Below are positions 1 through 64,000 of a DNA stretch of 64,000 nt, in pieces (positions within the stretch are counted from its first letter, which is position 1; every line of letters starts with the position of its first letter). The translations under genes were made by a program, and so were the position numbers. The notes below the pieces were generated by a model. It had not been told where the DNA came from. It did not search any database and saw nothing but the letters and a program-made list of their open reading frames with translations. The DNA is from Pseudomonadota bacterium (lineage in GTDB: Bacteria; Bdellovibrionota; UBA1018; CAIMNF01), in contig JAIXWV010000006.1 of NCBI GenBank assembly GCA_027491115.1, positions 1 to 64,000 of the forward strand, read 5' to 3'.

Positions 1-2852
1 GCGATGAATCCGATCATCGAGGTTGCGGTGAAGTACGCTCCAAGCATGGCGTGCCCGGGAAGAATTCCGATCAAGCTGATCGGAATCGGCGCCATGATCA
101 CCAAGGGAACCAGGTAGCTCCGGAACCAGCCGAGGACCAACACATAGATGAGAACGATCACCACCGCAAAGGCACCCCCGAGGTCGCGGAAAACCTCATA
201 AGTGATGAACCACTCCCCGTCCCACTTGATGACGGGGCTCTCCGTATCCCACGGCACTTCGGCGGTTTGGGTCGGGTACTTGATTTTCGGAGCGAGCTTG
301 AGCATCCCGTAAACAGGAGCCTCCTCTGATCCAGAAAGCTCGCTCATCACATACGATACCGGTTTTAGGTTCTTCCTATAAAGTACAGGATTCGAAACCA
401 ACTCGGGCGCACGCACCAAAGATGCGGCTTGGGCTGAGCCCGACTCGAAAGAGGGAATACTTTGGCCTTGGAAGGGTCGATCACTCGAGCGTACCTCCTG
501 CTTTACTGAAAGATCGATGCTGATTTCCTCCGGATGAGTCGACTCATTCAACAAGCCGACCCGGGACTCGGAGAAGACATAAGAACCGAGTCCCGCCATC
601 GAAGCTGCACTGGCGCCGAGGAGACCGCCTTGCGTCCGGTCAAATGCATAAACTTTGCGCTGTTTTAGCTCACGATTCGTTGTATCGAGATCGACTACAC
701 TCGACTCGGAACGGAAGATCTCTTCGAGCTCACGGGTAACCTGGCGTCTTGACTCGAGAGTCGGACCGTAAACCTCAGCCAACATGGTCGCCATGACCGG
801 TGGGCCGGGAGGAATCTCGAGAACCTTGGTGACGGCCTGGTTTTTGAGTCCAAATTCGATGACAGCCGGACGGAGACTTTCGATGATCTGGTGACTTGAA
901 AGTTTCCGCTCATTCTTCCCGCTCAAAACCACCTGCAAATCCACCTGGCTCTCACTCTGTCTGAGATAGGCATGCTTCACCATTCCAGAGAAGGAAAAAG
1001 GTGCGGACTCACCTGCGAAGATCTGGACTTTTTTCACTTCGGGATGACCAAGAAGACTACGCGCAAGCTCCTGGGACAACTCGATACTCTTCCTGATCGG
1101 AGTTTCGGGTGGGAAGTCCACCAGGACCTGGAACTCGTTCTTGTTGTCGAACGGGAGCATCTTGACCTTCACCGCCTTGAACATCAGCAGCGAAAACGAT
1201 GCGAGCAATAAAAGAACGGTCAAGCCTCCGAAGCGAAGGGAGCGGCCCCGACTACCGAGTAACTTCTCCATGAAACTCCGGTAAAGGCGGTCCAGACGAC
1301 TCTCTCGGTGAATATCGGGTTTCGTACCGTGGGCTTCTTCCTTCAGGATCCGGATCGACGCCCAAGGGGTAACGATGAACGCCACCAAAAGCGAAAAGAT
1401 CATCGCAATGCTGGCACCGACCGGGATGGGCTTCATGTATGGCCCCATCATCCCTTGGACGAAAGCCATCGGTAGAATGGCAGCGATGACTGTAAAGGTC
1501 GCAAGGATGGTAGGATTTCCCACCTCGGCAACGGCGTTCAGGGTAGCTTTGAAAATGCCCAGCCCGGGATTGTCGTGGAGATGCCGCTCGATATTTTCCA
1601 CAACGACAATCGCATCGTCCACGAGGATCCCGATCGAAAAAATCAGTGCGAACAGGGTGATCCGGTTCAGGGTATAGCCTAGGAAATAATAGATCGCGAG
1701 AGTCAGCGCGAGGGTCACCGGGATGGCGATAGCCACGACAATGGAGGCACGAAGCCCCATGATGAGTGCGATGAGTGCGGCGACTGAAAGAGTGGCGATC
1801 AAAAGGTGTTCGATCAACTCGATGGACTTTTCATTCGCGGTCGATCCGTAATTGCGAACTTCCGTCATCCGGACCGACTCAGGGAGCTGATTCGAGAATC
1901 GGCCGGCACGATTGAGCAACTGACGAGCCAGCTCGACCACGTTGGTTCCTTTTCTTTTTGCAAAAACGACCGACACCGCCGCCTCGGGGGCTCCTTCCCG
2001 CCCCTTTTCGAAAAAATATGAAGCGCGTGTCAGTTCTTCCGGTCCGTCTGTGATCCGGGCCACATCCTGCAATCGGATCACCCGTCCGCCACGTTGTCCG
2101 ATCGGAATCCGCTCGAGGTCGGCAACCGATGTGATTCGTCCCCCCACCTCCACCTGGAAATCCCGGTCCTGCCCCCAGCTCTTACCCACGGGTAAGTAGG
2201 CGTCATTTTCTTCGAGCGACTTGGCAACGCTGAGTAACGAGACTCCCAATCTGGAAAGTTTGTCAGGATCCACCACCACCCGTATGGCGCGTTTCTGCCC
2301 TCCCTTGAGTTCCACACGTGACAGATCCGGCGTAGCCGAGAGTTCCCTCGCCAACGGCGCAACCAAGGAACGCAGCTCGAATGACGAAAGCGAACCAGAA
2401 CTGAAGGTCAAGGTGAGGAAAGGAACATCATCGATCGAGAACGACTTCACAATGGCCTGTCCGGCATGTTTGGGAAGCTCGGGTCTGAGCTTCATGATCC
2501 GGTCATGGACCTTAACGAGGCTGGGTTCCATCGGTTCGCCCACTTTGAATCGGGCGGTGATCAATGCACCATGAGCCTGGGATGCGGAGTAGACATACTC
2601 GACGCCATCCAATCCCCACACAGCCCGTTCGACGGGTTCGGTGATCTTTTTTTCAACCTCCGCCGCTTCGAGTCCCGGAACGGGGATTTGGATGTCGATC
2701 ATCGGAACCGAGATTTGCGGCTCTTCTTCTTTGGGGGTCAGTACCACGGCTGTGATTCCGATGAGGATCGAGAATACCGCGATGACCGGAGTGAGTTTGG
2801 AATGTGCGAAAGTCCGTGCCAAACGGCCGGCGAAACCGATATCTGGATTCAT
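1..2852 (-). CDS. RND efflux transporter permease (HAE1/AcrB-like), 3' end outside window
   Basis: Inner-membrane proton-driven pump subunit of a tripartite efflux system. Translating the minus strand from the ATG at 2852 gives about 950 codons without a stop, running off the left edge; full-length relatives are about 1030-1050 residues, so only the last part is missing. Visible family marks are the N-terminal membrane segment followed by TPKEEEPQI, a GLEAAEVEKKITEPVE stretch (pore domain start), and the proton-relay motif VDDAIVVVEN near residue 410 in the fourth membrane helix. The start codon overlaps the stop of the outer-membrane factor gene as ATGA, so the two are translationally coupled. 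Substrate cannot be told; the EEEPQ type is common in multidrug-like pumps of delta-proteobacteria and relatives. No membrane fusion protein lies upstream. Confidence 0.93.
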   Translation of the reverse strand, partial: MNPDIGFAGRLARTFAHSKLTPVIAVFSILIGITAVVLTPKEEEPQISVPMIDIQIPVPGLEAAEVEKKITEPVERAVWGLDGVEYVYSASQAHGALITARFKVGEPMEPSLVKVHDRIMKLRPELPKHAGQAIVKSFSIDDVPFLTLTFSSGSLSSFELRSLVAPLARELSATPDLSRVELKGGQKRAIRVVVDPDKLSRLGVSLLSVAKSLEENDAYLPVGKSWGQDRDFQVEVGGRITSVADLERIPIGQRGGRVIRLQDVARITDGPEELTRASYFFEKGREGAPEAAVSVVFAKRKGTNVVELARQLLNRAGRFSNQLPESVRMTEVRNYGSTANEKSIELIEHLLIATLSVAALIALIMGLRASIVVAIAIPVTLALTLAIYYFLGYTLNRITLFALIFSIGILVDDAIVVVENIERHLHDNPGLGIFKATLNAVAEVGNPTILATFTVIAAILPMAFVQGMMGPYMKPIPVGASIAMIFSLLVAFIVTPWASIRILKEEAHGTKPDIHRESRLDRLYRSFMEKLLGSRGRSLRFGGLTVLLLLASFSLLMFKAVKVKMLPFDNKNEFQVLVDFPPETPIRKSIELSQELARSLLGHPEVKKVQIFAGESAPFSFSGMVKHAYLRQSESQVDLQVVLSGKNERKLSSHQIIESLRPAVIEFGLKNQAVTKVLEIPPGPPVMATMLAEVYGPTLESRRQVTRELEEIFRSESSVVDLDTTNRELKQRKVYAFDRTQGGLLGASAASMAGLGSYVFSESRVGLLNESTHPEEISIDLSVKQEVRSSDRPFQGQSIPSFESGSAQAASLVRAPELVSNPVLYRKNLKPVSYVMSELSGSEEAPVYGMLKLAPKIKYPTQTAEVPWDTESPVIKWDGEWFITYEVFRDLGGAFAVVIVLIYVLVLGWFRSYLVPLVIMAPIPISLIGILPGHAMLGAYFTATSMIGFI

Positions 2853-4165
2853 GGATTTGCTTCCTTTCCTGAAGCGAGACGGGCCAGCGCTGCCCGGGCC
2901 TGGATGTGTTGACGCTGGATTTCCTGGTGATTCAGGATCAGGTCAAGCCTGCGATTGTAGATCTCGGCCAGTTGGAGTGCGCCGATTGATCCGGATTGGA
3001 AGAGGCGGGAAGCCACCTCGACCTGCTCACTCATTAGCACCAAGCTCTCATTGAGACGCTTCTCGTTATTTTGAATCGCATTCAGGCTCCTGAATCCGGC
3101 CTCACGCCCTGACTGGAGCGAAGCGCGCGCCCCTTCGAGGCGGGCCTGAGCCGCATCCTGCTCGAGCTTTTTCTCGGCTAGTGATCCAAGATCCCTCGGA
3201 TCGAACAGATTCCAACGAAGGTACAACCCACCCGCATAGGCGGCGCCCGTATTCCGTGCACCCGATACCATTCCACCCTCGCCGAACACTCCAATCTGAG
3301 GAAGTGCGCGGGCACGATCCAACCCTATGGCAGCCCGTGAAACCTCCAGACGCTTCTCTGCGATGGTGACCGGTAAGGATTCGGTGGAATTCAAACGTTC
3401 CTCAGGAAGGGCAACAGCCAGAAAAACCGCAACAGGCTCCGGTCTGACTTCAAATTCAGGCGGGATCGAACTCGCAAGAGAGCTGATCCTCGATCGTGCA
3501 CCCTCGCCTTCCACCCAGAGCTGTTCGCTCACCGCTTGTGCCCGATTCAACAGACTTTTCAAGCCGAGGAGACCCGAGTACCCGACTGGGTTCGATTTTG
3601 ATCCGACCGAGTACTTCGCCAACACCTGCCGGACCTGGGACTCTAGCCCCATGACAACTTGGCGCGTGGATTGGGCATGAAGGATGGTCGCGTAAGAGCT
3701 GGCTGCATCCACATACGTTTCCCATTCGGTTCGATCTTTAGTCAGCTCCATCATATCGGCCATGGAATGCTGCAGGTTCCGGTGAGCCACACCGGCCCCA
3801 CCTTCGAACAGTGACCACTGCATCCCCAGGGATGTGGAGAGAAAATTAGCCGAGCCGGGCTGATTCAATGCAGAAGGCGCAAAGTCCGTTGTTTCCAACG
3901 CCCTTTGGCCCAACCGCGAAAAAAAGATCTGGGCTGGATCATTGGTATGGATCCCACGTCCAGTGAGAGACAGGTTCGGAATCCAATGCCTGGAGCTCCG
4001 GCTTGCGGCGGATTCCGAAGCGCGCCACTCGGCATCACTGGCCCGGACCTCGGGTGACTCGACCTTCACGCGTTTCCAGATCTCGCTGAATTCGAGACGC
4101 TCGGTGGCGAACACCGGAACCGGAAGAAGCGCTGACGCCAGAACCAGGAGCTGAATCGTCTTCAT
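2849..4165 (-). CDS. TolC-like outer membrane efflux protein
   Basis: Outer-membrane channel of the tripartite efflux system. 438 residues, as usual for the family. A signal peptide is visible (MKTIQLLVLASALLPVPVFA), followed by the two-fold repeated helical barrel pattern: EIWKRVKVESPEVRASDAEW near the N-terminus and matching segments in the second half (PVTIAEKRLEVSRAAIGLDRA, EIYNRRLDLILNHQEIQRQH). Its ATG overlaps the stop of the ArsR-family gene (ATGA at 4162-4165) and its stop overlaps the start of the RND gene (ATGA at 2849-2852), so regulator, outer-membrane factor and pump form one tightly coupled operon. Confidence 0.9.
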   Translation of the reverse strand: MKTIQLLVLASALLPVPVFATERLEFSEIWKRVKVESPEVRASDAEWRASESAASRSSRHWIPNLSLTGRGIHTNDPAQIFFSRLGQRALETTDFAPSALNQPGSANFLSTSLGMQWSLFEGGAGVAHRNLQHSMADMMELTKDRTEWETYVDAASSYATILHAQSTRQVVMGLESQVRQVLAKYSVGSKSNPVGYSGLLGLKSLLNRAQAVSEQLWVEGEGARSRISSLASSIPPEFEVRPEPVAVFLAVALPEERLNSTESLPVTIAEKRLEVSRAAIGLDRARALPQIGVFGEGGMVSGARNTGAAYAGGLYLRWNLFDPRDLGSLAEKKLEQDAAQARLEGARASLQSGREAGFRSLNAIQNNEKRLNESLVLMSEQVEVASRLFQSGSIGALQLAEIYNRRLDLILNHQEIQRQHIQARAALARLASGKEANP

Positions 4166-4449
4166 TTGCAGTAAATCTCCTTGATGGACTTCAAAAGCTT
4201 TTTGGTGCGGGAATCGGCAATCCGGTAAAACACATGGGTCCCCTCTTTCCGCGACTCCAACAGTCCTTCACCCCGCATCCGGATCAAAAACTGGGACATG
4301 GCGGATTGGGCGATTCCACAAAACTCGGTCAACTCATTCACGGAGCTTTCCCCATCAAGAACCCGGCACAGGACCTTCAAGCGAACCGGGTGGGACAAGG
4401 ACTTGAGCACCGCACTGACTTCGTCACATTTTTCAATGATTTCTTGCAT
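4162..4449 (-). CDS. ArsR/SmtB-family transcriptional regulator
   Basis: Small winged-helix repressor, 95 residues from the start chosen here. SLSHPVRLKVLCRVLDGE and VNELTEFCGIAQSAMSQFL are typical ArsR helices including the recognition helix, followed by the wing (GLLESRKEGTHVFYRI). A longer reading frame begins at 4473, but the ATG at 4449 has a good ribosome site (AGGAAGG, five bases away) and lies just downstream of the predicted -10, so the longer form would start upstream of the transcript. Three cysteines are present (near residues 8, 24 and 41); whether they bind metal or sense sulfur or oxidation cannot be read from sequence. First gene of the efflux operon and probably self-regulating through the TAATATTA boxes in front of it. 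Confidence 0.9.
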   Translation of the reverse strand: MQEIIEKCDEVSAVLKSLSHPVRLKVLCRVLDGESSVNELTEFCGIAQSAMSQFLIRMRGEGLLESRKEGTHVFYRIADSRTKKLLKSIKEIYCK

Positions 4450-4471
4450 GAACACCTTCCTCAATGCATTC

Positions 4472-4512
4472 ATAATATTATTTTTATGTAATATTAGTCA
4501 AGCGTAATATTA
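4472..4512 (-). promoter_or_regulatory. Promoter with three TAATATTA operator boxes at 16-bp spacing
   Basis: Three identical 8-bp palindromes TAATATTA lie at 4473-4480, 4489-4496 and 4505-4512, exactly 16 bp apart. On the minus strand a -35 (TTGACT, 4496-4501) and a -10 (TATTAT, 4472-4477) with an 18-bp spacer fall inside the array: one box covers the -10, one sits in the spacer against the -35, one lies upstream. A small winged-helix repressor gene follows directly, so this looks like its own operator. The divergent lipoprotein gene at 4579 could be affected too. The repeat is seen directly; the binding protein is inferred. Confidence 0.7.
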
Positions 4513-4524
4513 AAAGGACCGAGG

Positions 4525-4559
4525 CTGTGTCCCACAAGACGCATTGCGGTGCGACACAG
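4525..4559 (+). other. Inverted repeat in leader of first GLUG-like lipoprotein
   Basis: CTGTGTC (4525-4531) and GACACAG (4553-4559) are perfect 7-bp arms around a 21-base loop, ending 19 bases before the lipoprotein ATG. It could be an RNA hairpin in the leader or a protein site. No run of T follows, so it is not a standard terminator. Confidence 0.3.
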
Positions 4560-4578
4560 TGGAACCTAGAATCAAGAG

Positions 4579-6606
4579 ATGGTGGGTGCTTTCAGGGGTT
4601 CAATGGTGGTCGTTTTGTTGGGGCTGGTAACCGGTCTTGGGGGTTGCACCAAGCTAAAATCTGTTGTCCGAGGCTCCCCGACTGGCGCCAGTACCACTCC
4701 CTCCACCTCCTCCACACCCCCCAGCCCACCCGAGCCCACTTTGGTCTTGAGTCGATTGAGCTCCACAGCTCCCACCTCCATGGTCTCGGGCAGATCGTAC
4801 ATTGAGATCATTGAGCTCTCGAATCCGAACGCTCCGGGCATTCCAATTGAGATCGGTTCCATCAGGAACAATCCGAGCCTGGCAACCGACGGCGCTGAGA
4901 TTGACTGGAGCGCATGCAACTCGATACAAATCGCGGGCGCGACCACTTGCAAGATTTACATTCGCTACACGAGCCCCGGTGTCGGCACTTTGGATGTGAC
5001 ACCCGAGTTCGAATACTCTTTCACTCAATCCGGAACTAGACAGGACAAGACTCTCCCGCACCCTATGAGAATGCGCTGGGTCGGCACTGCCGACGGTTCC
5101 ACCGCAGTTCTCGACTATCAGAGCCCCTCTTTGTTTTTCACCAAAGGTGGCTTCCCGCATTCCTGGACCCCGGTGGTTCGTGGAGCCACAGCTGGAGACT
5201 CCCTCCGCTTTGCACTGACAGACTTCAGGGGGCTGCCATCAGGAATGCATTTTGACCCCGCTACCGGAAAAGTTTCAGGCGCCCACCCCACGGGTGACGG
5301 ATCGGGCTCGATCGAGGTCTGCCTAGTCAAAAACAATATCCTCACCCAAGCTTGTTCGATCATCACCCTGGTCGGAATCGCAGAAGAAGTGATTTCGCCC
5401 GACCCTTCACCTTGCACAGGGTTGCCGGGAAATGGAAGCTCGTCAGATCCCTACCAATTGAGCTCCCCGGAGCAATTCGACTCCTGCCTAAGGAGCCACA
5501 GCGCCCAAGCATTTGTGCTGGTGCGTGACATCGACTTTCAGGGATATGCCATGTCTCCGATTGAACAGTTTAGCGGATCCCTAGATGGCCAAGGACACAC
5601 TCTCTTGAACTACTCATTCTTCGAGACCCCAACCACGGGGCCGGTTGGCTTTTTCAGAACTGTGAACAGCGGTAGCGTGATTAAAGACCTGAGCCTGAGC
5701 GGATTTTCTGTGGATTCTGACTGTGGATACTATGCTGGGGTACTTGCAGGTAGAGTCAGGAACGCTCTCATTTCGAGCATTAGCATTCAAAACAGCAGGA
5801 TTGCGGGATGCTATGGAATCGGTGGCTTGACCGGTCTATATGAAGGATTCACAACTGGGAAATACCTCGGGGGTGCAATCGAACAAATTACAATTTCGGA
5901 CATCCAACTCCACGATTACGATATAGACTGGAGTGCCGCCGGTGGAGCCATCGGCATCATGTCATCGGACATGCGCATTCGATTGTCACACCTGAAAGTG
6001 GAAAGTCTGCGCACACGCAACCTCGGTAATGCTGTCGGGGGAGTGATCGGAGCATCATGGGTCGCTCTTTCACTGGCCACAGACCGACCCAATTCAATTA
6101 TTTGGCTCGATGGTGCCACCTCATCGGGAGTGATAGTCGGTCATGAGTTCGTCGGGGGAATCATGGGCGTCGTTACCGGTCTGGACATCGTCTCGAATGT
6201 CGGGACAACGGCGACCCTCGGTTCGGATTACTCAATGTCCGGATTGTCAGGAAGAATCGGTGGGCTGTTCGGTACCATTGGCGGCAATCCAACCAGCACC
6301 GCGCAAGAACGTCCGAAATTAAGTCAGAGCTACTTCGCGGGTTCCTTCATTCCTGCTGCATCAGGACTCACTCCCCGAGTCGGATCTTTGGTGGGTGACA
6401 CCACCTATCGAAACTGGGGAGGAATGCTCTACTTAACTGACGTTTTCAAACTTTCAACAATTTCGGTACCCGACCTCTTCAGTGGAGGGCGAAGAATATC
6501 AGGAAACACCTTGCCACTTTCGGATAATCAATTCAGGGATCCTGCCAACTTCCCACTGTGGCCGGGAGCGTGGAATGTCCAGAGAGGCTCGTATCCGAGT
6601 CAATAA
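4579..6606 (+). CDS. Surface lipoprotein with GLUG-like beta-helix region (paralog 1)
   Basis: 675 residues. The N-terminus ends in a lipobox (GLGGC, Cys at about 23), so it should be lipid-anchored, followed by a Ser/Thr/Pro-rich linker. Next come a domain resembling choice-of-anchor or abnormal-spindle-like beta-sandwiches, a putative Ig segment with the LPSGMHFDPATGKVSG signature, then a region starting GNGSSSDPYQLSSPEQFDSC that looks like GLUG-type beta-helix proteins (DIDFQGY, FSGSLDGQGHTLLNYSF, many short glycine-ended turns). It is clearly paralogous to the protein at 8057-10054 along its whole length. Another ATG at 4603 has a closer AGGGG site, but the first ATG keeps an arginine in the signal n-region. 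Function unknown; adhesion or surface binding is a guess. Confidence 0.8.
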   Translation: MVGAFRGSMVVVLLGLVTGLGGCTKLKSVVRGSPTGASTTPSTSSTPPSPPEPTLVLSRLSSTAPTSMVSGRSYIEIIELSNPNAPGIPIEIGSIRNNPSLATDGAEIDWSACNSIQIAGATTCKIYIRYTSPGVGTLDVTPEFEYSFTQSGTRQDKTLPHPMRMRWVGTADGSTAVLDYQSPSLFFTKGGFPHSWTPVVRGATAGDSLRFALTDFRGLPSGMHFDPATGKVSGAHPTGDGSGSIEVCLVKNNILTQACSIITLVGIAEEVISPDPSPCTGLPGNGSSSDPYQLSSPEQFDSCLRSHSAQAFVLVRDIDFQGYAMSPIEQFSGSLDGQGHTLLNYSFFETPTTGPVGFFRTVNSGSVIKDLSLSGFSVDSDCGYYAGVLAGRVRNALISSISIQNSRIAGCYGIGGLTGLYEGFTTGKYLGGAIEQITISDIQLHDYDIDWSAAGGAIGIMSSDMRIRLSHLKVESLRTRNLGNAVGGVIGASWVALSLATDRPNSIIWLDGATSSGVIVGHEFVGGIMGVVTGLDIVSNVGTTATLGSDYSMSGLSGRIGGLFGTIGGNPTSTAQERPKLSQSYFAGSFIPAASGLTPRVGSLVGDTTYRNWGGMLYLTDVFKLSTISVPDLFSGGRRISGNTLPLSDNQFRDPANFPLWPGAWNVQRGSYPSQ

Positions 6607-6612
6607 ATGCTC

Positions 6613-6990
6613 TTATCGCGTCCGAGCAGAGGAAGTACGTGTTGTCTTTCGGGCTGAACGCGAAACAAGCTGTTTCACGATTTTTTTAGACGAAGACTTG
6701 TTTTTTTTGCCGGCAGCTTTCGATCCGGAGTGGCTTTTCTTGACCGGCTTCAAAAGCTTCAGGATGTTCTCCTGGATTGATTCAATCTCGACCCTGACTC
6801 CATCCAGAAGGTCATAAGCTTCTTTCAGCACCTTCTTGAAGTTCGAATCCAATCGGGTTCCGACTTTGGACTGAGCTCCTTCCAGATAACGTCGAATGGA
6901 TGCGTGAATCCTGTCCATCCGCTGAAGATTGATCAGATTCCCTAGTTGGTTCACGATTTCGGTCACTTTGATGAATTCGAACTGTTCCAC
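6613..6990 (-). CDS. Helical protein with lysine/serine-rich basic tail, unknown
   Basis: 125 residues from a GTG start, with GGAGG about 13 bases upstream. Residues 1-80 are predicted helical and amphipathic (IVNQLGNLINLQRMDRIHAS, EAYDLLDGVRVEIESIQENI). From about residue 83 the chain turns into a basic low-complexity tail rich in Lys, Ser, Ala and Arg with no acidic residues, as in histone H1-like or PhaF-type phasin tails. No signal peptide. It lies between two convergent or divergent envelope genes and is probably its own transcript. It could bind nucleic acid or polyanions; I do not recognise a family. Confidence 0.65.
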   Translation of the reverse strand: MEQFEFIKVTEIVNQLGNLINLQRMDRIHASIRRYLEGAQSKVGTRLDSNFKKVLKEAYDLLDGVRVEIESIQENILKLLKPVKKSHSGSKAAGKKNKSSSKKIVKQLVSRSARKTTRTSSARTR

Positions 6991-7089
6991 ACTTACACTT
7001 TAGCCTCCGCCACCACTTGATACAAGGGAGACAAGAATTTGGCGCCCTTCAGACTATCTCCATCCGAATAGAGCTGATATCCTGCCGCT

Positions 7090-7998
7090 ATGACCCTGTT
7101 CTGGCTCTTTCTTTCGCTGTTTGCCGCAAAGGCCCAAAGCGGCGAATTGAAGCGTTATGAAGGGGGAGCCGGATGTGAGCTCAAGAAGGGGCTGAATCGC
7201 GCTTGGGTCGATGCAACTCCGGATGAGCTTTCGCCAGGACTCTACTCGACGACGCCGTCTCAAGCCCTTCCGGGAACACTCTTGTTCAAGCATGGGGGCA
7301 CGAACTATCGCGCGCGATCCGATTGCTTTGAATCCCTTGTCAAAAAGCCGAAGAAATCGGCCCCTCGAACCGTGATCATGGGATCCGTCCATGGAATCGT
7401 TTCATTGGTAAAGGGAACCCAAGCCAACGGATTCACCATCGAGGGAGATGGTGGCCGCACTGTGACGGGAACCATGTCCGCAAAGCCCGGGTATCGTGCA
7501 AGAGTCGGATTTGGAAAAAGCGAGGACCTGCTGTTCTTCGTGCAGTACACCCGCTGGGATGGCGAGCAAGCCTACGACCGGGAAGTCACCATCGGCTCCG
7601 TAACCGGAAATTTTCCAGGCACACTCTATTCGGTGAACCAGTCGGTCGATCTCGGGGGCATGTTCACCGTGAAATACCTTCCTTGGGATTGGATCCGGAC
7701 TTATGCCGAAGTCGGAATCGGATATTTCCACTTCAACGGAGACTTCCGGTTGCCTTACCCTTTTGCTCTGAAAGCGTCAGGGAGCACCTTTGAGTTTAAC
7801 TTCGGTACAGGCGCTCTGATTCCATTGGGCCTGAAAGGCTTATTCCTAGACCTCAATGTCGATTTTTCTTATGCCGATGTGTCTGAATTCACGGTGGACG
7901 AAGCTGACTTTTCAGTTCTGGTCGGGACGAAGGCAGAAAACCGCAAGACCGATTTCCAGCGTTTTGGGGTGAATCTCGGCCTCAGATTTGAGATTTAG
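7090..7998 (+). CDS. Predicted outer-membrane beta-barrel protein
   Basis: 302 residues with a short signal peptide (MTLFWLFLSLFAAKAQSGE). From about residue 120 on there are alternating strands typical of small barrels (YRARVGFGKSEDLLFFVQYT, TYAEVGIGYFHFNGDF, GVNLGLRFEI), and the chain ends in an aromatic/hydrophobic residue pattern expected of outer-membrane proteins. The N-terminal 100 residues have two cysteines (near 30 and 79) and no barrel character, perhaps a periplasmic plug or domain. It sits between two paralogous lipoprotein genes and is followed by a short hairpin terminator. Function unknown. Confidence 0.75.
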   Translation: MTLFWLFLSLFAAKAQSGELKRYEGGAGCELKKGLNRAWVDATPDELSPGLYSTTPSQALPGTLLFKHGGTNYRARSDCFESLVKKPKKSAPRTVIMGSVHGIVSLVKGTQANGFTIEGDGGRTVTGTMSAKPGYRARVGFGKSEDLLFFVQYTRWDGEQAYDREVTIGSVTGNFPGTLYSVNQSVDLGGMFTVKYLPWDWIRTYAEVGIGYFHFNGDFRLPYPFALKASGSTFEFNFGTGALIPLGLKGLFLDLNVDFSYADVSEFTVDEADFSVLVGTKAENRKTDFQRFGVNLGLRFEI

Positions 7999-8002
7999 TC
8001 CT

Positions 8003-8023
8003 GTGTCACGTCGGACACTTTTT
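8003..8023 (+). terminator. Short hairpin plus T-run after barrel gene
   Basis: GTGTC / GACAC stem with a six-base loop (8003-8018) followed immediately by TTTTT (8019-8023), starting five bases after the barrel stop codon. The stem is only five base pairs, so it may be a weak terminator separating the barrel from the next lipoprotein gene. Confidence 0.4.
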
Positions 8024-8056
8024 CCGCCCCCTCCTGTTTGATAAACTAAATGCAGG

Positions 8057-10054
8057 TTGTTGAGTTTGAAATTCGGGGTTTCCTCATCATGGGTCCTTCA
8101 AACGGTCCTGCTCCTGATCATTTCGGGATGTGGCAGGATCCGCATGGCCGATTTTGGACTCGATGGTGCATCCAGCTCCCCGACTGAATACACCAATCGA
8201 CCTTCAGCCCCTCCCGCGGGCCCCGGCCTGAACATCGTACGCCTGTCCCAAAACCCACCCTCCTCGATCGTGACCGGTGTGCAATTCACCGAAGAGCTCG
8301 AAATTTCAAATCCATCGCAAAGCATCCCCGTGACCATTACTGGAATTTCCGATAACCCCATAGCACAAGGTGCTGAGATGGATGTGCAAAACTGCCTGGG
8401 TGTGACCCTGATCGGGGCCACCACCTGTCGAGCCTTCATCCGCTATCAGGACGTCTCGGCAGGAGATGTGTTGGCCACTCCTTCATTCAACTATGACTTC
8501 ATCGAAAACGGAGTGACCTACAACGATTCTGCCGCTCATACGGTGCAAATGTCATGGGACACTCCGGCCACTGGCTTGACTCTATCGTATCCCAGCCAGT
8601 CTTTTTTTCTGACGGATCGCTCCTTTCCGCATTCGATGTCCCCGACCTACTCCTACACGGACCCCTACGGCTCGATCGATCTGAAGTTCGTCCCGACGGA
8701 TGTCAACGCGGTTCCAAGCGGTGTCATCATTGATCCTTCAACCGGCAAGGTGTCCGGAAAAATGGGCGCAGGAACGGCCTCCATCCGGGTGTGCTTAATG
8801 AAGAACGGTACCTTGACCCAAGTCTGTTCGAACGTTGCACTACGCGGGGTGGATGAGCTCAACATCCTGGCAGGAGCTTCGCCGTGTTCAGGCATGGGTG
8901 TGGCAGGAGACGGCAGCAGCACCTCCCCTTACCAGATCTCAACTGCCACCCAATTCAAAGACTGCATTCGATTGGAGCCGTCCAAAGCTTATATCCTGAC
9001 CGCCAACATTGACTTCACCGCATTTTCGATGGATCCGATTCCGACGTTTTCCGGATCATTTGACGGCCAGAACTTCACTCTTTCAAACTATTCCTACAAT
9101 GACGCACTCCCGGCCACTGGTTTGGGGCTTTTCCGGATTCTCAGTGCGGGAAGCGTGGTCAAGAACCTCGTCCTCGACAATTTCACACTTTCGGCCCCAT
9201 CAAAAGACTCCGTGGCCGTACTTGCAGGGGCGGCACACAACAGTTTGATTTCCAATATCACTGTCCTCAACAGTACGATCACCGCCGCATATGGCTTTGG
9301 AGGCCTGATCGGACTTTACACCGCTACCGCTGCAGACCTCTACGGCGGGGGAGCCGTGGATCTGATCAAAGTCTCGAATACCCAGTTACGCGATTCCTTT
9401 GCAGCTTGGAGCCTGGCAGGCGGAGCCATCGGAGTCGTATCCACCGACACGCTCATCAAGTTCAGCAGGATTTCTGTAACCGGCTTGTCGAGTAACAATA
9501 TTGGAAATACCCTGGGCGGTGTGATCGGAGCCTCCCAAATCGGGCATGACGTGGTGGGAGGAAAGCCTGCGGCCTCCATCTGGCTCGATGGAGCGGTTTC
9601 GACCGGAACCTTTTCTGGAGCCGACTTCGTCGGAGGAGTGATCGGATTCGCCACTGCCGGGGATCAGTTCACCAACATCGGTTCAGTGGCCACCGTGGGG
9701 TCTCCCTCGAGCGGAGGAGGACTGATCGGCGCCATGGGAGGAAATCCGGCCGCACCTACTCTGAACATCGCCTTGTCGAATTCATATTTTGCCGGAAGTG
9801 TGAGTGGAATTGCGAATCGAGGGCGGATTTTGGGTGATGCTCAATATCGGTCCTGGGCGGGCGCAGTTCCCATGACAGGCGTTTATGTGCTGTCCAGCAT
9901 CACCGGTGGTGACCAATGCGCGGGCAATGCCTCCACCATCACAGGCACCGCACCGGTTCCCTATTCGATCGCACAAATTCAGAATCCCAACTTGCTTTAT
10001 TTTTGGGGATTCCCGTGGACTTTTGCTCCAAGCACTTATCCCAGAATCTGGTGA
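8057..10054 (+). CDS. Surface lipoprotein with GLUG-like beta-helix region (paralog 2)
   Basis: 665 residues with a lipobox (LLIISGC). No in-frame ATG lies between the upstream stop at 8042 and the signal sequence, so a TTG start is required; 8057 is the first, others follow at once. Domain order matches the paralog at 4579-6606: anchor-type beta-sandwich, Ig-like segment (VPSGVIIDPSTGKVSG), then GNG/GDG-SS-PYQ start of a GLUG-like region (DIDF/NIDFTAF, FSGSFDGQNFTLSNYS, GLGLFRILSAGSVVKNLVL). Similarity extends to the C-terminus including the single-aromatic end. Cysteines are conserved between the two copies. Probably arose by duplication around the barrel gene between them. Role unknown. 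Confidence 0.8.
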   Translation: MLSLKFGVSSSWVLQTVLLLIISGCGRIRMADFGLDGASSSPTEYTNRPSAPPAGPGLNIVRLSQNPPSSIVTGVQFTEELEISNPSQSIPVTITGISDNPIAQGAEMDVQNCLGVTLIGATTCRAFIRYQDVSAGDVLATPSFNYDFIENGVTYNDSAAHTVQMSWDTPATGLTLSYPSQSFFLTDRSFPHSMSPTYSYTDPYGSIDLKFVPTDVNAVPSGVIIDPSTGKVSGKMGAGTASIRVCLMKNGTLTQVCSNVALRGVDELNILAGASPCSGMGVAGDGSSTSPYQISTATQFKDCIRLEPSKAYILTANIDFTAFSMDPIPTFSGSFDGQNFTLSNYSYNDALPATGLGLFRILSAGSVVKNLVLDNFTLSAPSKDSVAVLAGAAHNSLISNITVLNSTITAAYGFGGLIGLYTATAADLYGGGAVDLIKVSNTQLRDSFAAWSLAGGAIGVVSTDTLIKFSRISVTGLSSNNIGNTLGGVIGASQIGHDVVGGKPAASIWLDGAVSTGTFSGADFVGGVIGFATAGDQFTNIGSVATVGSPSSGGGLIGAMGGNPAAPTLNIALSNSYFAGSVSGIANRGRILGDAQYRSWAGAVPMTGVYVLSSITGGDQCAGNASTITGTAPVPYSIAQIQNPNLLYFWGFPWTFAPSTYPRIW

Positions 10055-10064
10055 CGGCGCCGGT

Positions 10065-10796
10065 TCACTTCGCCTCATCCTGTTTCGAACTTTTCCGGGT
10101 TTGCTCGTAGTTCTGGACTGCCTTGATGTAGTCGGTTTTCTGTTTCATGGAATCGGGTGTACCCGGACAACGATCGTCCCAGGGAGTATCGTAGCCACGA
10201 CAGTAGCACATGGCCGCCCTCAATCTTGCGGAGTCCGCGCGGGAACCGATCGAAAGCAGATCCTGCATCTCTTTTTTCCGAACACGGAGCACCTCTCCCA
10301 CCTCATCCCTGAAGCGCTGCCTGGAGTCAGGTTTTGAATAAGCCAAGGCCACCGGGTCCTGGCTTTTGAGTTCCAGATAACGGGAATATTCGGTGCGAAC
10401 CCCATCGCGTGCGCGTTCACCTTCATTCCTCAGTCTTTGGCGGGCCGATTCCACACGAGACAACTGCGCATCCATCCGGGCAGAATGGATGCTTCTGTAA
10501 CGATCCGCCACCCGCTCCCGAGCGTATTCTATGTCCGCCCCCACCATCCGGACAGCTGAACCGAGATCCCTCTGAAGCCTTGAGATCGGTCCCTCCTTGG
10601 AAATTAAGCGATCAGCCAAGCCTGTCTTGAGCTCGTGGGTTTCCAAGCCCTTGCCGTCACAAGCCAAGACCACCTGGGCCTCAATGACCGCCATCCGGTC
10701 ACGAAAGGTTTCCAAGGTGTTCAGCTCACCGGCTTGCGCAGAACTCCCCGTGCAAACCAGGCTCAGAATGAGTGCCCCAATCCCCAAAAGTACCAC
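10065..10796 (-). CDS. Exported coiled-coil protein, unknown
   Basis: 243 residues with a signal peptide ending near SSAQA-GE. The mature chain is almost all helix, with long charged heptad-like stretches (MDAQLSRVESARQRLRNEG, VGEVLRVRKKEMQDLLSIGS), then a cysteine-containing segment (AAMCYCRGYDTPWDDRCPG) and a charged tail. Likely periplasmic. The reading frame opens with GTG directly against an AGGGG site; a TTG three codons later has better spacing and would still keep a signal peptide. Convergent with the second lipoprotein, ten bases apart. No family recognised. Confidence 0.65.
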   Translation of the reverse strand: MVLLGIGALILSLVCTGSSAQAGELNTLETFRDRMAVIEAQVVLACDGKGLETHELKTGLADRLISKEGPISRLQRDLGSAVRMVGADIEYARERVADRYRSIHSARMDAQLSRVESARQRLRNEGERARDGVRTEYSRYLELKSQDPVALAYSKPDSRQRFRDEVGEVLRVRKKEMQDLLSIGSRADSARLRAAMCYCRGYDTPWDDRCPGTPDSMKQKTDYIKAVQNYEQTRKSSKQDEAK

Positions 10797-10855
10797 CCCC
10801 TGAACAGGATACTTGGCTCAAGCGCAGTGCGTCAAACTTGACCTTCCCCCCATTC

Positions 10856-10869
10856 AATAATCAATTATT
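10856..10869. promoter_or_regulatory. AT-rich palindrome in divergent intergenic region
   Basis: AATAAT-CA-ATTATT, a perfect 6-bp inverted repeat with a 2-bp centre, midway between the divergent genes starting at 10796 (minus) and 10924 (plus). A GTCAA-AC-TTGAC repeat lies at 10831-10842 as well. Either could be an operator; nothing identifies the regulator. Confidence 0.25.
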
Positions 10870-10923
10870 TCGGCTGATTTTTTTGACTGGCCAAGCGCCC
10901 CCAGTCGGAATAAAAGCTCAGCC

Positions 10924-11235
10924 ATGAAGTTTCTCTTGGTTCTAGTCCCCCTAATTTCTGCCACCGCCCTAGCCGAACCGGCTTCTGACACTTGCCGGCT
11001 CAAGGTGGTCAGTACCTCCCTCAGTGAAGGAGGAATTACGATAACCACCATTCGCTTCAAGACCATGGATCTCGACTCCTGTGTGGCCTTATGCAAAAGC
11101 GAAAGCCGACTCAAGAATGAAATCGAGACAGGACACCTGATCTTGTCTTGCCGATTGAAGCACAATGCAACAAACGGAACCGAGACCCGGCTCCGTCACC
11201 GCTTCCGGTTCAGACCGACTTCCGACTGCCCCTGA
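10924..11235 (+). CDS. Small secreted cysteine-containing protein, unknown
   Basis: 103 residues with a clear signal peptide (MKFLLVLVPLISATALA-EP). The mature part is about 85 residues with five cysteines (near 24, 53, 57, 76 and 102), including CVALC, and ends in a basic stretch RLRHRFRFRP. Looks periplasmic or secreted and disulfide-bonded. The last 40 bases overlap the 3' end of the convergent zinc transporter gene. No family recognised; the signal peptide and cysteines argue it is real. Confidence 0.6.
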   Translation: MKFLLVLVPLISATALAEPASDTCRLKVVSTSLSEGGITITTIRFKTMDLDSCVALCKSESRLKNEIETGHLILSCRLKHNATNGTETRLRHRFRFRPTSDCP

Positions 11236-12152
11236 TCCTGCACCCCTTCGCCGGTTTCAATTTGAATGGTGGAGTGATCCAAGCCGAAGTCCTCGCGCAC
11301 CAAGTGGGTTGCCTGACTGAGAATCTCTTCCCACGATCCGGGGCTCGAGATGGAGAGATGGCAACTGAGCACGGTGTGGGCACTGCCCACGTTCCAGACA
11401 TGAAGGTCATGCACCTCAGAGACGCCCTCGATTGCAAGCAGGGCTCTTTCGATTTCATCAAGATCGACTTCATCTGGCGCCGCCTGGAGAGCCAATCGGA
11501 CCGAGGATGACAACAAACCCCAAGTGCTCTTCAGTACCCAAATACAAACCCCGAGGCTGACGACCGAATCCACCCAGACCCATCCGGTCCAAGCGATCAC
11601 CGCGGCCGAAACGAGCACACCCACCGACACCAGGGCATCAGCCATCAAGTGCAGGTAGGCCCCTTTCAAGTTCAAATCGCTCCCCTGGTTCTTCAAGAAG
11701 AGCCAAGCAGAGCCGCCGTTGATCAGGATGCCGAGAGCGGCGAAAGCCATCGTCATGGTGGATTCGAGATGCATCGCCACACCACCTGAGAGACGACCGA
11801 TAGCCTCCCAAGCGATCATTCCCATGGCAAAAAGGATCAGAACAGATTGAAAAATGGGGGCGTAAGTGGAAGCCCCTTTCATTCCATAGGTGAACCGCCC
11901 CGAAGGCTTCCAATGCGAAACGCTCCAGGCAACCCAAGCCAACAAAAGTCCTGCCACATCTCCGGCATTGTGTCCGGCATCCGAAAGGAGGGCCAGCGAC
12001 CCGTATCGCCATCCGGCCCAGGTCTGAACTGCGACCAAAAGGAGATTCAAGCCGATACTCCACGCAAAGACTCCGCTCAAGTTGCCGGATTCCTCAGGAC
12101 CATGATGATGATGATGATGATGATGATGATGGTGGTGATGATCGTGCCCCAT
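11196..12152 (-). CDS. Cation diffusion facilitator (CzcD/ZitB-like zinc exporter)
   Basis: Inner-membrane exporter of Zn2+ and related metals in exchange for protons. 318 residues, with six membrane helices and a cytosolic C-terminal domain (DEIERALLAIEGVSEVHDLH, typical CDF dimer domain). Metal-site residues are visible in helix 2 (LLSDAGHNAGD) and helix 5 (HLMADALVS), the HxxxD/DxxxD arrangement of the family. The N-terminus is M-G-H-D followed by 13 consecutive histidines, an unusually pure metal-binding tail. The gene follows the cytochrome b561-like gene by six bases and is probably co-transcribed. Its 3' end overlaps the convergent small secreted protein gene. Confidence 0.93.
   Translation of the reverse strand: MGHDHHHHHHHHHHHHHGPEESGNLSGVFAWSIGLNLLLVAVQTWAGWRYGSLALLSDAGHNAGDVAGLLLAWVAWSVSHWKPSGRFTYGMKGASTYAPIFQSVLILFAMGMIAWEAIGRLSGGVAMHLESTMTMAFAALGILINGGSAWLFLKNQGSDLNLKGAYLHLMADALVSVGVLVSAAVIAWTGWVWVDSVVSLGVCIWVLKSTWGLLSSSVRLALQAAPDEVDLDEIERALLAIEGVSEVHDLHVWNVGSAHTVLSCHLSISSPGSWEEILSQATHLVREDFGLDHSTIQIETGEGVQDQGQSEVGLNRKR
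12102..12146 (-). repeat. CAT/CAC trinucleotide tract encoding poly-His
   Basis: Ten uninterrupted CAT codons on the minus strand (12102-12131) followed upstream by CAC and CAT codons give 13 histidines in a row. Slippage would change length in whole codons and not break the frame, so it could vary metal-binding capacity but would not switch the gene off. Confidence 0.9.
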
Positions 12153-12158
12153 AGTGGA

Positions 12159-12854
12159 TCAGTCCCGCTCCTCGCCCTCACCCAAAACCAGCGTGAAGCC
12201 CGCGATTTTCAAGGTCCGGGTCGGCGAATCGTAAGACCGGTAAATGCCGGTCGCAAGGCCGATCAGACTCAGCACCAACAGGACACCGGAAACCGGTTTG
12301 GCATCAGGAATAGCCTGACCGAGGGTATCCTGAGCTTTCCTCCCATCCACCATACTGAAAGCGATTCCATCTTTCTTACGAAGCAGATGGATCAACACAC
12401 CGGCCACGTGGGTGCCGGCCAGAATCAGAAAACCGTTCCCACACCATTCGTGGACTTCTTCTGCAATCTCTCCAGCCTGCCCGTTGACCATCAGAAGCCC
12501 GCTCAAGACCAGGCCGCTACCAAGAATCAACATCAGGACCGCCACCCAACTCGACGCGGGATTGTGACCTGCGGGTTCTTGATCCACGCCCCCGAAAAAC
12601 GACTTCAAATAGGAGAACAACGAAGAAACACCGAGACTGAAACCCGAAAACCGAGCATGAGCGGTGCCCATCCAACCCCATAGGATCCGGAATAGGATGA
12701 GGGATGACCACGCAAGACCGATCAGCATGTGGATTGGAAAACGGAAAGAATCCTCGTCTTGGGTTTTTGCGATCGCGAAGGCCAGCAAAAAACCGATGGC
12801 AAAGCTCCAGTGAAAAATCCGCGTGGGCCAATCGTAAACCAGCTTTTTGCGCAT
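12159..12854 (-). CDS. Cytochrome b561-family membrane protein
   Basis: 231 residues with four to five membrane helices. Early WPTRIFHWSFAIGF, then FPIHMLIGLAW and later EVHEW and GTHVAGVLIH supply the histidines expected to bind two haems in the Ni/Fe-hydrogenase b-type cytochrome/b561 family. These proteins pass electrons between the quinone pool and periplasmic partners. No hydrogenase, nitrate or thiosulfate reductase gene is next to it; instead a zinc exporter follows after six bases, so its partner is unknown. Confidence 0.85.
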   Translation of the reverse strand: MRKKLVYDWPTRIFHWSFAIGFLLAFAIAKTQDEDSFRFPIHMLIGLAWSSLILFRILWGWMGTAHARFSGFSLGVSSLFSYLKSFFGGVDQEPAGHNPASSWVAVLMLILGSGLVLSGLLMVNGQAGEIAEEVHEWCGNGFLILAGTHVAGVLIHLLRKKDGIAFSMVDGRKAQDTLGQAIPDAKPVSGVLLVLSLIGLATGIYRSYDSPTRTLKIAGFTLVLGEGEERD

Positions 12855-12963
12855 GGAGGATATCCTTTCCGGGTCCCATCTTCTCCGAAACCCTTTCGAC
12901 CGTCCACGGTCTTCTGAGATTCACCCTGTCAATCCTTTGAAGAGCAGGTAAGATCGGTTCAAG

Positions 12964-13617
12964 ATGGGATTGGCTCTTTTACTCGGTGCGCTCTTCGGAT
13001 TCTTCGGTGCGATTCCGGTCGCGGGCCCGGTATCGGCGATGATCGTCAAACTGGGTCTTCAACGGCGCGAATCCGAGGGCCGACTTCTCGCGGCCGGAGC
13101 AGCTTTAGCTGAGGCGGTTTATGTTCTTCTGGCCTGCCTCGGTTACGCCACCCTGCTTCAGGGCTTTCCCGTGGTAGACACTCTCGCCCGATCCCTGGCG
13201 AGCCTGATCCTGACAGGTCTCGGATTGTATTTTGTATTCAAAGCCGGATCCATCAAAAGCTCTCCTGACCATCCCCCAAACCAAAACCCCCTAAAAAAGG
13301 GGCCCTTTGGAATCGGATTCTTGATCAGCATCCTCAATCCGACCCTGATGGTGACCTGGACCACTGTTTTGGCGTGGATTCATGGTTGGCGGATGATCGA
13401 GCTGGCAGTTCTTGAATCGACAGCGTTTGCCACGGGTGCAGGCATCGGCAGCGTGCTGTGGTTCACTGGGATGCTCCGTTGGCTCTCACGCTCGGGCGAT
13501 ACCCTCCCGGAGTCTACCATCATCCGTCTCATTCAAGGAACAGGATGGCTACTGATCGCGCTCGGACTCCACGGAATCAGGAGCTCACTCTTCAGTCATC
13601 AGTTTCTTTTTTTGTGA
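12964..13617 (+). CDS. LysE/RhtB-family exporter
   Basis: 217 residues, six predicted membrane helices, the usual size for amino-acid exporters of this superfamily. The first helix GFFGAIPVAGPVSAMIVKLG and the central KKGPFGIGFLISILNPTLMV carry the family pattern (G-x-x-x-x-x-NP). A charged loop with a run of Pro and Asn separates helices 3 and 4. Divergent from the cytochrome b561 gene, convergent with the next gene, with ends overlapping by 19 bases. Substrate unknown. Confidence 0.82.
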   Translation: MGLALLLGALFGFFGAIPVAGPVSAMIVKLGLQRRESEGRLLAAGAALAEAVYVLLACLGYATLLQGFPVVDTLARSLASLILTGLGLYFVFKAGSIKSSPDHPPNQNPLKKGPFGIGFLISILNPTLMVTWTTVLAWIHGWRMIELAVLESTAFATGAGIGSVLWFTGMLRWLSRSGDTLPESTIIRLIQGTGWLLIALGLHGIRSSLFSHQFLFL

Positions 13618-14630
13618 TTGGCCGGGTTGTAGAGCATGAACTTCATGCCCACGCTGTTCCCCATGTAACCGAGACGGTAGGACTGGGTTCCATCCTCAAA
13701 TCCGTGCTTCAACTGGAATCCGCTGAGTTTGTGTTCGTAAAACACTCCGAAGCGTTCCTTCTTGGTATTGAATTCGATCCGATTAGTCAAACTGCCACCG
13801 AATCCTTGGACCCGGAAGGCATCTTGATCTGCAGGCGTCACTTCACCAGTTTCGGGGTCCCGAACCCGACTCACATTTCCGCCAATCATGACTCCGGCTG
13901 ACACGGAGGGCACATAGGTCAAATTCCCGTACCTCGAATCCAGTAGCTTGAAGCGATGGCCATACCCCCCCTCGAGGGTGATCTGCCGGTAGGTATTGCG
14001 GTTCTCTACAATCGGTACCGCCATTGGACCGTTCACCGCAACTCCGTCCACTGTTCCGACCATGGTCTTCACCTGACCGTCTTTCTGAAGGTACTTCGGG
14101 TGGAATGATGTCAGAAAAAACTCGTTTCCATTCTTTTCGATACTGACTGTGAAAGTGTTCGAAGGTTCATCAATGAACTGAAAGGGATTCCGTCCTTCTT
14201 CGTCCCAGTAAGCCGGATTGAAGTAGCTCCGTGACCCGCGCTCCGCCCACTCGTAGTCCTTCACCTCGACCTGATAGCGAGATGAATTGAACTTCACATC
14301 AGAATGGAAGTAGGTCGTAAAGGAATGACTCGCATAGAGACGGATCTTCCAACGATCGGCGACCGGGGTGGGACTCGGAAGGGGATTGGATGCACAGGCG
14401 GGGGTATCGCCGACTTTTGCCAAGGCCGGGAGGGTGACTTTGGCTTCGGCCTCCGCCTCGGCCTCCAGATAGTGGTGGCAGAATCCGTTGTCGATGACGA
14501 CCAAACCCGCGGGGGGAGGTGCCTCGCTACAAAGAGACTTCAATTCTGGAAGCCCTTCATTCACTTGAGCACGAACTTCGACCGAAACACCGAGAAACAA
14601 AAACAAGATGGAGATTGAAGATGGTGTCAA
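13599..14630 (-). CDS. Predicted outer-membrane barrel in operon with the Ig-repeat lipoprotein
   Basis: 343 residues, signal peptide ending near EVRAQ. An N-terminal region with three cysteines and an EAEAEAEA tract precedes strands typical of barrels (RLGYMGNSVGMKFMLYNPAN at the end; GYGHRFKLLDSRYGNLTYVP inside). The start must be TTG: the frame is closed by a stop at 14643-14645, which is the stop of the preceding 1769-residue gene in the same frame; AGGA lies seven bases before the TTG. Only 12 bases separate it from that gene, so the two are almost surely one operon and may act together at the surface. Confidence 0.75.
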   Translation of the reverse strand: MTPSSISILFLFLGVSVEVRAQVNEGLPELKSLCSEAPPPAGLVVIDNGFCHHYLEAEAEAEAKVTLPALAKVGDTPACASNPLPSPTPVADRWKIRLYASHSFTTYFHSDVKFNSSRYQVEVKDYEWAERGSRSYFNPAYWDEEGRNPFQFIDEPSNTFTVSIEKNGNEFFLTSFHPKYLQKDGQVKTMVGTVDGVAVNGPMAVPIVENRNTYRQITLEGGYGHRFKLLDSRYGNLTYVPSVSAGVMIGGNVSRVRDPETGEVTPADQDAFRVQGFGGSLTNRIEFNTKKERFGVFYEHKLSGFQLKHGFEDGTQSYRLGYMGNSVGMKFMLYNPANHKKRN

Positions 14631-14642
14631 TGAATGGTCCTC

Positions 14643-17600
14643 TCAGTCGGGGGAGAATTCGGTGGTCTTTAGAGAGCTTGCATAATTCGAGGTCGAAATA
14701 TTTCTGACCGTCTGGGAAATCCTAAGCTCATCCATAGACCCATTAAACTGCCGATGAGTTCCGCTAGCCGTGGTGCTGGCATTTGCACCAATTCTAAGTG
14801 GAGCCGTTGTCGTCGAGAGCTGGGTAATTGAGGATCCAACGACAACGGATGAGTTGAGTGTGGAAACACTACTACTAGTGGTTCTCAACCGATAAAACTT
14901 AACTGTTCCGGAATTCCATGTAACTGCAAGGTAATACCACGGGCTGTCTTTGTCTGGATCTCCAAGAGAAACGGAGGAAGAGCTCCGATAAACCGAGACA
15001 TTGGTTCCATTCTGACTCACCGCCATCTCTAGGTGGTACTTGTCACTTCTATTAAAAATACGAAAATCCCAGGAATGCAAATTCCCGGCTGTCCCATTGC
15101 CTGACTTCGAAACTAAGGTGATGGACTGATCCCTTCCTGGGCGCACCTTGAACTTGAACCAGCCCTCAATAGTCAAAGTTTGTCTGCCCTGATCGAGTGC
15201 ACTATTGGTGGTTGAGGCTGAAAGCGAATGCGGCGTCGAGGTGGTGGTCGGGAAGCCAAGCGCCTCTTTTTTGGAGCTGAGGGACAGCCCAGAGGTGTCG
15301 TGCCAAAACTGGTGCGGTGTCGCAGCTGGTGACAGAGAGGCAGTCCCGGACAAATTGTGATTCAACCCTGCCAAAGTAGTGTAGTTCCCACTATCAGCCC
15401 ATTTTGCAGCCGAAGTGGTTCCGTTGAAGCGATAAAGCGCGAGAGTGTTGTAGGCGGCTTGAGTCCACGTCCTCGTCACATCCCTCACATTCCCTGCCGA
15501 ATCAGTCGCTCTCACTGAAAAAGTATGGGATCCATTTGAAAGGCCGGTCAAATTTTGCGGCGAATTGCAAGAAACATAAGGGCCAGAATCCAACTTACAC
15601 TGAAAACTTGCCGACTCATTCGCTGAGAACACAAAAGAAGCGGTGGTACTCACATTTACAGAAGACGGTGCAGGGGCAGAAGAAAAAGTAACCGTGGGAG
15701 CCACGGTGTCCCGCACCCAGGTCCTGCCCACTGCCGACGAAGTCAGAGACAAAAGCTTTTGTACCAAGGTCATGGCAAATGTACCATCCGAGCTTTTTGC
15801 CACTTGAAACGAAAAACTACCGTTTGCACCACAGGTTTGAGTCAGAACTCCCGCAGGCGATACCACATCCGAAGCACTGACCCCCGCCAAAACCACATCG
15901 TATCCGGTCGTACAGGTTCCGTTTAGATTATAGGTTGAGGAGTTGTTGGTCAGCGGCGACACCAGAGGAGTAGATACCCCCGGGGGAGCGATCGCAGAAC
16001 TGTTGCGCCCCCAAGAAAACGAAACACTTCCTGAGGTATTTCCAGCCACATCGGTTTGCGAGAGTGTAAATGGATAACTACCATCCACACTTTTGCTAAC
16101 GGAAACTGAGAAATACCCCCCCACAGAACAAGTCGTGTTCAAAGTTTGAGCTGCTGCTGAATCGGTAACATTGACTCTGGCATTGGGATCACAGATGCCT
16201 GTGATGGTGAGATTTCCAGGAGCGATGTATGGGCTGACACTCGGGTTGATCAGGGAAGGGGGCGAAGGCGCGGTGGTATCCCGAACCCAGGTGAACGCAG
16301 CATCTGCAGAAGTTGCTCCAGTATTCGGATCCTCCTGATTAAAGGATAAGTGGTAAACCCCATCTGTGGATTTCTGGATGACGAATGTCACCGGACTCGA
16401 GTTGCAGGTCTGAAATAAGCTATTCGCGGGTGAAGAAACCTCTGTCTCGATCACATCCCCACCTAGGGAGACCGTCCCTCCCCGAGCAGTATCGCAGGTC
16501 ACCCTGAGAGTAAGCGAGGATCCTCTCGAGTAATACGGATTGCTCGAAGGTGCGGGCGACGCGGTCACCACAGGAGTGAAGGGAATAGTGGTGTCGCGGG
16601 TCCACGCAAATGTCAGAGTCGGAGACGCATTACCTGCAACATCGGTTTGTTGAATCAAGTAGGAATAATTCCCATCCGCACTCTGACTGACTGAAAAAGA
16701 ATAAGAACCGAGCGGACTACAATCACCCGACCTCGAGGCAGAGCCTGTCACAACCACCACTGCAAGAGGCTCACACGAAACACTGATCGTGAGATTGGTG
16801 TCGCCTGAGTTGTAGGGATTGTCGGCAGGAGAGTCGACTGTCACCATGCCCGGGGAAACGGTATCCCGGATCCATTGTGCAGTAGAATTCGCCGACACAT
16901 TTCCTGCCAAATCGACTTGATTGACGAAGTAATCGTAAGTTCCATCGGCGGTCTCAGTCACGGTGAACGAAAAACTTCCCCCTGCAGAGCATGTCAAGGA
17001 GGCTTGCGGAGTATCCCCAGAGATGACCACCGAGTTCCCGGCGCCGCAGGTTCCTGCTACCACAAAGCTACTTCCATTGGCCGTTCTGGGCGAACTTGCC
17101 GGCGTCGTGATGACCGGTGCCGCAGGTGCGACTGTATCCCGATTCCAAACCACCGACGCTGCGCCTGAGTAGATCGCTGAGACACTTCTCTGCCGGATAC
17201 TGAAGGAATGAGCCCCATCGAGTGTTTTTGTCACCGAGAAACTGAATGCGCCACCCGAGCAAGCTTGGCTGAGAGTTGCCCCCCCTGTGACCTCAACAGT
17301 GTTTCCATTAGTACAAGTTCCTGCCAAGACCAAGGTGTCCGAATTCGAATAAAGAGGGTTCGAGGCTGGCGACGACATCACCGGAGTGAGAGGGATCGCG
17401 GAACTCCGGGTCCACGAAAGCGAAGTCGACCCGGACGCATTTCCCGCAGCATCGGTCTGCACGAAACCAAACGAATAATTGCCGTCCGAACTCTTTGTGA
17501 CCGTGAACGTGAATCCGCCACCACTACAGGTGACAGAGCCGGTCGATGCCCCGCTCATTTGAATCAGCGCTCCCGTTTCACAGGTACCTGAAATGGTGAG

Positions 17601-19952
17601 ATTCGTGTCGGAGGAAACAAAAGGAGAAACTGAAGGACTCGTGATCCCGGGGGCTGCAGGAGCCGCAGTGTCCCTGAGCCAACTGAATCCCGTTACCGCG
17701 GAGATATTTCCGGCCGGGTCTGTTTGGACCAAGCTGAATCCGAAATTTCCGTCGGAATTTTTGGTCAAAGGAATCGAGTAGGCTCCAGAAGAACAGGTTA
17801 CCGAAGCCGAGGCATCACCCGAAAGGGTCACGGTAGCCCCCGATTCACAAGTTCCGATCAAGTTAAGATTGGTATCACGACTGACCAGAGGAGAAGTGGG
17901 CGAACTCAGGGAGGGAGCTCCCGGTGCGACTGTATCGCGAGTGAAGCTGACACTCGCCGAACTCGAAGCATTCCCTGCAGCATCCGTTTGATGAACACCG
18001 AAAGAGTAGACGCCGTCTGTAGACCTACTCACAGTGAAGGCAAATACCCCTCCCGAGCAAACCGCACTCTGAGTCGCGGCCCCGGTCAAACTAACCGTGG
18101 CACCGGTCTCACAGGTGCCGTCGATGGTAATCTGGGATGCGTTCGAGACCAAGGTTGCACCCGCCGGATTCACAATGACCGGTCGGGCAGGGACCACGGT
18201 ATCGCGGGTCCACGAGAAAGACACTGCAGATGAACTGTTGTTTGCAGCATCCGTCTGGGAAATGGAGAACCCGTAGGTTGCATCCAAACTTTTGGGCACG
18301 GTAAATGAAAACACACCCGCACTACAGGATGCGGTCAACGCCGCATCTCCGGTCAATCGAACCGACGCCCCGGATTCACACGTCCCACTCAGTACCAGGC
18401 TCGCCGCGTTTCCAGTATGAGGCGAGGTCGGGCTGGTTACCCCAGGTGCCGCCGGAGCCACCGTATCCCGCTGCCAGACATAGCTCACTGACGACGAGGT
18501 GTTTCCGGCCACATCTGTTTGGTTCAGCGAAAAAGTGAATGATCCATCGGTGCTCTTGGGGACAGTGAAAGAAAAGGCCGAAGAGGCACACCCGGTGGAT
18601 CCAGTCCCAGAACCTGACAGTTGAACCGTCGCCCCGGTTTCGCAAGACCCAGAGAGTGTGACGCTAGACGCGTTGTTCACCAAAGGAGAAGCTGGCCCTG
18701 ACAATACCAGCGGGGCCGGAGCAGAAGTATCCCGAATCCAGGTGAGACTGACCGCCGATGAACTGGTTCCTGCAACAGTCACTTGGTGCAGACTGAAGGA
18801 ATATGAACCGTCCGAGGACTTGTTCACAGAAAAGGAGAACGTTCCCGATGCGCAAACTTGGGATTGGGTGGATCCTCCGGTCAGATGGACCGTTGCACCG
18901 GTCGTGCAAGTCCCGCTCAATGTGATGGAACTTGAATTTGAATAGAATGGATTGACTGACGGTGAACTCAAGACCGGTGGAGCAGCTGCCGAGCTGTCAC
19001 GTTGCCACACGAAGGAACTCGATCCCGATAGATTGCCTGCCGAATCCGATTGGGACAAACTGAAGTTGTAGAACCCGTCAATGAACTTTGAAACAGTGAT
19101 GGAAAAACTGGAACCCACGCAGGTGGCAGTACCAGAGGCATCGCCTGCAAGTGACACCGTTGCCCCCGATTCGCAAGTGCCACTTAATGTGAGATTCGAA
19201 GCATTACTCACCAGCGGAGAAGAATAGTTGGTGACCACAGGAGCGCTCGGCGCACTTGAGTCACGATTCCAGGTCAGGCTCGAGACCCCGGAGGCATTGC
19301 CTGCCCGGTCAATTTGAGACACATCGAACGAAAAGGTCCCATCTTGGCTTTTTGGAATCACGAACTGGAACGCATTCCCTGAACAGACTGTCGAGGAACT
19401 GTACCCACCACTGAGACTGACCGTCGTTCCGGTTTCGCACGATCCTCCTAAAGTCAGAGTCGACTGGCTGGACAGATGGGGATTATTTGCCGGAGTGGTC
19501 AGAGCAGGCGCTGAGGGTGCTTGGGTGTCGCGGGTCCATGAAAACGCCACAACCGGTGAAGGAATTCCGGAAGAGTTCACCTGAGTGAGATTGTAGGAAA
19601 AGCTCCCGTCCAAGGTGCTACTCAAGGTGAAAGAGAATGTCCCGGATCCACAGTAATACGAATCTGTGGCAGTCCCACTCAGCTCCACAGTCAGTCCGGC
19701 CGTACAAATCCCCACAAGACTAAGCGTGTCCACATTGGTCTCAAAACCGTTCGCCGGCGACAACACGAGGGGGGGAAGTGGAATGTTGCTGACGGGTGGC
19801 GCCACAAAGGCGAAGGTACTGTCTCCCATCGGACTGGCACCGGGGATTCCGCACGATGCGAGAAAGAAAGATCCAGAGACCATCAAGGTGCTCATGAGAG
19901 CCCTGAAGGACACGTGACCGATCCGGATTGACTGCCCCGCCCATTGAAACAT
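14643..19952 (-). CDS. Giant Ig-like repeat lipoprotein with C-terminal LamG-like domain
   Basis: 1769 residues. Lipobox FLASC (Cys at 34) predicts a lipid anchor. Residues about 58-1419 hold 15 Ig-like repeats of 87-105 residues, each ending in a linker like W-x-RDT-x-AP and each with two cysteines (in G-T-C-E-x-G and about 18 residues later). Residues 1420-1502 form a different beta-sandwich (SNGSHTFSVRATDSAGNV). Residues 1503-1769 resemble a LamG/concanavalin jelly roll (LTIEGWFKFK, WYYLAVTWNSGTVKFYRL, NGSMDELRIS). This is the plan of a long stalk carrying a sugar-binding tip, so adhesion is the best guess. The barrel gene at 13599 follows after 12 bases. An AT-rich stretch at 19990-20040 probably holds the promoter. 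Confidence 0.9.
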   Translation of the reverse strand: MFQWAGQSIRIGHVSFRALMSTLMVSGSFFLASCGIPGASPMGDSTFAFVAPPVSNIPLPPLVLSPANGFETNVDTLSLVGICTAGLTVELSGTATDSYYCGSGTFSFTLSSTLDGSFSYNLTQVNSSGIPSPVVAFSWTRDTQAPSAPALTTPANNPHLSSQSTLTLGGSCETGTTVSLSGGYSSSTVCSGNAFQFVIPKSQDGTFSFDVSQIDRAGNASGVSSLTWNRDSSAPSAPVVTNYSSPLVSNASNLTLSGTCESGATVSLAGDASGTATCVGSSFSITVSKFIDGFYNFSLSQSDSAGNLSGSSSFVWQRDSSAAAPPVLSSPSVNPFYSNSSSITLSGTCTTGATVHLTGGSTQSQVCASGTFSFSVNKSSDGSYSFSLHQVTVAGTSSSAVSLTWIRDTSAPAPLVLSGPASPLVNNASSVTLSGSCETGATVQLSGSGTGSTGCASSAFSFTVPKSTDGSFTFSLNQTDVAGNTSSSVSYVWQRDTVAPAAPGVTSPTSPHTGNAASLVLSGTCESGASVRLTGDAALTASCSAGVFSFTVPKSLDATYGFSISQTDAANNSSSAVSFSWTRDTVVPARPVIVNPAGATLVSNASQITIDGTCETGATVSLTGAATQSAVCSGGVFAFTVSRSTDGVYSFGVHQTDAAGNASSSASVSFTRDTVAPGAPSLSSPTSPLVSRDTNLNLIGTCESGATVTLSGDASASVTCSSGAYSIPLTKNSDGNFGFSLVQTDPAGNISAVTGFSWLRDTAAPAAPGITSPSVSPFVSSDTNLTISGTCETGALIQMSGASTGSVTCSGGGFTFTVTKSSDGNYSFGFVQTDAAGNASGSTSLSWTRSSAIPLTPVMSSPASNPLYSNSDTLVLAGTCTNGNTVEVTGGATLSQACSGGAFSFSVTKTLDGAHSFSIRQRSVSAIYSGAASVVWNRDTVAPAAPVITTPASSPRTANGSSFVVAGTCGAGNSVVISGDTPQASLTCSAGGSFSFTVTETADGTYDYFVNQVDLAGNVSANSTAQWIRDTVSPGMVTVDSPADNPYNSGDTNLTISVSCEPLAVVVVTGSASRSGDCSPLGSYSFSVSQSADGNYSYLIQQTDVAGNASPTLTFAWTRDTTIPFTPVVTASPAPSSNPYYSRGSSLTLRVTCDTARGGTVSLGGDVIETEVSSPANSLFQTCNSSPVTFVIQKSTDGVYHLSFNQEDPNTGATSADAAFTWVRDTTAPSPPSLINPSVSPYIAPGNLTITGICDPNARVNVTDSAAAQTLNTTCSVGGYFSVSVSKSVDGSYPFTLSQTDVAGNTSGSVSFSWGRNSSAIAPPGVSTPLVSPLTNNSSTYNLNGTCTTGYDVVLAGVSASDVVSPAGVLTQTCGANGSFSFQVAKSSDGTFAMTLVQKLLSLTSSAVGRTWVRDTVAPTVTFSSAPAPSSVNVSTTASFVFSANESASFQCKLDSGPYVSCNSPQNLTGLSNGSHTFSVRATDSAGNVRDVTRTWTQAAYNTLALYRFNGTTSAAKWADSGNYTTLAGLNHNLSGTASLSPAATPHQFWHDTSGLSLSSKKEALGFPTTTSTPHSLSASTTNSALDQGRQTLTIEGWFKFKVRPGRDQSITLVSKSGNGTAGNLHSWDFRIFNRSDKYHLEMAVSQNGTNVSVYRSSSSVSLGDPDKDSPWYYLAVTWNSGTVKFYRLRTTSSSVSTLNSSVVVGSSITQLSTTTAPLRIGANASTTASGTHRQFNGSMDELRISQTVRNISTSNYASSLKTTEFSPD
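15447..19781 (-). repeat. Array of 16 Ig-like repeat units within the giant lipoprotein
   Basis: Fifteen related units of roughly 264-315 bp plus one divergent unit. Units fall into blocks that each begin with a variant lacking the TD-x-AGN motif and having C-T-x-G instead of C-E-x-G: units 1-3 (to 18984), 4-9 (17391-18983), 10-14 (15990-17390), 15-16 (15447-15989). Linkers just before units 4, 10 and 15 are also aberrant (RDSSAA, RSSAIP, RNSSAI). Repeats are diverged at DNA level, so recent tandem expansion is unlikely. Confidence 0.85.
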
Positions 19953-20059
19953 GACCGATTTAACTCCCGCCGACCTCTGTCATCAGGATACCAAATCGGC
20001 AGAATGAGCTAAATCCTAAATATTAAATAACAAAGGTTTAATGCAAGCTCAATTCACTC

Positions 20060-20785
20060 TCATTCGCGCTCATCTGGCGGAGGGGTAAGACCCTTCCGAC
20101 CCGGGAACCCCACTTTCAGCTGGAACCCGATCTCCACTTCATCCTGATGAACGGTAGCCTGGTCCATTGCCTTCACTTCGTAATAGCCACGAAGCGTGAA
20201 TCGGGTCACCCCACGGCGCTCAATCTCCACAAATGCCCCGGCGCGATAGCCGCTGACGGCATTTTCAAACCATGGCAACGCAAAAGCCCCATAGGCCCCT
20301 GCCCGCATCAGTTGTTTTTCTAGAACAATCAGTTTTGTGGAGTATTCGAGAGGAACCGACAGGGCGATCACCTTCTTCAATAAAATCGTTTGGGAGTCGA
20401 CCGGCATACCAAGCGGTCGCTGAAAAAGATCCAACCCCAAGTGATAGTGACCCCAGGATGAAAAACTCGAATAATCGAAGCCGCCCCCTAAAAAATAATG
20501 GCTATTGTGCACGATACTGGAGGCTCCGGACGGAGTCTCATAGGTGTATTGGCGTCCGGACAAGAACAGGTTCAACTGATCGTAATCCTGATTGAATGTG
20601 ATCGTCGTATAAGGCCGAAACTCAGGCGCAGGGCGCCCGGTCAGTTTTAGATTAGAACCGAAAGTGTTGGTCGAGCTCAGATAGTGAAATGCACTACCTG
20701 CTGAAACTCCGTATTCCACCCAAGCCCAAGCAGAGGTGTTAACGCAAAGCGCAAAAACCATTAAGAATAATCTGAGTAAAAACAT
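20060..20785 (-). CDS. Predicted outer-membrane beta-barrel protein, unknown
   Basis: 241 residues, signal peptide ending SAWA-WV. The rest alternates hydrophobic and polar residues in strands of ten or so (RPYTTITFNQDYDQLNLFLS, GHYHLGLDLFQR, TRFTLRGYYEVKAMDQATVH, VEIGFQLKVGFPG), consistent with a small barrel of about ten to twelve strands. A charged tail (PPPDERE) follows the last strand. About 110 bases separate it from the giant lipoprotein gene downstream on the same strand. No family recognised. Confidence 0.65.
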   Translation of the reverse strand: MFLLRLFLMVFALCVNTSAWAWVEYGVSAGSAFHYLSSTNTFGSNLKLTGRPAPEFRPYTTITFNQDYDQLNLFLSGRQYTYETPSGASSIVHNSHYFLGGGFDYSSFSSWGHYHLGLDLFQRPLGMPVDSQTILLKKVIALSVPLEYSTKLIVLEKQLMRAGAYGAFALPWFENAVSGYRAGAFVEIERRGVTRFTLRGYYEVKAMDQATVHQDEVEIGFQLKVGFPGRKGLTPPPDERE

Positions 20786-20824
20786 GGCTGAATGGCTGAA
20801 TTGTTTATTTTTATGACATGAGTG

Positions 20825-20852
20825 TCAAGTTTTCACCATGACCCACCGATAA
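20825..20852 (+). promoter_or_regulatory. Sigma-28 (FliA)-like promoter of flagellin
   Basis: TCAAGTTT at 20825-20832 and ACCGATAA at 20845-20852 match the flagellar sigma-28 consensus (TAAAGTTT, GCCGATAA) at 7 of 8 positions each, with a spacer of 12 instead of 11 bases. It lies 80 bases before the flagellin ATG. Confidence 0.6.
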
Positions 20853-20898
20853 ATCCGTCGAAGGGGTATCTCCCCAGAGGAAAGGAGTACGCGAATAC

Positions 20899-20915
20899 CT
20901 GACCATAACGGTCAG
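20899..20915 (+). other. Hairpin in flagellin leader
   Basis: CTGACC-ATAAC-GGTCAG is a perfect 6-bp stem with a five-base loop, 17 bases upstream of the flagellin start. The only strong Shine-Dalgarno-like AAGGAG (20882-20887) is on the far side of this hairpin, while AGGAA directly touches the ATG, an unusual arrangement that suggests translational control. Confidence 0.4.
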
Positions 20916-20932
20916 ATGCGGCAATTCAGGAA

Positions 20933-21766
20933 ATGCGGATCAGTACCAACACCTCAGCGATCAATGCCCATCGCCATCTTGAGCGGACCCAAGCCGCTGA
21001 AGACAAGACGATGAACCATTTGTCGACAGGCAGTCGGATTGCTGAAGCCAGCGAAGACGCCGCCGGGTACTCCGTTTCCACTTCCCTCAATGCCAACATC
21101 CGTTCCACCCAGGCCGCTCTTCGAAACACAAACGACGGGATTTCGATGGTTCAAGTGGCCGAGGGCGCAGTCCAAACCATCAGCGACAAACTCATCCGCA
21201 TGCGTGAACTGGGCATCCAAGCTTCTTCGGATACCATCAGCGACACCGAGCGACGCATGATTCACCGCGAGGTTCAGCAAACCAAAGCCGAGATCGACCG
21301 AGTTGTCAGCACCACCGAATACAATGGGAAGAAAATTCTGAATGGTGGCGGCACTTGGCCCGGGTTCGATGTCCAAGTGGGTATCCATGCGGACGAGAAC
21401 AACACACTCGGTGTCGATCGCCGGAAATTCAATTTTAGCTCGGATCGTCTCGGTTTACACGGGCTCGACTTTTCCAGTAAAGAGTCCGCCCGGGAGCACT
21501 TGGCAGACATCGATTTTGCTCTCGAAAGCGTGAGCAACTATCGCGCGACTTTGGGTGCGCTCCAGAGTCGTTTCACTACCATTGCATCAGGTCTTGGCAG
21601 CAATGAGATGAATCTGAGCGCCGCCAACAGCAGGATCAAGGACGCCGACGTCGCGAGCGAAACGAGTGACCTGGCTCGCAACAAGATCTTGAGAGAAGCC
21701 GGTACCGCAGTCTTGAGCCAAGCAAACACCCAACCGGAACAAGCTCTTCGCTTGTTGAACGGCTGA
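20933..21766 (+). CDS. fliC: Flagellin
   Basis: Filament subunit, 277 residues. The start MRISTNTSAINAHRHLERTQ and the end AVLSQANTQPEQALRLLNG are the conserved D0 helices; GSRIAEASEDAAGYSVST and the VAEGAVQTISDKLIRMRELG segment are the N-terminal D1 core; RIKDADVASETSDLARNKIL the C-terminal core. Length shows only D0/D1 with a short central loop, as in Bdellovibrio-type filaments. The start is fixed by the family. No other flagellar genes are near, so it is an orphan locus with its own sigma-28-like promoter. Convergent with the pilin-like gene, ten bases apart. Confidence 0.95.
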   Translation: MRISTNTSAINAHRHLERTQAAEDKTMNHLSTGSRIAEASEDAAGYSVSTSLNANIRSTQAALRNTNDGISMVQVAEGAVQTISDKLIRMRELGIQASSDTISDTERRMIHREVQQTKAEIDRVVSTTEYNGKKILNGGGTWPGFDVQVGIHADENNTLGVDRRKFNFSSDRLGLHGLDFSSKESAREHLADIDFALESVSNYRATLGALQSRFTTIASGLGSNEMNLSAANSRIKDADVASETSDLARNKILREAGTAVLSQANTQPEQALRLLNG

Positions 21767-21776
21767 GAGGAATGAA

Positions 21777-22022
21777 TCAGAGTTTATCGAAAGTGATCGC
21801 CTCGGAGGCGGTCAAAGTGTCGGGTTGAGTAGTCGCATTGAGAACGTTTGCCTTCAACTGATTGTAGCTTTGCTTTTCACTCATGGATTTTGTCTGGCGG
21901 GCCTGCTGGTACATGTACCCCGTGAAAGCGAGCACCAGGACCGAGAGAATTGCTCCCACGATCATCATCTCCACTAGAGTGAAACCCTCATTCGACTTCA
22001 GTCTTTTCAGGAACGCGTTCAT
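21777..22022 (-). CDS. Short type IV pilin-like protein with prepilin N-terminus
   Basis: 81 residues. A basic leader MNAFLKRLKSNEG precedes the prepilin peptidase site G-FTLVEMMIV with the conserved glutamate at +5 and a hydrophobic helix of about 20 residues; the remaining 45 residues form a short polar tail with no cysteines. This is the size of minimal major pilins such as those of Geobacter or of a truncated pseudopilin. Ribosome site GGGAG lies seven bases before the ATG. No assembly genes are near. It is complete, not obviously broken. Confidence 0.8.
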   Translation of the reverse strand: MNAFLKRLKSNEGFTLVEMMIVGAILSVLVLAFTGYMYQQARQTKSMSEKQSYNQLKANVLNATTQPDTLTASEAITFDKL

Positions 22023-22083
22023 TTAGTTCTCCCTTCCATCAGTCTATCGGGAGGCACGTGCCAGCTCAAGCCCTACCCTCGAT

Positions 22084-22818
22084 TCAACGGAAACCATTGA
22101 CCTTGCCGGGATCTTCCTCCCGCCAACTCCCTGGAGCGAGCTCTCCGAGCTCGAAGGGCCCAAACGATACCCGCTTGAGACTGCGAACCTCGTGACCCAA
22201 TCCGGCACAAAGTCTTCGAACCTCCCGATTCTTTCCCTCTACCAACTCAAGCCGGAGCAGACTCTCTTTTCCACTTGCCTTCAGAAGTGTGGCCAACTGG
22301 GCCTTGAGGATTTCACCTTGATCCTCGATCCCCGCCTCCATCTTCCCCAGCTCTTCTTCGAGTACTCGACCCTCAACGCCGACGATGTAAATTCGGGGAA
22401 CGGCTTGGACCGGATCGGTCAAAAAACTGGATAATCGGGTGAGATTGGTCAGCAGCAACAACCCACTGGTGTGAAGATCGAGCCTACCAACGGGATGGAA
22501 TGAATGGAATTCTGGCGGCAGCAGGTTGTAGATTGTGGGCCGGCCCTCTGGATCCCGCTTAGTGGTCAACACCCCCGTGGGCTTATGCAAAAGAATGAGT
22601 CGCTCCACATCACGAATCGCCTTCAGGCCATCGACCTCAATGTGGGCGGTATCGGGATTCACCTGTCGGACTGGATCACGCTCCACCGAACCATGCACCT
22701 TAACCCTGCCCAATTCGATCCATTCCCGAGCTTCGGTCCGGGAGCAGATACCGAGCTTGGACAAAGCCCTCTCCAGGCTGACTCGACCTTTTTGCTTGGA
22801 ATTCCGATGATTTGCCAT
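22084..22818 (-). CDS. rluB: RsuA/RluB-family rRNA pseudouridine synthase
   Basis: Converts a uridine in rRNA to pseudouridine. An N-terminal S4 RNA-binding domain (RVSLERALSKLGICSRTEAR) is followed by the catalytic domain with the RsuA-family motif PVGRLDLHTSGLLLLTN, whose Asp is the catalytic residue, and by the late NREVRRLCAGLGHEV motif. 244 residues from the ATG at 22818, which has GGAG five bases upstream; a GTG at 22857 in the same frame has its GGGGAGG directly abutting and is less likely. RluB (23S) is the best match in length, but RluE/RluF or RsuA-like specificity cannot be excluded. Confidence 0.88.
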   Translation of the reverse strand: MANHRNSKQKGRVSLERALSKLGICSRTEAREWIELGRVKVHGSVERDPVRQVNPDTAHIEVDGLKAIRDVERLILLHKPTGVLTTKRDPEGRPTIYNLLPPEFHSFHPVGRLDLHTSGLLLLTNLTRLSSFLTDPVQAVPRIYIVGVEGRVLEEELGKMEAGIEDQGEILKAQLATLLKASGKESLLRLELVEGKNREVRRLCAGLGHEVRSLKRVSFGPFELGELAPGSWREEDPGKVNGFR

Positions 22819-22876
22819 CCAAGCTCCATCATAGTCTCGTTTTGACTTTTCGGACACCCTCCCCTAATGTGAGGGC

Positions 22877-23197
22877 ATGGAAAAATTCACTGCCGAGAAC
22901 TTCAAAAAAGGTTTTCTGATCGACGAAGAACTCATGGCCGGAATCACCGAGAGTGAGTCCAATCCGGGAAGCTACACCGCGTTCATCGTGCGGCATACCA
23001 CCGGAGAGACTCTCGGAGTCCGTGAATTCGACAACGCCTTCGAGGCGATTCGTGCTCTGAATGAAATCCCCCGGGAGTGGATGTTCGAGGCGGTTTCAAA
23101 GTGCGGAAGCGGCAACTGCGGCAAAGGTGGCTGCGGCAAGAACGGTGGATGTGGCAAAAAAGCTGCCAAAGAAGCCTGCTCTGACGGGACCTGCTGA
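22877..23197 (+). CDS. Small protein with cysteine/glycine-rich metal-binding-like tail
   Basis: 106 residues, no signal peptide. Residues 1-73 form a compact mixed domain (FLIDEELMAGITESESNPG, YTAFIVRHTTGETLGVREFD). The last 33 residues contain six cysteines in a Gly/Lys background (KCGSGNCGKGGCGKNGGCG, then CSDGTC at the very end). The pattern resembles metal-binding tails; no named family is recognised. Divergent from the rluB gene with a short gap. Cytoplasmic location is likely. Confidence 0.7.
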   Translation: MEKFTAENFKKGFLIDEELMAGITESESNPGSYTAFIVRHTTGETLGVREFDNAFEAIRALNEIPREWMFEAVSKCGSGNCGKGGCGKNGGCGKKAAKEACSDGTC

Positions 23198-23210
23198 GCG
23201 TGATCTTCTC

Positions 23211-23924
23211 TTAGTCGAAATTCCGACCCAAGCGCTCGACACAAACCCGATACCTCTCGAGATGACGGTGGATCTGCGCTCCCGAGAGGTAGAACAGGGT
23301 CGAGAACAACAGGAGCGAGAACACCTGTCCGCCCCACTGTGAAAGCTGCTCCACCCAGGATCGGACCAATTCGCCCGCCCCTGCCCCGTTCACCTCTTCG
23401 GGCAGGCTTCCGAGATCGAGAAACTGGAACATGAAGAACAACACGACGCCCGAAAGCGCCGTCATGTGTCGGTTCTGCATTCGCATGCGATCAATCTCGC
23501 GTTCCAGATGGAACCCGACCAGCTTCCACTCCCTGGAAGTGAGGCGGACTTCCTGACTCAATCGCTGAACCACCTGTTCGCGCCACTCGACTTCCCGGAG
23601 ACTTTCCTCGAGCGCGGCACCGATCCCGCCCTTCTTGAAGACTCTGGGAATCTCACGAAAGGTTGGCCAGATGGAATAGAGCGCGTAGAGGAAGGGCGGT
23701 GTGAAAACGATCACTGAAAACTGGCGGACATCGTTCACGATCTGGAACTTCTTGAGTCCATAGAGAAGTAGGGACATCAGCGCCGGCAGCACCAGACACC
23801 AGAACACCACGCTGAACACTTTGCGGTTCACCATGAGCCGGTGCTGGTTCAAGTCCTCCTGGACCCACTGGATGAACTGTTGATAGGCGTGATGTTCGGG
23901 CTTCAAATCTCGGGTCCCTCCCAC
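23211..23924 (-). CDS. Membrane protein of unknown function
   Basis: 237 residues with four predicted membrane helices in two pairs (about 38-58, 70-90, 153-170 and 199-218), separated by a charged, helical cytoplasmic stretch (GAALEESLREVEWREQVVQR). N- and C-termini are likely cytoplasmic. The listed start is GTG, giving a 22-base overlap with ymdB; a TTG at 23906 forms a TTGA stop-start overlap with ymdB and has GGGAGGG nine bases upstream, so it may be the true start. Last gene of the zapA-ygfA-ymdB operon. No family recognised. Confidence 0.75.
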   Translation of the reverse strand: MGGTRDLKPEHHAYQQFIQWVQEDLNQHRLMVNRKVFSVVFWCLVLPALMSLLLYGLKKFQIVNDVRQFSVIVFTPPFLYALYSIWPTFREIPRVFKKGGIGAALEESLREVEWREQVVQRLSQEVRLTSREWKLVGFHLEREIDRMRMQNRHMTALSGVVLFFMFQFLDLGSLPEEVNGAGAGELVRSWVEQLSQWGGQVFSLLLFSTLFYLSGAQIHRHLERYRVCVERLGRNFD

Positions 23925-24730
23925 TGGATGACCGCTTCTCTCAAGCGCTCGATCCGGGTGGCTTTACCTGTTTTTTCGTCGATATCGATGATCACACAGC
24001 CGTAACCACCGGGTCCCTCGGCGGGCTCGAAACGAACCGGCATCTTGGTCAGGAATTTCCGGATCACGAGATCCTTGCGCATTCCGATCACGGAGTCGAA
24101 ACAACCACTCATTCCGACGTCGGTGATGGCGGCTGTTCCCGCCGGACTCACCCGCTCGTCCGCAGTTTGGACGTGGGAATGGGTACCGACCACAGCCGAG
24201 ACCTGCCCGTCCATGAACCAGGTGAATGCCTGCTTCTCCGAGCTGGCTTCTCCGTGAAAATCGACCAGGATGTTCCGGACTCCTGCGTTCTTCAACTTCT
24301 CGATCTCGCGTTTGCCGCGGTGGAAAGGACACTCGAGAGCATCCATGAACACACGCCCCATGAGGAGCACCACGCCCAGTCTGAGATTCGGGCGGTTCTT
24401 GGATTCGATCACGGCAACACCTTTTCCCGGGACCAACGGGGGATCGGCATCCGCATAATTGGCCGGGCGGAGCAAACGATCACACTTGGCATAAAACTCG
24501 ATGGACTCGGCTTGATCCCATGCGTGGTTGCCGGTCGTGATGAGATCGACTCCCATGTCGAAAAACTCGTGCGCGATTCTTTCGGTGATGCCCTTACCGT
24601 GTGAGGCATTTTCGCCGTTCACGATGATGAAATCCGGCGAATAGTCGGGCATGAGCTTCAGGATGGCGCGCTTCACCGCCTGCCTGCCCGGCTTCCCAAA
24701 AACGTCTCCGAAGAACAGAATCCGCATCAT
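23903..24730 (-). CDS. ymdB: YmdB-family metallophosphoesterase
   Basis: 275 residues, the usual size. Metal-binding motifs of the calcineurin-like fold are visible in order: GDVFGKPGR, NGENASHGKGIT, TTGNHAWDQ, DFHGEASSEK and GTHSHVQTAD, the signature set of the TIGR00282 group. The Bacillus relative is a 2',3'-cyclic nucleotide phosphodiesterase affecting motility and biofilm choice. Here it lies three bases after the 5-FTHF cyclo-ligase gene and overlaps the next gene, inside an operon headed by zapA. Confidence 0.93.
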   Translation of the reverse strand: MMRILFFGDVFGKPGRQAVKRAILKLMPDYSPDFIIVNGENASHGKGITERIAHEFFDMGVDLITTGNHAWDQAESIEFYAKCDRLLRPANYADADPPLVPGKGVAVIESKNRPNLRLGVVLLMGRVFMDALECPFHRGKREIEKLKNAGVRNILVDFHGEASSEKQAFTWFMDGQVSAVVGTHSHVQTADERVSPAGTAAITDVGMSGCFDSVIGMRKDLVIRKFLTKMPVRFEPAEGPGGYGCVIIDIDEKTGKATRIERLREAVIQWEGPEI

Positions 24731-24733
24731 GTC

Positions 24734-25393
24734 TCAGGTGGCCCTTGATCCCATGGTACCGTGCTTTTTCCACTCCCCATAGGAATTCATGCAAATCATC
24801 CCCGCGTCCGTCAAAAGGATGTCCATCCGCTGATCGTGAGGATCTTCCGGAAGCGAATCAAGAACCTGATCTGAAAATGCGATCCCGGCACGAAGGGCGT
24901 GCGGATGCGCACTGAGGAAACGATCGTAAAAACCGGCGCCCCTCCCGAGCCGCGCTCCGTTCCGACCGAAAGCCAAACCGGGCACGAGGATCACACCCAC
25001 TTCTCCGAGGGTGCATCGGGGCTGAGCATCCATGGGCTGGAAGATCCGCTTCCCACCGGGAATCTCGACATCTTCCCACTGTCCGGGAAGATCTCGCCGC
25101 GCCAAACGGGAGCTCATGGTCCGGGTGGACCAATCATCGATCCGGACATAGGCCACCCGGTAAGGCTCGTCCTGGGTTTCCTTTTCCACTTGGATTTGCG
25201 GTTCGGTCGAAAATGGAATGAAGCTCACCAGGCACCGGCGCGACAGGGGGCCAGCAATCTCTTGGATGAAACTCTCAAAATATCCTCGAAGAGAAGAGGA
25301 ACGCCCGATCAGATCGAAAAAATCCTTCTGGCCGAGCAGGCGCTCGAACTCACCTCTCAGCCGTTTTTTTTCCGCAGTGACCCCTGGATTCAT
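24734..25393 (-). CDS. ygfA: 5-formyltetrahydrofolate cyclo-ligase
   Basis: Converts 5-formyl-THF to 5,10-methenyl-THF using ATP. 219 residues. The C-terminal signature is visible (LILVPGLAFGRNGARLGRGA followed by GFYDRFL), as is an N-terminal KKRLRGEFERLL helix. In many proteobacteria this gene follows zapA with 6S RNA between; here its ATG overlaps the zapA stop (ATGA at 25390-25393), leaving no room for 6S RNA. Confidence 0.92.
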   Translation of the reverse strand: MNPGVTAEKKRLRGEFERLLGQKDFFDLIGRSSSLRGYFESFIQEIAGPLSRRCLVSFIPFSTEPQIQVEKETQDEPYRVAYVRIDDWSTRTMSSRLARRDLPGQWEDVEIPGGKRIFQPMDAQPRCTLGEVGVILVPGLAFGRNGARLGRGAGFYDRFLSAHPHALRAGIAFSDQVLDSLPEDPHDQRMDILLTDAGMICMNSYGEWKKHGTMGSRAT

Positions 25394-25707
25394 GCGGGGG
25401 GCAGTCGGGACAACTCACCCATGAGATCGGAACAGCGACGATCGAGTTCTTCCCGGTAAGCATCGATCGATTTTCGCTCACGAACCAGATTGCCGGCGAT
25501 TTCCAATAGGGCCAATACGGAAATCTGGCTCGGTCCCCAGAGCGGCTTTTGCGCACGGATTTCCTCGATCTTTGCATGGACGATCTGGATGGCGTGCGAT
25601 GCGAGCTCGGCTTGATCCGGATCGGCAATCACCAACTTCTGTCCTAAAATGGAGAATTCCCGTGTTTCCAAAATTTTGACGCTTCCTCTACTTCGAAGTA
25701 TAGGCAT
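25390..25707 (-). CDS. zapA: Cell division protein ZapA
   Basis: FtsZ-ring bundling protein. 105 residues: an N-terminal beta-rich head (VKILETREFSILGQKLVIAD) followed by the long dimerising helix (HAIQIVHAKIEEIRAQKP; VLALLEIAGNLVRERKSIDA). The order zapA then 5-FTHF cyclo-ligase is a classic one and supports the call. An ATG opens the frame; the first eight residues (MPILRSRG) may be extra relative to relatives. First gene of a four-gene operon read leftward. Confidence 0.88.
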   Translation of the reverse strand: MPILRSRGSVKILETREFSILGQKLVIADPDQAELASHAIQIVHAKIEEIRAQKPLWGPSQISVLALLEIAGNLVRERKSIDAYREELDRRCSDLMGELSRLPPA

Positions 25708-25729
25708 TTTTTGCCGATTGTGAAGCGGT

Positions 25730-25744
25730 TTTCACAGCGTGAAA
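25730..25744. promoter_or_regulatory. TTTCAC palindrome between zapA and the divergent coiled-coil gene
   Basis: TTTCAC-AGC-GTGAAA is a perfect 6-bp inverted repeat, with a further TGTGAA half-site about ten bases to its left. It lies 23 bases before zapA and 44 before the divergent gene, a position suited to a shared operator. No regulator is suggested by the sequence. Confidence 0.3.
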
Positions 25745-25787
25745 CTAGTGAGACGCGGGACACGATGTCGCGCTGGCTGGAGGCCGT

Positions 25788-26246
25788 ATGGCAAGTTCCA
25801 TGAATGGAGCGGGGAACGGGGTCGATGAGATCCGCTACCGGGCGTACCTGACCCAACTCGAACGGGATCAGGAAGCGACCGTGAAGGACAAAGAGGAAGG
25901 CCACCGTGACCGACTCGCCGGCATCGTCCAGAACCAGGACCAACAGATCCAGCAAATGCGTAAAGACTACGATGTCCGTATTTCACAAGAAGCTGAAACC
26001 CTGGACCGCAAGTTGGCGCTGATCCGGGAGCGCAACCAGACCTTGATCCAGGAATCCCGCGAAGAAGGCGAGCGGGAGGCCGATAAGATCCACACCCAGT
26101 ACCAACGCAGAGTCGAGCAAGAAAAGCGGATCGGTGACGAGCAAATCTCCCGACTCCAGTCTTATTACAAGAAAGCGTCTGAAGAGCTCGAGAAACAGTT
26201 CGAAAAAGAAGTCGCCCGGAAATCCCAAAGGAGCAAAAGCGTATGA
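25788..26246 (+). CDS. Coiled-coil protein, unknown
   Basis: 152 residues. After a flexible Gly/Asn start, residues 20-145 are one continuous, highly charged helix with heptad spacing (RLAGIVQNQDQQIQQMRKDY, EEGEREADKIHTQYQRRVEQ, LQSYYKKASEELEKQFEKEV) and a basic end. No signal peptide or membrane segment. GGAGG lies five bases before the ATG, confirming the start. It overlaps the next small gene by ATGA, so the two are co-translated. Divergent from zapA; a structural or cell-shape role is only a guess. Confidence 0.75.
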   Translation: MASSMNGAGNGVDEIRYRAYLTQLERDQEATVKDKEEGHRDRLAGIVQNQDQQIQQMRKDYDVRISQEAETLDRKLALIRERNQTLIQESREEGEREADKIHTQYQRRVEQEKRIGDEQISRLQSYYKKASEELEKQFEKEVARKSQRSKSV

Positions 26247-26452
26247 ACTCGAAATACCCTTCGTTCGACCAGATGGAAACCAACCGTCGTCCTGAACCCA
26301 CTCCCCCCGAGGATGGGATCAAGATCAACGGTCTCGAACAAGTCGTCCAGATGCTCCGCCACGCGGACCCGGTGTTCCGTCAGTCGATGCTGAAGCGGAT
26401 CCATGCCCGGAATCCACAATTGGCCCAGCAGATCCTGCGCGTTCTACGCTGA
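26243..26452 (+). CDS. 69-residue protein coupled to the coiled-coil gene, unknown
   Basis: Starts at an ATGA overlap with the coiled-coil gene, with GGAG about eight bases upstream. Residues 1-27 are polar and Pro-rich; residues 28-69 form a helical repeat-like domain (LEQVVQMLRHADPVFRQSML, KRIHARNPQLAQQILRVLR) of three short helices. Cytoplasmic. Tight coupling and the ordered C-terminal half argue it is real. No family recognised; it may be the partner of the coiled-coil protein. Confidence 0.7.
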   Translation: MNSKYPSFDQMETNRRPEPTPPEDGIKINGLEQVVQMLRHADPVFRQSMLKRIHARNPQLAQQILRVLR

Positions 26453-26456
26453 TCCT

Positions 26457-27371
26457 CTAATCGAGAAAAAACACCCCATAGCGAAGGCCACGGGTAGAAA
26501 TCCTCGCCACAGGGAAGTCGAGGACCTCCATCGCGCGCCAGAAGATCAAGGCTCCTGCCAGGATCACATCCGCCCGCTTCGGCTCCATGCCAGGCAAAGC
26601 TTTACGCTCTTCGACCGTTCTCCATTTCAACTCCTCGACCAGACGGTGGGCGTCTCCGCGCGTGAGGATGAATCCGTCGATCTCACTCGCCCGGAATTCG
26701 GTCATGCCCGCTTGGAGCATGGCGAGGGTCACAGCCGTTCCTGCAACCGCGGTGAATTGCAGGTCACCCGAGCGCGGGGCGAGTCCCTTCCTCCACCCCA
26801 GCATTTTCTGAAGTTCACGATCAATGGCGTCTTCCGCTGCCCAGAACTCTGAATCTGTGACAGGGTCGGAAGGCAGGAACTTTTCGGTGATCTTCACAGC
26901 ACCGATGCCAAGACTTTCACCGGACAGGGCTCCCGATGAGCCGCTTTGAGCCACCAATTCCGTACTGCCCCCTCCGATATCCATCACCACCATGCGGGAT
27001 GGATCCGATCCGGTGACTGCAGCACCGAGGAAGGTGGCGTGCGCCTCTTCATCGCCCGAAAGGATCCGGAACCGAAGACCCAAGGTCTGCTCCAGACCGT
27101 CGAAAAAAGGCTTTGCATCCGAAGCATCGCGGGCTTGTGCGGTCGCCACAGCCAGGATTCCACTCGCCGGCACGCCGAGACCGTCTGCAATCTTCACATA
27201 GTCCCGAAGACAAGTCCGGGCCCGCTCCATCGCCTCCGGATGCAGGCGTCCGGTGCGGACCACGTCCTGCCCGAGACGGACCACTCGGGATTCATCATGC
27301 AGCACCCGCTCGCCGTCGATCACGAGTAAGAGGCAGGTGTTGGTACCAAGATCGATCGAAGCACGAATCAT
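26457..27371 (-). CDS. Ppx/GppA-family phosphatase
   Basis: Hydrolyses polyphosphate and/or pppGpp. 304 residues, the short two-domain form without the C-terminal HD-like domain. Actin-like ATPase-fold motifs are visible: IDLGTNTCLLLVIDG at the start, ILAVATAQARDASD (replacing the usual ATSA-x-R), and VVMDIGGGSTELVAQ. It lies nine bases after asmA and probably ends the gatCAB-asmA operon. Whether it is Ppx or GppA cannot be decided; a role in stringent-response chemistry would fit with DksA in the same window. Confidence 0.9.
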   Translation of the reverse strand: MIRASIDLGTNTCLLLVIDGERVLHDESRVVRLGQDVVRTGRLHPEAMERARTCLRDYVKIADGLGVPASGILAVATAQARDASDAKPFFDGLEQTLGLRFRILSGDEEAHATFLGAAVTGSDPSRMVVMDIGGGSTELVAQSGSSGALSGESLGIGAVKITEKFLPSDPVTDSEFWAAEDAIDRELQKMLGWRKGLAPRSGDLQFTAVAGTAVTLAMLQAGMTEFRASEIDGFILTRGDAHRLVEELKWRTVEERKALPGMEPKRADVILAGALIFWRAMEVLDFPVARISTRGLRYGVFFLD

Positions 27372-27380
27372 GAAATCTCC

Positions 27381-29762
27381 TCAGCGTCCGAACAGGCCTT
27401 TCAGAGCCTTTCCCACACCCTCTTGGACGGCTCCCTTGACGGCTTCCTTCACCTTGTCTTTTGCGGCCTCCTCGGCTCCTTTTCCGACGCGGGCCAAGGC
27501 GACCCCCGCCAGATATTCAGGAACCTGGGTGTAACTCACGCAGGGAGCGCTCCACTTACAACCGACGCTGACAGGAAGAATGAGGGGATCTTTCTCGCCT
27601 TTTGCGAGCACGTTCGAAATGGTTTTGCCTGCGATATTCACTTGAATCTGATCCGCGCCGGTCACATGGTGCGTATCAATCAGCTCCCACTTGGCGTCGA
27701 TCGACTCATCAATGAGTCCCATCTTGGTCGACCCTTTGAGATCGATTCCCCGTTTAGGTGCGGCTTTGGCGAAAAAATCAGGAGCGTCGAGAACTCCACC
27801 CGCGATCGTAAAATGTCCGCTGATCGATTCGTAGCGTGAATCGGCACGGGTCCCGATCTGGAGATTTTTTCCCTTCAATACTGGAACTTTTTCGGCAATT
27901 TTCGCAACGGAACCCTGGAGCGCCTCATTGGCCATTTTTGCGATATCCATCGTTTGGAAGGCACCATCGAGAACTTTGAATTCACCCTTGAGCTGGAGTT
28001 TCTTCTTCGCCGGAAGGGTGTTGAAGCTCGCCCCGCTCCCTTCCAAGGACGCGCTGAGTTTGCCGACGAGGGTGTTTTTCAAGGCGGCGAATTGGGACTC
28101 GACCGCTTTTTGCATGTCGAAATCCCTGAGCACGAATTTCATCGAGTACCGAGGCTCGGCCGGAAGCATGTCGAGCGAGAAGTTCCCGCTCAAAGATCCG
28201 CCGAAGATCTTCATGCGAATCGCACTCAGTTGGAGCCCCAGGTTCTTCATCTGGATCTTGCAACCGAGGTCATCGATCCGGATGCCCTTGGCCTTGATGA
28301 AGGAAAAGGAAACCGATCCGTCCACCCCTGTCGCCTTGGCGATGTCGTTGGTGCGGAGGGGGTTTAGAAGAGCGTCGAGATCTTGTTCGGAGGCGTCTTT
28401 TGCGGGAGCCGGAGCGCTACCCGCCGCCGCTTGGGCTTTGGGAGCCTCGACAGGTTTGGGGAATTCGATCCATTGGTCAAGGTCCATGCCTTTAGGGGAA
28501 GTGACCGAAAACGTGATCTGGGGTTTCAGGAATCCGACCAAGCGACCCTCGAGTGAAACCTCGTTGCCGGGCCCCTTCAAGTTGAAGGCGAACTTCTCGA
28601 TGCGGTCCGTGGCGATGTCGATTTTGCCATCGATCACGGGCTTGGCTTTCAGGTTAGGACCCTTGGCCGAAAGCCCCTCTACCGACACTTTGGCGTTGTA
28701 GGTTATGGCATCCAAACGACCCCCGGCGTCTCCTGAAAGGCCGAGCTTGCCCTCGAGCTCATACTCCTTCAGCAGGGGCACCAACTCGGACCAAGGTTTG
28801 AGATCGATCGACTTCGCGTCGAATTTGAGAGCAAAGGCCCCTGTTTTTTCGAATTTTCCGGTGAGACCGATCTCGGCGTTATGAAACCGGAGCGAGGATT
28901 CCTGGATCTTGAACTGGGTGGAGTCCATGGCGAAGGTGGCTCCGAAACGGGCAGGAACCCCTTTGCCCTTTTTGAAGAGCACTCCCTTTTCTATCGTCAG
29001 GTCATCCGCAGAGAATGCGAGCTTGAAGCTTCCGCCTCGAACGGCACCGTCCTTCACCTCAGGGCTAAGCTCGGCAGTGAGTTTCAGGGGTCCTTCGACG
29101 GTGAGATCCTGCATTTTGGTTTTGAGGTCGGCCCAGAGTTCGATCTCGGTCTTCCGCGACAAGGAGAGATCCCGGACACGGACATTGAAATGGTCGACCG
29201 TATTGGAAAGCGCGGTCTTCTGATCGAGGTACGTGAGTTTCGCATCCACAATAGAAAGGCCAAATCTTGCGTTCATCACCATTGCAGGCAGTTTCACCGC
29301 CTCGCCTGACGAAGCTGTAGGAGTTTGCGCCGCCTGAGCTGACGATCCGGGGGCAGTCCCTTCAGTTATCTTAAGCCCCTTCGGAAGCGAGAGGAGATTG
29401 ATCTTTCCAGCGGCGTCTTTCACCACTTGGATGGCCGGTTCCTTCATCTGGAACGTGATGGAAGGACTTCCCGAGATCAGGGAGGTGAAGGGAATCTCAA
29501 AAGAGGCGTCCTTCACAGAAAGCACTTCCTTCTTGGACAGGTCGGTCACCTTGAGGCCGTCGATCGCGATCCGGACCTTGCCCCAAAGACTGAGCTCGAG
29601 TTTTCCGAGCTCAAGGGTTCCGTTCAGTTCCTGATTGACCGCTTTCACGATTTCAGGACGAAATTGATCCACCCGAATGAAAATGGGCGCCACCGCGAGC
29701 CCAGCAACCGAGAGTCCAGCTCCGATTCCGATCCACTTCAACACCGACTTCATGAGATTCAA
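27381..29762 (-). CDS. AsmA-family envelope protein
   Basis: 793 residues. One N-terminal membrane helix (IGIGAGLSVAGLAVAPIFI) then the AsmA start pattern (IKAVNQELNGTLELGKLELS, IDGLKVTDL). The body is a long series of beta-strand repeats (LEGKLGLSGDAGGRLDAITY, and LSGNFSLDMLPAEPRYSMKF), the kind of groove that forms lipid-transfer bridges in AsmA/TamB-like proteins. An Ala/Pro-rich insertion sits in the middle. The C-terminal domain contains the ASLEGSGASFNTLP and LDGAFQTMDIAKMANEAL stretches typical of AsmA. Its ATG overlaps the gatB stop, so it is translated with GatCAB. Confidence 0.85.
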   Translation of the reverse strand: MNLMKSVLKWIGIGAGLSVAGLAVAPIFIRVDQFRPEIVKAVNQELNGTLELGKLELSLWGKVRIAIDGLKVTDLSKKEVLSVKDASFEIPFTSLISGSPSITFQMKEPAIQVVKDAAGKINLLSLPKGLKITEGTAPGSSAQAAQTPTASSGEAVKLPAMVMNARFGLSIVDAKLTYLDQKTALSNTVDHFNVRVRDLSLSRKTEIELWADLKTKMQDLTVEGPLKLTAELSPEVKDGAVRGGSFKLAFSADDLTIEKGVLFKKGKGVPARFGATFAMDSTQFKIQESSLRFHNAEIGLTGKFEKTGAFALKFDAKSIDLKPWSELVPLLKEYELEGKLGLSGDAGGRLDAITYNAKVSVEGLSAKGPNLKAKPVIDGKIDIATDRIEKFAFNLKGPGNEVSLEGRLVGFLKPQITFSVTSPKGMDLDQWIEFPKPVEAPKAQAAAGSAPAPAKDASEQDLDALLNPLRTNDIAKATGVDGSVSFSFIKAKGIRIDDLGCKIQMKNLGLQLSAIRMKIFGGSLSGNFSLDMLPAEPRYSMKFVLRDFDMQKAVESQFAALKNTLVGKLSASLEGSGASFNTLPAKKKLQLKGEFKVLDGAFQTMDIAKMANEALQGSVAKIAEKVPVLKGKNLQIGTRADSRYESISGHFTIAGGVLDAPDFFAKAAPKRGIDLKGSTKMGLIDESIDAKWELIDTHHVTGADQIQVNIAGKTISNVLAKGEKDPLILPVSVGCKWSAPCVSYTQVPEYLAGVALARVGKGAEEAAKDKVKEAVKGAVQEGVGKALKGLFGR

Positions 29763-31258
29763 CCTTTCAGTTTCTTGATGACGAGTTCCTGCAAGAGGCC
29801 GGGATTGGCCTTACCCTGTGTGGCTTTCATGGCCTGACCGACAAAGAATCCGAGGAGCTTTTCTTTTCCGGAACGGAACTCTTCAAGTTGCTTGGGATTC
29901 GCAGCGAGAATCTGGTCAATCACCGGCTCGAGCGCCGAGAGATCACTCACCTGCTTCAGGCCCTCACGATCGATGATGGCGCCAACGGCCCCACCTTCGG
30001 CGAAGAGAATGCCGATGATCTGTTTGGCAGCGGTGACCGAAATGGTCTTGTCCGAAACAAAACGGGCCAAATCCGAAAAATGACCCGGAATGAACTTCGA
30101 AGCCCCGATCTCGATCCCCGCCTCATTGATCAAGCGGGCGGCTTCACCGGTGAGCAGATTGGCAAGACCTTTCGCTAAAGCTGCACCGGCTCCACTCACC
30201 GCGTCTTCGAAAAAGCGGCTCAGCGAACTGACCGAAGTCAGGACTCCGGCGTCATAACGGGAGAGTCCGAAATCCTTCACGTAACGATCGCGCTTCTGAT
30301 CCGGGAGCTCCGGAAGAGCGGCGCGCAGGGCATCGACCTGGGACTGTTCAATCACCAAAGGAGGCAGATCCGGATCCGGGAAGTAACGGTAGTCCTCGGC
30401 CTCTTCTTTGGATCGCATCGAGAAGGTCTGGTTTTTCTGGGAGTCGTACAAACGGGTTTCTTGGACGACCTTGTCGCCCGAGAGGATCACCTGGCGCTGA
30501 CGCTCGACCTCGTACTCGATCGCCTTTTCGACGAAACGGAAGGAGTTCACATTCTTGATCTCGGCGCGGGTGCCGAAACCGGTGGCACCCTTCGGACGAA
30601 TCGAAACGTTGGCGTCACAACGGAAGTTCCCCTCCTGGAGGTTCCCGTCGCAAACACCCAGGCAGGTCACGATAGAATACAATTTCCGGAGGTAGGCGCC
30701 GGCTTCTTCGGGAGTCCTCATGTCGGGTTCACTCACCACTTCGATGAGGGGCACTCCGGCACGGTTCAAGTTCACGAGACTGAAGCCCGAGAGGTGCACG
30801 TTCTTGCCGGCGTCCTCTTCCATGTGGATCCGTGTGATCCCCACACGCTTGGTGACCTCACCCTCTTTGCCGAGTTCGATGTCCAAGTGACCGTGCTGAC
30901 AAAGCGGCAGGTCGAACTGGGAGATCTGATACCCTTTCGGCAAGTCGGGATAGAAGTAATGCTTCCGCGCAAAAACACTCTTCAGGTTGATTTTGCAATT
31001 CGTCGCCAAGCCCGCCTTGATGGCGTATTCGACCGCCTTGGCATTCAACGCGGGAAGCGTGCCGGGATGACCCGCACACACGGGGTTCGTATTGGCATTC
31101 ACCGCCTCGTCGGCGACCGACTTGCCTTCTTCCAGACGGGAACGGGCCGGAGAGAAGACTTTCGACTCGGTCGAGAGCTGGACGTGAACCTCGAGACCGA
31201 TCACGGTCTCGAACTCAGTATTGGCATCCACCGGAATTCCCAGATGAGTGATGCTCAT
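29759..31258 (-). CDS. gatB: Asp/Glu-tRNA amidotransferase subunit B
   Basis: Recognises and activates Glu-tRNAGln/Asp-tRNAAsn for amidation. 499 residues, full length. Begins FETVIGLEVHVQLSTESKVF, has LPGTLPALNAKAVEYAIKAG and KHYFYPDLPKGYQISQFDLP, later FRCDANVSIRPKGATGFGTR; the C-terminal YqeY-like tail domain ends GQAMKATQGKANPGLLQELV. Start overlaps the gatA stop (ATGA at 31255-31258) and its stop overlaps asmA. Presence of GatCAB implies the cell makes Gln-tRNA and/or Asn-tRNA by the indirect route. Confidence 0.98.
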   Translation of the reverse strand: MSITHLGIPVDANTEFETVIGLEVHVQLSTESKVFSPARSRLEEGKSVADEAVNANTNPVCAGHPGTLPALNAKAVEYAIKAGLATNCKINLKSVFARKHYFYPDLPKGYQISQFDLPLCQHGHLDIELGKEGEVTKRVGITRIHMEEDAGKNVHLSGFSLVNLNRAGVPLIEVVSEPDMRTPEEAGAYLRKLYSIVTCLGVCDGNLQEGNFRCDANVSIRPKGATGFGTRAEIKNVNSFRFVEKAIEYEVERQRQVILSGDKVVQETRLYDSQKNQTFSMRSKEEAEDYRYFPDPDLPPLVIEQSQVDALRAALPELPDQKRDRYVKDFGLSRYDAGVLTSVSSLSRFFEDAVSGAGAALAKGLANLLTGEAARLINEAGIEIGASKFIPGHFSDLARFVSDKTISVTAAKQIIGILFAEGGAVGAIIDREGLKQVSDLSALEPVIDQILAANPKQLEEFRSGKEKLLGFFVGQAMKATQGKANPGLLQELVIKKLKG

Positions 31259-32733
31259 GATCCTTTCCTTTCTGCAATCGCTTCAACCACGGTGGCGGCT
31301 TTCAGGAGTTTCTCCTCCTGGAAGCGCGGGGCGATGAGATGCATTCCGATCGAAAGGCCCTGATGGTCCTTTCCGACCGGAACACTCATGGCCGGCAGTC
31401 CGGCCATCGAGGCCGGAATGGTGAAGATGTCGGTGAGGTACATTTGAAGCGGATTCTTGGCCTTCTCGCCGATCTTGAATGCCGTGGTCGGAGCGACCGG
31501 AGAAACGATCACGTCCACTTGTTGGAAGGCTTTCTCGAAATCCTGGCGCATGAGACGGCGAACCTGACCGGCTTTCCGGTAGTAAGCGTCATAGTACCCG
31601 CTCGAGAGCGCGAAGGTCCCAAGAATGATCCTGCGCTTCACCTCGGCTCCGAAATTGGCACGGACTTTTTTGTAGAACTCGGCAGGCGATCCCGCTTCCA
31701 TCGCTTCTTTGGGGCGGACTCCGTAGCGAACTCCATCGTATCTGGAAAGATTGGAAGAAGCCTCGCTCACCGCCACGACATAGTAAGTCGCCACGGCGAA
31801 CTCGGTGTGGGGCAGGCTGACCGGAACGATCTCGGCTCCTTGTTCTTTCAGTTTCGCAATCATGCCTTCGACGGCAGAGCGGACTTCCGCGTCGATTCCG
31901 TCGATGAAGTATTCCTTGGGCACGCCGACCTTCATTCCGCGGGCCGAAGGAGCGGCGGCGGTCTCACGAACCACCTTGACCCAATCGCCAACCGGCTCGG
32001 AAGAAGTCGTCGAATCGCGCGGATCGAGTCCCGACATGACCTGGCAAAGCAAGGCCGCGTCCTCCACGGAACGGGTCATCGGACCGATCTGGTCCAAAGA
32101 GGAGGCAAAAGCGATCTGACCGTAGCGGGAGATGCGCCCGTAAGTGGGCTTCATTCCGACAATTCCACAAAAAGAAGCAGGAAGCCGGATCGATCCGCCC
32201 GTGTCCGTACCGAGGGCGGCGACGCACTGGCCTGCTGCAACCGCAGTCCCCGATCCACCGCTCGATCCTCCCGGAACGCGGTCCGGATGGGTCGGGTGGA
32301 GCACATTTCCGTAGGCGGAGTTCTCGTTCGAACTCCCCATCGCAAATTCGTCGAGATTGAGTTTACCGAGCGAAATCCCTCCTGCACGCTCCAAGCGCTC
32401 GACGGAAGTGGCCGTGTAAGGAGCCACATAGCTGTCGAGCATCTTCGAGGCGGCGGTGGTCCGCACTCCGTCCATGGTCAGGACGTCTTTGATCCCGAGA
32501 GGGATCCCATACAAGGGATGGGACCCGCGTGGAACTTTGCCACCGTGCTTGGCTTTCAGGTCGTTCGTCAGGGTTTCTGCCTGATTGAGCGCACGCTCTT
32601 TGCAGAGGGTGATCCAGGCGTTGTGGCGGCTGGATTCGATCTGTTTGAAATACTCCAGGGTGAGCGACAGAGGAGTGGAGGATCCACTGTCGAAGGCATC
32701 ATGAATTTCGCGGATGGTTCTGTAAGTTTGCAT
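31255..32733 (-). CDS. gatA: Asp/Glu-tRNA amidotransferase subunit A
   Basis: Amidase that frees ammonia from glutamine. 492 residues from the ATG at 32733, which has AGGAGG six bases upstream; the frame extends further up to 32799 but that would overlap gatC. The amidase Ser-cisSer-Lys triad is visible: [11 protein letters not shown] (Lys), [15 protein letters not shown], and [15 protein letters not shown]. Between gatC (11 bases upstream) and gatB (4-base overlap). Confidence 0.98.
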
Positions 32734-32744
32734 GCTCGCCTCCT

Positions 32745-33047
32745 TCACCCGATGATCTGGGGAACTTTGAACCCGTCGTACATGACTTCCGGGGCACAAG
32801 TGAGTACCTTCGGGTGGCCCTGGGCATCCTTGCCGAAATCCTCGGCCTGGTCGGGACGGAGGCGCAGCACCTCGTCCACTCCGTACACCATCGGTTCGAC
32901 CCCTTCCGTGTTCACCTGCGAGAGCTGGTCCACGTGCTTCAGGATGTCGCCAATTGATTTCACATACTCTGCGATTTCGGCATCATTGAGTTCCAGGCGG
33001 GAGAGCTCCGCCACTTTACGGATCAGGGCTTCATTGACTTCGATCAT
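32745..33047 (-). CDS. gatC: Asp/Glu-tRNA amidotransferase subunit C
   Basis: Small belt subunit holding GatA and GatB together. 100 residues, usual size. Typical start VAELSRLELNDAEIAEYVKS and middle VDQLSQVNTEGVEPM, with the C-terminal LRPDQAEDFGKD. First gene of the gatCAB-asmA-ppx operon; the promoter must lie in the 76 bases shared with the divergent rhodanese gene. Confidence 0.97.
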   Translation of the reverse strand: MIEVNEALIRKVAELSRLELNDAEIAEYVKSIGDILKHVDQLSQVNTEGVEPMVYGVDEVLRLRPDQAEDFGKDAQGHPKVLTCAPEVMYDGFKVPQIIG

Positions 33048-33123
33048 AAGTCCTTAGAATTGCCATAAAAGAGCCACCGTGACGACCCCTTTCCTTGAGT
33101 GCGCGGCGCATCAAGGATTAAGC

Positions 33124-33450
33124 ATGAGAGATATGAAATTCATGACCATCCCCGAGCTTCACACCACCCTGCAGTCTCCGACCCCGAACACCCTGGTACT
33201 GGACGTCCGGACGCCGGGAGAGTTTTCAGAAGGACACATTCCTGGCTCTCGGAACATCCCCGTAGATGTGGTGATGAGACACCACGACGAGCTCCGTCCC
33301 TTCCAAGCTGTGTACATCTACTGCCGCGCAGGAGCCAGGGCCCAAATGGCAGGTCAAATGCTCGAGATCCAGGGACTCAAGAACCTGGTCTGCGTGGATG
33401 ACGGAGGCTTCCCGGATTGGGAGGAAGCCGGATACCCGGTCGAACGCTGA
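33124..33450 (+). CDS. Rhodanese-like domain protein
   Basis: 108 residues from the ATG at 33124 (AAGGA seven to eight bases upstream); the frame could open earlier with GTG at 33079, giving an unlikely extension. Single rhodanese domain: TLVLDVRTPGEFSEGHIPGS and the active loop YIYCRAGARAQMAG, Cys at about residue 68 as persulfide carrier. Such single-domain proteins move sulfur or act in thiol chemistry. Cytoplasmic; no signal peptide. Divergent from gatC. Confidence 0.9.
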   Translation: MRDMKFMTIPELHTTLQSPTPNTLVLDVRTPGEFSEGHIPGSRNIPVDVVMRHHDELRPFQAVYIYCRAGARAQMAGQMLEIQGLKNLVCVDDGGFPDWEEAGYPVER

Positions 33451-33459
33451 ATCGGGTCA

Positions 33460-33480
33460 GGTGTCTCAACCTTAGACACC
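33460..33480 (+). other. Hairpin after rhodanese gene
   Basis: GGTGTCT (33460-33466) and AGACACC (33474-33480) form a perfect 7-bp stem with a seven-base loop, nine bases after the rhodanese stop. A second GC-rich inverted motif follows. No T-run is present, so it is at best a weak terminator or an mRNA-end stabiliser. Confidence 0.35.
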
Positions 33481-33547
33481 CGAGCCCTGTGGGGCCCTTG
33501 CAATAATTCAGGTTTTTCCGGCATGAACCTTGCGACATTCCTCGGAT

Positions 33548-34132
33548 ATGCAAGGTACCCTCTTTTCCCTCCCCTTCCTGCTCGCATCGATTTGCCTGCT
33601 CTTTGCCCCCTCAGAGAGCCAGGCCTACTGCAAGCAGGGCAAGACCTACAGGATCAAGAAGGGCAAACACAGCAGCGGAATCCATCTCGGCTATTTCAAG
33701 GGCAAAACACTCAAGGTGAGCTTCAAGCTCGATGACGGTGCCATTTACCAATCTCAAAGCGCCGAGAATCAGTTTGACGTGAACAAGTTGTTCGGCTTCA
33801 CCGATTGCAATGCGCTCGACCCCCAACAGAACAGCGCCCGGTTCGGGTGGCGATGGAATCCGAGCACTGCCAAGATTGAAATTCTGGCTTTCGTCGACCA
33901 CAAAGGGAGGCATTTTTTCCAAGACCTAGGAACCACCTATCCCGGTGAAGTTTCCGAAGGAACCATTGCACTCGAAGGTGGAAAGTACGCCTTCTATTAC
34001 AAAGGCAAACGGGTCGTGATGAACCGGAACTGCTCAAAAAACAAGATGCAGGGATTCAAACTCTACCCCTATTTCGGGGGCCAAGAAACCGCACCGCACG
34101 ACATCCACATTTGGCTGAAACGCATGGACTGA
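33548..34132 (+). CDS. Secreted protein of unknown function (SARFGWRW type)
   Basis: 194 residues from the ATG at 33548; signal peptide ends SESQA-YC. The mature chain has two halves of beta-strand character with the striking segment QNSARFGWRWNPSTAKIEIL followed by AFVDHKGRHFFQDLG. Three cysteines are present (near 25, 84 and 169). I recall similar segments in uncharacterised proteins from Bacteroidetes, but I cannot name a family. A TTG at 33530 is an alternative start that gives a less typical signal peptide. It stands alone between two converging or divergent units. Confidence 0.65.
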   Translation: MQGTLFSLPFLLASICLLFAPSESQAYCKQGKTYRIKKGKHSSGIHLGYFKGKTLKVSFKLDDGAIYQSQSAENQFDVNKLFGFTDCNALDPQQNSARFGWRWNPSTAKIEILAFVDHKGRHFFQDLGTTYPGEVSEGTIALEGGKYAFYYKGKRVVMNRNCSKNKMQGFKLYPYFGGQETAPHDIHIWLKRMD

Positions 34133-34145
34133 CCGGACTTCCGGA

Positions 34146-36257
34146 TCAGAATCGACCCGCGTTCTTAGAGAAATCGCGGACCTCGACGAATTTCTCGGGT
34201 ATCTCTTTGAAGAACCGCGCCGGGTACTGGTAAAGCAAATCTCCCCATACGCGCCGGAACGAGGCGTGAGACATGTAGAGTCGCTCGCGCGCACGAGTCA
34301 TCCCCACATAGCAGAGGCGACGCTCTTCTTCGAGCTCCTCCCGATCTTCTTCGCTTTCATCCCCGTGCACGGAAGGAAACAACCCCTCCTCGACCCCGAG
34401 CATGAACACCACCGGGAACTCGAGCCCTTTGCAGGCATGAAAGGTCATGAGCTGCACGCTCGTGGCCACGCCCTCGGTATCGGGGGATTCGGCAAGAGTG
34501 GTTTGCTCGAGGAATCGTCCGAGCAAAAGCGGCTTCCGTCTTTCGATTTCTTCTTTTGAAAGCCCCTGGAGCTCACGCTCCTCGAACTCGAGTACCACAG
34601 AGTTGAATTCTTCGAGGTTGTCGACCCGCTCGAGCGCTTCATCGGAACCTTCGGCCTTGAGTTCCTCTACGTACCGGGTCTCATCCAGGATCCGGTGGTA
34701 CAACTCACTCACGAGCATCGAGGGCTGGGCGTCGATCCACGAATCGACGGCGCGCTTGAACTCCTGCAATTTCTTGAGTGTTTTTCCGGAAAACACGGAT
34801 GGCTCTCTCATTTCCTTCGAGAAGAAATCCCAAAGCGCCCCTTGCTGTCCCCACGCCCCATCGAGCTTGTCGAGCGTGGTCTTTCCGATCCCTCGTGCGG
34901 GTACGTTGATGATGCGCTTGAAAGAGATCGAGTCGGAGCTGTTGTAGACCAGGCGCAAATAAGCCATCACGTCCTTGATCTCTTTCCGGTCGAAGAACCG
35001 GAGACCCCCGACCACTTTGTAGGGAAGGCGTGCCTGGCGAAGGTATTCTTCCACCAAGCGGGATTGCGCGTGGGTCCGGTAAAAAACGGCGAATTCATCC
35101 AGGGATAACTCAGGATATTCCTGGGTCAGACGCTTGATCTCGCGCACCACCCATTCCGCCTCGAATCGGTCGTCAGGACACTGAATCCGCGCGATCCGGC
35201 ACCCGACCTCCTGCTCACTGAAGAGCTTCTTGTTCTTACGTTGAGTGTTGTTTGCAATCAGTGCGGAGGCCGCTTCCACGATGGTCTGAGTGGAGCGGTA
35301 ATTCTGCTCGAGCTTCACCACATGAGCTCCCGGATACTCCCGTTCGAAATCGAGAATGTTCCGGATATCGGCGCCACGCCATCCGTAAATGGATTGATCC
35401 TCGTCACCGACCACACAGATGTTTCCATGACTCCCGTGCTTCGGGCTCCCCAGAAGAGAAAGCAGGAGATACTGGGCACGATTGGTGTCTTGATACTCAT
35501 CCACATGGATGTAGCGGTAGCGACGCTGGTATTTTTCCCGGATGTCGGCATGATCGCGGAGCAAGCGGTAGGTGAGGGTGATCATCTCGCCGAAATCGAC
35601 CGCGTTGTTCTCGATCATCGCCTTTTGGTAAATCTCGTAGACCTCGGAGAGCTTCCGGTCGATCCCCCTTCCCGTCTTGGCCAGCGGATCGGACGGCTCG
35701 AGGGCGTCGCACTTGAGCCGGTTGATCGCATACTGGAAACTCTTCGGCGGGTAGATCTTCTCGTCGAGGTTCATCTGCTTGACGATCGATTTCAAGAGCG
35801 ATAACTGATCGCTGTCATCATAGATCACGAAAGGCTTGGTGAAAGGCAACTTCTGCGCCTCTCGCCGGAGGATGCGCGCACAGATCGCGTGAAACGTACC
35901 GATGTCGAGCGGACCTTGAACCTCGTGCCGGTTCATGCCCTGTTCTTCAAGAAGGGCGTAAACCCGCTCTCGCATCTCTCCTGCTGCCTTGTTGGTGAAC
36001 GTCACCGCCAAGATCTGCCACGGACGGACGCCCAAGTGCGACACCAGGTAAGCGATCCGGCTCGTCAGCATCTTGGTCTTACCCGAACCCGCCCCAGCGA
36101 GCACCAACAGCGGGCCCTCGGTGGTGAGGGTCGCCTCACGCTGGGGATCATTCAAACGGTTGACGAACGCCGGAGCGGGTCGCTCGTTTTCATCGCGAAC
36201 CTGAAAATCCTCGGGATTCCAGTCAAAATCGAAATCGAGCTCCCGATCCATCATCAT
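34146..36257 (-). CDS. pcrA: UvrD/PcrA-type ATP-dependent DNA helicase
   Basis: SF1A 3'-5' helicase for repair and for clearing stalled complexes. 703 residues, near the usual 720. Motifs in order: LNDPQREA (Q motif), LAGAGSGKTKMLTSRIAYL (Walker A), AVTFTNKAAGEMRERV (Ia), VDEYQDTN (II), VGDEDQSIYGWRGA (III), LEQNYRST (IV), TFHACKGLEFPVVF (V) and YVGMTRARERLYM (VI). The start is one of three consecutive ATGs; the first overlaps the glmU stop, so the two genes are coupled. PcrA versus UvrD versus Rep is a naming choice. Confidence 0.93.
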   Translation of the reverse strand: MMMDRELDFDFDWNPEDFQVRDENERPAPAFVNRLNDPQREATLTTEGPLLVLAGAGSGKTKMLTSRIAYLVSHLGVRPWQILAVTFTNKAAGEMRERVYALLEEQGMNRHEVQGPLDIGTFHAICARILRREAQKLPFTKPFVIYDDSDQLSLLKSIVKQMNLDEKIYPPKSFQYAINRLKCDALEPSDPLAKTGRGIDRKLSEVYEIYQKAMIENNAVDFGEMITLTYRLLRDHADIREKYQRRYRYIHVDEYQDTNRAQYLLLSLLGSPKHGSHGNICVVGDEDQSIYGWRGADIRNILDFEREYPGAHVVKLEQNYRSTQTIVEAASALIANNTQRKNKKLFSEQEVGCRIARIQCPDDRFEAEWVVREIKRLTQEYPELSLDEFAVFYRTHAQSRLVEEYLRQARLPYKVVGGLRFFDRKEIKDVMAYLRLVYNSSDSISFKRIINVPARGIGKTTLDKLDGAWGQQGALWDFFSKEMREPSVFSGKTLKKLQEFKRAVDSWIDAQPSMLVSELYHRILDETRYVEELKAEGSDEALERVDNLEEFNSVVLEFEERELQGLSKEEIERRKPLLLGRFLEQTTLAESPDTEGVATSVQLMTFHACKGLEFPVVFMLGVEEGLFPSVHGDESEEDREELEEERRLCYVGMTRARERLYMSHASFRRVWGDLLYQYPARFFKEIPEKFVEVRDFSKNAGRF

Positions 36258-37693
36258 CCCTGCCCACGCAATTTTTTAGCATAACCGGGCTTCACCACTT
36301 GCCGGGTGCGGGCGATGGCAAGGGCGTCCTCTTCGACCGTGTCGGTGATCGTGGAACCCGAGGCGACGAATGAGCCGCGCTTGAGGGTCACGGGCGCAAC
36401 TGTTTGGCAATCGCTCCCGACGAACACCTCGTCCTCGATCACGGTTTTATGCTTACGACTCCCATCGATGACCCGACCGTCATAGTTGCATGTGACAAAA
36501 CCACAGCCGATATTCACGTTCTTGCCGACTTCGGCATCACCCAGGTAGCTGAGGTGCGCCACCGAAGTGTTTTCTCCGATGAGGGTTTTCTTGAGCTCGA
36601 CGAAGTTGCCGATCTTGGCCCCCTGCCGGACCACGCTTCCGGGTCGGAGGTGCGCATACGGTCCCACCTTCACAGAGTTCCCGATGACAGAATCTTCCGC
36701 GACGGTTCCCGACTTGATCTCCACGCCCTCCCCGATGGTCGTGTTCCGTAAGAGCGAGTTCGGTCCGATGAGGGTTCCTTTACCGATGCGGGTCTGTCCC
36801 TCGAGAATGACTCCGGGATAGATGGTGACATCGGGCTCGATCCGGACACCGGGTTCAATCCTGCATGAATGCAAAGAGACGAAGCGGACTCCGTTTAACG
36901 CGTGCCCCTTCAAAATCCGGGCATTGAGCAAATCTGCAGCCAGGGACAGTTCATAGGGGTTGTTCACTCCACGGACGTCATCCGCGGATTCCCAACTCAA
37001 GGTTTCAATGGTCCTCTTTTTCGAGACCGCTTGGGCGATCAAGTCGGTCAGATAGTATTCTTTCTGCGCATTGGCGTTTTTGAGGGATGCGACCCCGGTG
37101 GCGAGAAACTGGGGGGCGAAGGTATAAATCGAAACCCCCACTTCGTTCAGGAGCTTCTCACGAGGGGTGGCGTCTTTTTCTTCCACAATCCGGAGGACCG
37201 CGCCCACCTTACCCTTCCGGACGATCCGTCCATATCCCGTCGGATCGGCAAGAGTTGCGGTCAGGAGTCGCATGGCCGAGCCACGCTTGAGCGGATCGAG
37301 CATGTCGCGAATCAGTTCTCCAGTGATCAGCGGGAGATCGCCGGGCAAAACCAGGACATCCTCCTTCGCCTTAAGAGTGGCAGCACCCCAATCGGATTCC
37401 ATGGCACAGCGGACTGCATGACCTGTGCCCTTTTGTTCGGTCTGCTCGGTGAAGTCGATTTTTAGATCATACTTCTCGGTACGCACCGAATCGATCACCT
37501 TCTCCTTTTGATGACCGACGACGAGATTCACACGCGTTCCCGGAGCGACTTCCTGAAGGCGGTCGAGAATCTGGAAAAGCATCGGCCGACCGCAGACCGG
37601 AATGAGGACTTTCGGTAACGAGGAAGCCATTCTCTTTCCAAGTCCGGCAGCGAGAATGATCACGGCGGTACGGGGTTTTGTAGCGGATTTCAT
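36254..37693 (-). CDS. glmU: Bifunctional GlmU (GlcN-1-P acetyltransferase / GlcNAc-1-P uridyltransferase)
   Basis: Makes UDP-GlcNAc for peptidoglycan and LPS. 479 residues from the ATG at 37693, close to the usual 455-480; in-frame starts further up (37723, 37762) would add an atypical extension. N-terminal uridyltransferase: LAAGLGKRMASSLPKVLIPV and VLPGDLPLITGEL, then GTGHAVRCA. C-terminal left-handed beta-helix of hexapeptide repeats (IEPGVRIEPDVTIYPGVILE) and the CoA/active-site part GNFVELKKTLIGENTSVAHL then YLGDAEVGKNVNIGCGFVTC. Ends with ARTRQVVKPGYAKK. Followed by pcrA with a 4-base overlap. Confidence 0.97.
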   Translation of the reverse strand: MKSATKPRTAVIILAAGLGKRMASSLPKVLIPVCGRPMLFQILDRLQEVAPGTRVNLVVGHQKEKVIDSVRTEKYDLKIDFTEQTEQKGTGHAVRCAMESDWGAATLKAKEDVLVLPGDLPLITGELIRDMLDPLKRGSAMRLLTATLADPTGYGRIVRKGKVGAVLRIVEEKDATPREKLLNEVGVSIYTFAPQFLATGVASLKNANAQKEYYLTDLIAQAVSKKRTIETLSWESADDVRGVNNPYELSLAADLLNARILKGHALNGVRFVSLHSCRIEPGVRIEPDVTIYPGVILEGQTRIGKGTLIGPNSLLRNTTIGEGVEIKSGTVAEDSVIGNSVKVGPYAHLRPGSVVRQGAKIGNFVELKKTLIGENTSVAHLSYLGDAEVGKNVNIGCGFVTCNYDGRVIDGSRKHKTVIEDEVFVGSDCQTVAPVTLKRGSFVASGSTITDTVEEDALAIARTRQVVKPGYAKKLRGQG

Positions 37694-37854
37694 GCCGCCT
37701 ACCTTATCCTCATTTTGCATCATTTTTCCGCTCTTTTTTGGCAGGAAAGACCCAGTGCGCAAATCCCGACTTTTACAGTTCTTTCAAGGAAATCTTCACG
37801 CTAAACCGGTTGAACCATCTTAGATAAACTTATATCCGTAATGCACCGACTTAT

Positions 37855-37930
37855 TTTTGACGCTCCCGACGGGGAAAGTCAAAACGCCCAAGGATGGGCC
37901 CGCGCAACCCGGGAAACGGATGCCTCGGGT
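37855..37930 (+). promoter_or_regulatory. Structured leader with ANGGA-bearing hairpin loops upstream of dksA
   Basis: Three stem-loops in a row. (1) TTTTGAC 37855-37861 with GTCAAAA 37878-37884, and inside it TCCC/GGGA around a GACG loop. (2) GCCC 37886-37889 with GGGC 37896-37899 around the hexaloop AAGGAT. (3) seven pairs between 37907-37913 and 37924-37930 around a loop containing ACGGA. Loops 2 and 3 match the ANGGA-in-a-loop rule for CsrA/RsmA binding. A further ATGGA follows near 37953. The 228-base gap 37764-37991 holds nothing else I can support beyond the glmU start region. Confidence 0.45.
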
Positions 37931-37991
37931 GCTGTATCGCGTCAGAACCGGAATGGATTGTCACTGAAACTGTTTTAACCGGGGAATTAAA

Positions 37992-38345
37992 ATGGACGTA
38001 CAAACATTCAAAAGCACCTTGTCAGCCGAACGTGAACGCCTGCTCACTCATTCCAGAAAAAGCATCGAGAGCGAACTCAACATCTCTTCCGATGACCTTC
38101 CGGACGAAGCCGATCTCGCCGCAAGCGAAATCCAACAGAGCCTGATCCTGAAACAGAGACACCAAGAGCGGGTCCGGATCGCCAAGATCGACACCGCTCT
38201 CCGGAAAATCGACGACGGAACCTTCGGACTCTGCGAAACCTGCGACGAGCCGATTCATTCCGGTCGCCTTCTGGCCAATCCGGCATCCACTCATTGCGTG
38301 ATCTGCCAGGAACAAAACGAGCGTAAAAAACGCTTCTACGCCTGA
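37992..38345 (+). CDS. dksA: DksA/TraR-family RNA polymerase-binding zinc finger protein
   Basis: Binds the RNA polymerase secondary channel and, with ppGpp, lowers rRNA promoter activity under starvation. 117 residues. Coiled-coil arms (ERERLLTHSRKSIESELNIS; LILKQRHQERVRIAKIDTAL) flank the tip motif DEADLA, matching the D-x-x-D-x-A needed for DksA activity. The C4 zinc finger is complete: LCETCDEPIH and HCVICQEQNE with cysteines near 80, 83, 101 and 104. Shorter than E. coli DksA (151) because the N-terminal part is missing, as in many non-enteric DksA-like proteins. GGGG lies about nine bases before the ATG. Long structured leader upstream. Confidence 0.92.
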   Translation: MDVQTFKSTLSAERERLLTHSRKSIESELNISSDDLPDEADLAASEIQQSLILKQRHQERVRIAKIDTALRKIDDGTFGLCETCDEPIHSGRLLANPASTHCVICQEQNERKKRFYA

Positions 38346-38352
38346 TTTAGAC

Positions 38353-39855
38353 TCACTTTTTATCTTCCGCGAGACGGATTTCGCGGAAAACGACTACACC
38401 GAACGGGTTCGCACGGAAGCCTGAAACCCGTTTGGAATAAGCGAACTTCAGTCTCTGATGCAGCAACGGGATCACCGGCGCCTCTTCCCAGAGAATCAAT
38501 TCGATATCGCTGATCAGTTTCGATTTCTTCACCTGGCGCATCTCCTGCTTCAACTCATCCACGAGTTCGTCGAATTCAGCGTTCGACCAACCCGTGAAAT
38601 TGTTGGGACTCTTCGAGGTCAACACCTGGTAAACGACATAAGGATCGCTGACCGGATTCTGCCACCCGAAGCGAAACATTTGCCCCGGCTCTGTCTTCAA
38701 TCGCGCGTAATGGGCTTTCCAATCCACCAAGTCGAGAGTCGGAAGCCACCCGAGCTCGTCCTTGATCTCGCTCTGGACATACTCGAGCAGGGTCTTGTTG
38801 CGGGAACTCATGTCACTCTGGATCACCCAAGGCACATTCACCTCGGATTTTGCATTCGATCCGCTGGACAATCGCTCACGCCGGACAGCACCCGAAGGAA
38901 TCAATATCGAAGGAAGAAAAGTGGGGGCCGCGACCTCCCCGGTTTTGAGAAGGCGCGCCAGTTCGACTTTCTTCGATCCTGCGAGCGCGTCCCGGATGGC
39001 CACGCGGTTTTTCAGCTCATTGAAGGGTGGCTTCCGGATGTTGAACGCCAGGTAAGTGACCGCCTCGACCGGGACATCCCGCACGGTTCCGATTTCCGCA
39101 ATATCTTCAGCCTGGAGCACGGGAACCTTGTTCAGGATATCGATCGACCCCGCCTTGAACAAAGGAAGCAAGGATGACTCCTCCGGAAGAAACCGGATCT
39201 TCACCTCATCCACCGATGCGGGATTGAATGCATGGAAGTTCGGGTTCCGCTTCAGCAGTAAATGAGACTCCCGTTTGTATTCAACGATTTCATAGGCTCC
39301 AAGCGTGGGGGCCACCGGATTGCGCCCCTTGGTGTATCGATCGATCAGGTCTTCACGGATCGGAGAAAAGGGCGGCAAAGTGAGCCAATTCAGAAACTGG
39401 TTGTCGGCCCGTTTCAGGCGGATCTCGACTGTTTTGGAATCCACCACCCGCGAAGCACCCAGGTCGATTTCGGGAAAGAGCTCGCTGAGCGCGGCCCGGA
39501 TCGGCGATTGAACCAGACGCTTCACGGCGAGCATGAAGTGTGAAGCGTGAAACGGCTTACCATCACTCCAGGTGAGTCCCTTCCTGAATTTGAAGGTGTA
39601 CGCCTTGCGGTCACGGGAGACTCCGTAGGTTTCGACCAGACTCTTCGAGCGCTCACCTTTCCCGTCGTATTCGAACAAGGTCCCGAAGGTGTTCGCTGCG
39701 ATCTTGAGACCGTTTCCATCCTCGAGAAGCAGGGGGTCGAACTGGGTCGGCTCCGCAGAAAGTTGAACACTCAATGTGGCCGAAAACGCTGAAAACTCGA
39801 GCGTTTGCACACAAAGACCCACAAAAACAAGACTGGTCACGAATCGTCGGATCAT
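38353..39855 (-). CDS. Peptide ABC transporter substrate-binding protein (SBP_bac_5)
   Basis: Periplasmic oligopeptide/dipeptide-binding protein. 500 residues from the ATG at 39855, with a signal peptide (RRFVTSLVFVGLCVQTLEFS then AFSA). Family marks: QLSAEPTQFDPLLLEDGNGL, GVSRDRKAYTFKFRKGLTWS then DGKPFHASHF, and YEIVEYKRESHLLLKRNPNF. Starts with TTG at 39897 are also possible. No permease or ATPase gene adjoins; the OppD/OppF genes are 14 kb away, so it may serve those. Its start lies only 15 bases from that of the divergent ccdA-like gene. Confidence 0.9.
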   Translation of the reverse strand: MIRRFVTSLVFVGLCVQTLEFSAFSATLSVQLSAEPTQFDPLLLEDGNGLKIAANTFGTLFEYDGKGERSKSLVETYGVSRDRKAYTFKFRKGLTWSDGKPFHASHFMLAVKRLVQSPIRAALSELFPEIDLGASRVVDSKTVEIRLKRADNQFLNWLTLPPFSPIREDLIDRYTKGRNPVAPTLGAYEIVEYKRESHLLLKRNPNFHAFNPASVDEVKIRFLPEESSLLPLFKAGSIDILNKVPVLQAEDIAEIGTVRDVPVEAVTYLAFNIRKPPFNELKNRVAIRDALAGSKKVELARLLKTGEVAAPTFLPSILIPSGAVRRERLSSGSNAKSEVNVPWVIQSDMSSRNKTLLEYVQSEIKDELGWLPTLDLVDWKAHYARLKTEPGQMFRFGWQNPVSDPYVVYQVLTSKSPNNFTGWSNAEFDELVDELKQEMRQVKKSKLISDIELILWEEAPVIPLLHQRLKFAYSKRVSGFRANPFGVVVFREIRLAEDKK

Positions 39856-39870
39856 GATAAACAGGGTAAC

Positions 39871-40632
39871 ATGGATCAACTTGCTGGAAGTCTTCAAAAT
39901 TTACTGAGCTCCGGCTCTTGGGGCAGCGCTCTGCTGGCACTCGCTCTGGCTTACCTCGGCGGCATCCTTTCGAGCCTCACTCCATGCATCTACCCGATGA
40001 TTCCCATCACCATTGGAGTGGTCGGGGGAATCCAGACCCACCATGAAGAACGCAACAAGCGGGGCATCCTCCTCCGGGGGGTTGCTTATGTCTTAGGCAT
40101 GGCGATCATCTACGCATTTCTCGGTGTGCTTGCAGGATTGACGGGTCAGGTTTTTGGCGCCATGACCAACACCTCGGGCTGGTATCTGGGCCTCTCGGTG
40201 ATCATGACTCTCGCCGCCCTGATGATGATGGACGTGCTTCCTTTCGACCCCCAAGCCCTCTTGGACCGCTTCAAACGGAAAATCGGGCTTGCCTCCGGCC
40301 CCCGCGGAAATTCGGAGAAAGAAGCCACCCTGCTGGGTGCGTTTTTCTTGGGTGCTTCTTCGGGCTTCATCGCTGCCCCGTGCACCACTCCGGTTTTGTC
40401 AGCGATCCTCGCATTCATCGCCCAGACTCAATCCGTCATTCTCGGTTTGGGTCTGATGATTTTTTTCGCCCTGGGTCTCGGCACCTTGCTGATCGGGATC
40501 GCAGCCTTCGCGGGCTCACTCCAGAAACTGCCGCGCGCGGGCCAGTGGATGAACCGGATCAAGATCCTGAGTGGGTTGATGATCCTCGCCTTCGCACAAT
40601 ACCTGATGTTCAAAGCCGGAAAGGTCCAATGA
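39871..40632 (+). CDS. CcdA/DsbD-beta-like thiol-disulfide transporter
   Basis: Membrane electron carrier that moves reducing power from cytoplasmic thioredoxin to the periplasm. 253 residues from the ATG at 39871 (AGGG four bases upstream); an earlier start at 39805 would add a hydrophilic stretch lacking homology. Six or more membrane helices; the two essential cysteines sit in SSLTPCIYP (about residue 39) and FIAAPCTTP (about 171), with the proline context of DsbD. It lacks both the N-terminal DsbD-alpha and the C-terminal thioredoxin domains. Followed one base later by the VKOR-DsbA fusion. Confidence 0.9.
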   Translation: MDQLAGSLQNLLSSGSWGSALLALALAYLGGILSSLTPCIYPMIPITIGVVGGIQTHHEERNKRGILLRGVAYVLGMAIIYAFLGVLAGLTGQVFGAMTNTSGWYLGLSVIMTLAALMMMDVLPFDPQALLDRFKRKIGLASGPRGNSEKEATLLGAFFLGASSGFIAAPCTTPVLSAILAFIAQTQSVILGLGLMIFFALGLGTLLIGIAAFAGSLQKLPRAGQWMNRIKILSGLMILAFAQYLMFKAGKVQ

Positions 40633-40633
40633 C

Positions 40634-41803
40634 ATGACAACCAATCAACCCAGACCCGCACTGACCCCCTTGTTGGCACTCCTCGCGACCGCAGGAGCCG
40701 CAATTTCCATCTGGCAAACCCGCCTCTTCCATCTGACCCGGAGTGGCCGCGGAGAAATGAAAAGCTTTTGCAACATCAATGCGACCTTCGACTGCACTGC
40801 GGTCGAAATGAGCCGGTTCGCGGAGTTGCCGGGCGGATTTCCGCTCTCTGGATTCGCGATCGCCGGATATCTTCTCATTTTGATCCTGGCACTGTTCGCA
40901 CTCGACAGCGGCTTTCGAAAAGCCCTCCGTCCGTGGCTGATCGGGCTCAGCGGAGTGTCCTTGGCGTTTTCTGCGGTTTACCTTGCCATCATGGTCGGAG
41001 TGATTGGCAAACTCTGTCTGCTCTGCCTCGTCATCGATGTCATCAACAGTGCCCTGTTCGTGGTCGCTTGGACCTTGCCCGGAGGCGGCAAGTCGGATCG
41101 CACTTTCCCGTTTTCACGATTGGCCGGCTCGGCAGGAGCCGCCCTGGTTGTGGCTCTTTTATTGACCAAAGGACTCGATCCCATGGCCGAGATCAAGTCG
41201 GCAGATCTTCAGGATCACATCGAAAGCATCCTGAACGCTCCCGTGAACCAGGTGAATCTACCTGCCTCCGTTTTTTCTGTCGGCCCCACCGATGCTCCGA
41301 TTACCCTGGTCAAATTCAGCGATTACGAGTGCCCCGCATGTCGCCTGGGAGCCAACTCCATCCATCCGCTTTTCAAACGGTATGAAAAACAGATCCGATT
41401 CGTATTCATGAATTTTCCACTCGCCTCCGAGTGCAATACCGATCCGAACCTGAAGCGAACCATCCATCCCTTCGCGTGCGAAGCAGCGGCTGTGGCCGCG
41501 TGCGCCGGTGAACAAGATCGGTTCCTCGAGGCCTATGAGAGCCTCTTCAGCCACCAAGGCGGATTTGAGAAAGACAAGATCGCCGACATGGTACTGGCCG
41601 ATGTTCCCGGGCTCGACGCAGGTAAACTCAAAACCTGCATGACCCAACCCTCAACGGGTGACCGGATCCGCGCTGAGTCCGCAGCAGGTGTCGCACTCCA
41701 GGTCCAATCCACCCCGACGTTTTTCATCAACGGCAGGAAAATCGAGGGTGGTCTCCCTACCCGGGTCTGGATCGACCTGATCGAACGGATGCTCGCCAAA
41801 TGA
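40634..41803 (+). CDS. VKOR-DsbA fusion (periplasmic disulfide-forming enzyme)
   Basis: Oxidises cysteine pairs of exported proteins and passes electrons to quinone. 389 residues. Residues 1-170 are a VKOR domain with four or five helices: loop cysteines near 45 and 53 (FCNINATFDC) and the quinone-side CxxC in KLCLLCLVIDV (near 127 and 130). A linker leads to a DsbA-like thioredoxin domain with VKFSDYECPACRLG (CPAC near 233-236) and the cis-proline STPTFFINGRKI. Such fusions replace DsbA/DsbB in several non-enteric bacteria. One base after the ccdA-like gene and overlapping tatD by ATGA. Confidence 0.93.
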   Translation: MTTNQPRPALTPLLALLATAGAAISIWQTRLFHLTRSGRGEMKSFCNINATFDCTAVEMSRFAELPGGFPLSGFAIAGYLLILILALFALDSGFRKALRPWLIGLSGVSLAFSAVYLAIMVGVIGKLCLLCLVIDVINSALFVVAWTLPGGGKSDRTFPFSRLAGSAGAALVVALLLTKGLDPMAEIKSADLQDHIESILNAPVNQVNLPASVFSVGPTDAPITLVKFSDYECPACRLGANSIHPLFKRYEKQIRFVFMNFPLASECNTDPNLKRTIHPFACEAAAVAACAGEQDRFLEAYESLFSHQGGFEKDKIADMVLADVPGLDAGKLKTCMTQPSTGDRIRAESAAGVALQVQSTPTFFINGRKIEGGLPTRVWIDLIERMLAK

Positions 41804-42588
41804 ACCTGATCGATACCCATTGCCACCTGGATTACGAGTACGACGGAGGAAAAGGTCCGGATCAGCTGGTGAGTGAGGCGGTCGAAGCTGGCGTCGGAAC
41901 CCTGATCACCATCGGAACCGAGCCGTCGAACTTTGATGCGGTCAGGGAAATTTCTGAGCGGTTTCCGAATGTTTACCACACGATCGGCGTTCACCCGCAT
42001 GATGCCTCGAAAGTGGACGCTTCAGTCCTCGCTGACATGAAGCCGAGATTGTCCCACCCGAAATGTGTCGCGATCGGAGAGATCGGGCTCGATTACTATT
42101 ACGAACACTCGGATCGAAAAAAACAGCAGGTGGAATGCGCCGCTCAACTGGAGTTGGCGGTCGAAGCCGGGAAACCCGTGGTGATCCATTCCCGGGACGG
42201 TGAAGAAGACCTCCTCCCCCTGCTTCGCGATTATGCGTCCAAACAGAAAGGCCCATCGCTCGGAGTCATTCACTGCTTCTCGGGCACGGACGGATTCGCA
42301 AGAGCCTGCATTGATCTCGGGTTCTTCATTTCCTTTTCCGGAATCCTGACTTTCAAGAACTCCGAATCGCTCCGCTCGCTTGCAGCAGGCCTCCCTCTCG
42401 ACCGGCTCCTGGTCGAAACGGACTCACCTTTCCTCGCTCCGGTGCCCTTGCGGGGCAAGAAGTGCGAACCCTTCATGGTCAAACACACGGCGATGAAGCT
42501 CGCCGAGGTCCTGGGCGTTCCGTTCACCGAACTGGCTGAAATCACCTCGGCAAACGCCCGTCGCTGTTTCAACCTGCAGACCCATTGA
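41800..42588 (+). CDS. tatD: TatD-family metal-dependent hydrolase
   Basis: TIM-barrel nuclease/deacylase. 262 residues. Metal ligands in order: DTHCHLD at the start, IGEIGLDYYY, VIHSRDGEEDL, IHCFSGTDGFA and VETDSPFLAPVPLRGKKCEP. Members of this family act as Mg-dependent 3'-5' DNases or D-aminoacyl-tRNA deacylases. Starts in an ATGA overlap with the VKOR-DsbA gene, so it is part of that operon; the functional link is not obvious. Confidence 0.95.
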   Translation: MNLIDTHCHLDYEYDGGKGPDQLVSEAVEAGVGTLITIGTEPSNFDAVREISERFPNVYHTIGVHPHDASKVDASVLADMKPRLSHPKCVAIGEIGLDYYYEHSDRKKQQVECAAQLELAVEAGKPVVIHSRDGEEDLLPLLRDYASKQKGPSLGVIHCFSGTDGFARACIDLGFFISFSGILTFKNSESLRSLAAGLPLDRLLVETDSPFLAPVPLRGKKCEPFMVKHTAMKLAEVLGVPFTELAEITSANARRCFNLQTH

Positions 42589-42601
42589 CCTTCGGTCGGC
42601 A

Positions 42602-43354
42602 TCAGCCCCCGAGATGGAACAGCAGAATACCGGTTGCGACCGACACATTGAGTGAAGTCACCCCGTCTCCGGCAGGAGGAATCGCGCAAATGACATCGCA
42701 ACTCTCTTCAGTCAGGCGACGCATTCCCTTTTCCTCATTCCCGACCACCACCAGCCACGGCCGGTCGCGAGCGACACTCGACAAGGTCTCTTTGGCATGT
42801 TCCGAGGTCCCGAGGATCCAGAGTCCCGCTTCCTTGGCCTTTTCGAGGGCCTGCTTCAGATTGATCGCCTGAACCATGGGCACATGCTCGACACCGCCCG
42901 CGGCAATGTCATAAACAGTCGCAGTCATCGGGGCTGAGCGCTCGGTGGTCATGATGATTCCCCGGATGCCGAAAAAGGCAGCCGCACGGAAAATCGCACC
43001 CAGATTCTGCGGATCCTGTAGACTGTCGAGCGCCATCCACACTCCCCGATCCTGATCACTCACCCTGTCCAGGAGGGTTTCGATCGATACAGGAGCCTTC
43101 GGACGGATCAATGCTCCATGACCACTTTCCCTACCGGTGTTGCCCTGTGGCCCACGGTTCCGGTCACGCGAACGGGGAGCGTCTTTCGATCCCTGACTGA
43201 CCCGGATCCGGTGCCGCTCCGCCAGGGCCTGAATCTCGAGCCACGCCCCTTCCAATCGATCACGGGGAAAGGTGATCTCAATCACATCCTTGGGGCGCTG
43301 CTTGAGGGCCTCAAGAACACTGTGCGGATTGCGTACAAACAATTCCTGACTCAT
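42602..43354 (-). CDS. rlmB: SpoU-family 23S rRNA 2'-O-methyltransferase (RlmB)
   Basis: Methylates a guanosine ribose in 23S rRNA. 250 residues. Small N-terminal substrate-binding domain (FVRNPHSVLEALKQRPKDV), a charged Arg/Gly-rich linker, then the SPOUT knot domain with motif 1 DSLQDPQNLGAIFRAAAFFG, motif 2 VVVGNEEKGMRRL and motif 3 IPPAGDGVTSLNVSVATGIL. The trefoil-knot residues are intact. ATG overlaps the pyrF stop (ATGA at 43351-43354). RlmB is the best fit; the exact site is unproven. Confidence 0.9.
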   Translation of the reverse strand: MSQELFVRNPHSVLEALKQRPKDVIEITFPRDRLEGAWLEIQALAERHRIRVSQGSKDAPRSRDRNRGPQGNTGRESGHGALIRPKAPVSIETLLDRVSDQDRGVWMALDSLQDPQNLGAIFRAAAFFGIRGIIMTTERSAPMTATVYDIAAGGVEHVPMVQAINLKQALEKAKEAGLWILGTSEHAKETLSSVARDRPWLVVVGNEEKGMRRLTEESCDVICAIPPAGDGVTSLNVSVATGILLFHLGG

Positions 43355-44079
43355 TCGAGTTCTCCTAAAATCGACAAGGTGGCCGCACGCGGATCTTCGG
43401 CCCGTGTGATGGGTCGTCCTACGACGACGGCAGAAGCTCCGGCCTCACGGGCCTCCTTCGGCGTCATGACCCGACTCTGGTCATGCGCAGGTGCCCCTTC
43501 CGGTCGGATCCCCGGGACCATGAGAAACAAATGAGAATGCTTGGTGCGAACGAGGGCGATCTCTTTGGGCGAGCAGACCATGCCCTGGACCGCAGGATGA
43601 TCGTGAGCAAGACTGGCGAAATGCTGGACCGAATCCGAAATCGGACGGACACCCGAAATCTTCGCCATGTGCGAGACATTCGCGATCCATTCCTCTTCGT
43701 GAAAAGAGGTGAGCACACTGACTCCGAGGATTTTTGGACGGCTGGCAATCTGCCCGGCTGAAAGAGCTTCGGCGAGCTTCAGATCGATCTCATCGAGCAT
43801 CCTTCGACCTCCGGAAAGATGAACGGTGATGAATTCGGCTCCCGTCTTCGCTCCCTGGACCACCGCTTGTGCCACGGTGTTGGGAATGTCGTGGAACTTC
43901 AAATCCAGAAACACACGGTGCCCGAGAGAACACAGCGTCTGGACCCAAGAGGCTCCGGTCGCGAGGAACAGCTCGAGACCCACCTTGTAGATCACAGGGA
44001 GCCCCTCGAGTTTTTCCATCAACTGCTCGGCATCGGACCGCTCACTGAAATCGAGCGCCACCACCAATTCGGTTCTCAT
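43351..44079 (-). CDS. pyrF: Orotidine 5'-phosphate decarboxylase
   Basis: Last step of UMP synthesis. 242 residues from the ATG at 44079 with AAGGA about eight bases upstream; the frame reaches 44130 but that would overlap proS. Motifs: VVALDFSERSDAEQL at the start, KVGLELFLATG and the catalytic Lys-Asp array VFLDLKFHDIPNT, then MVPGIRPEGAP and SAVVVGRPITRA that bind phosphate. Lies between proS (13 bases upstream) and rlmB (4-base overlap). Confidence 0.95.
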   Translation of the reverse strand: MRTELVVALDFSERSDAEQLMEKLEGLPVIYKVGLELFLATGASWVQTLCSLGHRVFLDLKFHDIPNTVAQAVVQGAKTGAEFITVHLSGGRRMLDEIDLKLAEALSAGQIASRPKILGVSVLTSFHEEEWIANVSHMAKISGVRPISDSVQHFASLAHDHPAVQGMVCSPKEIALVRTKHSHLFLMVPGIRPEGAPAHDQSRVMTPKEAREAGASAVVVGRPITRAEDPRAATLSILGELE

Positions 44080-44092
44080 CCGGCGGTCCTTC

Positions 44093-45565
44093 TCAGTACG
44101 ACCGGGCGAAGATCGCCATGACGGTGCCATCTTTCTTGCCGGTCATGAAACATGGCTTGCCGGCCTGAACCGGCTTGAAGGATTCGTCGAGCAGGATGCA
44201 ACGGAGGGTGGCCTTCGTTTCCTCCTTGATCTGCTCTTCAGCCGCACGATCGAGACTCCAAGGGACCTTGTAGAATCCGCCCTTTTCATCGAGAAGCTTC
44301 TTGAACGTGGCGTAATCGTCCACCTCGTGGGTGTTGCGATCGCGATGGGCGCGGGCCTTTTCGAGCAACTCCGATTGCATGGACTTGAGTTCACGCGCGA
44401 TCTTGGCGGGAAGATCAGCCAGAGGGACGAATTCCTTCACTCCCACGTCACGTCGTGTGAATACGGCCTGGGACTTATCCAGATCGCGGGGACCGATTTC
44501 GATCCGGACCGGAATCCCAATCAGTTCGTATTCGTGGAACTTCCAGCCGGCTTGCTTGGTGTCGTCCTTGTCGACCGTCACACCGATCCGGTACGGGAGG
44601 CTTTGGGCATCAGAGTGCTCGCGGATGGCCGCGGCAAGGCGATCGGCGGCAGCGTGAACTGCGGGTGCAGCATCAGCCTTGGGGGTGATCGGAACGATGA
44701 CCACGTGGGTCTCCGCCAACATGGGAGGCAGGACCAACCCTTTGTCGTCCGAGTGGGTCATGATCATTCCACCGATCAAGCGAGTGGAAACGCCCCAACT
44801 GGTTTGGAACACGTGCTTCTGCTTGCCATCCTTGTCGAGGAACATCGTATCGAAGGCCTTGGCGAAGTGATCGGAGAGATTGTGTGACGTTCCCGCTTGG
44901 AGGGCTTTCCCGTCCTGCATCATCGCTTCGATGCAATAGGTCCGGAGGGCGCCGGCGAACTTCTCAGCCTCGGACTTCATCCCGGGAACAACGGGCATCG
45001 CAAGCACATTTTCTGCGAACTCATGGTACATTTTCAGCATCCGCTGAGTGAAAACTTCAGCTTCATCCAGCGTGGCATGGCAGGTGTGCCCCTCCTGCCA
45101 GAGGAACTCGGTCGTCCTCAAAAAGAGCCGCGTGCGCATTTCCCAACGAACCACATTGGCCCACTGGTTCATGAGCAAAGGGAGGTCCCGGTAACTCTGG
45201 ATCCACTTGGCGAACATCGAGTTGATGATGGTCTCGGAAGTCGGGCGGACGACGAGCTTCTCATCCAGATCCTTGGCCCCTGCATGGGTCACTACGGCGA
45301 CCTGGGGAGCAAAGCCCTCCACATGGTCCGCTTCTTTTTTGATGAAGCTTTCAGGAATGAACATGGGGAAATAGGCATTTCTCACCCCTGCCGCCTTGAT
45401 CCGATCGTTCATTTCTCTTTGGATCCGTTCCCAGATCGAATAGCCGTTCGGGCGAATGACCATGCATCCTTTTACCGGACTGTAATCGGCCAAGCGAGCC
45501 TGGATCACCACATCCTGATACCACTCGGGGAAGTTTTCGCTGCGGGGTGTGATTTTTTCTGCCAT
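44093..45565 (-). CDS. proS: Prolyl-tRNA synthetase, archaeal/eukaryote-type
   Basis: Attaches proline to tRNAPro. 490 residues from the ATG at 45565. Class II motifs: [61 protein letters not shown], then [12 protein letters not shown]; the anticodon domain begins [13 protein letters not shown]. It has no bacterial INS editing insertion between motifs 2 and 3, and the C-terminal part ([12 protein letters not shown] to MAIFARSY) follows the shorter archaeal-type (ProS type 3) plan. Divergent from ntrY by 51 bases. First gene of proS-pyrF-rlmB. Confidence 0.95.
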
Positions 45566-45616
45566 GCGGGGTAGAATAGTTCGATTTCGAGCCAAAATCC
45601 ATGATAATCTCGCCCC

Positions 45617-47833
45617 ATGTCGGATCGCTTGGAGCAACGGGAAGCCCGGAAAAGACGCCGGGAAAGGGTCATCATTTTCGGCCTCGCGATCGCCTTCGCA
45701 CTCCTGACCGCAGTCGAGTTCAGACTCGGTAAAATCTCCTCCACCCTGCCCTTCGTCAATTCGATTTTCTTCTTCGGGCTCATCAACTTCAACATCGTCA
45801 TCCTGGTGGGCCTGCTCTGGCTGATCTTCAAGAACGTCGGAAAGATCTTCTTCGAACGCAGGAGCCGAATTCTCGGCTCTCGTCTCAAATCAAAGCTGGT
45901 CGCGGCATTCATCGGATTTTCGATCATCCCGACCCTGACGGTCTTCACGATCTCGGCTCTCTACATCAACCAGAGCTTCGACAAATGGTTCTCGCTCAAG
46001 GTCCAGAACACACTGGAGTCTTCCCTCGAGATCACGAGTCTCTACTACAAGAACGCGGAAAACCTGTCTGCGCACTTCGCTGGATTGATTGCAAACCAGA
46101 TCCATCCTCTAAAATACGGGGCTTCCAAGAAGGCCGAAACCGCCTGGATCCAACAACTCGAGCACTTGCGCGAGCTCTATGCCCTGAATGCGGTCGAAAT
46201 TTACAGCGACCCCTTTTCAAAGCCTTGGATCGTGATGGACCCTCACTCGAAATCCCACAATCCGGACGCGTATGTCCGCCCAAGTCTTGATCGCTTGAAG
46301 GCGGCATTCCAGGGCAATCGCATCACGTTCATCCAATCGGTCGGAAGAGCCGATCTGGTGCGCTCCGGAATTCCCGTCATGGAATATCCTTCCGGCATCG
46401 TGAAGGCACTCGTTCTGGTAGATACCCTGATCCCGGTGAACCTGACCCAGAAAGCGGGGCAAATCGCGAATACCGCAGAGGAATACAAGGACATCAATCC
46501 GCTCAAGTATCCGATCAAGACGACTTACTTCATCATCCTGATCTTGATTACCCTGCTGATCATCTTCGCAGAGATCTGGCTCGGGCTTTACCTGGCACGT
46601 GAACTCACCGTACCGGTCGAACGACTGGTGCGCGCGGCGCACGAGGTGGGACGCGGCCGACTGGATATCACCATTGAAAAAACAGGTGACGACGAGATCG
46701 CCACACTGGTCGAGAGCTTCAACAAGATGACCTCGGACCTAAAGCGGAATCAGGCGGAAATCCGACAACGCACCCAACAGCTCGAGGCGATCCTTTCGAA
46801 CATTGCGACCGGTGTGGTTCTGGTGGACCGGAGCGGTGGGATCCTGACCCTCAATTCTGCGGCGAGAACCCTGCTGGATCTTGCGGATGGTGAATATTCA
46901 GGACGACCGATGAACGCGATCCTGAGAGGAGCCTCTCTAGCCGGAATCCTCGGGGTGCTCGAATCCGCACTGGAGGATGCACCGAGGACTGAGCTCGAGA
47001 CTACCTGGAGCGGGAAAGTCGCAGGCGAAGTCCGCAATTTGACCGCCATCTCATCGCCACTGAAAGAGAATGGAAAGATCTGGGGTGCTGTCGCAGTTCT
47101 GGATGATGTGACCCACCTCGTGAAGGGCCAGCGGGAAATGGCCTGGCGCGAAGTCGCGAAGCGGATTGCCCATGAGATCAAGAATCCACTGACCCCGATC
47201 AAGCTCTCGGCGCAGCGACTGCAAAGACGTCTTCGGGAACTTCCAGGAAAAGACGGACAATTGGTCCAGGAATGCACCAAGGTGATCATCCAGCACACCG
47301 ACGAACTGAAGGAGATGGTGAACGAGTTCTCGAACTTCGCGCGCCTTCCCGAAGTTTCCCCCACACCTCAACATTTGAACGAGCTCATTCAGGACACCTT
47401 GAAGCTGTACTTGTCGGCCCACCCGGAAATCCATTTCATCACACGACTTGAAACCCACTTACCGGTCATCAATCTCGATCGCGACCAGATGAAACGGGTG
47501 CTGATGAATCTGATCGACAACGGAATTGCAGCGATCCGTTCCGTCAAAGCGTCCCGACCCGGAAGGATCGAGATCGAGACCCATTACAACGCACCACTCG
47601 AGATGGCAGCCCTGATCCTGAAAGACAATGGTCCCGGAATGAGCGAAGAGATCCAGGAACGGGCTTTCGAGCCTTATTTCTCGACCAAATCGGAAGGTAC
47701 CGGACTAGGCCTCGCGATTGTGAAGAGAATCATCAATGACCACGGCGGCTACATCCGCTTGTCGTCCAAGCTTGACGCAGGGACGTCTTTTATCATTGAG
47801 CTTCCCCTCAAAACCGCTAAGCTGATCTCATGA
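45617..47833 (+). CDS. ntrY: NtrY-like sensor histidine kinase
   Basis: Membrane sensor kinase. 738 residues. Three membrane helices in the first 115 residues (about 18-34, 45-70, 94-115), a periplasmic region, a fourth helix near 297-320 ([20 protein letters not shown]), a HAMP domain ([20 protein letters not shown]), a PAS domain at about 385-490, and the kinase core with the phosphorylated His at about 519 in [23 protein letters not shown]-binding G boxes: [22 protein letters not shown] and [17 protein letters not shown]. Overlaps the regulator gene by ATGA. NtrY relatives sense nitrogen state or redox; here the stimulus is unknown. Confidence 0.93.
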
Positions 47834-49227
47834 GCCGGACCATCCTGATCATCGATGACGAACCCTCGATCCGGGACTCGCTCGCCGGCGCACTCCAGGA
47901 CGAAGGCTACCGGACACTGAAATCCCCGAACGCCCGCCAAGGGATCGAGACCGCTCTGAGGGAAAATCCGGATCTGATCCTTCTCGACATCTGGATGCCG
48001 GATCTGGACGGCATGGCGGCCCTGACTGAAATGAAGGCCAAGGGCATTGATATTCCCGTAATCATCATGTCAGGTCACGGAAACATCGAGACCGCAGTGA
48101 AAGCGACCAAGCTCGGGGCCTTCGATTTCATGGAGAAGCCGGTAGAGCTCGACCGCTTGCTGGTCCTGATCCGGAATGCCCTTTCAGCACGCGATCTGAT
48201 CGAAGAAAACCAAGCCCTCCGTAAGCAACTTTCGGGCAAAAGACCGTTCATCGGAGACGCGCCTTCGATGAAGCAGATCCAGGAACTCATGCGGAGGGTG
48301 GCACCCACCAACAGTTCGGTCCTCATCACCGGAGAAAACGGAACCGGAAAAGAGGTGGCGGCACAAACCATTCATGCCCTCTCCCACCGTTTTAAAAAGC
48401 CTTTCATCGAGGTGAATTGCGCGGCCATTCCCGAGGAATTGATCGAGAGCGAGCTTTTCGGACATGAACGAGGCGCCTTCACCGGGGCGACCCAACTCCG
48501 CCGTGGTCGATTCGACCTTGCCGACCAAGGAACGCTTTTTTTGGATGAAATCGGCGATATGTCGATGAAAACCCAGGCCAAGATCCTCCGCATCCTCCAG
48601 GAACAAAAGTTCGAACGGGTAGGAGGACACGAGACCCACTCGGTGGATGTCCGGGTGATTGCAGCGACGAACAAGGATCTGAAGCAGGAGATCGCGAAAG
48701 GGAACTTCAGGGAAGACTTGTATTTCCGTCTGAACGTGATCCGGATCCATATCCCCGCTCTCCGAGACCGCAAAGAGGACATCCAGACCCTCAGCGACCA
48801 CTTTTTGAAGGAATTCTCTTTCTCTCACCAAAAACCCAAGCGGACCTTTTCAAAGGAGGGCATCACACTTCTCGAGCGTCACTCCTGGCCGGGTAACATC
48901 CGTGAGCTCAGAAATCTGATCGAGCGGATCGTGATTCTGCAAGCCCCAGAGGAATCCGACCCGATCGGACCGGATGAACTCAAGATGCATCTTGGAGATG
49001 AAGGGTACGCACCTGTTTCCTCTGGAGAGGTGGAGACCCACGGTGTCGTGGCTCTGTCGGCCGGACGCTCCCTCAAGGACGCCAAAGCCGATTTCGAGCG
49101 GGAATACATCATCCAATCACTTCGTGAAAACGACTGGAACATCTCTAAAACCGCGCAAGTCCTCGGAATCGAGAGGAGCTATCTCCACCGCCGGATGAAG
49201 TCGTTCGGAATCGAATCAGAAGACTGA
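47830..49227 (+). CDS. ntrX: NtrX/NtrC-family sigma-54 response regulator
   Basis: Sigma-54 activator. 465 residues: receiver domain (ILIIDDEPSIRDSLAGAL, phospho-Asp in LILLDIWMPDLDG near 54), AAA+ domain with Walker A GENGTGKEVAAQTIH, the sigma-54 contact loop FGHERGAFTGATQ near 215, Walker B GTLFLDEIGDMS, and a C-terminal Fis-type helix-turn-helix (NISKTAQVLGIERSYLHRRM). The GAFTGA loop is intact. Its start overlaps the kinase stop. No nif or gln genes lie nearby, so targets are elsewhere. Confidence 0.95.
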   Translation: MSRTILIIDDEPSIRDSLAGALQDEGYRTLKSPNARQGIETALRENPDLILLDIWMPDLDGMAALTEMKAKGIDIPVIIMSGHGNIETAVKATKLGAFDFMEKPVELDRLLVLIRNALSARDLIEENQALRKQLSGKRPFIGDAPSMKQIQELMRRVAPTNSSVLITGENGTGKEVAAQTIHALSHRFKKPFIEVNCAAIPEELIESELFGHERGAFTGATQLRRGRFDLADQGTLFLDEIGDMSMKTQAKILRILQEQKFERVGGHETHSVDVRVIAATNKDLKQEIAKGNFREDLYFRLNVIRIHIPALRDRKEDIQTLSDHFLKEFSFSHQKPKRTFSKEGITLLERHSWPGNIRELRNLIERIVILQAPEESDPIGPDELKMHLGDEGYAPVSSGEVETHGVVALSAGRSLKDAKADFEREYIIQSLRENDWNISKTAQVLGIERSYLHRRMKSFGIESED

Positions 49228-49235
49228 CCGCACGG

Positions 49236-50738
49236 TCAGAGTCCGTAAATCGATCCGTATTTCGACTTGGCGTAATCCATGAAATCGCCCACGTCCAGAC
49301 CTTTACCTGTGGTCTGAATCAGCAACTCCTCGGAGTTCAAGCTGCGTCCCTTGGAATGGACCTTGGTCCTGAGCCACTCGAGAATCGGAGCCAGATTCCC
49401 TTGTTCAACTAATCCGTCGAATCCGGAAATCTGCTTTTTCATCGCGGCGGCCAACTGGGCTGCATAGAAACTACCGAAGGAATAGGTCGGGAAATAACCG
49501 AACGATCCGTAAGACCAATGGATGTCCTGAAGGCAACCTTCCGAGTCGTTCGATGGACGGATCCCGAGAAACTCTTCATAGCGATCATTCCAAACCCGGG
49601 GTACGTCGGCAACTTCGATTGAACCTTCGATCAGCGCTTTTTCGATCAGGTAACGGATGTAAATGTGGGCATGATAAGTGAGCTCGTCGGCCTCCACCCG
49701 GATGAACGACGGCTCGATCCGGTTGACTCCGCGGTAGAACGCATCGAGGGGAACGGACGCGAGATTCTCCGGGAACTCCTGCTGGAGGACCGGATAGTTC
49801 GCCTTCCAGTAGGGAAGCGAGCGGGCGATATTGTTCTCCCAGAACCGCGACTGAGACTCGTGGAAAGCCAAAGACAAAGCCGATCCGAGAGGGAGCCCAT
49901 AGTGCTCCTCGAGCGGAAGCCCCAACTCATAGAGCCCGTGTCCGGCCTCGTGGATGGCAGCAAAGAGCATCATGGTGAATTCGTGCTCATCGCTCCGGAG
50001 GGTGATCCGGACATCCCCCGGTCCAAAAGTCGTACAAAAAGGATGGGGAGCGTCGTCCGCTCGACCGGAATCGAAATCATACCCCATCTGGCGGACCATC
50101 TTCTCGGAGAAGGTCCACTGTTTGGCTTTGGGATAATGCTTCATCAAAAAGGAATGATCTGGTTGGGGACGGCTCAGAATCTGCCGGATGTATGGAAACA
50201 GCTCTTTCCGTACCCGATCGAATACTTCATCGATCTTGGCGACCGTTAAACCGGGTTCATAGTCTTCGAGGAGCGCCTCGTAGGGATGATGGGTATAGCC
50301 AAGGAGACGGGTTTCTTCCCGCTTCAACTGGACGATCTGCTCGAGCAGGGGTTTGAAAATGGAAAAATCCTTCTTGGTCCGGGCTTCATGCCAGGCACCG
50401 AAAGCTTCGGAAGTCACCAGGGACATCTTCTCGACGAAAGCATCGGGATATTTCTTCTTCCTCTCGAAATCCTTCCGGGTCAGGGCGACGTTGATCCGCT
50501 GTTCGGAGTTCAGTTCCGCGCTCGACTCCAATCGATCCAGCAGGCTCCCGAACCCGCCATCCGTGAACATCTCGTGTCCCAAGGTCGAAAGTGTCGCCAA
50601 CTGACGGCCACGAGCCCTGGCGCCGTTTTTCGGCATGTAGACTTGCTGGTCCCAGCCCAACACCGCCCCGGCGAATCCGAGGTCGGCGATTTTTGCGAGT
50701 TTGGAGCGGTAAGTATCGTAACTGGATTCAGGCTTCAT
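49236..50738 (-). CDS. M32-family metallocarboxypeptidase
   Basis: Removes C-terminal residues from peptides. 500 residues from the ATG at 50738, the usual size for Taq/Pfu-type carboxypeptidases; the frame reaches 50798 but would then overlap pruA more. Start region LAKIADLGFAGAVLGWDQQV with Q-x-x-MPKNGARARGRQLATLS is characteristic; the zinc site HEAGHGLYELG lies near residue 261 and the downstream HESQSRFWEN supplies the third ligand. Cytoplasmic. Last gene of the TPR-opp-pruA run; its start overlaps the pruA stop by 11 bases. Confidence 0.95.
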   Translation of the reverse strand: MKPESSYDTYRSKLAKIADLGFAGAVLGWDQQVYMPKNGARARGRQLATLSTLGHEMFTDGGFGSLLDRLESSAELNSEQRINVALTRKDFERKKKYPDAFVEKMSLVTSEAFGAWHEARTKKDFSIFKPLLEQIVQLKREETRLLGYTHHPYEALLEDYEPGLTVAKIDEVFDRVRKELFPYIRQILSRPQPDHSFLMKHYPKAKQWTFSEKMVRQMGYDFDSGRADDAPHPFCTTFGPGDVRITLRSDEHEFTMMLFAAIHEAGHGLYELGLPLEEHYGLPLGSALSLAFHESQSRFWENNIARSLPYWKANYPVLQQEFPENLASVPLDAFYRGVNRIEPSFIRVEADELTYHAHIYIRYLIEKALIEGSIEVADVPRVWNDRYEEFLGIRPSNDSEGCLQDIHWSYGSFGYFPTYSFGSFYAAQLAAAMKKQISGFDGLVEQGNLAPILEWLRTKVHSKGRSLNSEELLIQTTGKGLDVGDFMDYAKSKYGSIYGL

Positions 50739-52359
50739 CCATGTAAGGATACAAGACCTGCCTGGGTGGGACAAAATTTTCTTTGATGGTCCTCGCACTC
50801 ATCCAGCGTAGGAGATTCATGGCGCTACCGGCCTTGTCGTTGGTACCCGAGCGACGCGCACCTCCGAAGGGTTGTTGCCCCACCACCGCCCCGGTCGGCT
50901 TGTCATTGATGTAGAGATTTCCCGCCGCATGACGGAGAGTCTCACCCATCTTGACCAGAGCATTCCGGTCTTGCGCGATCAAGGCACCGGTCAGCGCGTA
51001 GGGCGAGGTTCCGTTGACGAGTTCGAGAGCTTCTTCTATCCGTGCGTCGTCGTACACATAGAGGGTCAGGAACGGACCGAAAATCTCTTCGCACATGGTC
51101 CTCGCCTTCGGGTCGGTGGTCCGCACCAGAGTCGGTTCGATGAAATATCCTGTTTCTCCCCGTGCCCCCCCCCCGGCGAGGACGGTGCAGCTACCGTCTT
51201 GCTTCACATGATCCAGGTAGGAGGAAATTTTCTTGAAAGCCCGCTCATCGATGACGGCATTCACCAGGTTCCGGAAGTCACGGACATCCCCTGTCCGGAT
51301 GTCGCGGATCTGTTCGACGAGGTCTTTCCCGATCCCCTGCCAAACTGAGGCGGGGATGTAAGCACGGGAAGCGGCCGAACACTTCTGACCCTGGTACTCA
51401 TAAGCACCGCGAATGAGCGCGGTCTTGAGAACCCCCGGATCGGCCGAAGGATGAGCGAAAACGAAATCCTTGCCGCCGGTTTCTCCGACAATCCGTGGAT
51501 AGCCGCGGTAACGCTCCACTCCCGCCCCCACTGTTTTCCAGATGTGATTGAAGGTACCGCTCGACCCGGTGAAGTGGACTCCGGCCAGCTCCGGATGCGG
51601 GAGCACCACCTCTCCTGCGAGAGGGCCCGAAGCAGGCACGAAGTTGATGACTCCAGGAGGAAGCCCGGCTTCACGAAACAGCTCGTAGGTCCGGTAAGCG
51701 GCGAGACATTGCTGCTCGGAGGGCTTCCACACAACGGTGTTCCCCACCAGGGCCGGAGCCGCGGGAAGATTGCCGGCGATGGCCGTGAAATTGAACGGAG
51801 TGACGGCGAACACGAATCCTTCGAGCGGACGGTAATCGACCGAGTTGTGAAGCCCCGACGGGGAGAAGGGCTGATCTCCCAGCAGCCGCTCGTAGAACGA
51901 CGCATTGAACCGGAGAAAATCAGCGAGTTCGCATGCGGCGTCGATTTCGGCCTGAAACGCATTCTTGGACTGACCGTGCATGGTCGCCCCGTTCAAACGG
52001 GCACGCCAAGGACCGGCCAGAAGATCGGCGGCTTTCAAAAAAATCTTCGCTCGTTCGAACCAGGGGAGCGCTTCCCAGTCTTTTTTGGCCGCAAGTGCGG
52101 CATCGACGGCCATCCGGAGTTCAGCCTCACCCGCCAGATGAACCCGCGCAATGATGTGCCGGTGATCATGAGGCATCCTCACCTCGAAAACATTTCCGGT
52201 CCTGATCTCGCGGCCGGCGATCACACAAGGAATCTCGACCACTTCTGATTCGATCCTCGACAACTCCGTCTTGAGCTCGGAACGTTCGCGGGAACCCTTC
52301 AAGTAGCCGAGAATGGGTTCATTGACTGGATGGGGGACGCTGAAGCGGGTATCGTGCAT
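50728..52359 (-). CDS. pruA: 1-pyrroline-5-carboxylate / L-glutamate gamma-semialdehyde dehydrogenase
   Basis: Oxidises proline-derived glutamate semialdehyde to glutamate with NAD+. 543 residues, the stand-alone form. ALDH marks: VTPFNFTAIAGNLPAAPALV, GNTVVWKPSEQQCLAAYRTY, the NAD-loop GVHFTGSSGTFNHIW, the base region RIVGETGGKDFVFAHP and the catalytic Cys in YQGQKCSAASRAYIP near residue 325; ends NDKPTGAVVGQQPFGGARRS as in PruA. It follows the SDR gene by 19 bases. No proline dehydrogenase (PutA N-part) gene is near. Confidence 0.95.
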   Translation of the reverse strand: MHDTRFSVPHPVNEPILGYLKGSRERSELKTELSRIESEVVEIPCVIAGREIRTGNVFEVRMPHDHRHIIARVHLAGEAELRMAVDAALAAKKDWEALPWFERAKIFLKAADLLAGPWRARLNGATMHGQSKNAFQAEIDAACELADFLRFNASFYERLLGDQPFSPSGLHNSVDYRPLEGFVFAVTPFNFTAIAGNLPAAPALVGNTVVWKPSEQQCLAAYRTYELFREAGLPPGVINFVPASGPLAGEVVLPHPELAGVHFTGSSGTFNHIWKTVGAGVERYRGYPRIVGETGGKDFVFAHPSADPGVLKTALIRGAYEYQGQKCSAASRAYIPASVWQGIGKDLVEQIRDIRTGDVRDFRNLVNAVIDERAFKKISSYLDHVKQDGSCTVLAGGGARGETGYFIEPTLVRTTDPKARTMCEEIFGPFLTLYVYDDARIEEALELVNGTSPYALTGALIAQDRNALVKMGETLRHAAGNLYINDKPTGAVVGQQPFGGARRSGTNDKAGSAMNLLRWMSARTIKENFVPPRQVLYPYMDEA

Positions 52360-52378
52360 GCCCGCACTTTAGCACAAA

Positions 52379-53188
52379 TCAAGTGACCTTGGCGCGCGAA
52401 ATGATCCTTGAAAACACCCGTGGAAACCAGCGCTTGAGCCATACACCGAAGACCTCGCGCCCCCCAATGCACACCTCTTCCCGACCGGAATCCCGAGCCC
52501 GAAGCAGGCGCCTTGCAAACACAGCGGGGTCCATGCCCCGGGCCTGGGCATCGTCCATACTCCCCTGTCGGTCTCCCGATCCGGTCAAGGCATTGATCGA
52601 AATCTCCGTCCGGATGAAACCGGGACAGACCATCATCACCCGGATCCCCCGGCCTCCGAGCTCGGCCCTCAGGGAGTCGAAAAACCCGTGGAGAGCATGT
52701 TTCGACGCAGAATAGGCGCTCCGAAGGGGGCTTCCGAATTTTCCAACCAGACTGGTGATCACAATGAACTCACCCCCACCCGACTCGATCATTCCGGGAA
52801 GCAACCTTTGTGTGAGTTGGACCGTGCCGAAATAGTTGATTTCCATGATTCTGCGGACGACAGAAAGTCCGGTGTCGAGCACACGTGAACGTTGGGAGAT
52901 CCCCGCATTGTGAACTACCACGGTAAGCCGGATACCCGAAGCGGTGAGCTCATCGGCAAAACGGTCGATGGAAACCGGATTCTCGAGATCGAGCGCCATC
53001 ACCCGGGTGGGCGTCGAGGTCGCACAGGACTCTGCGATCCGGTTCAGACGCTCGGTGTTCCGAGCCGCCAAAACGAGGGAATGGGTGCCTCGCTTGGCCC
53101 ACTCGATCGCGAGACTCTCTCCGATTCCCGATGAGGCTCCGGTGATCAACACCCAGGGACGGTAAGCGTCAGAGGCCGGGGAGCCCAT
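52379..53188 (-). CDS. Short-chain dehydrogenase/reductase
   Basis: 269 residues from the ATG at 53188; a TTG at 53203 is possible. Classical SDR: nucleotide loop VLITGASSGIGESLAIEWAK, VVVHNAGIS, and catalytic FIVITSLVGKFGSPLRSAYS with A-S-K-H, so Ser-Tyr-Lys are all present. An Arg at LVLAARNTERLNRI after the second strand points to NADP. C-terminal basic end may touch the membrane. It overlaps the phhB stop by 20 bases, so is translated with it. Substrate unknown; the pteridine/aromatic neighbour suggests but does not prove a link. Confidence 0.88.
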   Translation of the reverse strand: MGSPASDAYRPWVLITGASSGIGESLAIEWAKRGTHSLVLAARNTERLNRIAESCATSTPTRVMALDLENPVSIDRFADELTASGIRLTVVVHNAGISQRSRVLDTGLSVVRRIMEINYFGTVQLTQRLLPGMIESGGGEFIVITSLVGKFGSPLRSAYSASKHALHGFFDSLRAELGGRGIRVMMVCPGFIRTEISINALTGSGDRQGSMDDAQARGMDPAVFARRLLRARDSGREEVCIGGREVFGVWLKRWFPRVFSRIISRAKVT

Positions 53189-53471
53189 TGATTTCTTTCG
53201 CAAGTTCGAAGTCCTTCATGGTGAGGCCTCCGGCATCATGCGTGGAGAGAGCCAGCTTGACCTTGTTCCACTGGATCAAGATGTCCGGGTGATGATTCCT
53301 GGCCTCGGCCAGAACACCCACCGCACTCACGAACATCAGGGATTGCGGAAAACCGCTGTGCTGAAAAATTTTCTCGATCTCTCCGGACGAATTCAGTCTC
53401 CAATCAGGAAGACGTTTCAACTCCAGATCGATCTGGGACACGGTCAATTTCGCAGCCTTCACCTCACTCAC
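53169..53471 (-). CDS. phhB: Pterin-4a-carbinolamine dehydratase
   Basis: Regenerates the pterin cofactor of phenylalanine hydroxylase. 100 residues from a GTG at 53471 with GGGAGGAG seven bases upstream; the GTG overlaps the oppF stop as GTGA. PCD fold marks: [20 protein letters not shown] and the pterin-binding [16 protein letters not shown] with HHP, then [17 protein letters not shown]. The longer frame up to 53603 overlaps oppF in another frame and is rejected. No phenylalanine hydroxylase gene is next to it. Confidence 0.93.
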
Positions 53472-54481
53472 TTGCGTTCTCCTCCCACCGGAAAATGACA
53501 AGCAGCCTGATGGAGCGGATCGCGAGGGTCCATCACGGAAAGAACGGGGCGCTCCGAACGGCAACGGTCCTGCACCGATGGACAACGTGGATGAAAGAAA
53601 CACCCTTCGGGAGGATTCAGAGGAGACGGTACATCTCCTTGCAGGATGATTCGCTCATTCTTGTGGGTCGGATCCGGAATTGGAATCGCGGACAACAGCG
53701 CCTGCGTATAGGGGTGTCTCGGATTCGAATAGAGTTGCTCCGACTCTGCGATCTCTGCGATCTTCCCGAGATACATGACCGCCACACGATTGGAAATGTG
53801 CTCCACCACTTTCAGGTCGTGCGCGATGAACAGGTAGGTGAGCTTGAGCTCCTTTTGGAGATCCTGCATGAGGTTCACGATTTGGGCCTGAATCGAAACA
53901 TCGAGAGCCGAAACCGGCTCATCACAAACGAGGAACTCCGGCTTCACGGACAAAGCCCGGGCGATGCAGATCCGCTGCCGCTGTCCACCGGAGAACTCGT
54001 GGGGATATCGTGAGATCGACTCACGTCGCAACCCGACCAGGTCGAGCAACTCGTAAATCTGCTTCCGACGATCTTCCTTGGTCTCGGCAAGACCGTGGAT
54101 GATGAGGGGCTCACCGAGGATCTCCTCGATCGTCATCCGGGGGTTCAAAGATGCGTAGGGGTCCTGGAAAACGATCTGCATGTTCCGGCGGAGCTTGCGC
54201 ATCTCGCGAGAGTCAAGCTTCGTGATGTCCTGTCCTTTGAAGATCACCTGCCCGGACGTAGGCTCGATGAGCCTCAGGATGCACCGACCGAGTGTGGACT
54301 TTCCACAACCGGACTCACCCACCAGACCGAGGGTCTCACCTCGACGGATGTCGAAGGAAATGTCTTGAACGGCTTTGACAGAGGCGACTTCACGACCCAG
54401 GATCCCGCCCTTGACCGGAAACCGCTTCACGAGGTTCCGGACGGACAACAGGATATCGCTCGAAGATGAATCGTGGCTCAT
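53468..54481 (-). CDS. oppF: Oligopeptide/dipeptide ABC transporter ATPase (OppF-like)
   Basis: One of two ATPases driving peptide import. 337 residues from the ATG at 54481, overlapping the oppD stop (ATGA). Walker [18 protein letters not shown], signature [20 protein letters not shown], Walker [21 protein letters not shown]. The C-terminal oligopeptide HPY-type domain contains the Cys motif [16 protein letters not shown] and a later AACHFP, as in OppF/DppF. Only the ATPases are here; no OppB/OppC permeases follow. Confidence 0.95.
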
Positions 54482-55479
54482 ACGCTCCCCTCTTCCGCTT
54501 TCACGCAACGGACCGAACGGATCCCGGACAATTCACGAAGTACCGGCTCGGACGAACGGCATTCGTCCGACACGAGCGAGCACCGTTCCTGGAACCGGCA
54601 TCCGACAGGAAGGTCGAACAGGCTCGGGACAATTCCTGGAATCGGTTCGAGACGGTTCTTCTTCACCTTCCCCGTGGGATCGCGACTCAGAACAGGAATG
54701 CTGTTCAGGAGCCCTCGGGTATAGGGGTGCTTCGGAGACTTGAAGATCTCATTCACGGGCGCGCGCTCCACCACCCGACCGGCATACATCACCACCACAT
54801 TGTGGGCCATCTCCGCAACCACACCGAGATCGTGCGTGATGAGCAGAAGAGCGAGCCCGGTCTTTTGCTGGAGGTCACGGAGCAAGTCGAGGATCTGGGC
54901 CTGGATGGTCACATCCAGTGCGGTCGTCGGTTCGTCGGCGATCAAGATTTTTGGATTGCAAGAGAGGGCCATGGCAATCATGACCCTTTGACGCATGCCT
55001 CCCGAAAGCTGATGGGGGTAATCGCGGATCCGCTTTTCCGGTGCGGGAATCCCCACCAGACGTAGCATTTCAACCGCCTTGTTCAAGGCCTCAGCTTTGG
55101 AGAGGTCTTGATGCAGGAGAATCGCTTCCACCAGCTGGTTCCCGATGGTGAAAACCGGGTTCAGCGAGGTCATCGGCTCCTGGAAGATCATCGAGATCTC
55201 GTTGCCACGGATTTTCCGCATCTCTTCCGAGCCCAACTGAAGGAGGTCCCGTCCCTTGTACAGGATTTGGCCCCCTGTGATTTTTCCGGGCGGGTTCGGA
55301 ATGAGCCTCATGATGGAAAGAGAAGTCACCGACTTCCCGCATCCCGACTCTCCGACAACGCCGAGGGTCTTCCCTGCGTACAAATCGAAACTCACGTCGT
55401 CCACGGCCTTGAGCACGCCGCGTTCAGTGGTGAACGAGGTCTGGAGGTTCCTCACTTCGAGAATCTTTTGGTCAGTCAT
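54478..55479 (-). CDS. oppD: Oligopeptide/dipeptide ABC transporter ATPase (OppD-like)
   Basis: Partner of OppF. 333 residues from the ATG at 55479, with AAGG about six bases upstream; the frame runs on to 55770 but overlaps the lipoprotein gene in another frame. Walker [20 protein letters not shown], signature [20 protein letters not shown], Walker [21 protein letters not shown], and the C-terminal Cys motif [16 protein letters not shown] with a later RCV. Eight bases after the upstream lipoprotein gene. Confidence 0.95.
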
Positions 55480-55487
55480 GGGAACCT

Positions 55488-56180
55488 TCACTGTACCCCT
55501 GATCGACGGTTTTTCCAAATCCACTTGAGCATCCCCTCGGGGGCTCGGAGCACGACTTTTTCCGCAAACCGCTCTTCCGAGTTCCAGGAAACGATCTCGA
55601 ACTCGACTTTTCCAGCTCCGGGAGTCTGAATGCGTGGCGCCAGAACCACACGGACGGGAACCTCGCCGGGAGGCTCCGCCTTCATGAAGGTCCAGGTCCA
55701 CTCTCCTGAATCGACCTCGATGACATGGCCCAACACCCGGACTCGCCCCTTCCGGACTTCCGGAGGACAAGGCAGGTCACCCTGCAACAATTGGGAAAGG
55801 ATCGGTACCTCGAGTCCAAGATAATGGGTCATTCCGCTCCGGTTTCGATCCGGCTTTGAAGGAAACTCGAGAGAGAAGGTCTTCGAGTCACTGGACAGCC
55901 TCATCAAGGTACCGCCGAGCAAATGCGTCACCTCCAGGATGAAGGCTCCGTCGCGTTCAAACCGCACTTGCGCCGGGAATTGCCCCCTGAAATCGGCAGA
56001 ATCCGACTTCAACACGAGCTCGCCGGTGAGCGCTTTCCGTGAAACCGAACAGTTACGGTCGAGCCAGATCTTGGCCTGCTCTTCACTCACCCGATCCAAT
56101 GAGACTTTGGGCGTGCCAGCACAAGCCCCTATCAACAGGAGCGCCGGAACGAGTAATCCGTGAGAGGAACGGAAGGACAT
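55488..56180 (-). CDS. Lipoprotein of unknown function
   Basis: 230 residues, lipobox LLIGAC (Cys at about 20). The mature protein has strands ([60 protein letters not shown]) that resemble the half-barrel of LolB/LppX or the DUF4292-type lipoproteins, which could carry lipids. Two further cysteines near 44 and 138. Between the TPR lipoprotein (24 bases upstream) and oppD (8 bases downstream), so in the same operon. Confidence 0.75.
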
Positions 56181-56204
56181 GGTCCTGCAAGTGTGCAGGA
56201 AAGA

Positions 56205-57962
56205 TCACTTTTCTTCAACCGAAGCAGGACTCCGGAGGGTGCGCATTTGCAGATCGGCGATTTTGGCCTTGAGAGCACTTGCCCTCTCGGGCATTTGGTT
56301 TCGGGAATACACCTCGACCAAGTGCCCGAGAATGGTTTCCTCATCCCCCTTCAGTCGGACTGCCTTCTCCAGATAGATCAACGCGTCCTTTGACTTCCCC
56401 AGCATGAACTGATTCCAGCCGAGACTATCCAAGATGTATGGATTGTCGGGCTTCAATCGAATGGCTCGTCTCAGCATCTCTTCGGCATCCTTGAGCCTCA
56501 CTCCCTGCGTGGTCCAAGTGTAAGCCACAAAATTGAGGGCATCTGCGTGATTGGAATTGACCTTCAAGAGTTGCTGCATCTCAACCACGGCTTCGTCCAT
56601 TTTTCCCTGCTTTTCCAGCAAAGCGCCGCGGAAGTACCTCATTTTTTCGTGTTCCGGGAAAAGCTTCAAGCCAGCCTGGAGTGCGCGATCGGCCTCGGAC
56701 AAACGCTTCTCGTCCTCGAACATGGAAGCCTGGGCCACGTAGAGCCCCGGATTCTCGGGCGAACGCTTCACCCCCTCCGCCAACACATCATGAGCGCGAT
56801 CCCGCTTGCCCATCTTGCGCCAGAGACTGGCCGCATGGAGGCGTGAATCTTCGAACAGCTTCGAGTCTTCCGTAACCCGCAGCAAGTGCGAGATTGCGAG
56901 CTCAAAATTCCCTTCCTGTTCGTGAACAGCGGAAAGATAGTAATGAACTTTGTCGGAATCGGGAACCTTGGCGGCCAGGGCGCCCAAGACCTCCTTGGCC
57001 TCGACCCAATTCTCCCTTTGCATGTGGAGCAAACCGAGACGCAAACGAGCATTGAGGTCCTCAGGATCCACCGCGACCATAGATTGAAGCAGTTTCAATG
57101 CAGGACCGGAGAGATTTGCACGCAAATACAAAGTCACCAATCTTCCGGCCACCTGGGTGTCAAAACGCTCCTCAACCTGGGCTTCGTACACTTCGATTGC
57201 CTTCCGATTGTCGCCCCGGGTTTCGAGGAGAAGACCGATGGCCAAAGTGGCCTGACTGAATCCGGGACGAATTTCGAGCGCTTTCCGGAAGGCCCGGAGT
57301 GCGGCCTCAGGATGCCCCTCGACTTGCTCGAGCTTCCCGGCATAGAACCAGGCAGCTGCAGAATCAGGAACCTTACGGGTGAAGGCACGAATGAAGGTCA
57401 GAGCCTCATTGAAACGCTCTTTTTCGGCCAGCACTTGGGTTTTGTAGACGGCCGCTTCGTCATTGAGCGCATCGAGTTTCAACACCTTCTCGTATTCTGC
57501 AAGGGCACGGTCGAGATCATGATTCAGTGCGTGGATCCCCCCAAGCATCAAACGAACATCCACCAAGCGCGGGTCGATCTTTAGGGATCGCTCACACTCT
57601 TCAATCGCAAACGAAACGGAGCCTTTTTTGAGATACTCCGCGGCGAGTTTGGAATGAATCAATGCCGAGTCGGGATCATGAATCAATGCTGCACGGTACT
57701 CTTCGATGGCCCGCTCGACCTTTCCGTCTTGAGAATAAGCCTGGCCCAGGACAAAGTGATACTCTGCGCCGTCCACTTTACCGCTCCGCTCCCAATCCGC
57801 CTGAGCCAAGGAGCGAATCTTGCTATGCGCGTCATGGTCGGTCAACAGAGGGCCCTGGCCGGGGGTGGCACAAGAAGCACAGAGGAGGAGACTCAAAACT
57901 ACCCAGGGGCTGTTTTCAATTTTCCTCAGTGATTCCAAAATCCTGACCTTGTAGCCTTCCAT
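56205..57962 (-). CDS. TPR-repeat lipoprotein
   Basis: 585 residues from the ATG at 57962, with GGGAGG seven bases upstream. Lipobox LLLCASC predicts an anchor, then about 14 tetratricopeptide repeats (YHFVLGQAYSQDGKVERAIE, SALIHSKLAAEYLKKGSVSF, MLGGIHALNHDLDRALAEYE, KVHYYLSAVHEQEGNFELAI and the late YILDSLGWNQFMLGKSKDAL). TPR scaffolds bind protein partners, often in outer-membrane assembly or peptidoglycan machines. First gene of the run ending in the peptide-uptake genes, so it may help that process; evidence is only position. The C-terminal EVYSRNQMPERASALKAK is charged. Confidence 0.87.
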   Translation of the reverse strand: MEGYKVRILESLRKIENSPWVVLSLLLCASCATPGQGPLLTDHDAHSKIRSLAQADWERSGKVDGAEYHFVLGQAYSQDGKVERAIEEYRAALIHDPDSALIHSKLAAEYLKKGSVSFAIEECERSLKIDPRLVDVRLMLGGIHALNHDLDRALAEYEKVLKLDALNDEAAVYKTQVLAEKERFNEALTFIRAFTRKVPDSAAAWFYAGKLEQVEGHPEAALRAFRKALEIRPGFSQATLAIGLLLETRGDNRKAIEVYEAQVEERFDTQVAGRLVTLYLRANLSGPALKLLQSMVAVDPEDLNARLRLGLLHMQRENWVEAKEVLGALAAKVPDSDKVHYYLSAVHEQEGNFELAISHLLRVTEDSKLFEDSRLHAASLWRKMGKRDRAHDVLAEGVKRSPENPGLYVAQASMFEDEKRLSEADRALQAGLKLFPEHEKMRYFRGALLEKQGKMDEAVVEMQQLLKVNSNHADALNFVAYTWTTQGVRLKDAEEMLRRAIRLKPDNPYILDSLGWNQFMLGKSKDALIYLEKAVRLKGDEETILGHLVEVYSRNQMPERASALKAKIADLQMRTLRSPASVEEK

Positions 57963-58261
57963 AGGTAGGCCTCCCTTAATCCCCCTTTCGTCAGAAACCC
58001 TTGAAAACTGTAGCCTCCCGGTCAAGTCCTCCCCGGCGCCGAGGCTTGACTTTATCGCCCCCTGTTGATACCTAAAAACTTGCAAACAGGTGTTGCGCCA
58101 TGTCAAAAGACGTGATACCGATAGCCCACTTCAACGTTGGAAGGACCGATCTTCGTGGAAAAGCAGGGGTAACTGAGGCTTTTCCGGAGCAGGCATCCCC
58201 GATCGAAGTGGAAACAATAACGTCAGCTAACAACCTCGGAATTCAAGAGGTAGGGGGCAGT
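57963..58261. promoter_or_regulatory. Intergenic region between divergent TPR and phaR-like genes
   Basis: 299 bases with no gene that I can support. It must contain both promoters. TTGACT at 58047-58052 is a possible -35 for the plus-strand gene, but no good -10 is at the right distance. An in-frame ATG at 58100 opens a 54-codon extension of the next gene, but its codons (three ATA, AGG, GGG) differ from the rest and its products look random, so it is treated as leader. Confidence 0.35.
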
Positions 58262-58636
58262 ATGAAAGAAGCAAAAGTAATCAAGCGCTACCAAAACCGC
58301 AAACTGTACGACACTCATGAGTCCAGCTATGTGACTCTCGATGAGATCGCGAAAATGATCCGCGCCGGTGAAGAAATCCGCGTGATCGACAACAAGACCA
58401 AGAACGACATCACAGCAGCGACTCTGACCCAGCTGCTGTATGAATCTGAGCGCAAAGCCAAGACCCAACCTTCTGTGAACCTGCTGAAGACCATCATCCG
58501 TTCCGGCGATGGCTCTTTCTCCGGCTTCATCGCAGAAAAGCTCAAGGGCGAATTGGCTTCCATCGAAGCTGAAGCAGCCGCAAACGCAGCTAACGCTTCT
58601 GCGAACGTCAGCAACGCACCGTTGATGAATCAGTGA
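58262..58636 (+). CDS. PhaR-like polyhydroxyalkanoate regulator domain protein
   Basis: 124 residues from the ATG at 58262, with GGGGGC and AGGT just upstream. The N-terminal 60 residues are the PHB/PHA-accumulation regulator DNA-binding domain (KVIKRYQNRKLYDTHESSYV, TLDEIAKMIRAGEEIRVIDN, KTKNDITAATLTQLLYESER). The C-terminal half is alanine/asparagine-rich and lacks the second regulatory domain of PhaR, so this is the short form. Codons are strongly biased to the preferred set, as in highly expressed genes. No PHA synthase is in the window. The function as repressor is by homology. Confidence 0.87.
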   Translation: MKEAKVIKRYQNRKLYDTHESSYVTLDEIAKMIRAGEEIRVIDNKTKNDITAATLTQLLYESERKAKTQPSVNLLKTIIRSGDGSFSGFIAEKLKGELASIEAEAAANAANASANVSNAPLMNQ

Positions 58637-58649
58637 GATGAATCAGTGA
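58624..58649 (+). repeat. 13-bp perfect tandem duplication spanning the stop codon
   Basis: GATGAATCAGTGA occurs twice in direct succession at 58624-58636 and 58637-58649. The first copy ends in the stop codon of the PhaR-like gene; the second is in the 3' untranslated part and feeds one arm of the hairpin that follows. Looks like a recent slippage duplication. Confidence 0.9.
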
Positions 58650-58674
58650 TCGTCAGCTCCCTGACGCTCTGATT
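58641..58674 (+). terminator. Hairpin after phaR-like gene
   Basis: AATCAG (58641-58646) pairs with CTGATT (58669-58674), and CGTCAG (58651-58656) with CTGACG (58661-58666) around a CTCC loop, with a small internal loop between. Only TTT follows, so termination strength is doubtful; it may instead protect the mRNA end. Confidence 0.45.
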
Positions 58675-58761
58675 TCCAAGTTTGTCCGCCGAAATACCGG
58701 GTTTTACTGAGATTCCGGATTGAGGCTTTGCTTCTTTCGAGACACCGAATACACTCTAATC

Positions 58762-59442
58762 ATGCGCGTTGACGCGGGTATCAGAGTCATCCTGTTGTTC
58801 ATCTCGAGCACGATCGGAGTGTGTTCGGTTTCTCAAGACTCCCATGGGGCCTCCCTCCTCTCCCGCGAATCCATTACCTTCTCGCGATCTTCCAGGGACT
58901 TGCCTGAAAAGAAAAAGCGCGAGATCCAGCCGGATTATGGAAAAGGACCCTTCGCACCCGACACCCACAATCTCTCCATCGGAGTGGGGCAGTTTTTTCT
59001 GCTTGGCAATCTGGCCAGCACCTACGAGAACGCGATCGGGCCCGAGCTCAATTACACTTACGGGGTCAGCGACCTGTTCTCGTTCGAGACCCACTTTGCC
59101 TACCACTCCCATTCTAGCGGGGCGTTTTCGGCTTGGAATCTCGCGGCCGGACTCAGGGCCAATCTGATGTACTTCGACCAACTGGTGCCGTTCGCCTCGG
59201 TCGGTCTCGGATTCTTCAATCCTTCATTCACCTTGGCTGATTCCGCCACAGTGAGCGGTCTGTTGTTCGGTATGCAGTTGGGAACCGGCATCGATCTGAT
59301 GATCAGCAATCGGGTGTTTTTCGGGGCCAAGCTCATGTACCACAACATGTTCGACTCCTCGAAGCGAGACTCGAAAGGCAACTTGCAGTCTTTGGGTGGA
59401 GCCTTCGCCTCATTCACCGTGCACACCGGACTCACCTTCTAG
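58762..59442 (+). CDS. Predicted outer-membrane barrel protein, unknown
   Basis: 226 residues from the ATG at 58762; a TTG at 58720 is an alternative. Hydrophobic leader (IRVILLFISSTIGVCSV) fits a signal peptide. From about residue 75 on there is a repeated barrel pattern (LSIGVGQFFLLGNLASTY, LFSFETHFAYHSHSSGAF, LVPFASVGLGFFNPSFTL, GVFFGAKLMYHNMF-like) and the last residues ASFTVHTGLTF end in an aromatic residue as outer-membrane barrels do. Twelve bases upstream of hslO and probably co-transcribed with it. Confidence 0.72.
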   Translation: MRVDAGIRVILLFISSTIGVCSVSQDSHGASLLSRESITFSRSSRDLPEKKKREIQPDYGKGPFAPDTHNLSIGVGQFFLLGNLASTYENAIGPELNYTYGVSDLFSFETHFAYHSHSSGAFSAWNLAAGLRANLMYFDQLVPFASVGLGFFNPSFTLADSATVSGLLFGMQLGTGIDLMISNRVFFGAKLMYHNMFDSSKRDSKGNLQSLGGAFASFTVHTGLTF

Positions 59443-59454
59443 GAGCTTTCGTCC

Positions 59455-60339
59455 ATGGCCATTGAATTCCAATCCACATCAGACAAATGGGTAAAGTGCC
59501 TCTCCGGCACTGGAACGATTCGCGCTGTTGCGGTCAATGCAGCGGAGATTTCAAACCGCCTGGCCGACCGTCATGAACTCACTCCGTCCGGTCGCAAAGC
59601 CCTTGCCGAAGCGATCATTGCAGGACTGATTTTGTCGTCCTACTGCAAGACCGGTGAGAAAGTGAACCTGAACATCCAATCTTCCGGCTGGTCCAACCAG
59701 ACCATCATCGATGCGAACGCCACAGGCGAAGTGCGGGGCTACGTGCTCGAGCGGGCCCCGGGCGACATCCAGCTCGCCCGTAACGTTGGACCCTGGGGAA
59801 TCGGTTTACTTTCGGTGCTCCGAACCAAGCACGACGAGGCGCAACCCTACATCGGGACCGTACCCCTACTGACCGGACACCTGGCTAAAGACCTCACCTT
59901 TTACTGGCTCCAGTCGGAACAGGTCAATTCTGCGGTCGGTATTGAGGTCTTCATGGAGGATGGTCGAATCACGCTTGCAGAGGGATTCCTGATCCAAGCC
60001 ATGCCCGGAGCGACGGATGCCGACATCGGCCTGATCGAGGAGCATCTCAAAAAACTCCACCACTTCGATTCGAGCTCGGACATCCGGAGCACCCCCACAC
60101 TCCTCCTCTCTTACCTTCTGGAAAACCAGTCTTTCCAACTCCTCGAGGAACAATCCCTTTCCCTCAAATGCAATTGCAGCTTGGACCGCGTGAAACGCTC
60201 GTTGACTCTGATCGGAGCGGAAGAGCTCCGCTCCATGCTCGCAGAGGAAAAAGATTTCGAGATTGATTGTGACTTCTGTTCCGAAACTTATGTGTTCACT
60301 CCGGCCATGTTGGATGAACTCCTTCGTGACATGAATTGA
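59455..60339 (+). CDS. hslO: Redox-regulated chaperone Hsp33
   Basis: Holdase switched on by oxidation. 294 residues. The N-terminal core has GTIRAVAVNAAEISNRLADR, LILSSYCKTGEKVNLNIQSS and the conserved GEVRGYVLERAPGD. The C-terminal zinc switch is intact: KCNCSLDRV (Cys near 239 and 241) then IDCDFCSETYVF (near 271 and 274), the C-x-C...C-x-x-C of the family. Gene lies between a barrel protein and a secreted protein with 12-base gaps on each side, an unusual setting. Start ATG confirmed by AGGAG about 8 bases upstream. Confidence 0.95.
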   Translation: MAIEFQSTSDKWVKCLSGTGTIRAVAVNAAEISNRLADRHELTPSGRKALAEAIIAGLILSSYCKTGEKVNLNIQSSGWSNQTIIDANATGEVRGYVLERAPGDIQLARNVGPWGIGLLSVLRTKHDEAQPYIGTVPLLTGHLAKDLTFYWLQSEQVNSAVGIEVFMEDGRITLAEGFLIQAMPGATDADIGLIEEHLKKLHHFDSSSDIRSTPTLLLSYLLENQSFQLLEEQSLSLKCNCSLDRVKRSLTLIGAEELRSMLAEEKDFEIDCDFCSETYVFTPAMLDELLRDMN

Positions 60340-60351
60340 GGAGGCTCAGGG

Positions 60352-61458
60352 GTGTTGTTTTCCGGAAGGCACAGCTTGATGATCGCGAGCCTCCTGCTGA
60401 TTCCCGTCGCAGGTGCCCTGGCCATTGACTGCGATTTCCGATCCCTACTCGAGAAAAACCTGAGCGACGAGAAACCCCTGATCCTGGATCTGACCCCGAC
60501 CCCGGCCGAATTGAGAGCCCTGGACCGAAGGATCCTTGCCGAAATCGAAGCGGGACAACCCTATTCCTACTACATCGATACCCTAGACGAGATTCACTTC
60601 GTGAAAGGGGAACAGGTCATCCAAGGCAAAGACGGGTTTTTGAGCCTGAAAGCGCCAGGGAGTGACGGCGTGCGGATCATCAAGGAATCCGGACAAGCGG
60701 TCTTCGACCCGAAAACGAAATCACTCCGGTTCGACTCGAAGAGTGGATGGGACCTTACGCCCGGTGAGAGTGAAGCGCTCCTGAAAAAACTCGAGACCCA
60801 ACGCCCAGGATTGAAAATTGAACGCAAAAAGAATCCGCGTCTCGATCGGGGAGTCACTGTCAACTGTCTCGAGATCATGTCGAAAAGCAGGACCGGGAAA
60901 ACCTTCCTGCTCGACAACCTGGTGTCGTCCAATACGGTGGCAGCGGCGGGAATCGTCACCCAGGAGTTGTCCGGCAATCATTTGCTGAGCGATCCGGAAA
61001 AAAGAAAACTGATGTATTCGGATCTACTGGCGAACAACCTGAGCATTCTGGTGACCAGTCCGATCATCAAGAAGGTGGTCGTATCCGATGTGGGCCCGGT
61101 CCGGGATTTCGCCACCCGAACCACTACGGATTATCTCACGAATGCCTTGGTCAAGAGACCGATCTACGACGCATTCTCGAAACCGAAGGAAGGCGAAGAA
61201 GCTGATCCGGAAAAAGAAAGCCTTGGCAAACGCCTGGTCCCCTACGACACGGGATTCAGCGTGGTCCGCTTCTATCCGAAGCGGGTGCTCGACCGGGCAT
61301 TGATGAACAAAGTACCGAACCTGCTTTTGAATGCCTGCCTTGAGGGTAATGAACTGGCGGCGACGTTGGGACCAAAGATGATCCGGATCTCGGACCGTTA
61401 CACCTGGGGACTGATCTATCTCGGCGGCCGCAACCAGTATCTCGAGATGACCGAATAA
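60352..61458 (+). CDS. Exported protein of unknown function
   Basis: 368 residues from a GTG, with GAGGAGG seven bases upstream; a later ATG (codon 10) also gives a signal peptide. Leader SLMIASLLLIPVAGALA. The mature protein mixes helix and strand and is charged: PTPAELRALDRRILAEIEAG, IDTLDEIHFVKGEQVIQGKD, then LEIMSKSRTGKTFLLDNLVS (a GKT that is not a full Walker A). Two cysteine pairs (near 24, 176 and 320 regions). Follows hslO by 12 bases, so may be co-regulated with it. No family recognised. Confidence 0.7.
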   Translation: MLFSGRHSLMIASLLLIPVAGALAIDCDFRSLLEKNLSDEKPLILDLTPTPAELRALDRRILAEIEAGQPYSYYIDTLDEIHFVKGEQVIQGKDGFLSLKAPGSDGVRIIKESGQAVFDPKTKSLRFDSKSGWDLTPGESEALLKKLETQRPGLKIERKKNPRLDRGVTVNCLEIMSKSRTGKTFLLDNLVSSNTVAAAGIVTQELSGNHLLSDPEKRKLMYSDLLANNLSILVTSPIIKKVVVSDVGPVRDFATRTTTDYLTNALVKRPIYDAFSKPKEGEEADPEKESLGKRLVPYDTGFSVVRFYPKRVLDRALMNKVPNLLLNACLEGNELAATLGPKMIRISDRYTWGLIYLGGRNQYLEMTE

Positions 61459-61469
61459 ACCCACCCCCG

Positions 61470-61505
61470 AAAACAAAACCGCCCGGAACCATCGGTCCCG
61501 GGCGG
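61470..61505 (-). terminator. Intrinsic terminator of groESL
   Basis: Read on the minus strand: a long GC-rich stem, 8 bp of CCGCCCGG/CCGGGCGG plus ACC/GGT with a small loop (61479-61505), followed by TTTTGTTTT (61478-61470). It lies 45 bases after the groEL stop and points the right way for it. Read on plus strand there is no T-run, so it is not the terminator of the 60352 gene. Confidence 0.8.
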
Positions 61506-61550
61506 CTCATTCATTCTGGTTTCAAGTCGATGATTGCGCGTGGGCGCGAA

Positions 61551-63194
<1,644 letters not shown>

Positions 63195-63211
63195 CTATAT
63201 AGAGGGATGGT

Positions 63212-63499
63212 TTACTGGATGATTCCGAGGATGTCTTCCTCGCGCATCATCAGGAATTCTTCGCCTTCGATTTTGATCTCGGTTCCGGAGTATTTCCCGA
63301 ACAGGACCTTGTCGCCTTTTTTGACTTCGAGGGGACGGACTTTCCCGTCATCGGTCACGCGACCGGTTCCAACAGCGATGATCTCGCCCTGGATTGGCTT
63401 TTCTTTTGCAGTGTCGGGAATGATGATCCCGCCTTTTGACTTCTCTTCTTCGACAAATCTCTTAACGAGCACACGATCGTGCAGGGGACGTACTTGCAT
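63212..63499 (-). CDS. groES: Co-chaperonin GroES
   Basis: Seven-subunit lid of GroEL. 95 residues from the ATG at 63499, with AGGAGG nine bases upstream; the ATG at 63523 would add eight residues and has no ribosome site. Marks: [20 protein letters not shown] at the start, [13 protein letters not shown] (mobile loop and roof), [20 protein letters not shown] then [12 protein letters not shown]. First gene of the operon. Confidence 0.98.
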
Positions 63500-63554
63500 G
63501 GCATTGACCTCCTCAGGTTTCATTGGGTTAAACCAAAAGTTTCGATTCTGTCGG

Positions 63555-63584
63555 ATTAGATGGTTTCACCCCCCGAATTGTCAA
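63555..63584 (-). promoter_or_regulatory. groES: Sigma-70-type promoter of groESL
   Basis: On the minus strand TTGACA (63584-63579) and TCTAAT (63560-63555) match the -35 perfectly and the -10 at five of six, with an 18-base spacer; transcription would start near 63548, giving a leader of about 50 bases. No CIRCE element (TTAGCACTC-N9-GAGTGCTAA) is seen here. Confidence 0.65.
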
Positions 63585-63630
63585 CCGACAAACCCTAAAA
63601 AAAGTCAGAAACACGCCTTTTTGGGCGGAT

Positions 63631-63647
63631 TTTTGACGACGTCAAAA
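63631..63647. promoter_or_regulatory. 17-bp palindrome between groES and divergent secreted-protein gene
   Basis: TTTTGACG-A-CGTCAAAA has perfect 8-bp arms around one base, 47 bases upstream of the groES -35. The divergent gene starts at 63764. This is a good candidate for a dimeric repressor or activator site, but none is identified. The arm sequence TTTTGAC/GTCAAAA also occurs upstream of dksA (37855-37884). Confidence 0.4.
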
Positions 63648-63763
63648 TTCAATCCCCTCCAACCGCCTGCATCATGGAAGTTTTTGCCCGTACCGGGTCA
63701 AGATTTCCCGATTTCCTACCGAAAGAGTCAACGAATGCAAAACCCAGAAAACGGAGTGAACCC

Positions 63764-64000
63764 ATGAAACCGATCCGCTTTGACCGCTTTACTCGGATAA
63801 TCGCCCTCTTGGTCGGATTGAGCACATCCTGGACTTCAGCTGCCCCCATCCCCGGGAGTGAAGAGCTGAACGAAGAAAACCTCTTCAAGAAGCCAAATAT
63901 AGAAATCCCAGAGTCCATTGAGCCCTTTGTTGAGGCAAAGGATGACAGCCTCAGCTCAACGGTCCGCTCTCCCCTCTTGCGAAGAGTGGGTCGACTCCAT
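63764..64000 (+). CDS. Exported protein, 5' part only
   Basis: Open frame of 79 codons running off the right edge. Signal peptide MKPIRFDRFTRIIALLVGLS then TSWTSA-AP; GGAG lies seven bases before the ATG. The visible mature part (PGSEELNEENLFKKPNIEIP) is charged and polar with no cysteine or repeat. Too little is visible to assign a family. Confidence 0.6.
   Translation, partial: MKPIRFDRFTRIIALLVGLSTSWTSAAPIPGSEELNEENLFKKPNIEIPESIEPFVEAKDDSLSSTVRSPLLRRVGRLH

Follow-up and report, generated by a model that had tools for sequence, protein, structure and literature searches.

The promoter region at positions 4472 to 4512 of the 64-kb window (the whole stretch of DNA that was analysed) raises the question of which protein would read three identical palindromes set at equal steps, and how its dimers would be arranged on them. 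The palindrome TAATATTA occurred at 4473..4480 (box 1), 4489..4496 (box 2) and 4505..4512 (box 3) and at no other place in the window, where dinucleotide shuffles gave a mean of 0.02 copies. The positions and the 16-bp step described in the first-pass annotation were exact, and three copies are far above chance. At 10.5 bp per turn, the step corresponds to 1.52 turns or 188 degrees. When the whole genome (2,547,609 bases) was searched for 16-bp-spaced pairs, eight copies of TAATATTA were found and the only pairs were those of the 4473-4512 array. The remaining single copies (on C2, C31 and C43) had no partner at 16 bp and lay in coding or unrelated A+T-rich sequence.

The boxes covered a promoter on the minus strand, TTGACT-N18-TATTAT, and the earlier placement of them over the -10, the -35/spacer and the upstream flank was confirmed. 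Box 1 is promoter-proximal and overlies the -10 hexamer (TATTAT, 4472..4477), box 2 lies at the spacer/-35 edge, and box 3 stands 5' of the -35 hexamer (TTGACT, 4496..4501), which is separated from the -10 by an 18-bp spacer. The TTGAC-N18-TATnAT layout was kept in three near relatives. The adjoining ArsR-family gene and efflux operon were also present as annotated, all on the minus strand. The regulator of 95 aa is encoded at 4162..4449, with a Shine-Dalgarno-like AGGAAGG at 4455..4461, six bases 5' of the ATG at 4449. A transcript starting about 7 bases past the -10 would have a short leader carrying AGGAAGG before this ATG, and for this reason the repressor gene was taken as 4162-4449; an ATG at 4473 is an unlikely start, falling within the -10 box. 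The regulator gene is followed by those for an outer-membrane efflux protein of the OEP/TolC type (OMF, 438 aa, 2849..4165) and an RND permease of the AcrB/AcrD/AcrF family (3..2852), which is cut by the contig start at 950 aa and measures about 1056 aa in relatives. Because successive genes overlap by 4 bp (repressor-OMF and OMF-RND), the three were considered one operon. The permease resembled multidrug RND proteins of the AcrB/CmeB type more closely than the metal pumps CusA/CzcA; the 950-aa fragment scored 169.5 bits against a cut-off of 701 for TIGR00914 (CusA/CzcA) and reached none of the RND subfamily cut-offs. No adaptor (membrane-fusion) gene was found in the complete OMF-RND operons of relatives (L020, L021, L022 and L029), in which the RND gene comes last, an uncommon arrangement for a tripartite pump. 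One adaptor had its match in the genome on a different contig, behind an ABC-permease-type gene. The plus-strand gene at 4579 was rejected as the conserved target of the array, since close orthologues keep the array beside different genes. This gene (4579-6606) and another at 8057-10054 encode a pair of similar, apparently paralogous proteins, each large (about 670 aa), predicted to be exported and beginning like a lipoprotein.

The conserved cysteines expected of an ArsR-family sensor were found, but the first-pass annotation had not recognised that the protein, by its alignments, belongs to the sulfur-sensing SqrR/BigR/YgaV-type dithiol subfamily. Its nearest solved relatives were BigR, YgaV, SqrR and HlyU, with end-to-end alignment, and phmmer over residues 3-94 gave 5e-18 for BigR, 7e-17 for YgaV and 2e-16 for SqrR. 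With 79.9 bits against a cut-off of 155 it remained below the NCBIfam BigR equivalog NF040642, so that it should be a member of the subfamily and not BigR itself. The persulfide-sensing pair, one cysteine in helix alpha2 and one in the C-terminal helix (C31 and C98 of YgaV; PMC9774250), is matched in the alignment by Cys28 and Cys94, and both of these were kept in 16/16 orthologues with at least 59% identity. There were two extra cysteines, Cys44 (13/16) and Cys8, which was invariant in the 16 closest orthologues though it lies outside the known sensing pair. The BigR/SqrR/YgaV group consists of persulfide-responsive repressors, in which a polysulfide bridge joins the sensing cysteines (PMC10509353; PMC12423496). 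Because the repressor has its Cys28 and Cys94 at the positions of this pair, its signal is quite likely sulfide or persulfide and not a metal. One could propose instead a sensor of metal or arsenite, with the array driving a metal efflux switch, for the protein passed the general ArsR/SmtB metalloregulator model (72.4 against a cut-off of 55) and an efflux pump lies downstream. However, arsenite-sensing ArsR proteins carry an ELCVCDLC-type binding motif in the DNA-binding helix, and this motif was absent from the repressor, whose matching stretch is VNELTEFCGIAQS with the single Cys44. Furthermore, the best relatives are non-metal dithiol sensors with the same cysteine pair, the pump is not nearest to the metal pumps, and the same array precedes persulfide-dioxygenase-like (PDO-like) and rhodanese genes (see below). 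Sensing of metal or arsenite was rejected on homology, cysteine positions and gene context, and we consider it highly improbable.

About a dozen related bacteria keep an evenly spaced array in front of this regulator. We gathered 38 promoters of regulator homologues by protein search only, so the sample was unbiased towards the motif, and compared them with 200 dinucleotide shuffles. ATATTA-N8-TAATAT, allowing at most one mismatch, was present in 25 of the 38 (shuffle mean 0.12) and its 16-bp tandem in 11 (shuffle mean 0); the operator was absent from 13. Distances between perfect boxes were 16 (n=9), 32 (n=2), 30 (n=1) and 46 (n=1). Four boxes were found in G001, G006 and G127, while three close orthologues within the tandem-bearing group (G002, G009 and G011) had a single operator only. 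In more distant homologues (the second copy in G001, and G015; L060 and L019), two operators were offset by 8 bp (274 degrees). One ortholog promoter (L028:4900-5000) carried three copies of another box, ATATATAAT, with the 16-bp period kept. On the regulator tree the tandem was clustered, with 3 changes against a mean of 9.9 after shuffling of the labels, on a tree whose deep forks had low support. A contig titled Nitrosovibrio (L033) carried a regulator and operon identical to those of the Bdellovibrionota genome G006; its title or bin is probably wrong.

The array would lose its meaning as an operator if it were common before unrelated genes, as the first-pass annotation had pointed out, but searches of the order and the phylum did not find this. 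In 55 genomes of the order, exact 16-bp pairs occurred at nine loci, eight of them at the regulator promoter and the other in G014. Across the phylum, the three-box pattern (at most one mismatch) gave 17 loci in 15 of 369 genomes, and the reversed control pattern had one match. Thirteen of these loci adjoin a regulator homologue, two being shared with a divergent sulfur-transport or PDO-like/rhodanese gene and one with a divergent OMF gene; one further locus precedes a rhodanese/PDO-like pair. Three-box loci elsewhere were limited to G088, G213 and G296, with one mismatch each, and a role as a common promoter feature was rejected. It is true that A+T-rich -10 regions yield TAAT-like strings, and the array might be a chance or structural feature of such a promoter. 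However, shuffles of the window gave 0.02 copies of the box, the genome has no other array of exact boxes, and the array accompanies the regulator in different species and families, so that the probability of its being no operator is exceedingly small.

The array tracks the orthologues of the regulator (11/38 against 0 in shuffles) and overlies the regulator's own promoter, and the sensor cysteines are conserved. For these reasons the proposal that the ArsR-family neighbour is the binder was supported, the protein standing as a candidate, and the array is very probably its operator. How a dimer would sit on the boxes is suggested by characterised relatives. The recognition site deduced for SqrR is ATTC-N8-GAAT, and the YgaV footprint over the -35/-10 and start of ygaVP includes a similar site (PMC9774250). 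In HlyU, half sites by themselves were not bound and both halves of a 17-bp palindrome were needed (PMC4330345). Two boxes at 16 bp contain ATTA-N8-TAAT, which has the spacing and symmetry of the SqrR/YgaV site with ATTA in place of ATTC. Because of this shared N8 geometry, one dimer probably spans two neighbouring boxes, and three boxes would then make two overlapping ATATTA-N8-TAATAT operators with a common middle box. The predicted operators are O1 (4475..4494, 20 bp) and O2 (4491..4510), which overlaps O1 by 4 bp; boxes 1 and 3 would be their outer half-sites and box 2 the half-site of both. The palindromic form of the boxes would also be understood, since an interior box must serve dimers on both sides. 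In terminal boxes, the inward ends were kept in 39/44 cases and the outward ends in 31/44 (one-sided p=0.03), while under a looser criterion, applied first, the counts were 43/54 and 33/54 (two-sided p=0.057); these p-values depend on the criterion and are optimistic, because the compared rows are related sequences. The better-kept inward ends thus point weakly to a dimer spanning two boxes.

The first-pass annotation had assigned one dimer to each TAATATTA palindrome, with three dimers on alternating faces. That arrangement would suit the perfect palindromy of the 8-bp boxes and their unvarying 16-bp step, and the interior boxes were in fact the best conserved (67/76 end positions). However, winged-helix ArsR dimers touch two half-sites about one turn apart, the SqrR/YgaV site and the two required halves in HlyU are spaced operators, and several orthologues have a single ATATTA-N8-TAATAT. 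In addition, no consistent symmetry that would fit a box-centred dimer was found flanking the 8-bp boxes. The assignment of one dimer per palindrome was therefore disfavoured and seems improbable. The idea of opposite faces survived in a changed form, because the centres of the two-box dimers (4484.5 and 4500.5) likewise lie 16 bp or 1.5 turns apart; what fell was the placing of dimers on single boxes. With an offset of 188 degrees, overlapping dimers can avoid each other, and simultaneous or cooperative occupancy of O1 and O2 from opposite faces has about an even chance of being right, which makes it the least certain step of our reading. It is also possible, though we think it rather unlikely, that the overlapping operators are alternative, mutually exclusive sites which raise the local number of sites without any cooperation. 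With 4 bp and the middle box in common, O1 and O2 may not have room for two dimers at once, and the single-operator promoters of relatives show that one suffices. Nevertheless, every tandem steps by 16 bp, up to four boxes, where mutual exclusion would allow other steps, and dimers offset by 16 bp would lie on opposite faces and could tolerate an overlap. The title of Mandal et al. (2007), as cited in PMC10451225, moreover names cooperative binding for the related SoxR.

The best further match in the same genome was a degenerate three-box array with 16-bp steps (C39:92752-92787), consisting of two operators with one mismatch each; only 8 bp separate its end from the ATG of a PDO-like gene. The product of this gene has a metallo-beta-lactamase fold and resembles the dioxygenase half of Blh, a BigR target; a rhodanese gene with an intact CRSGNR loop comes next. 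An array before the PDO-like gene was also present in G007 and G010. The outer boxes at this gene deviate on the inward side, which speaks against a dimer over two boxes. The PDO-like gene on C39 (L067:1565-2244, minus strand) is split between two frames, by either decay or an assembly error, and in G007 it is an open frame of 258 aa. In other relatives, the regulator neighbours SQR-like, rhodanese, OsmC, DUF302, PDO-like and sulfur-transport genes, which are the known company of persulfide-sensing repressors. The array also suggests that the RND efflux pump may be part of a sulfide/persulfide response.

In the mechanism that we infer, the reduced repressor would bind as a dimer on two boxes, with both operators perhaps occupied, and would cover the -35, the spacer and the -10. 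The bound repressor would block its own gene together with those of the OMF and the RND pump. Rising sulfide would generate persulfides, a bridge would form between Cys28 and Cys94, and the repressor would be released. The pump operon would then be made together with the PDO-like/rhodanese pair, which stands under the weaker three-box copy. As a whole, this explanation, with two-box dimers, two overlapping operators and a persulfide-released switch, seems to us likely. A bolder and doubtful extension is that the repressor polymerises along the DNA in these Bdellovibrionota, with dimers spaced by 16 bp on alternating faces, common half-sites and promoters graded by the number of boxes (2, 3 or 4). 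If it were true, the switch would respond to persulfide steeply and in a tunable way, and the RND pump under it would export a reactive-sulfur or sulfur-conjugated compound. The array yields a defined and conserved operator grammar (ATATTA-N8-TAATAT, 16-bp tandem step, two to four boxes) for repressors of the persulfide type in a phylum that has been little studied, and with such a grammar a sequence search can list the regulon. Promoters that naturally hold one, two or three operators make the cooperativity of these repressors directly measurable.

We regard the array as a conserved operator of a known kind of switch, whose layout, a half-site-sharing 16-bp tandem of one to three operators, we did not find described; a literature search gave no paper on comparable ArsR operators in overlapping tandem, though this argues only weakly for novelty. 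The closest known systems are SqrR of Rhodobacter capsulatus and YgaV of E. coli, which share the homologous winged-helix protein, the same cysteine pair and an N8-spaced palindromic operator over the -35/-10 of the regulator's own promoter in an autoregulated operon. However, the half-site here is ATTA (ATATTA) and not ATTC, the predicted operators are fused in a 16-bp tandem with common half-sites, and the expected target is an OMF-RND pump instead of SQR or YgaP. BigR of Xylella, Agrobacterium and Acinetobacter was the best PDB match of the repressor and controls Blh, a sulfur transferase/dioxygenase, just as the array on C39 stands before PDO-like and rhodanese genes. It differs in that our repressor falls under the BigR equivalog cut-off and has an RND efflux operon as its predicted first-gene target. 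SoxR and sHdrR, ArsR-type regulators of sulfur oxidisers, belong to the same subfamily and have the same cysteine pair, whereas they regulate sox and shdr genes. DtxR/IdeR- or QacR-like operators hold two dimers on opposite or offset faces without a direct clash. The likeness to our overlapping operators, which may be able to hold two dimers as well, is a resemblance only, as those proteins are unrelated and their offsets are different.
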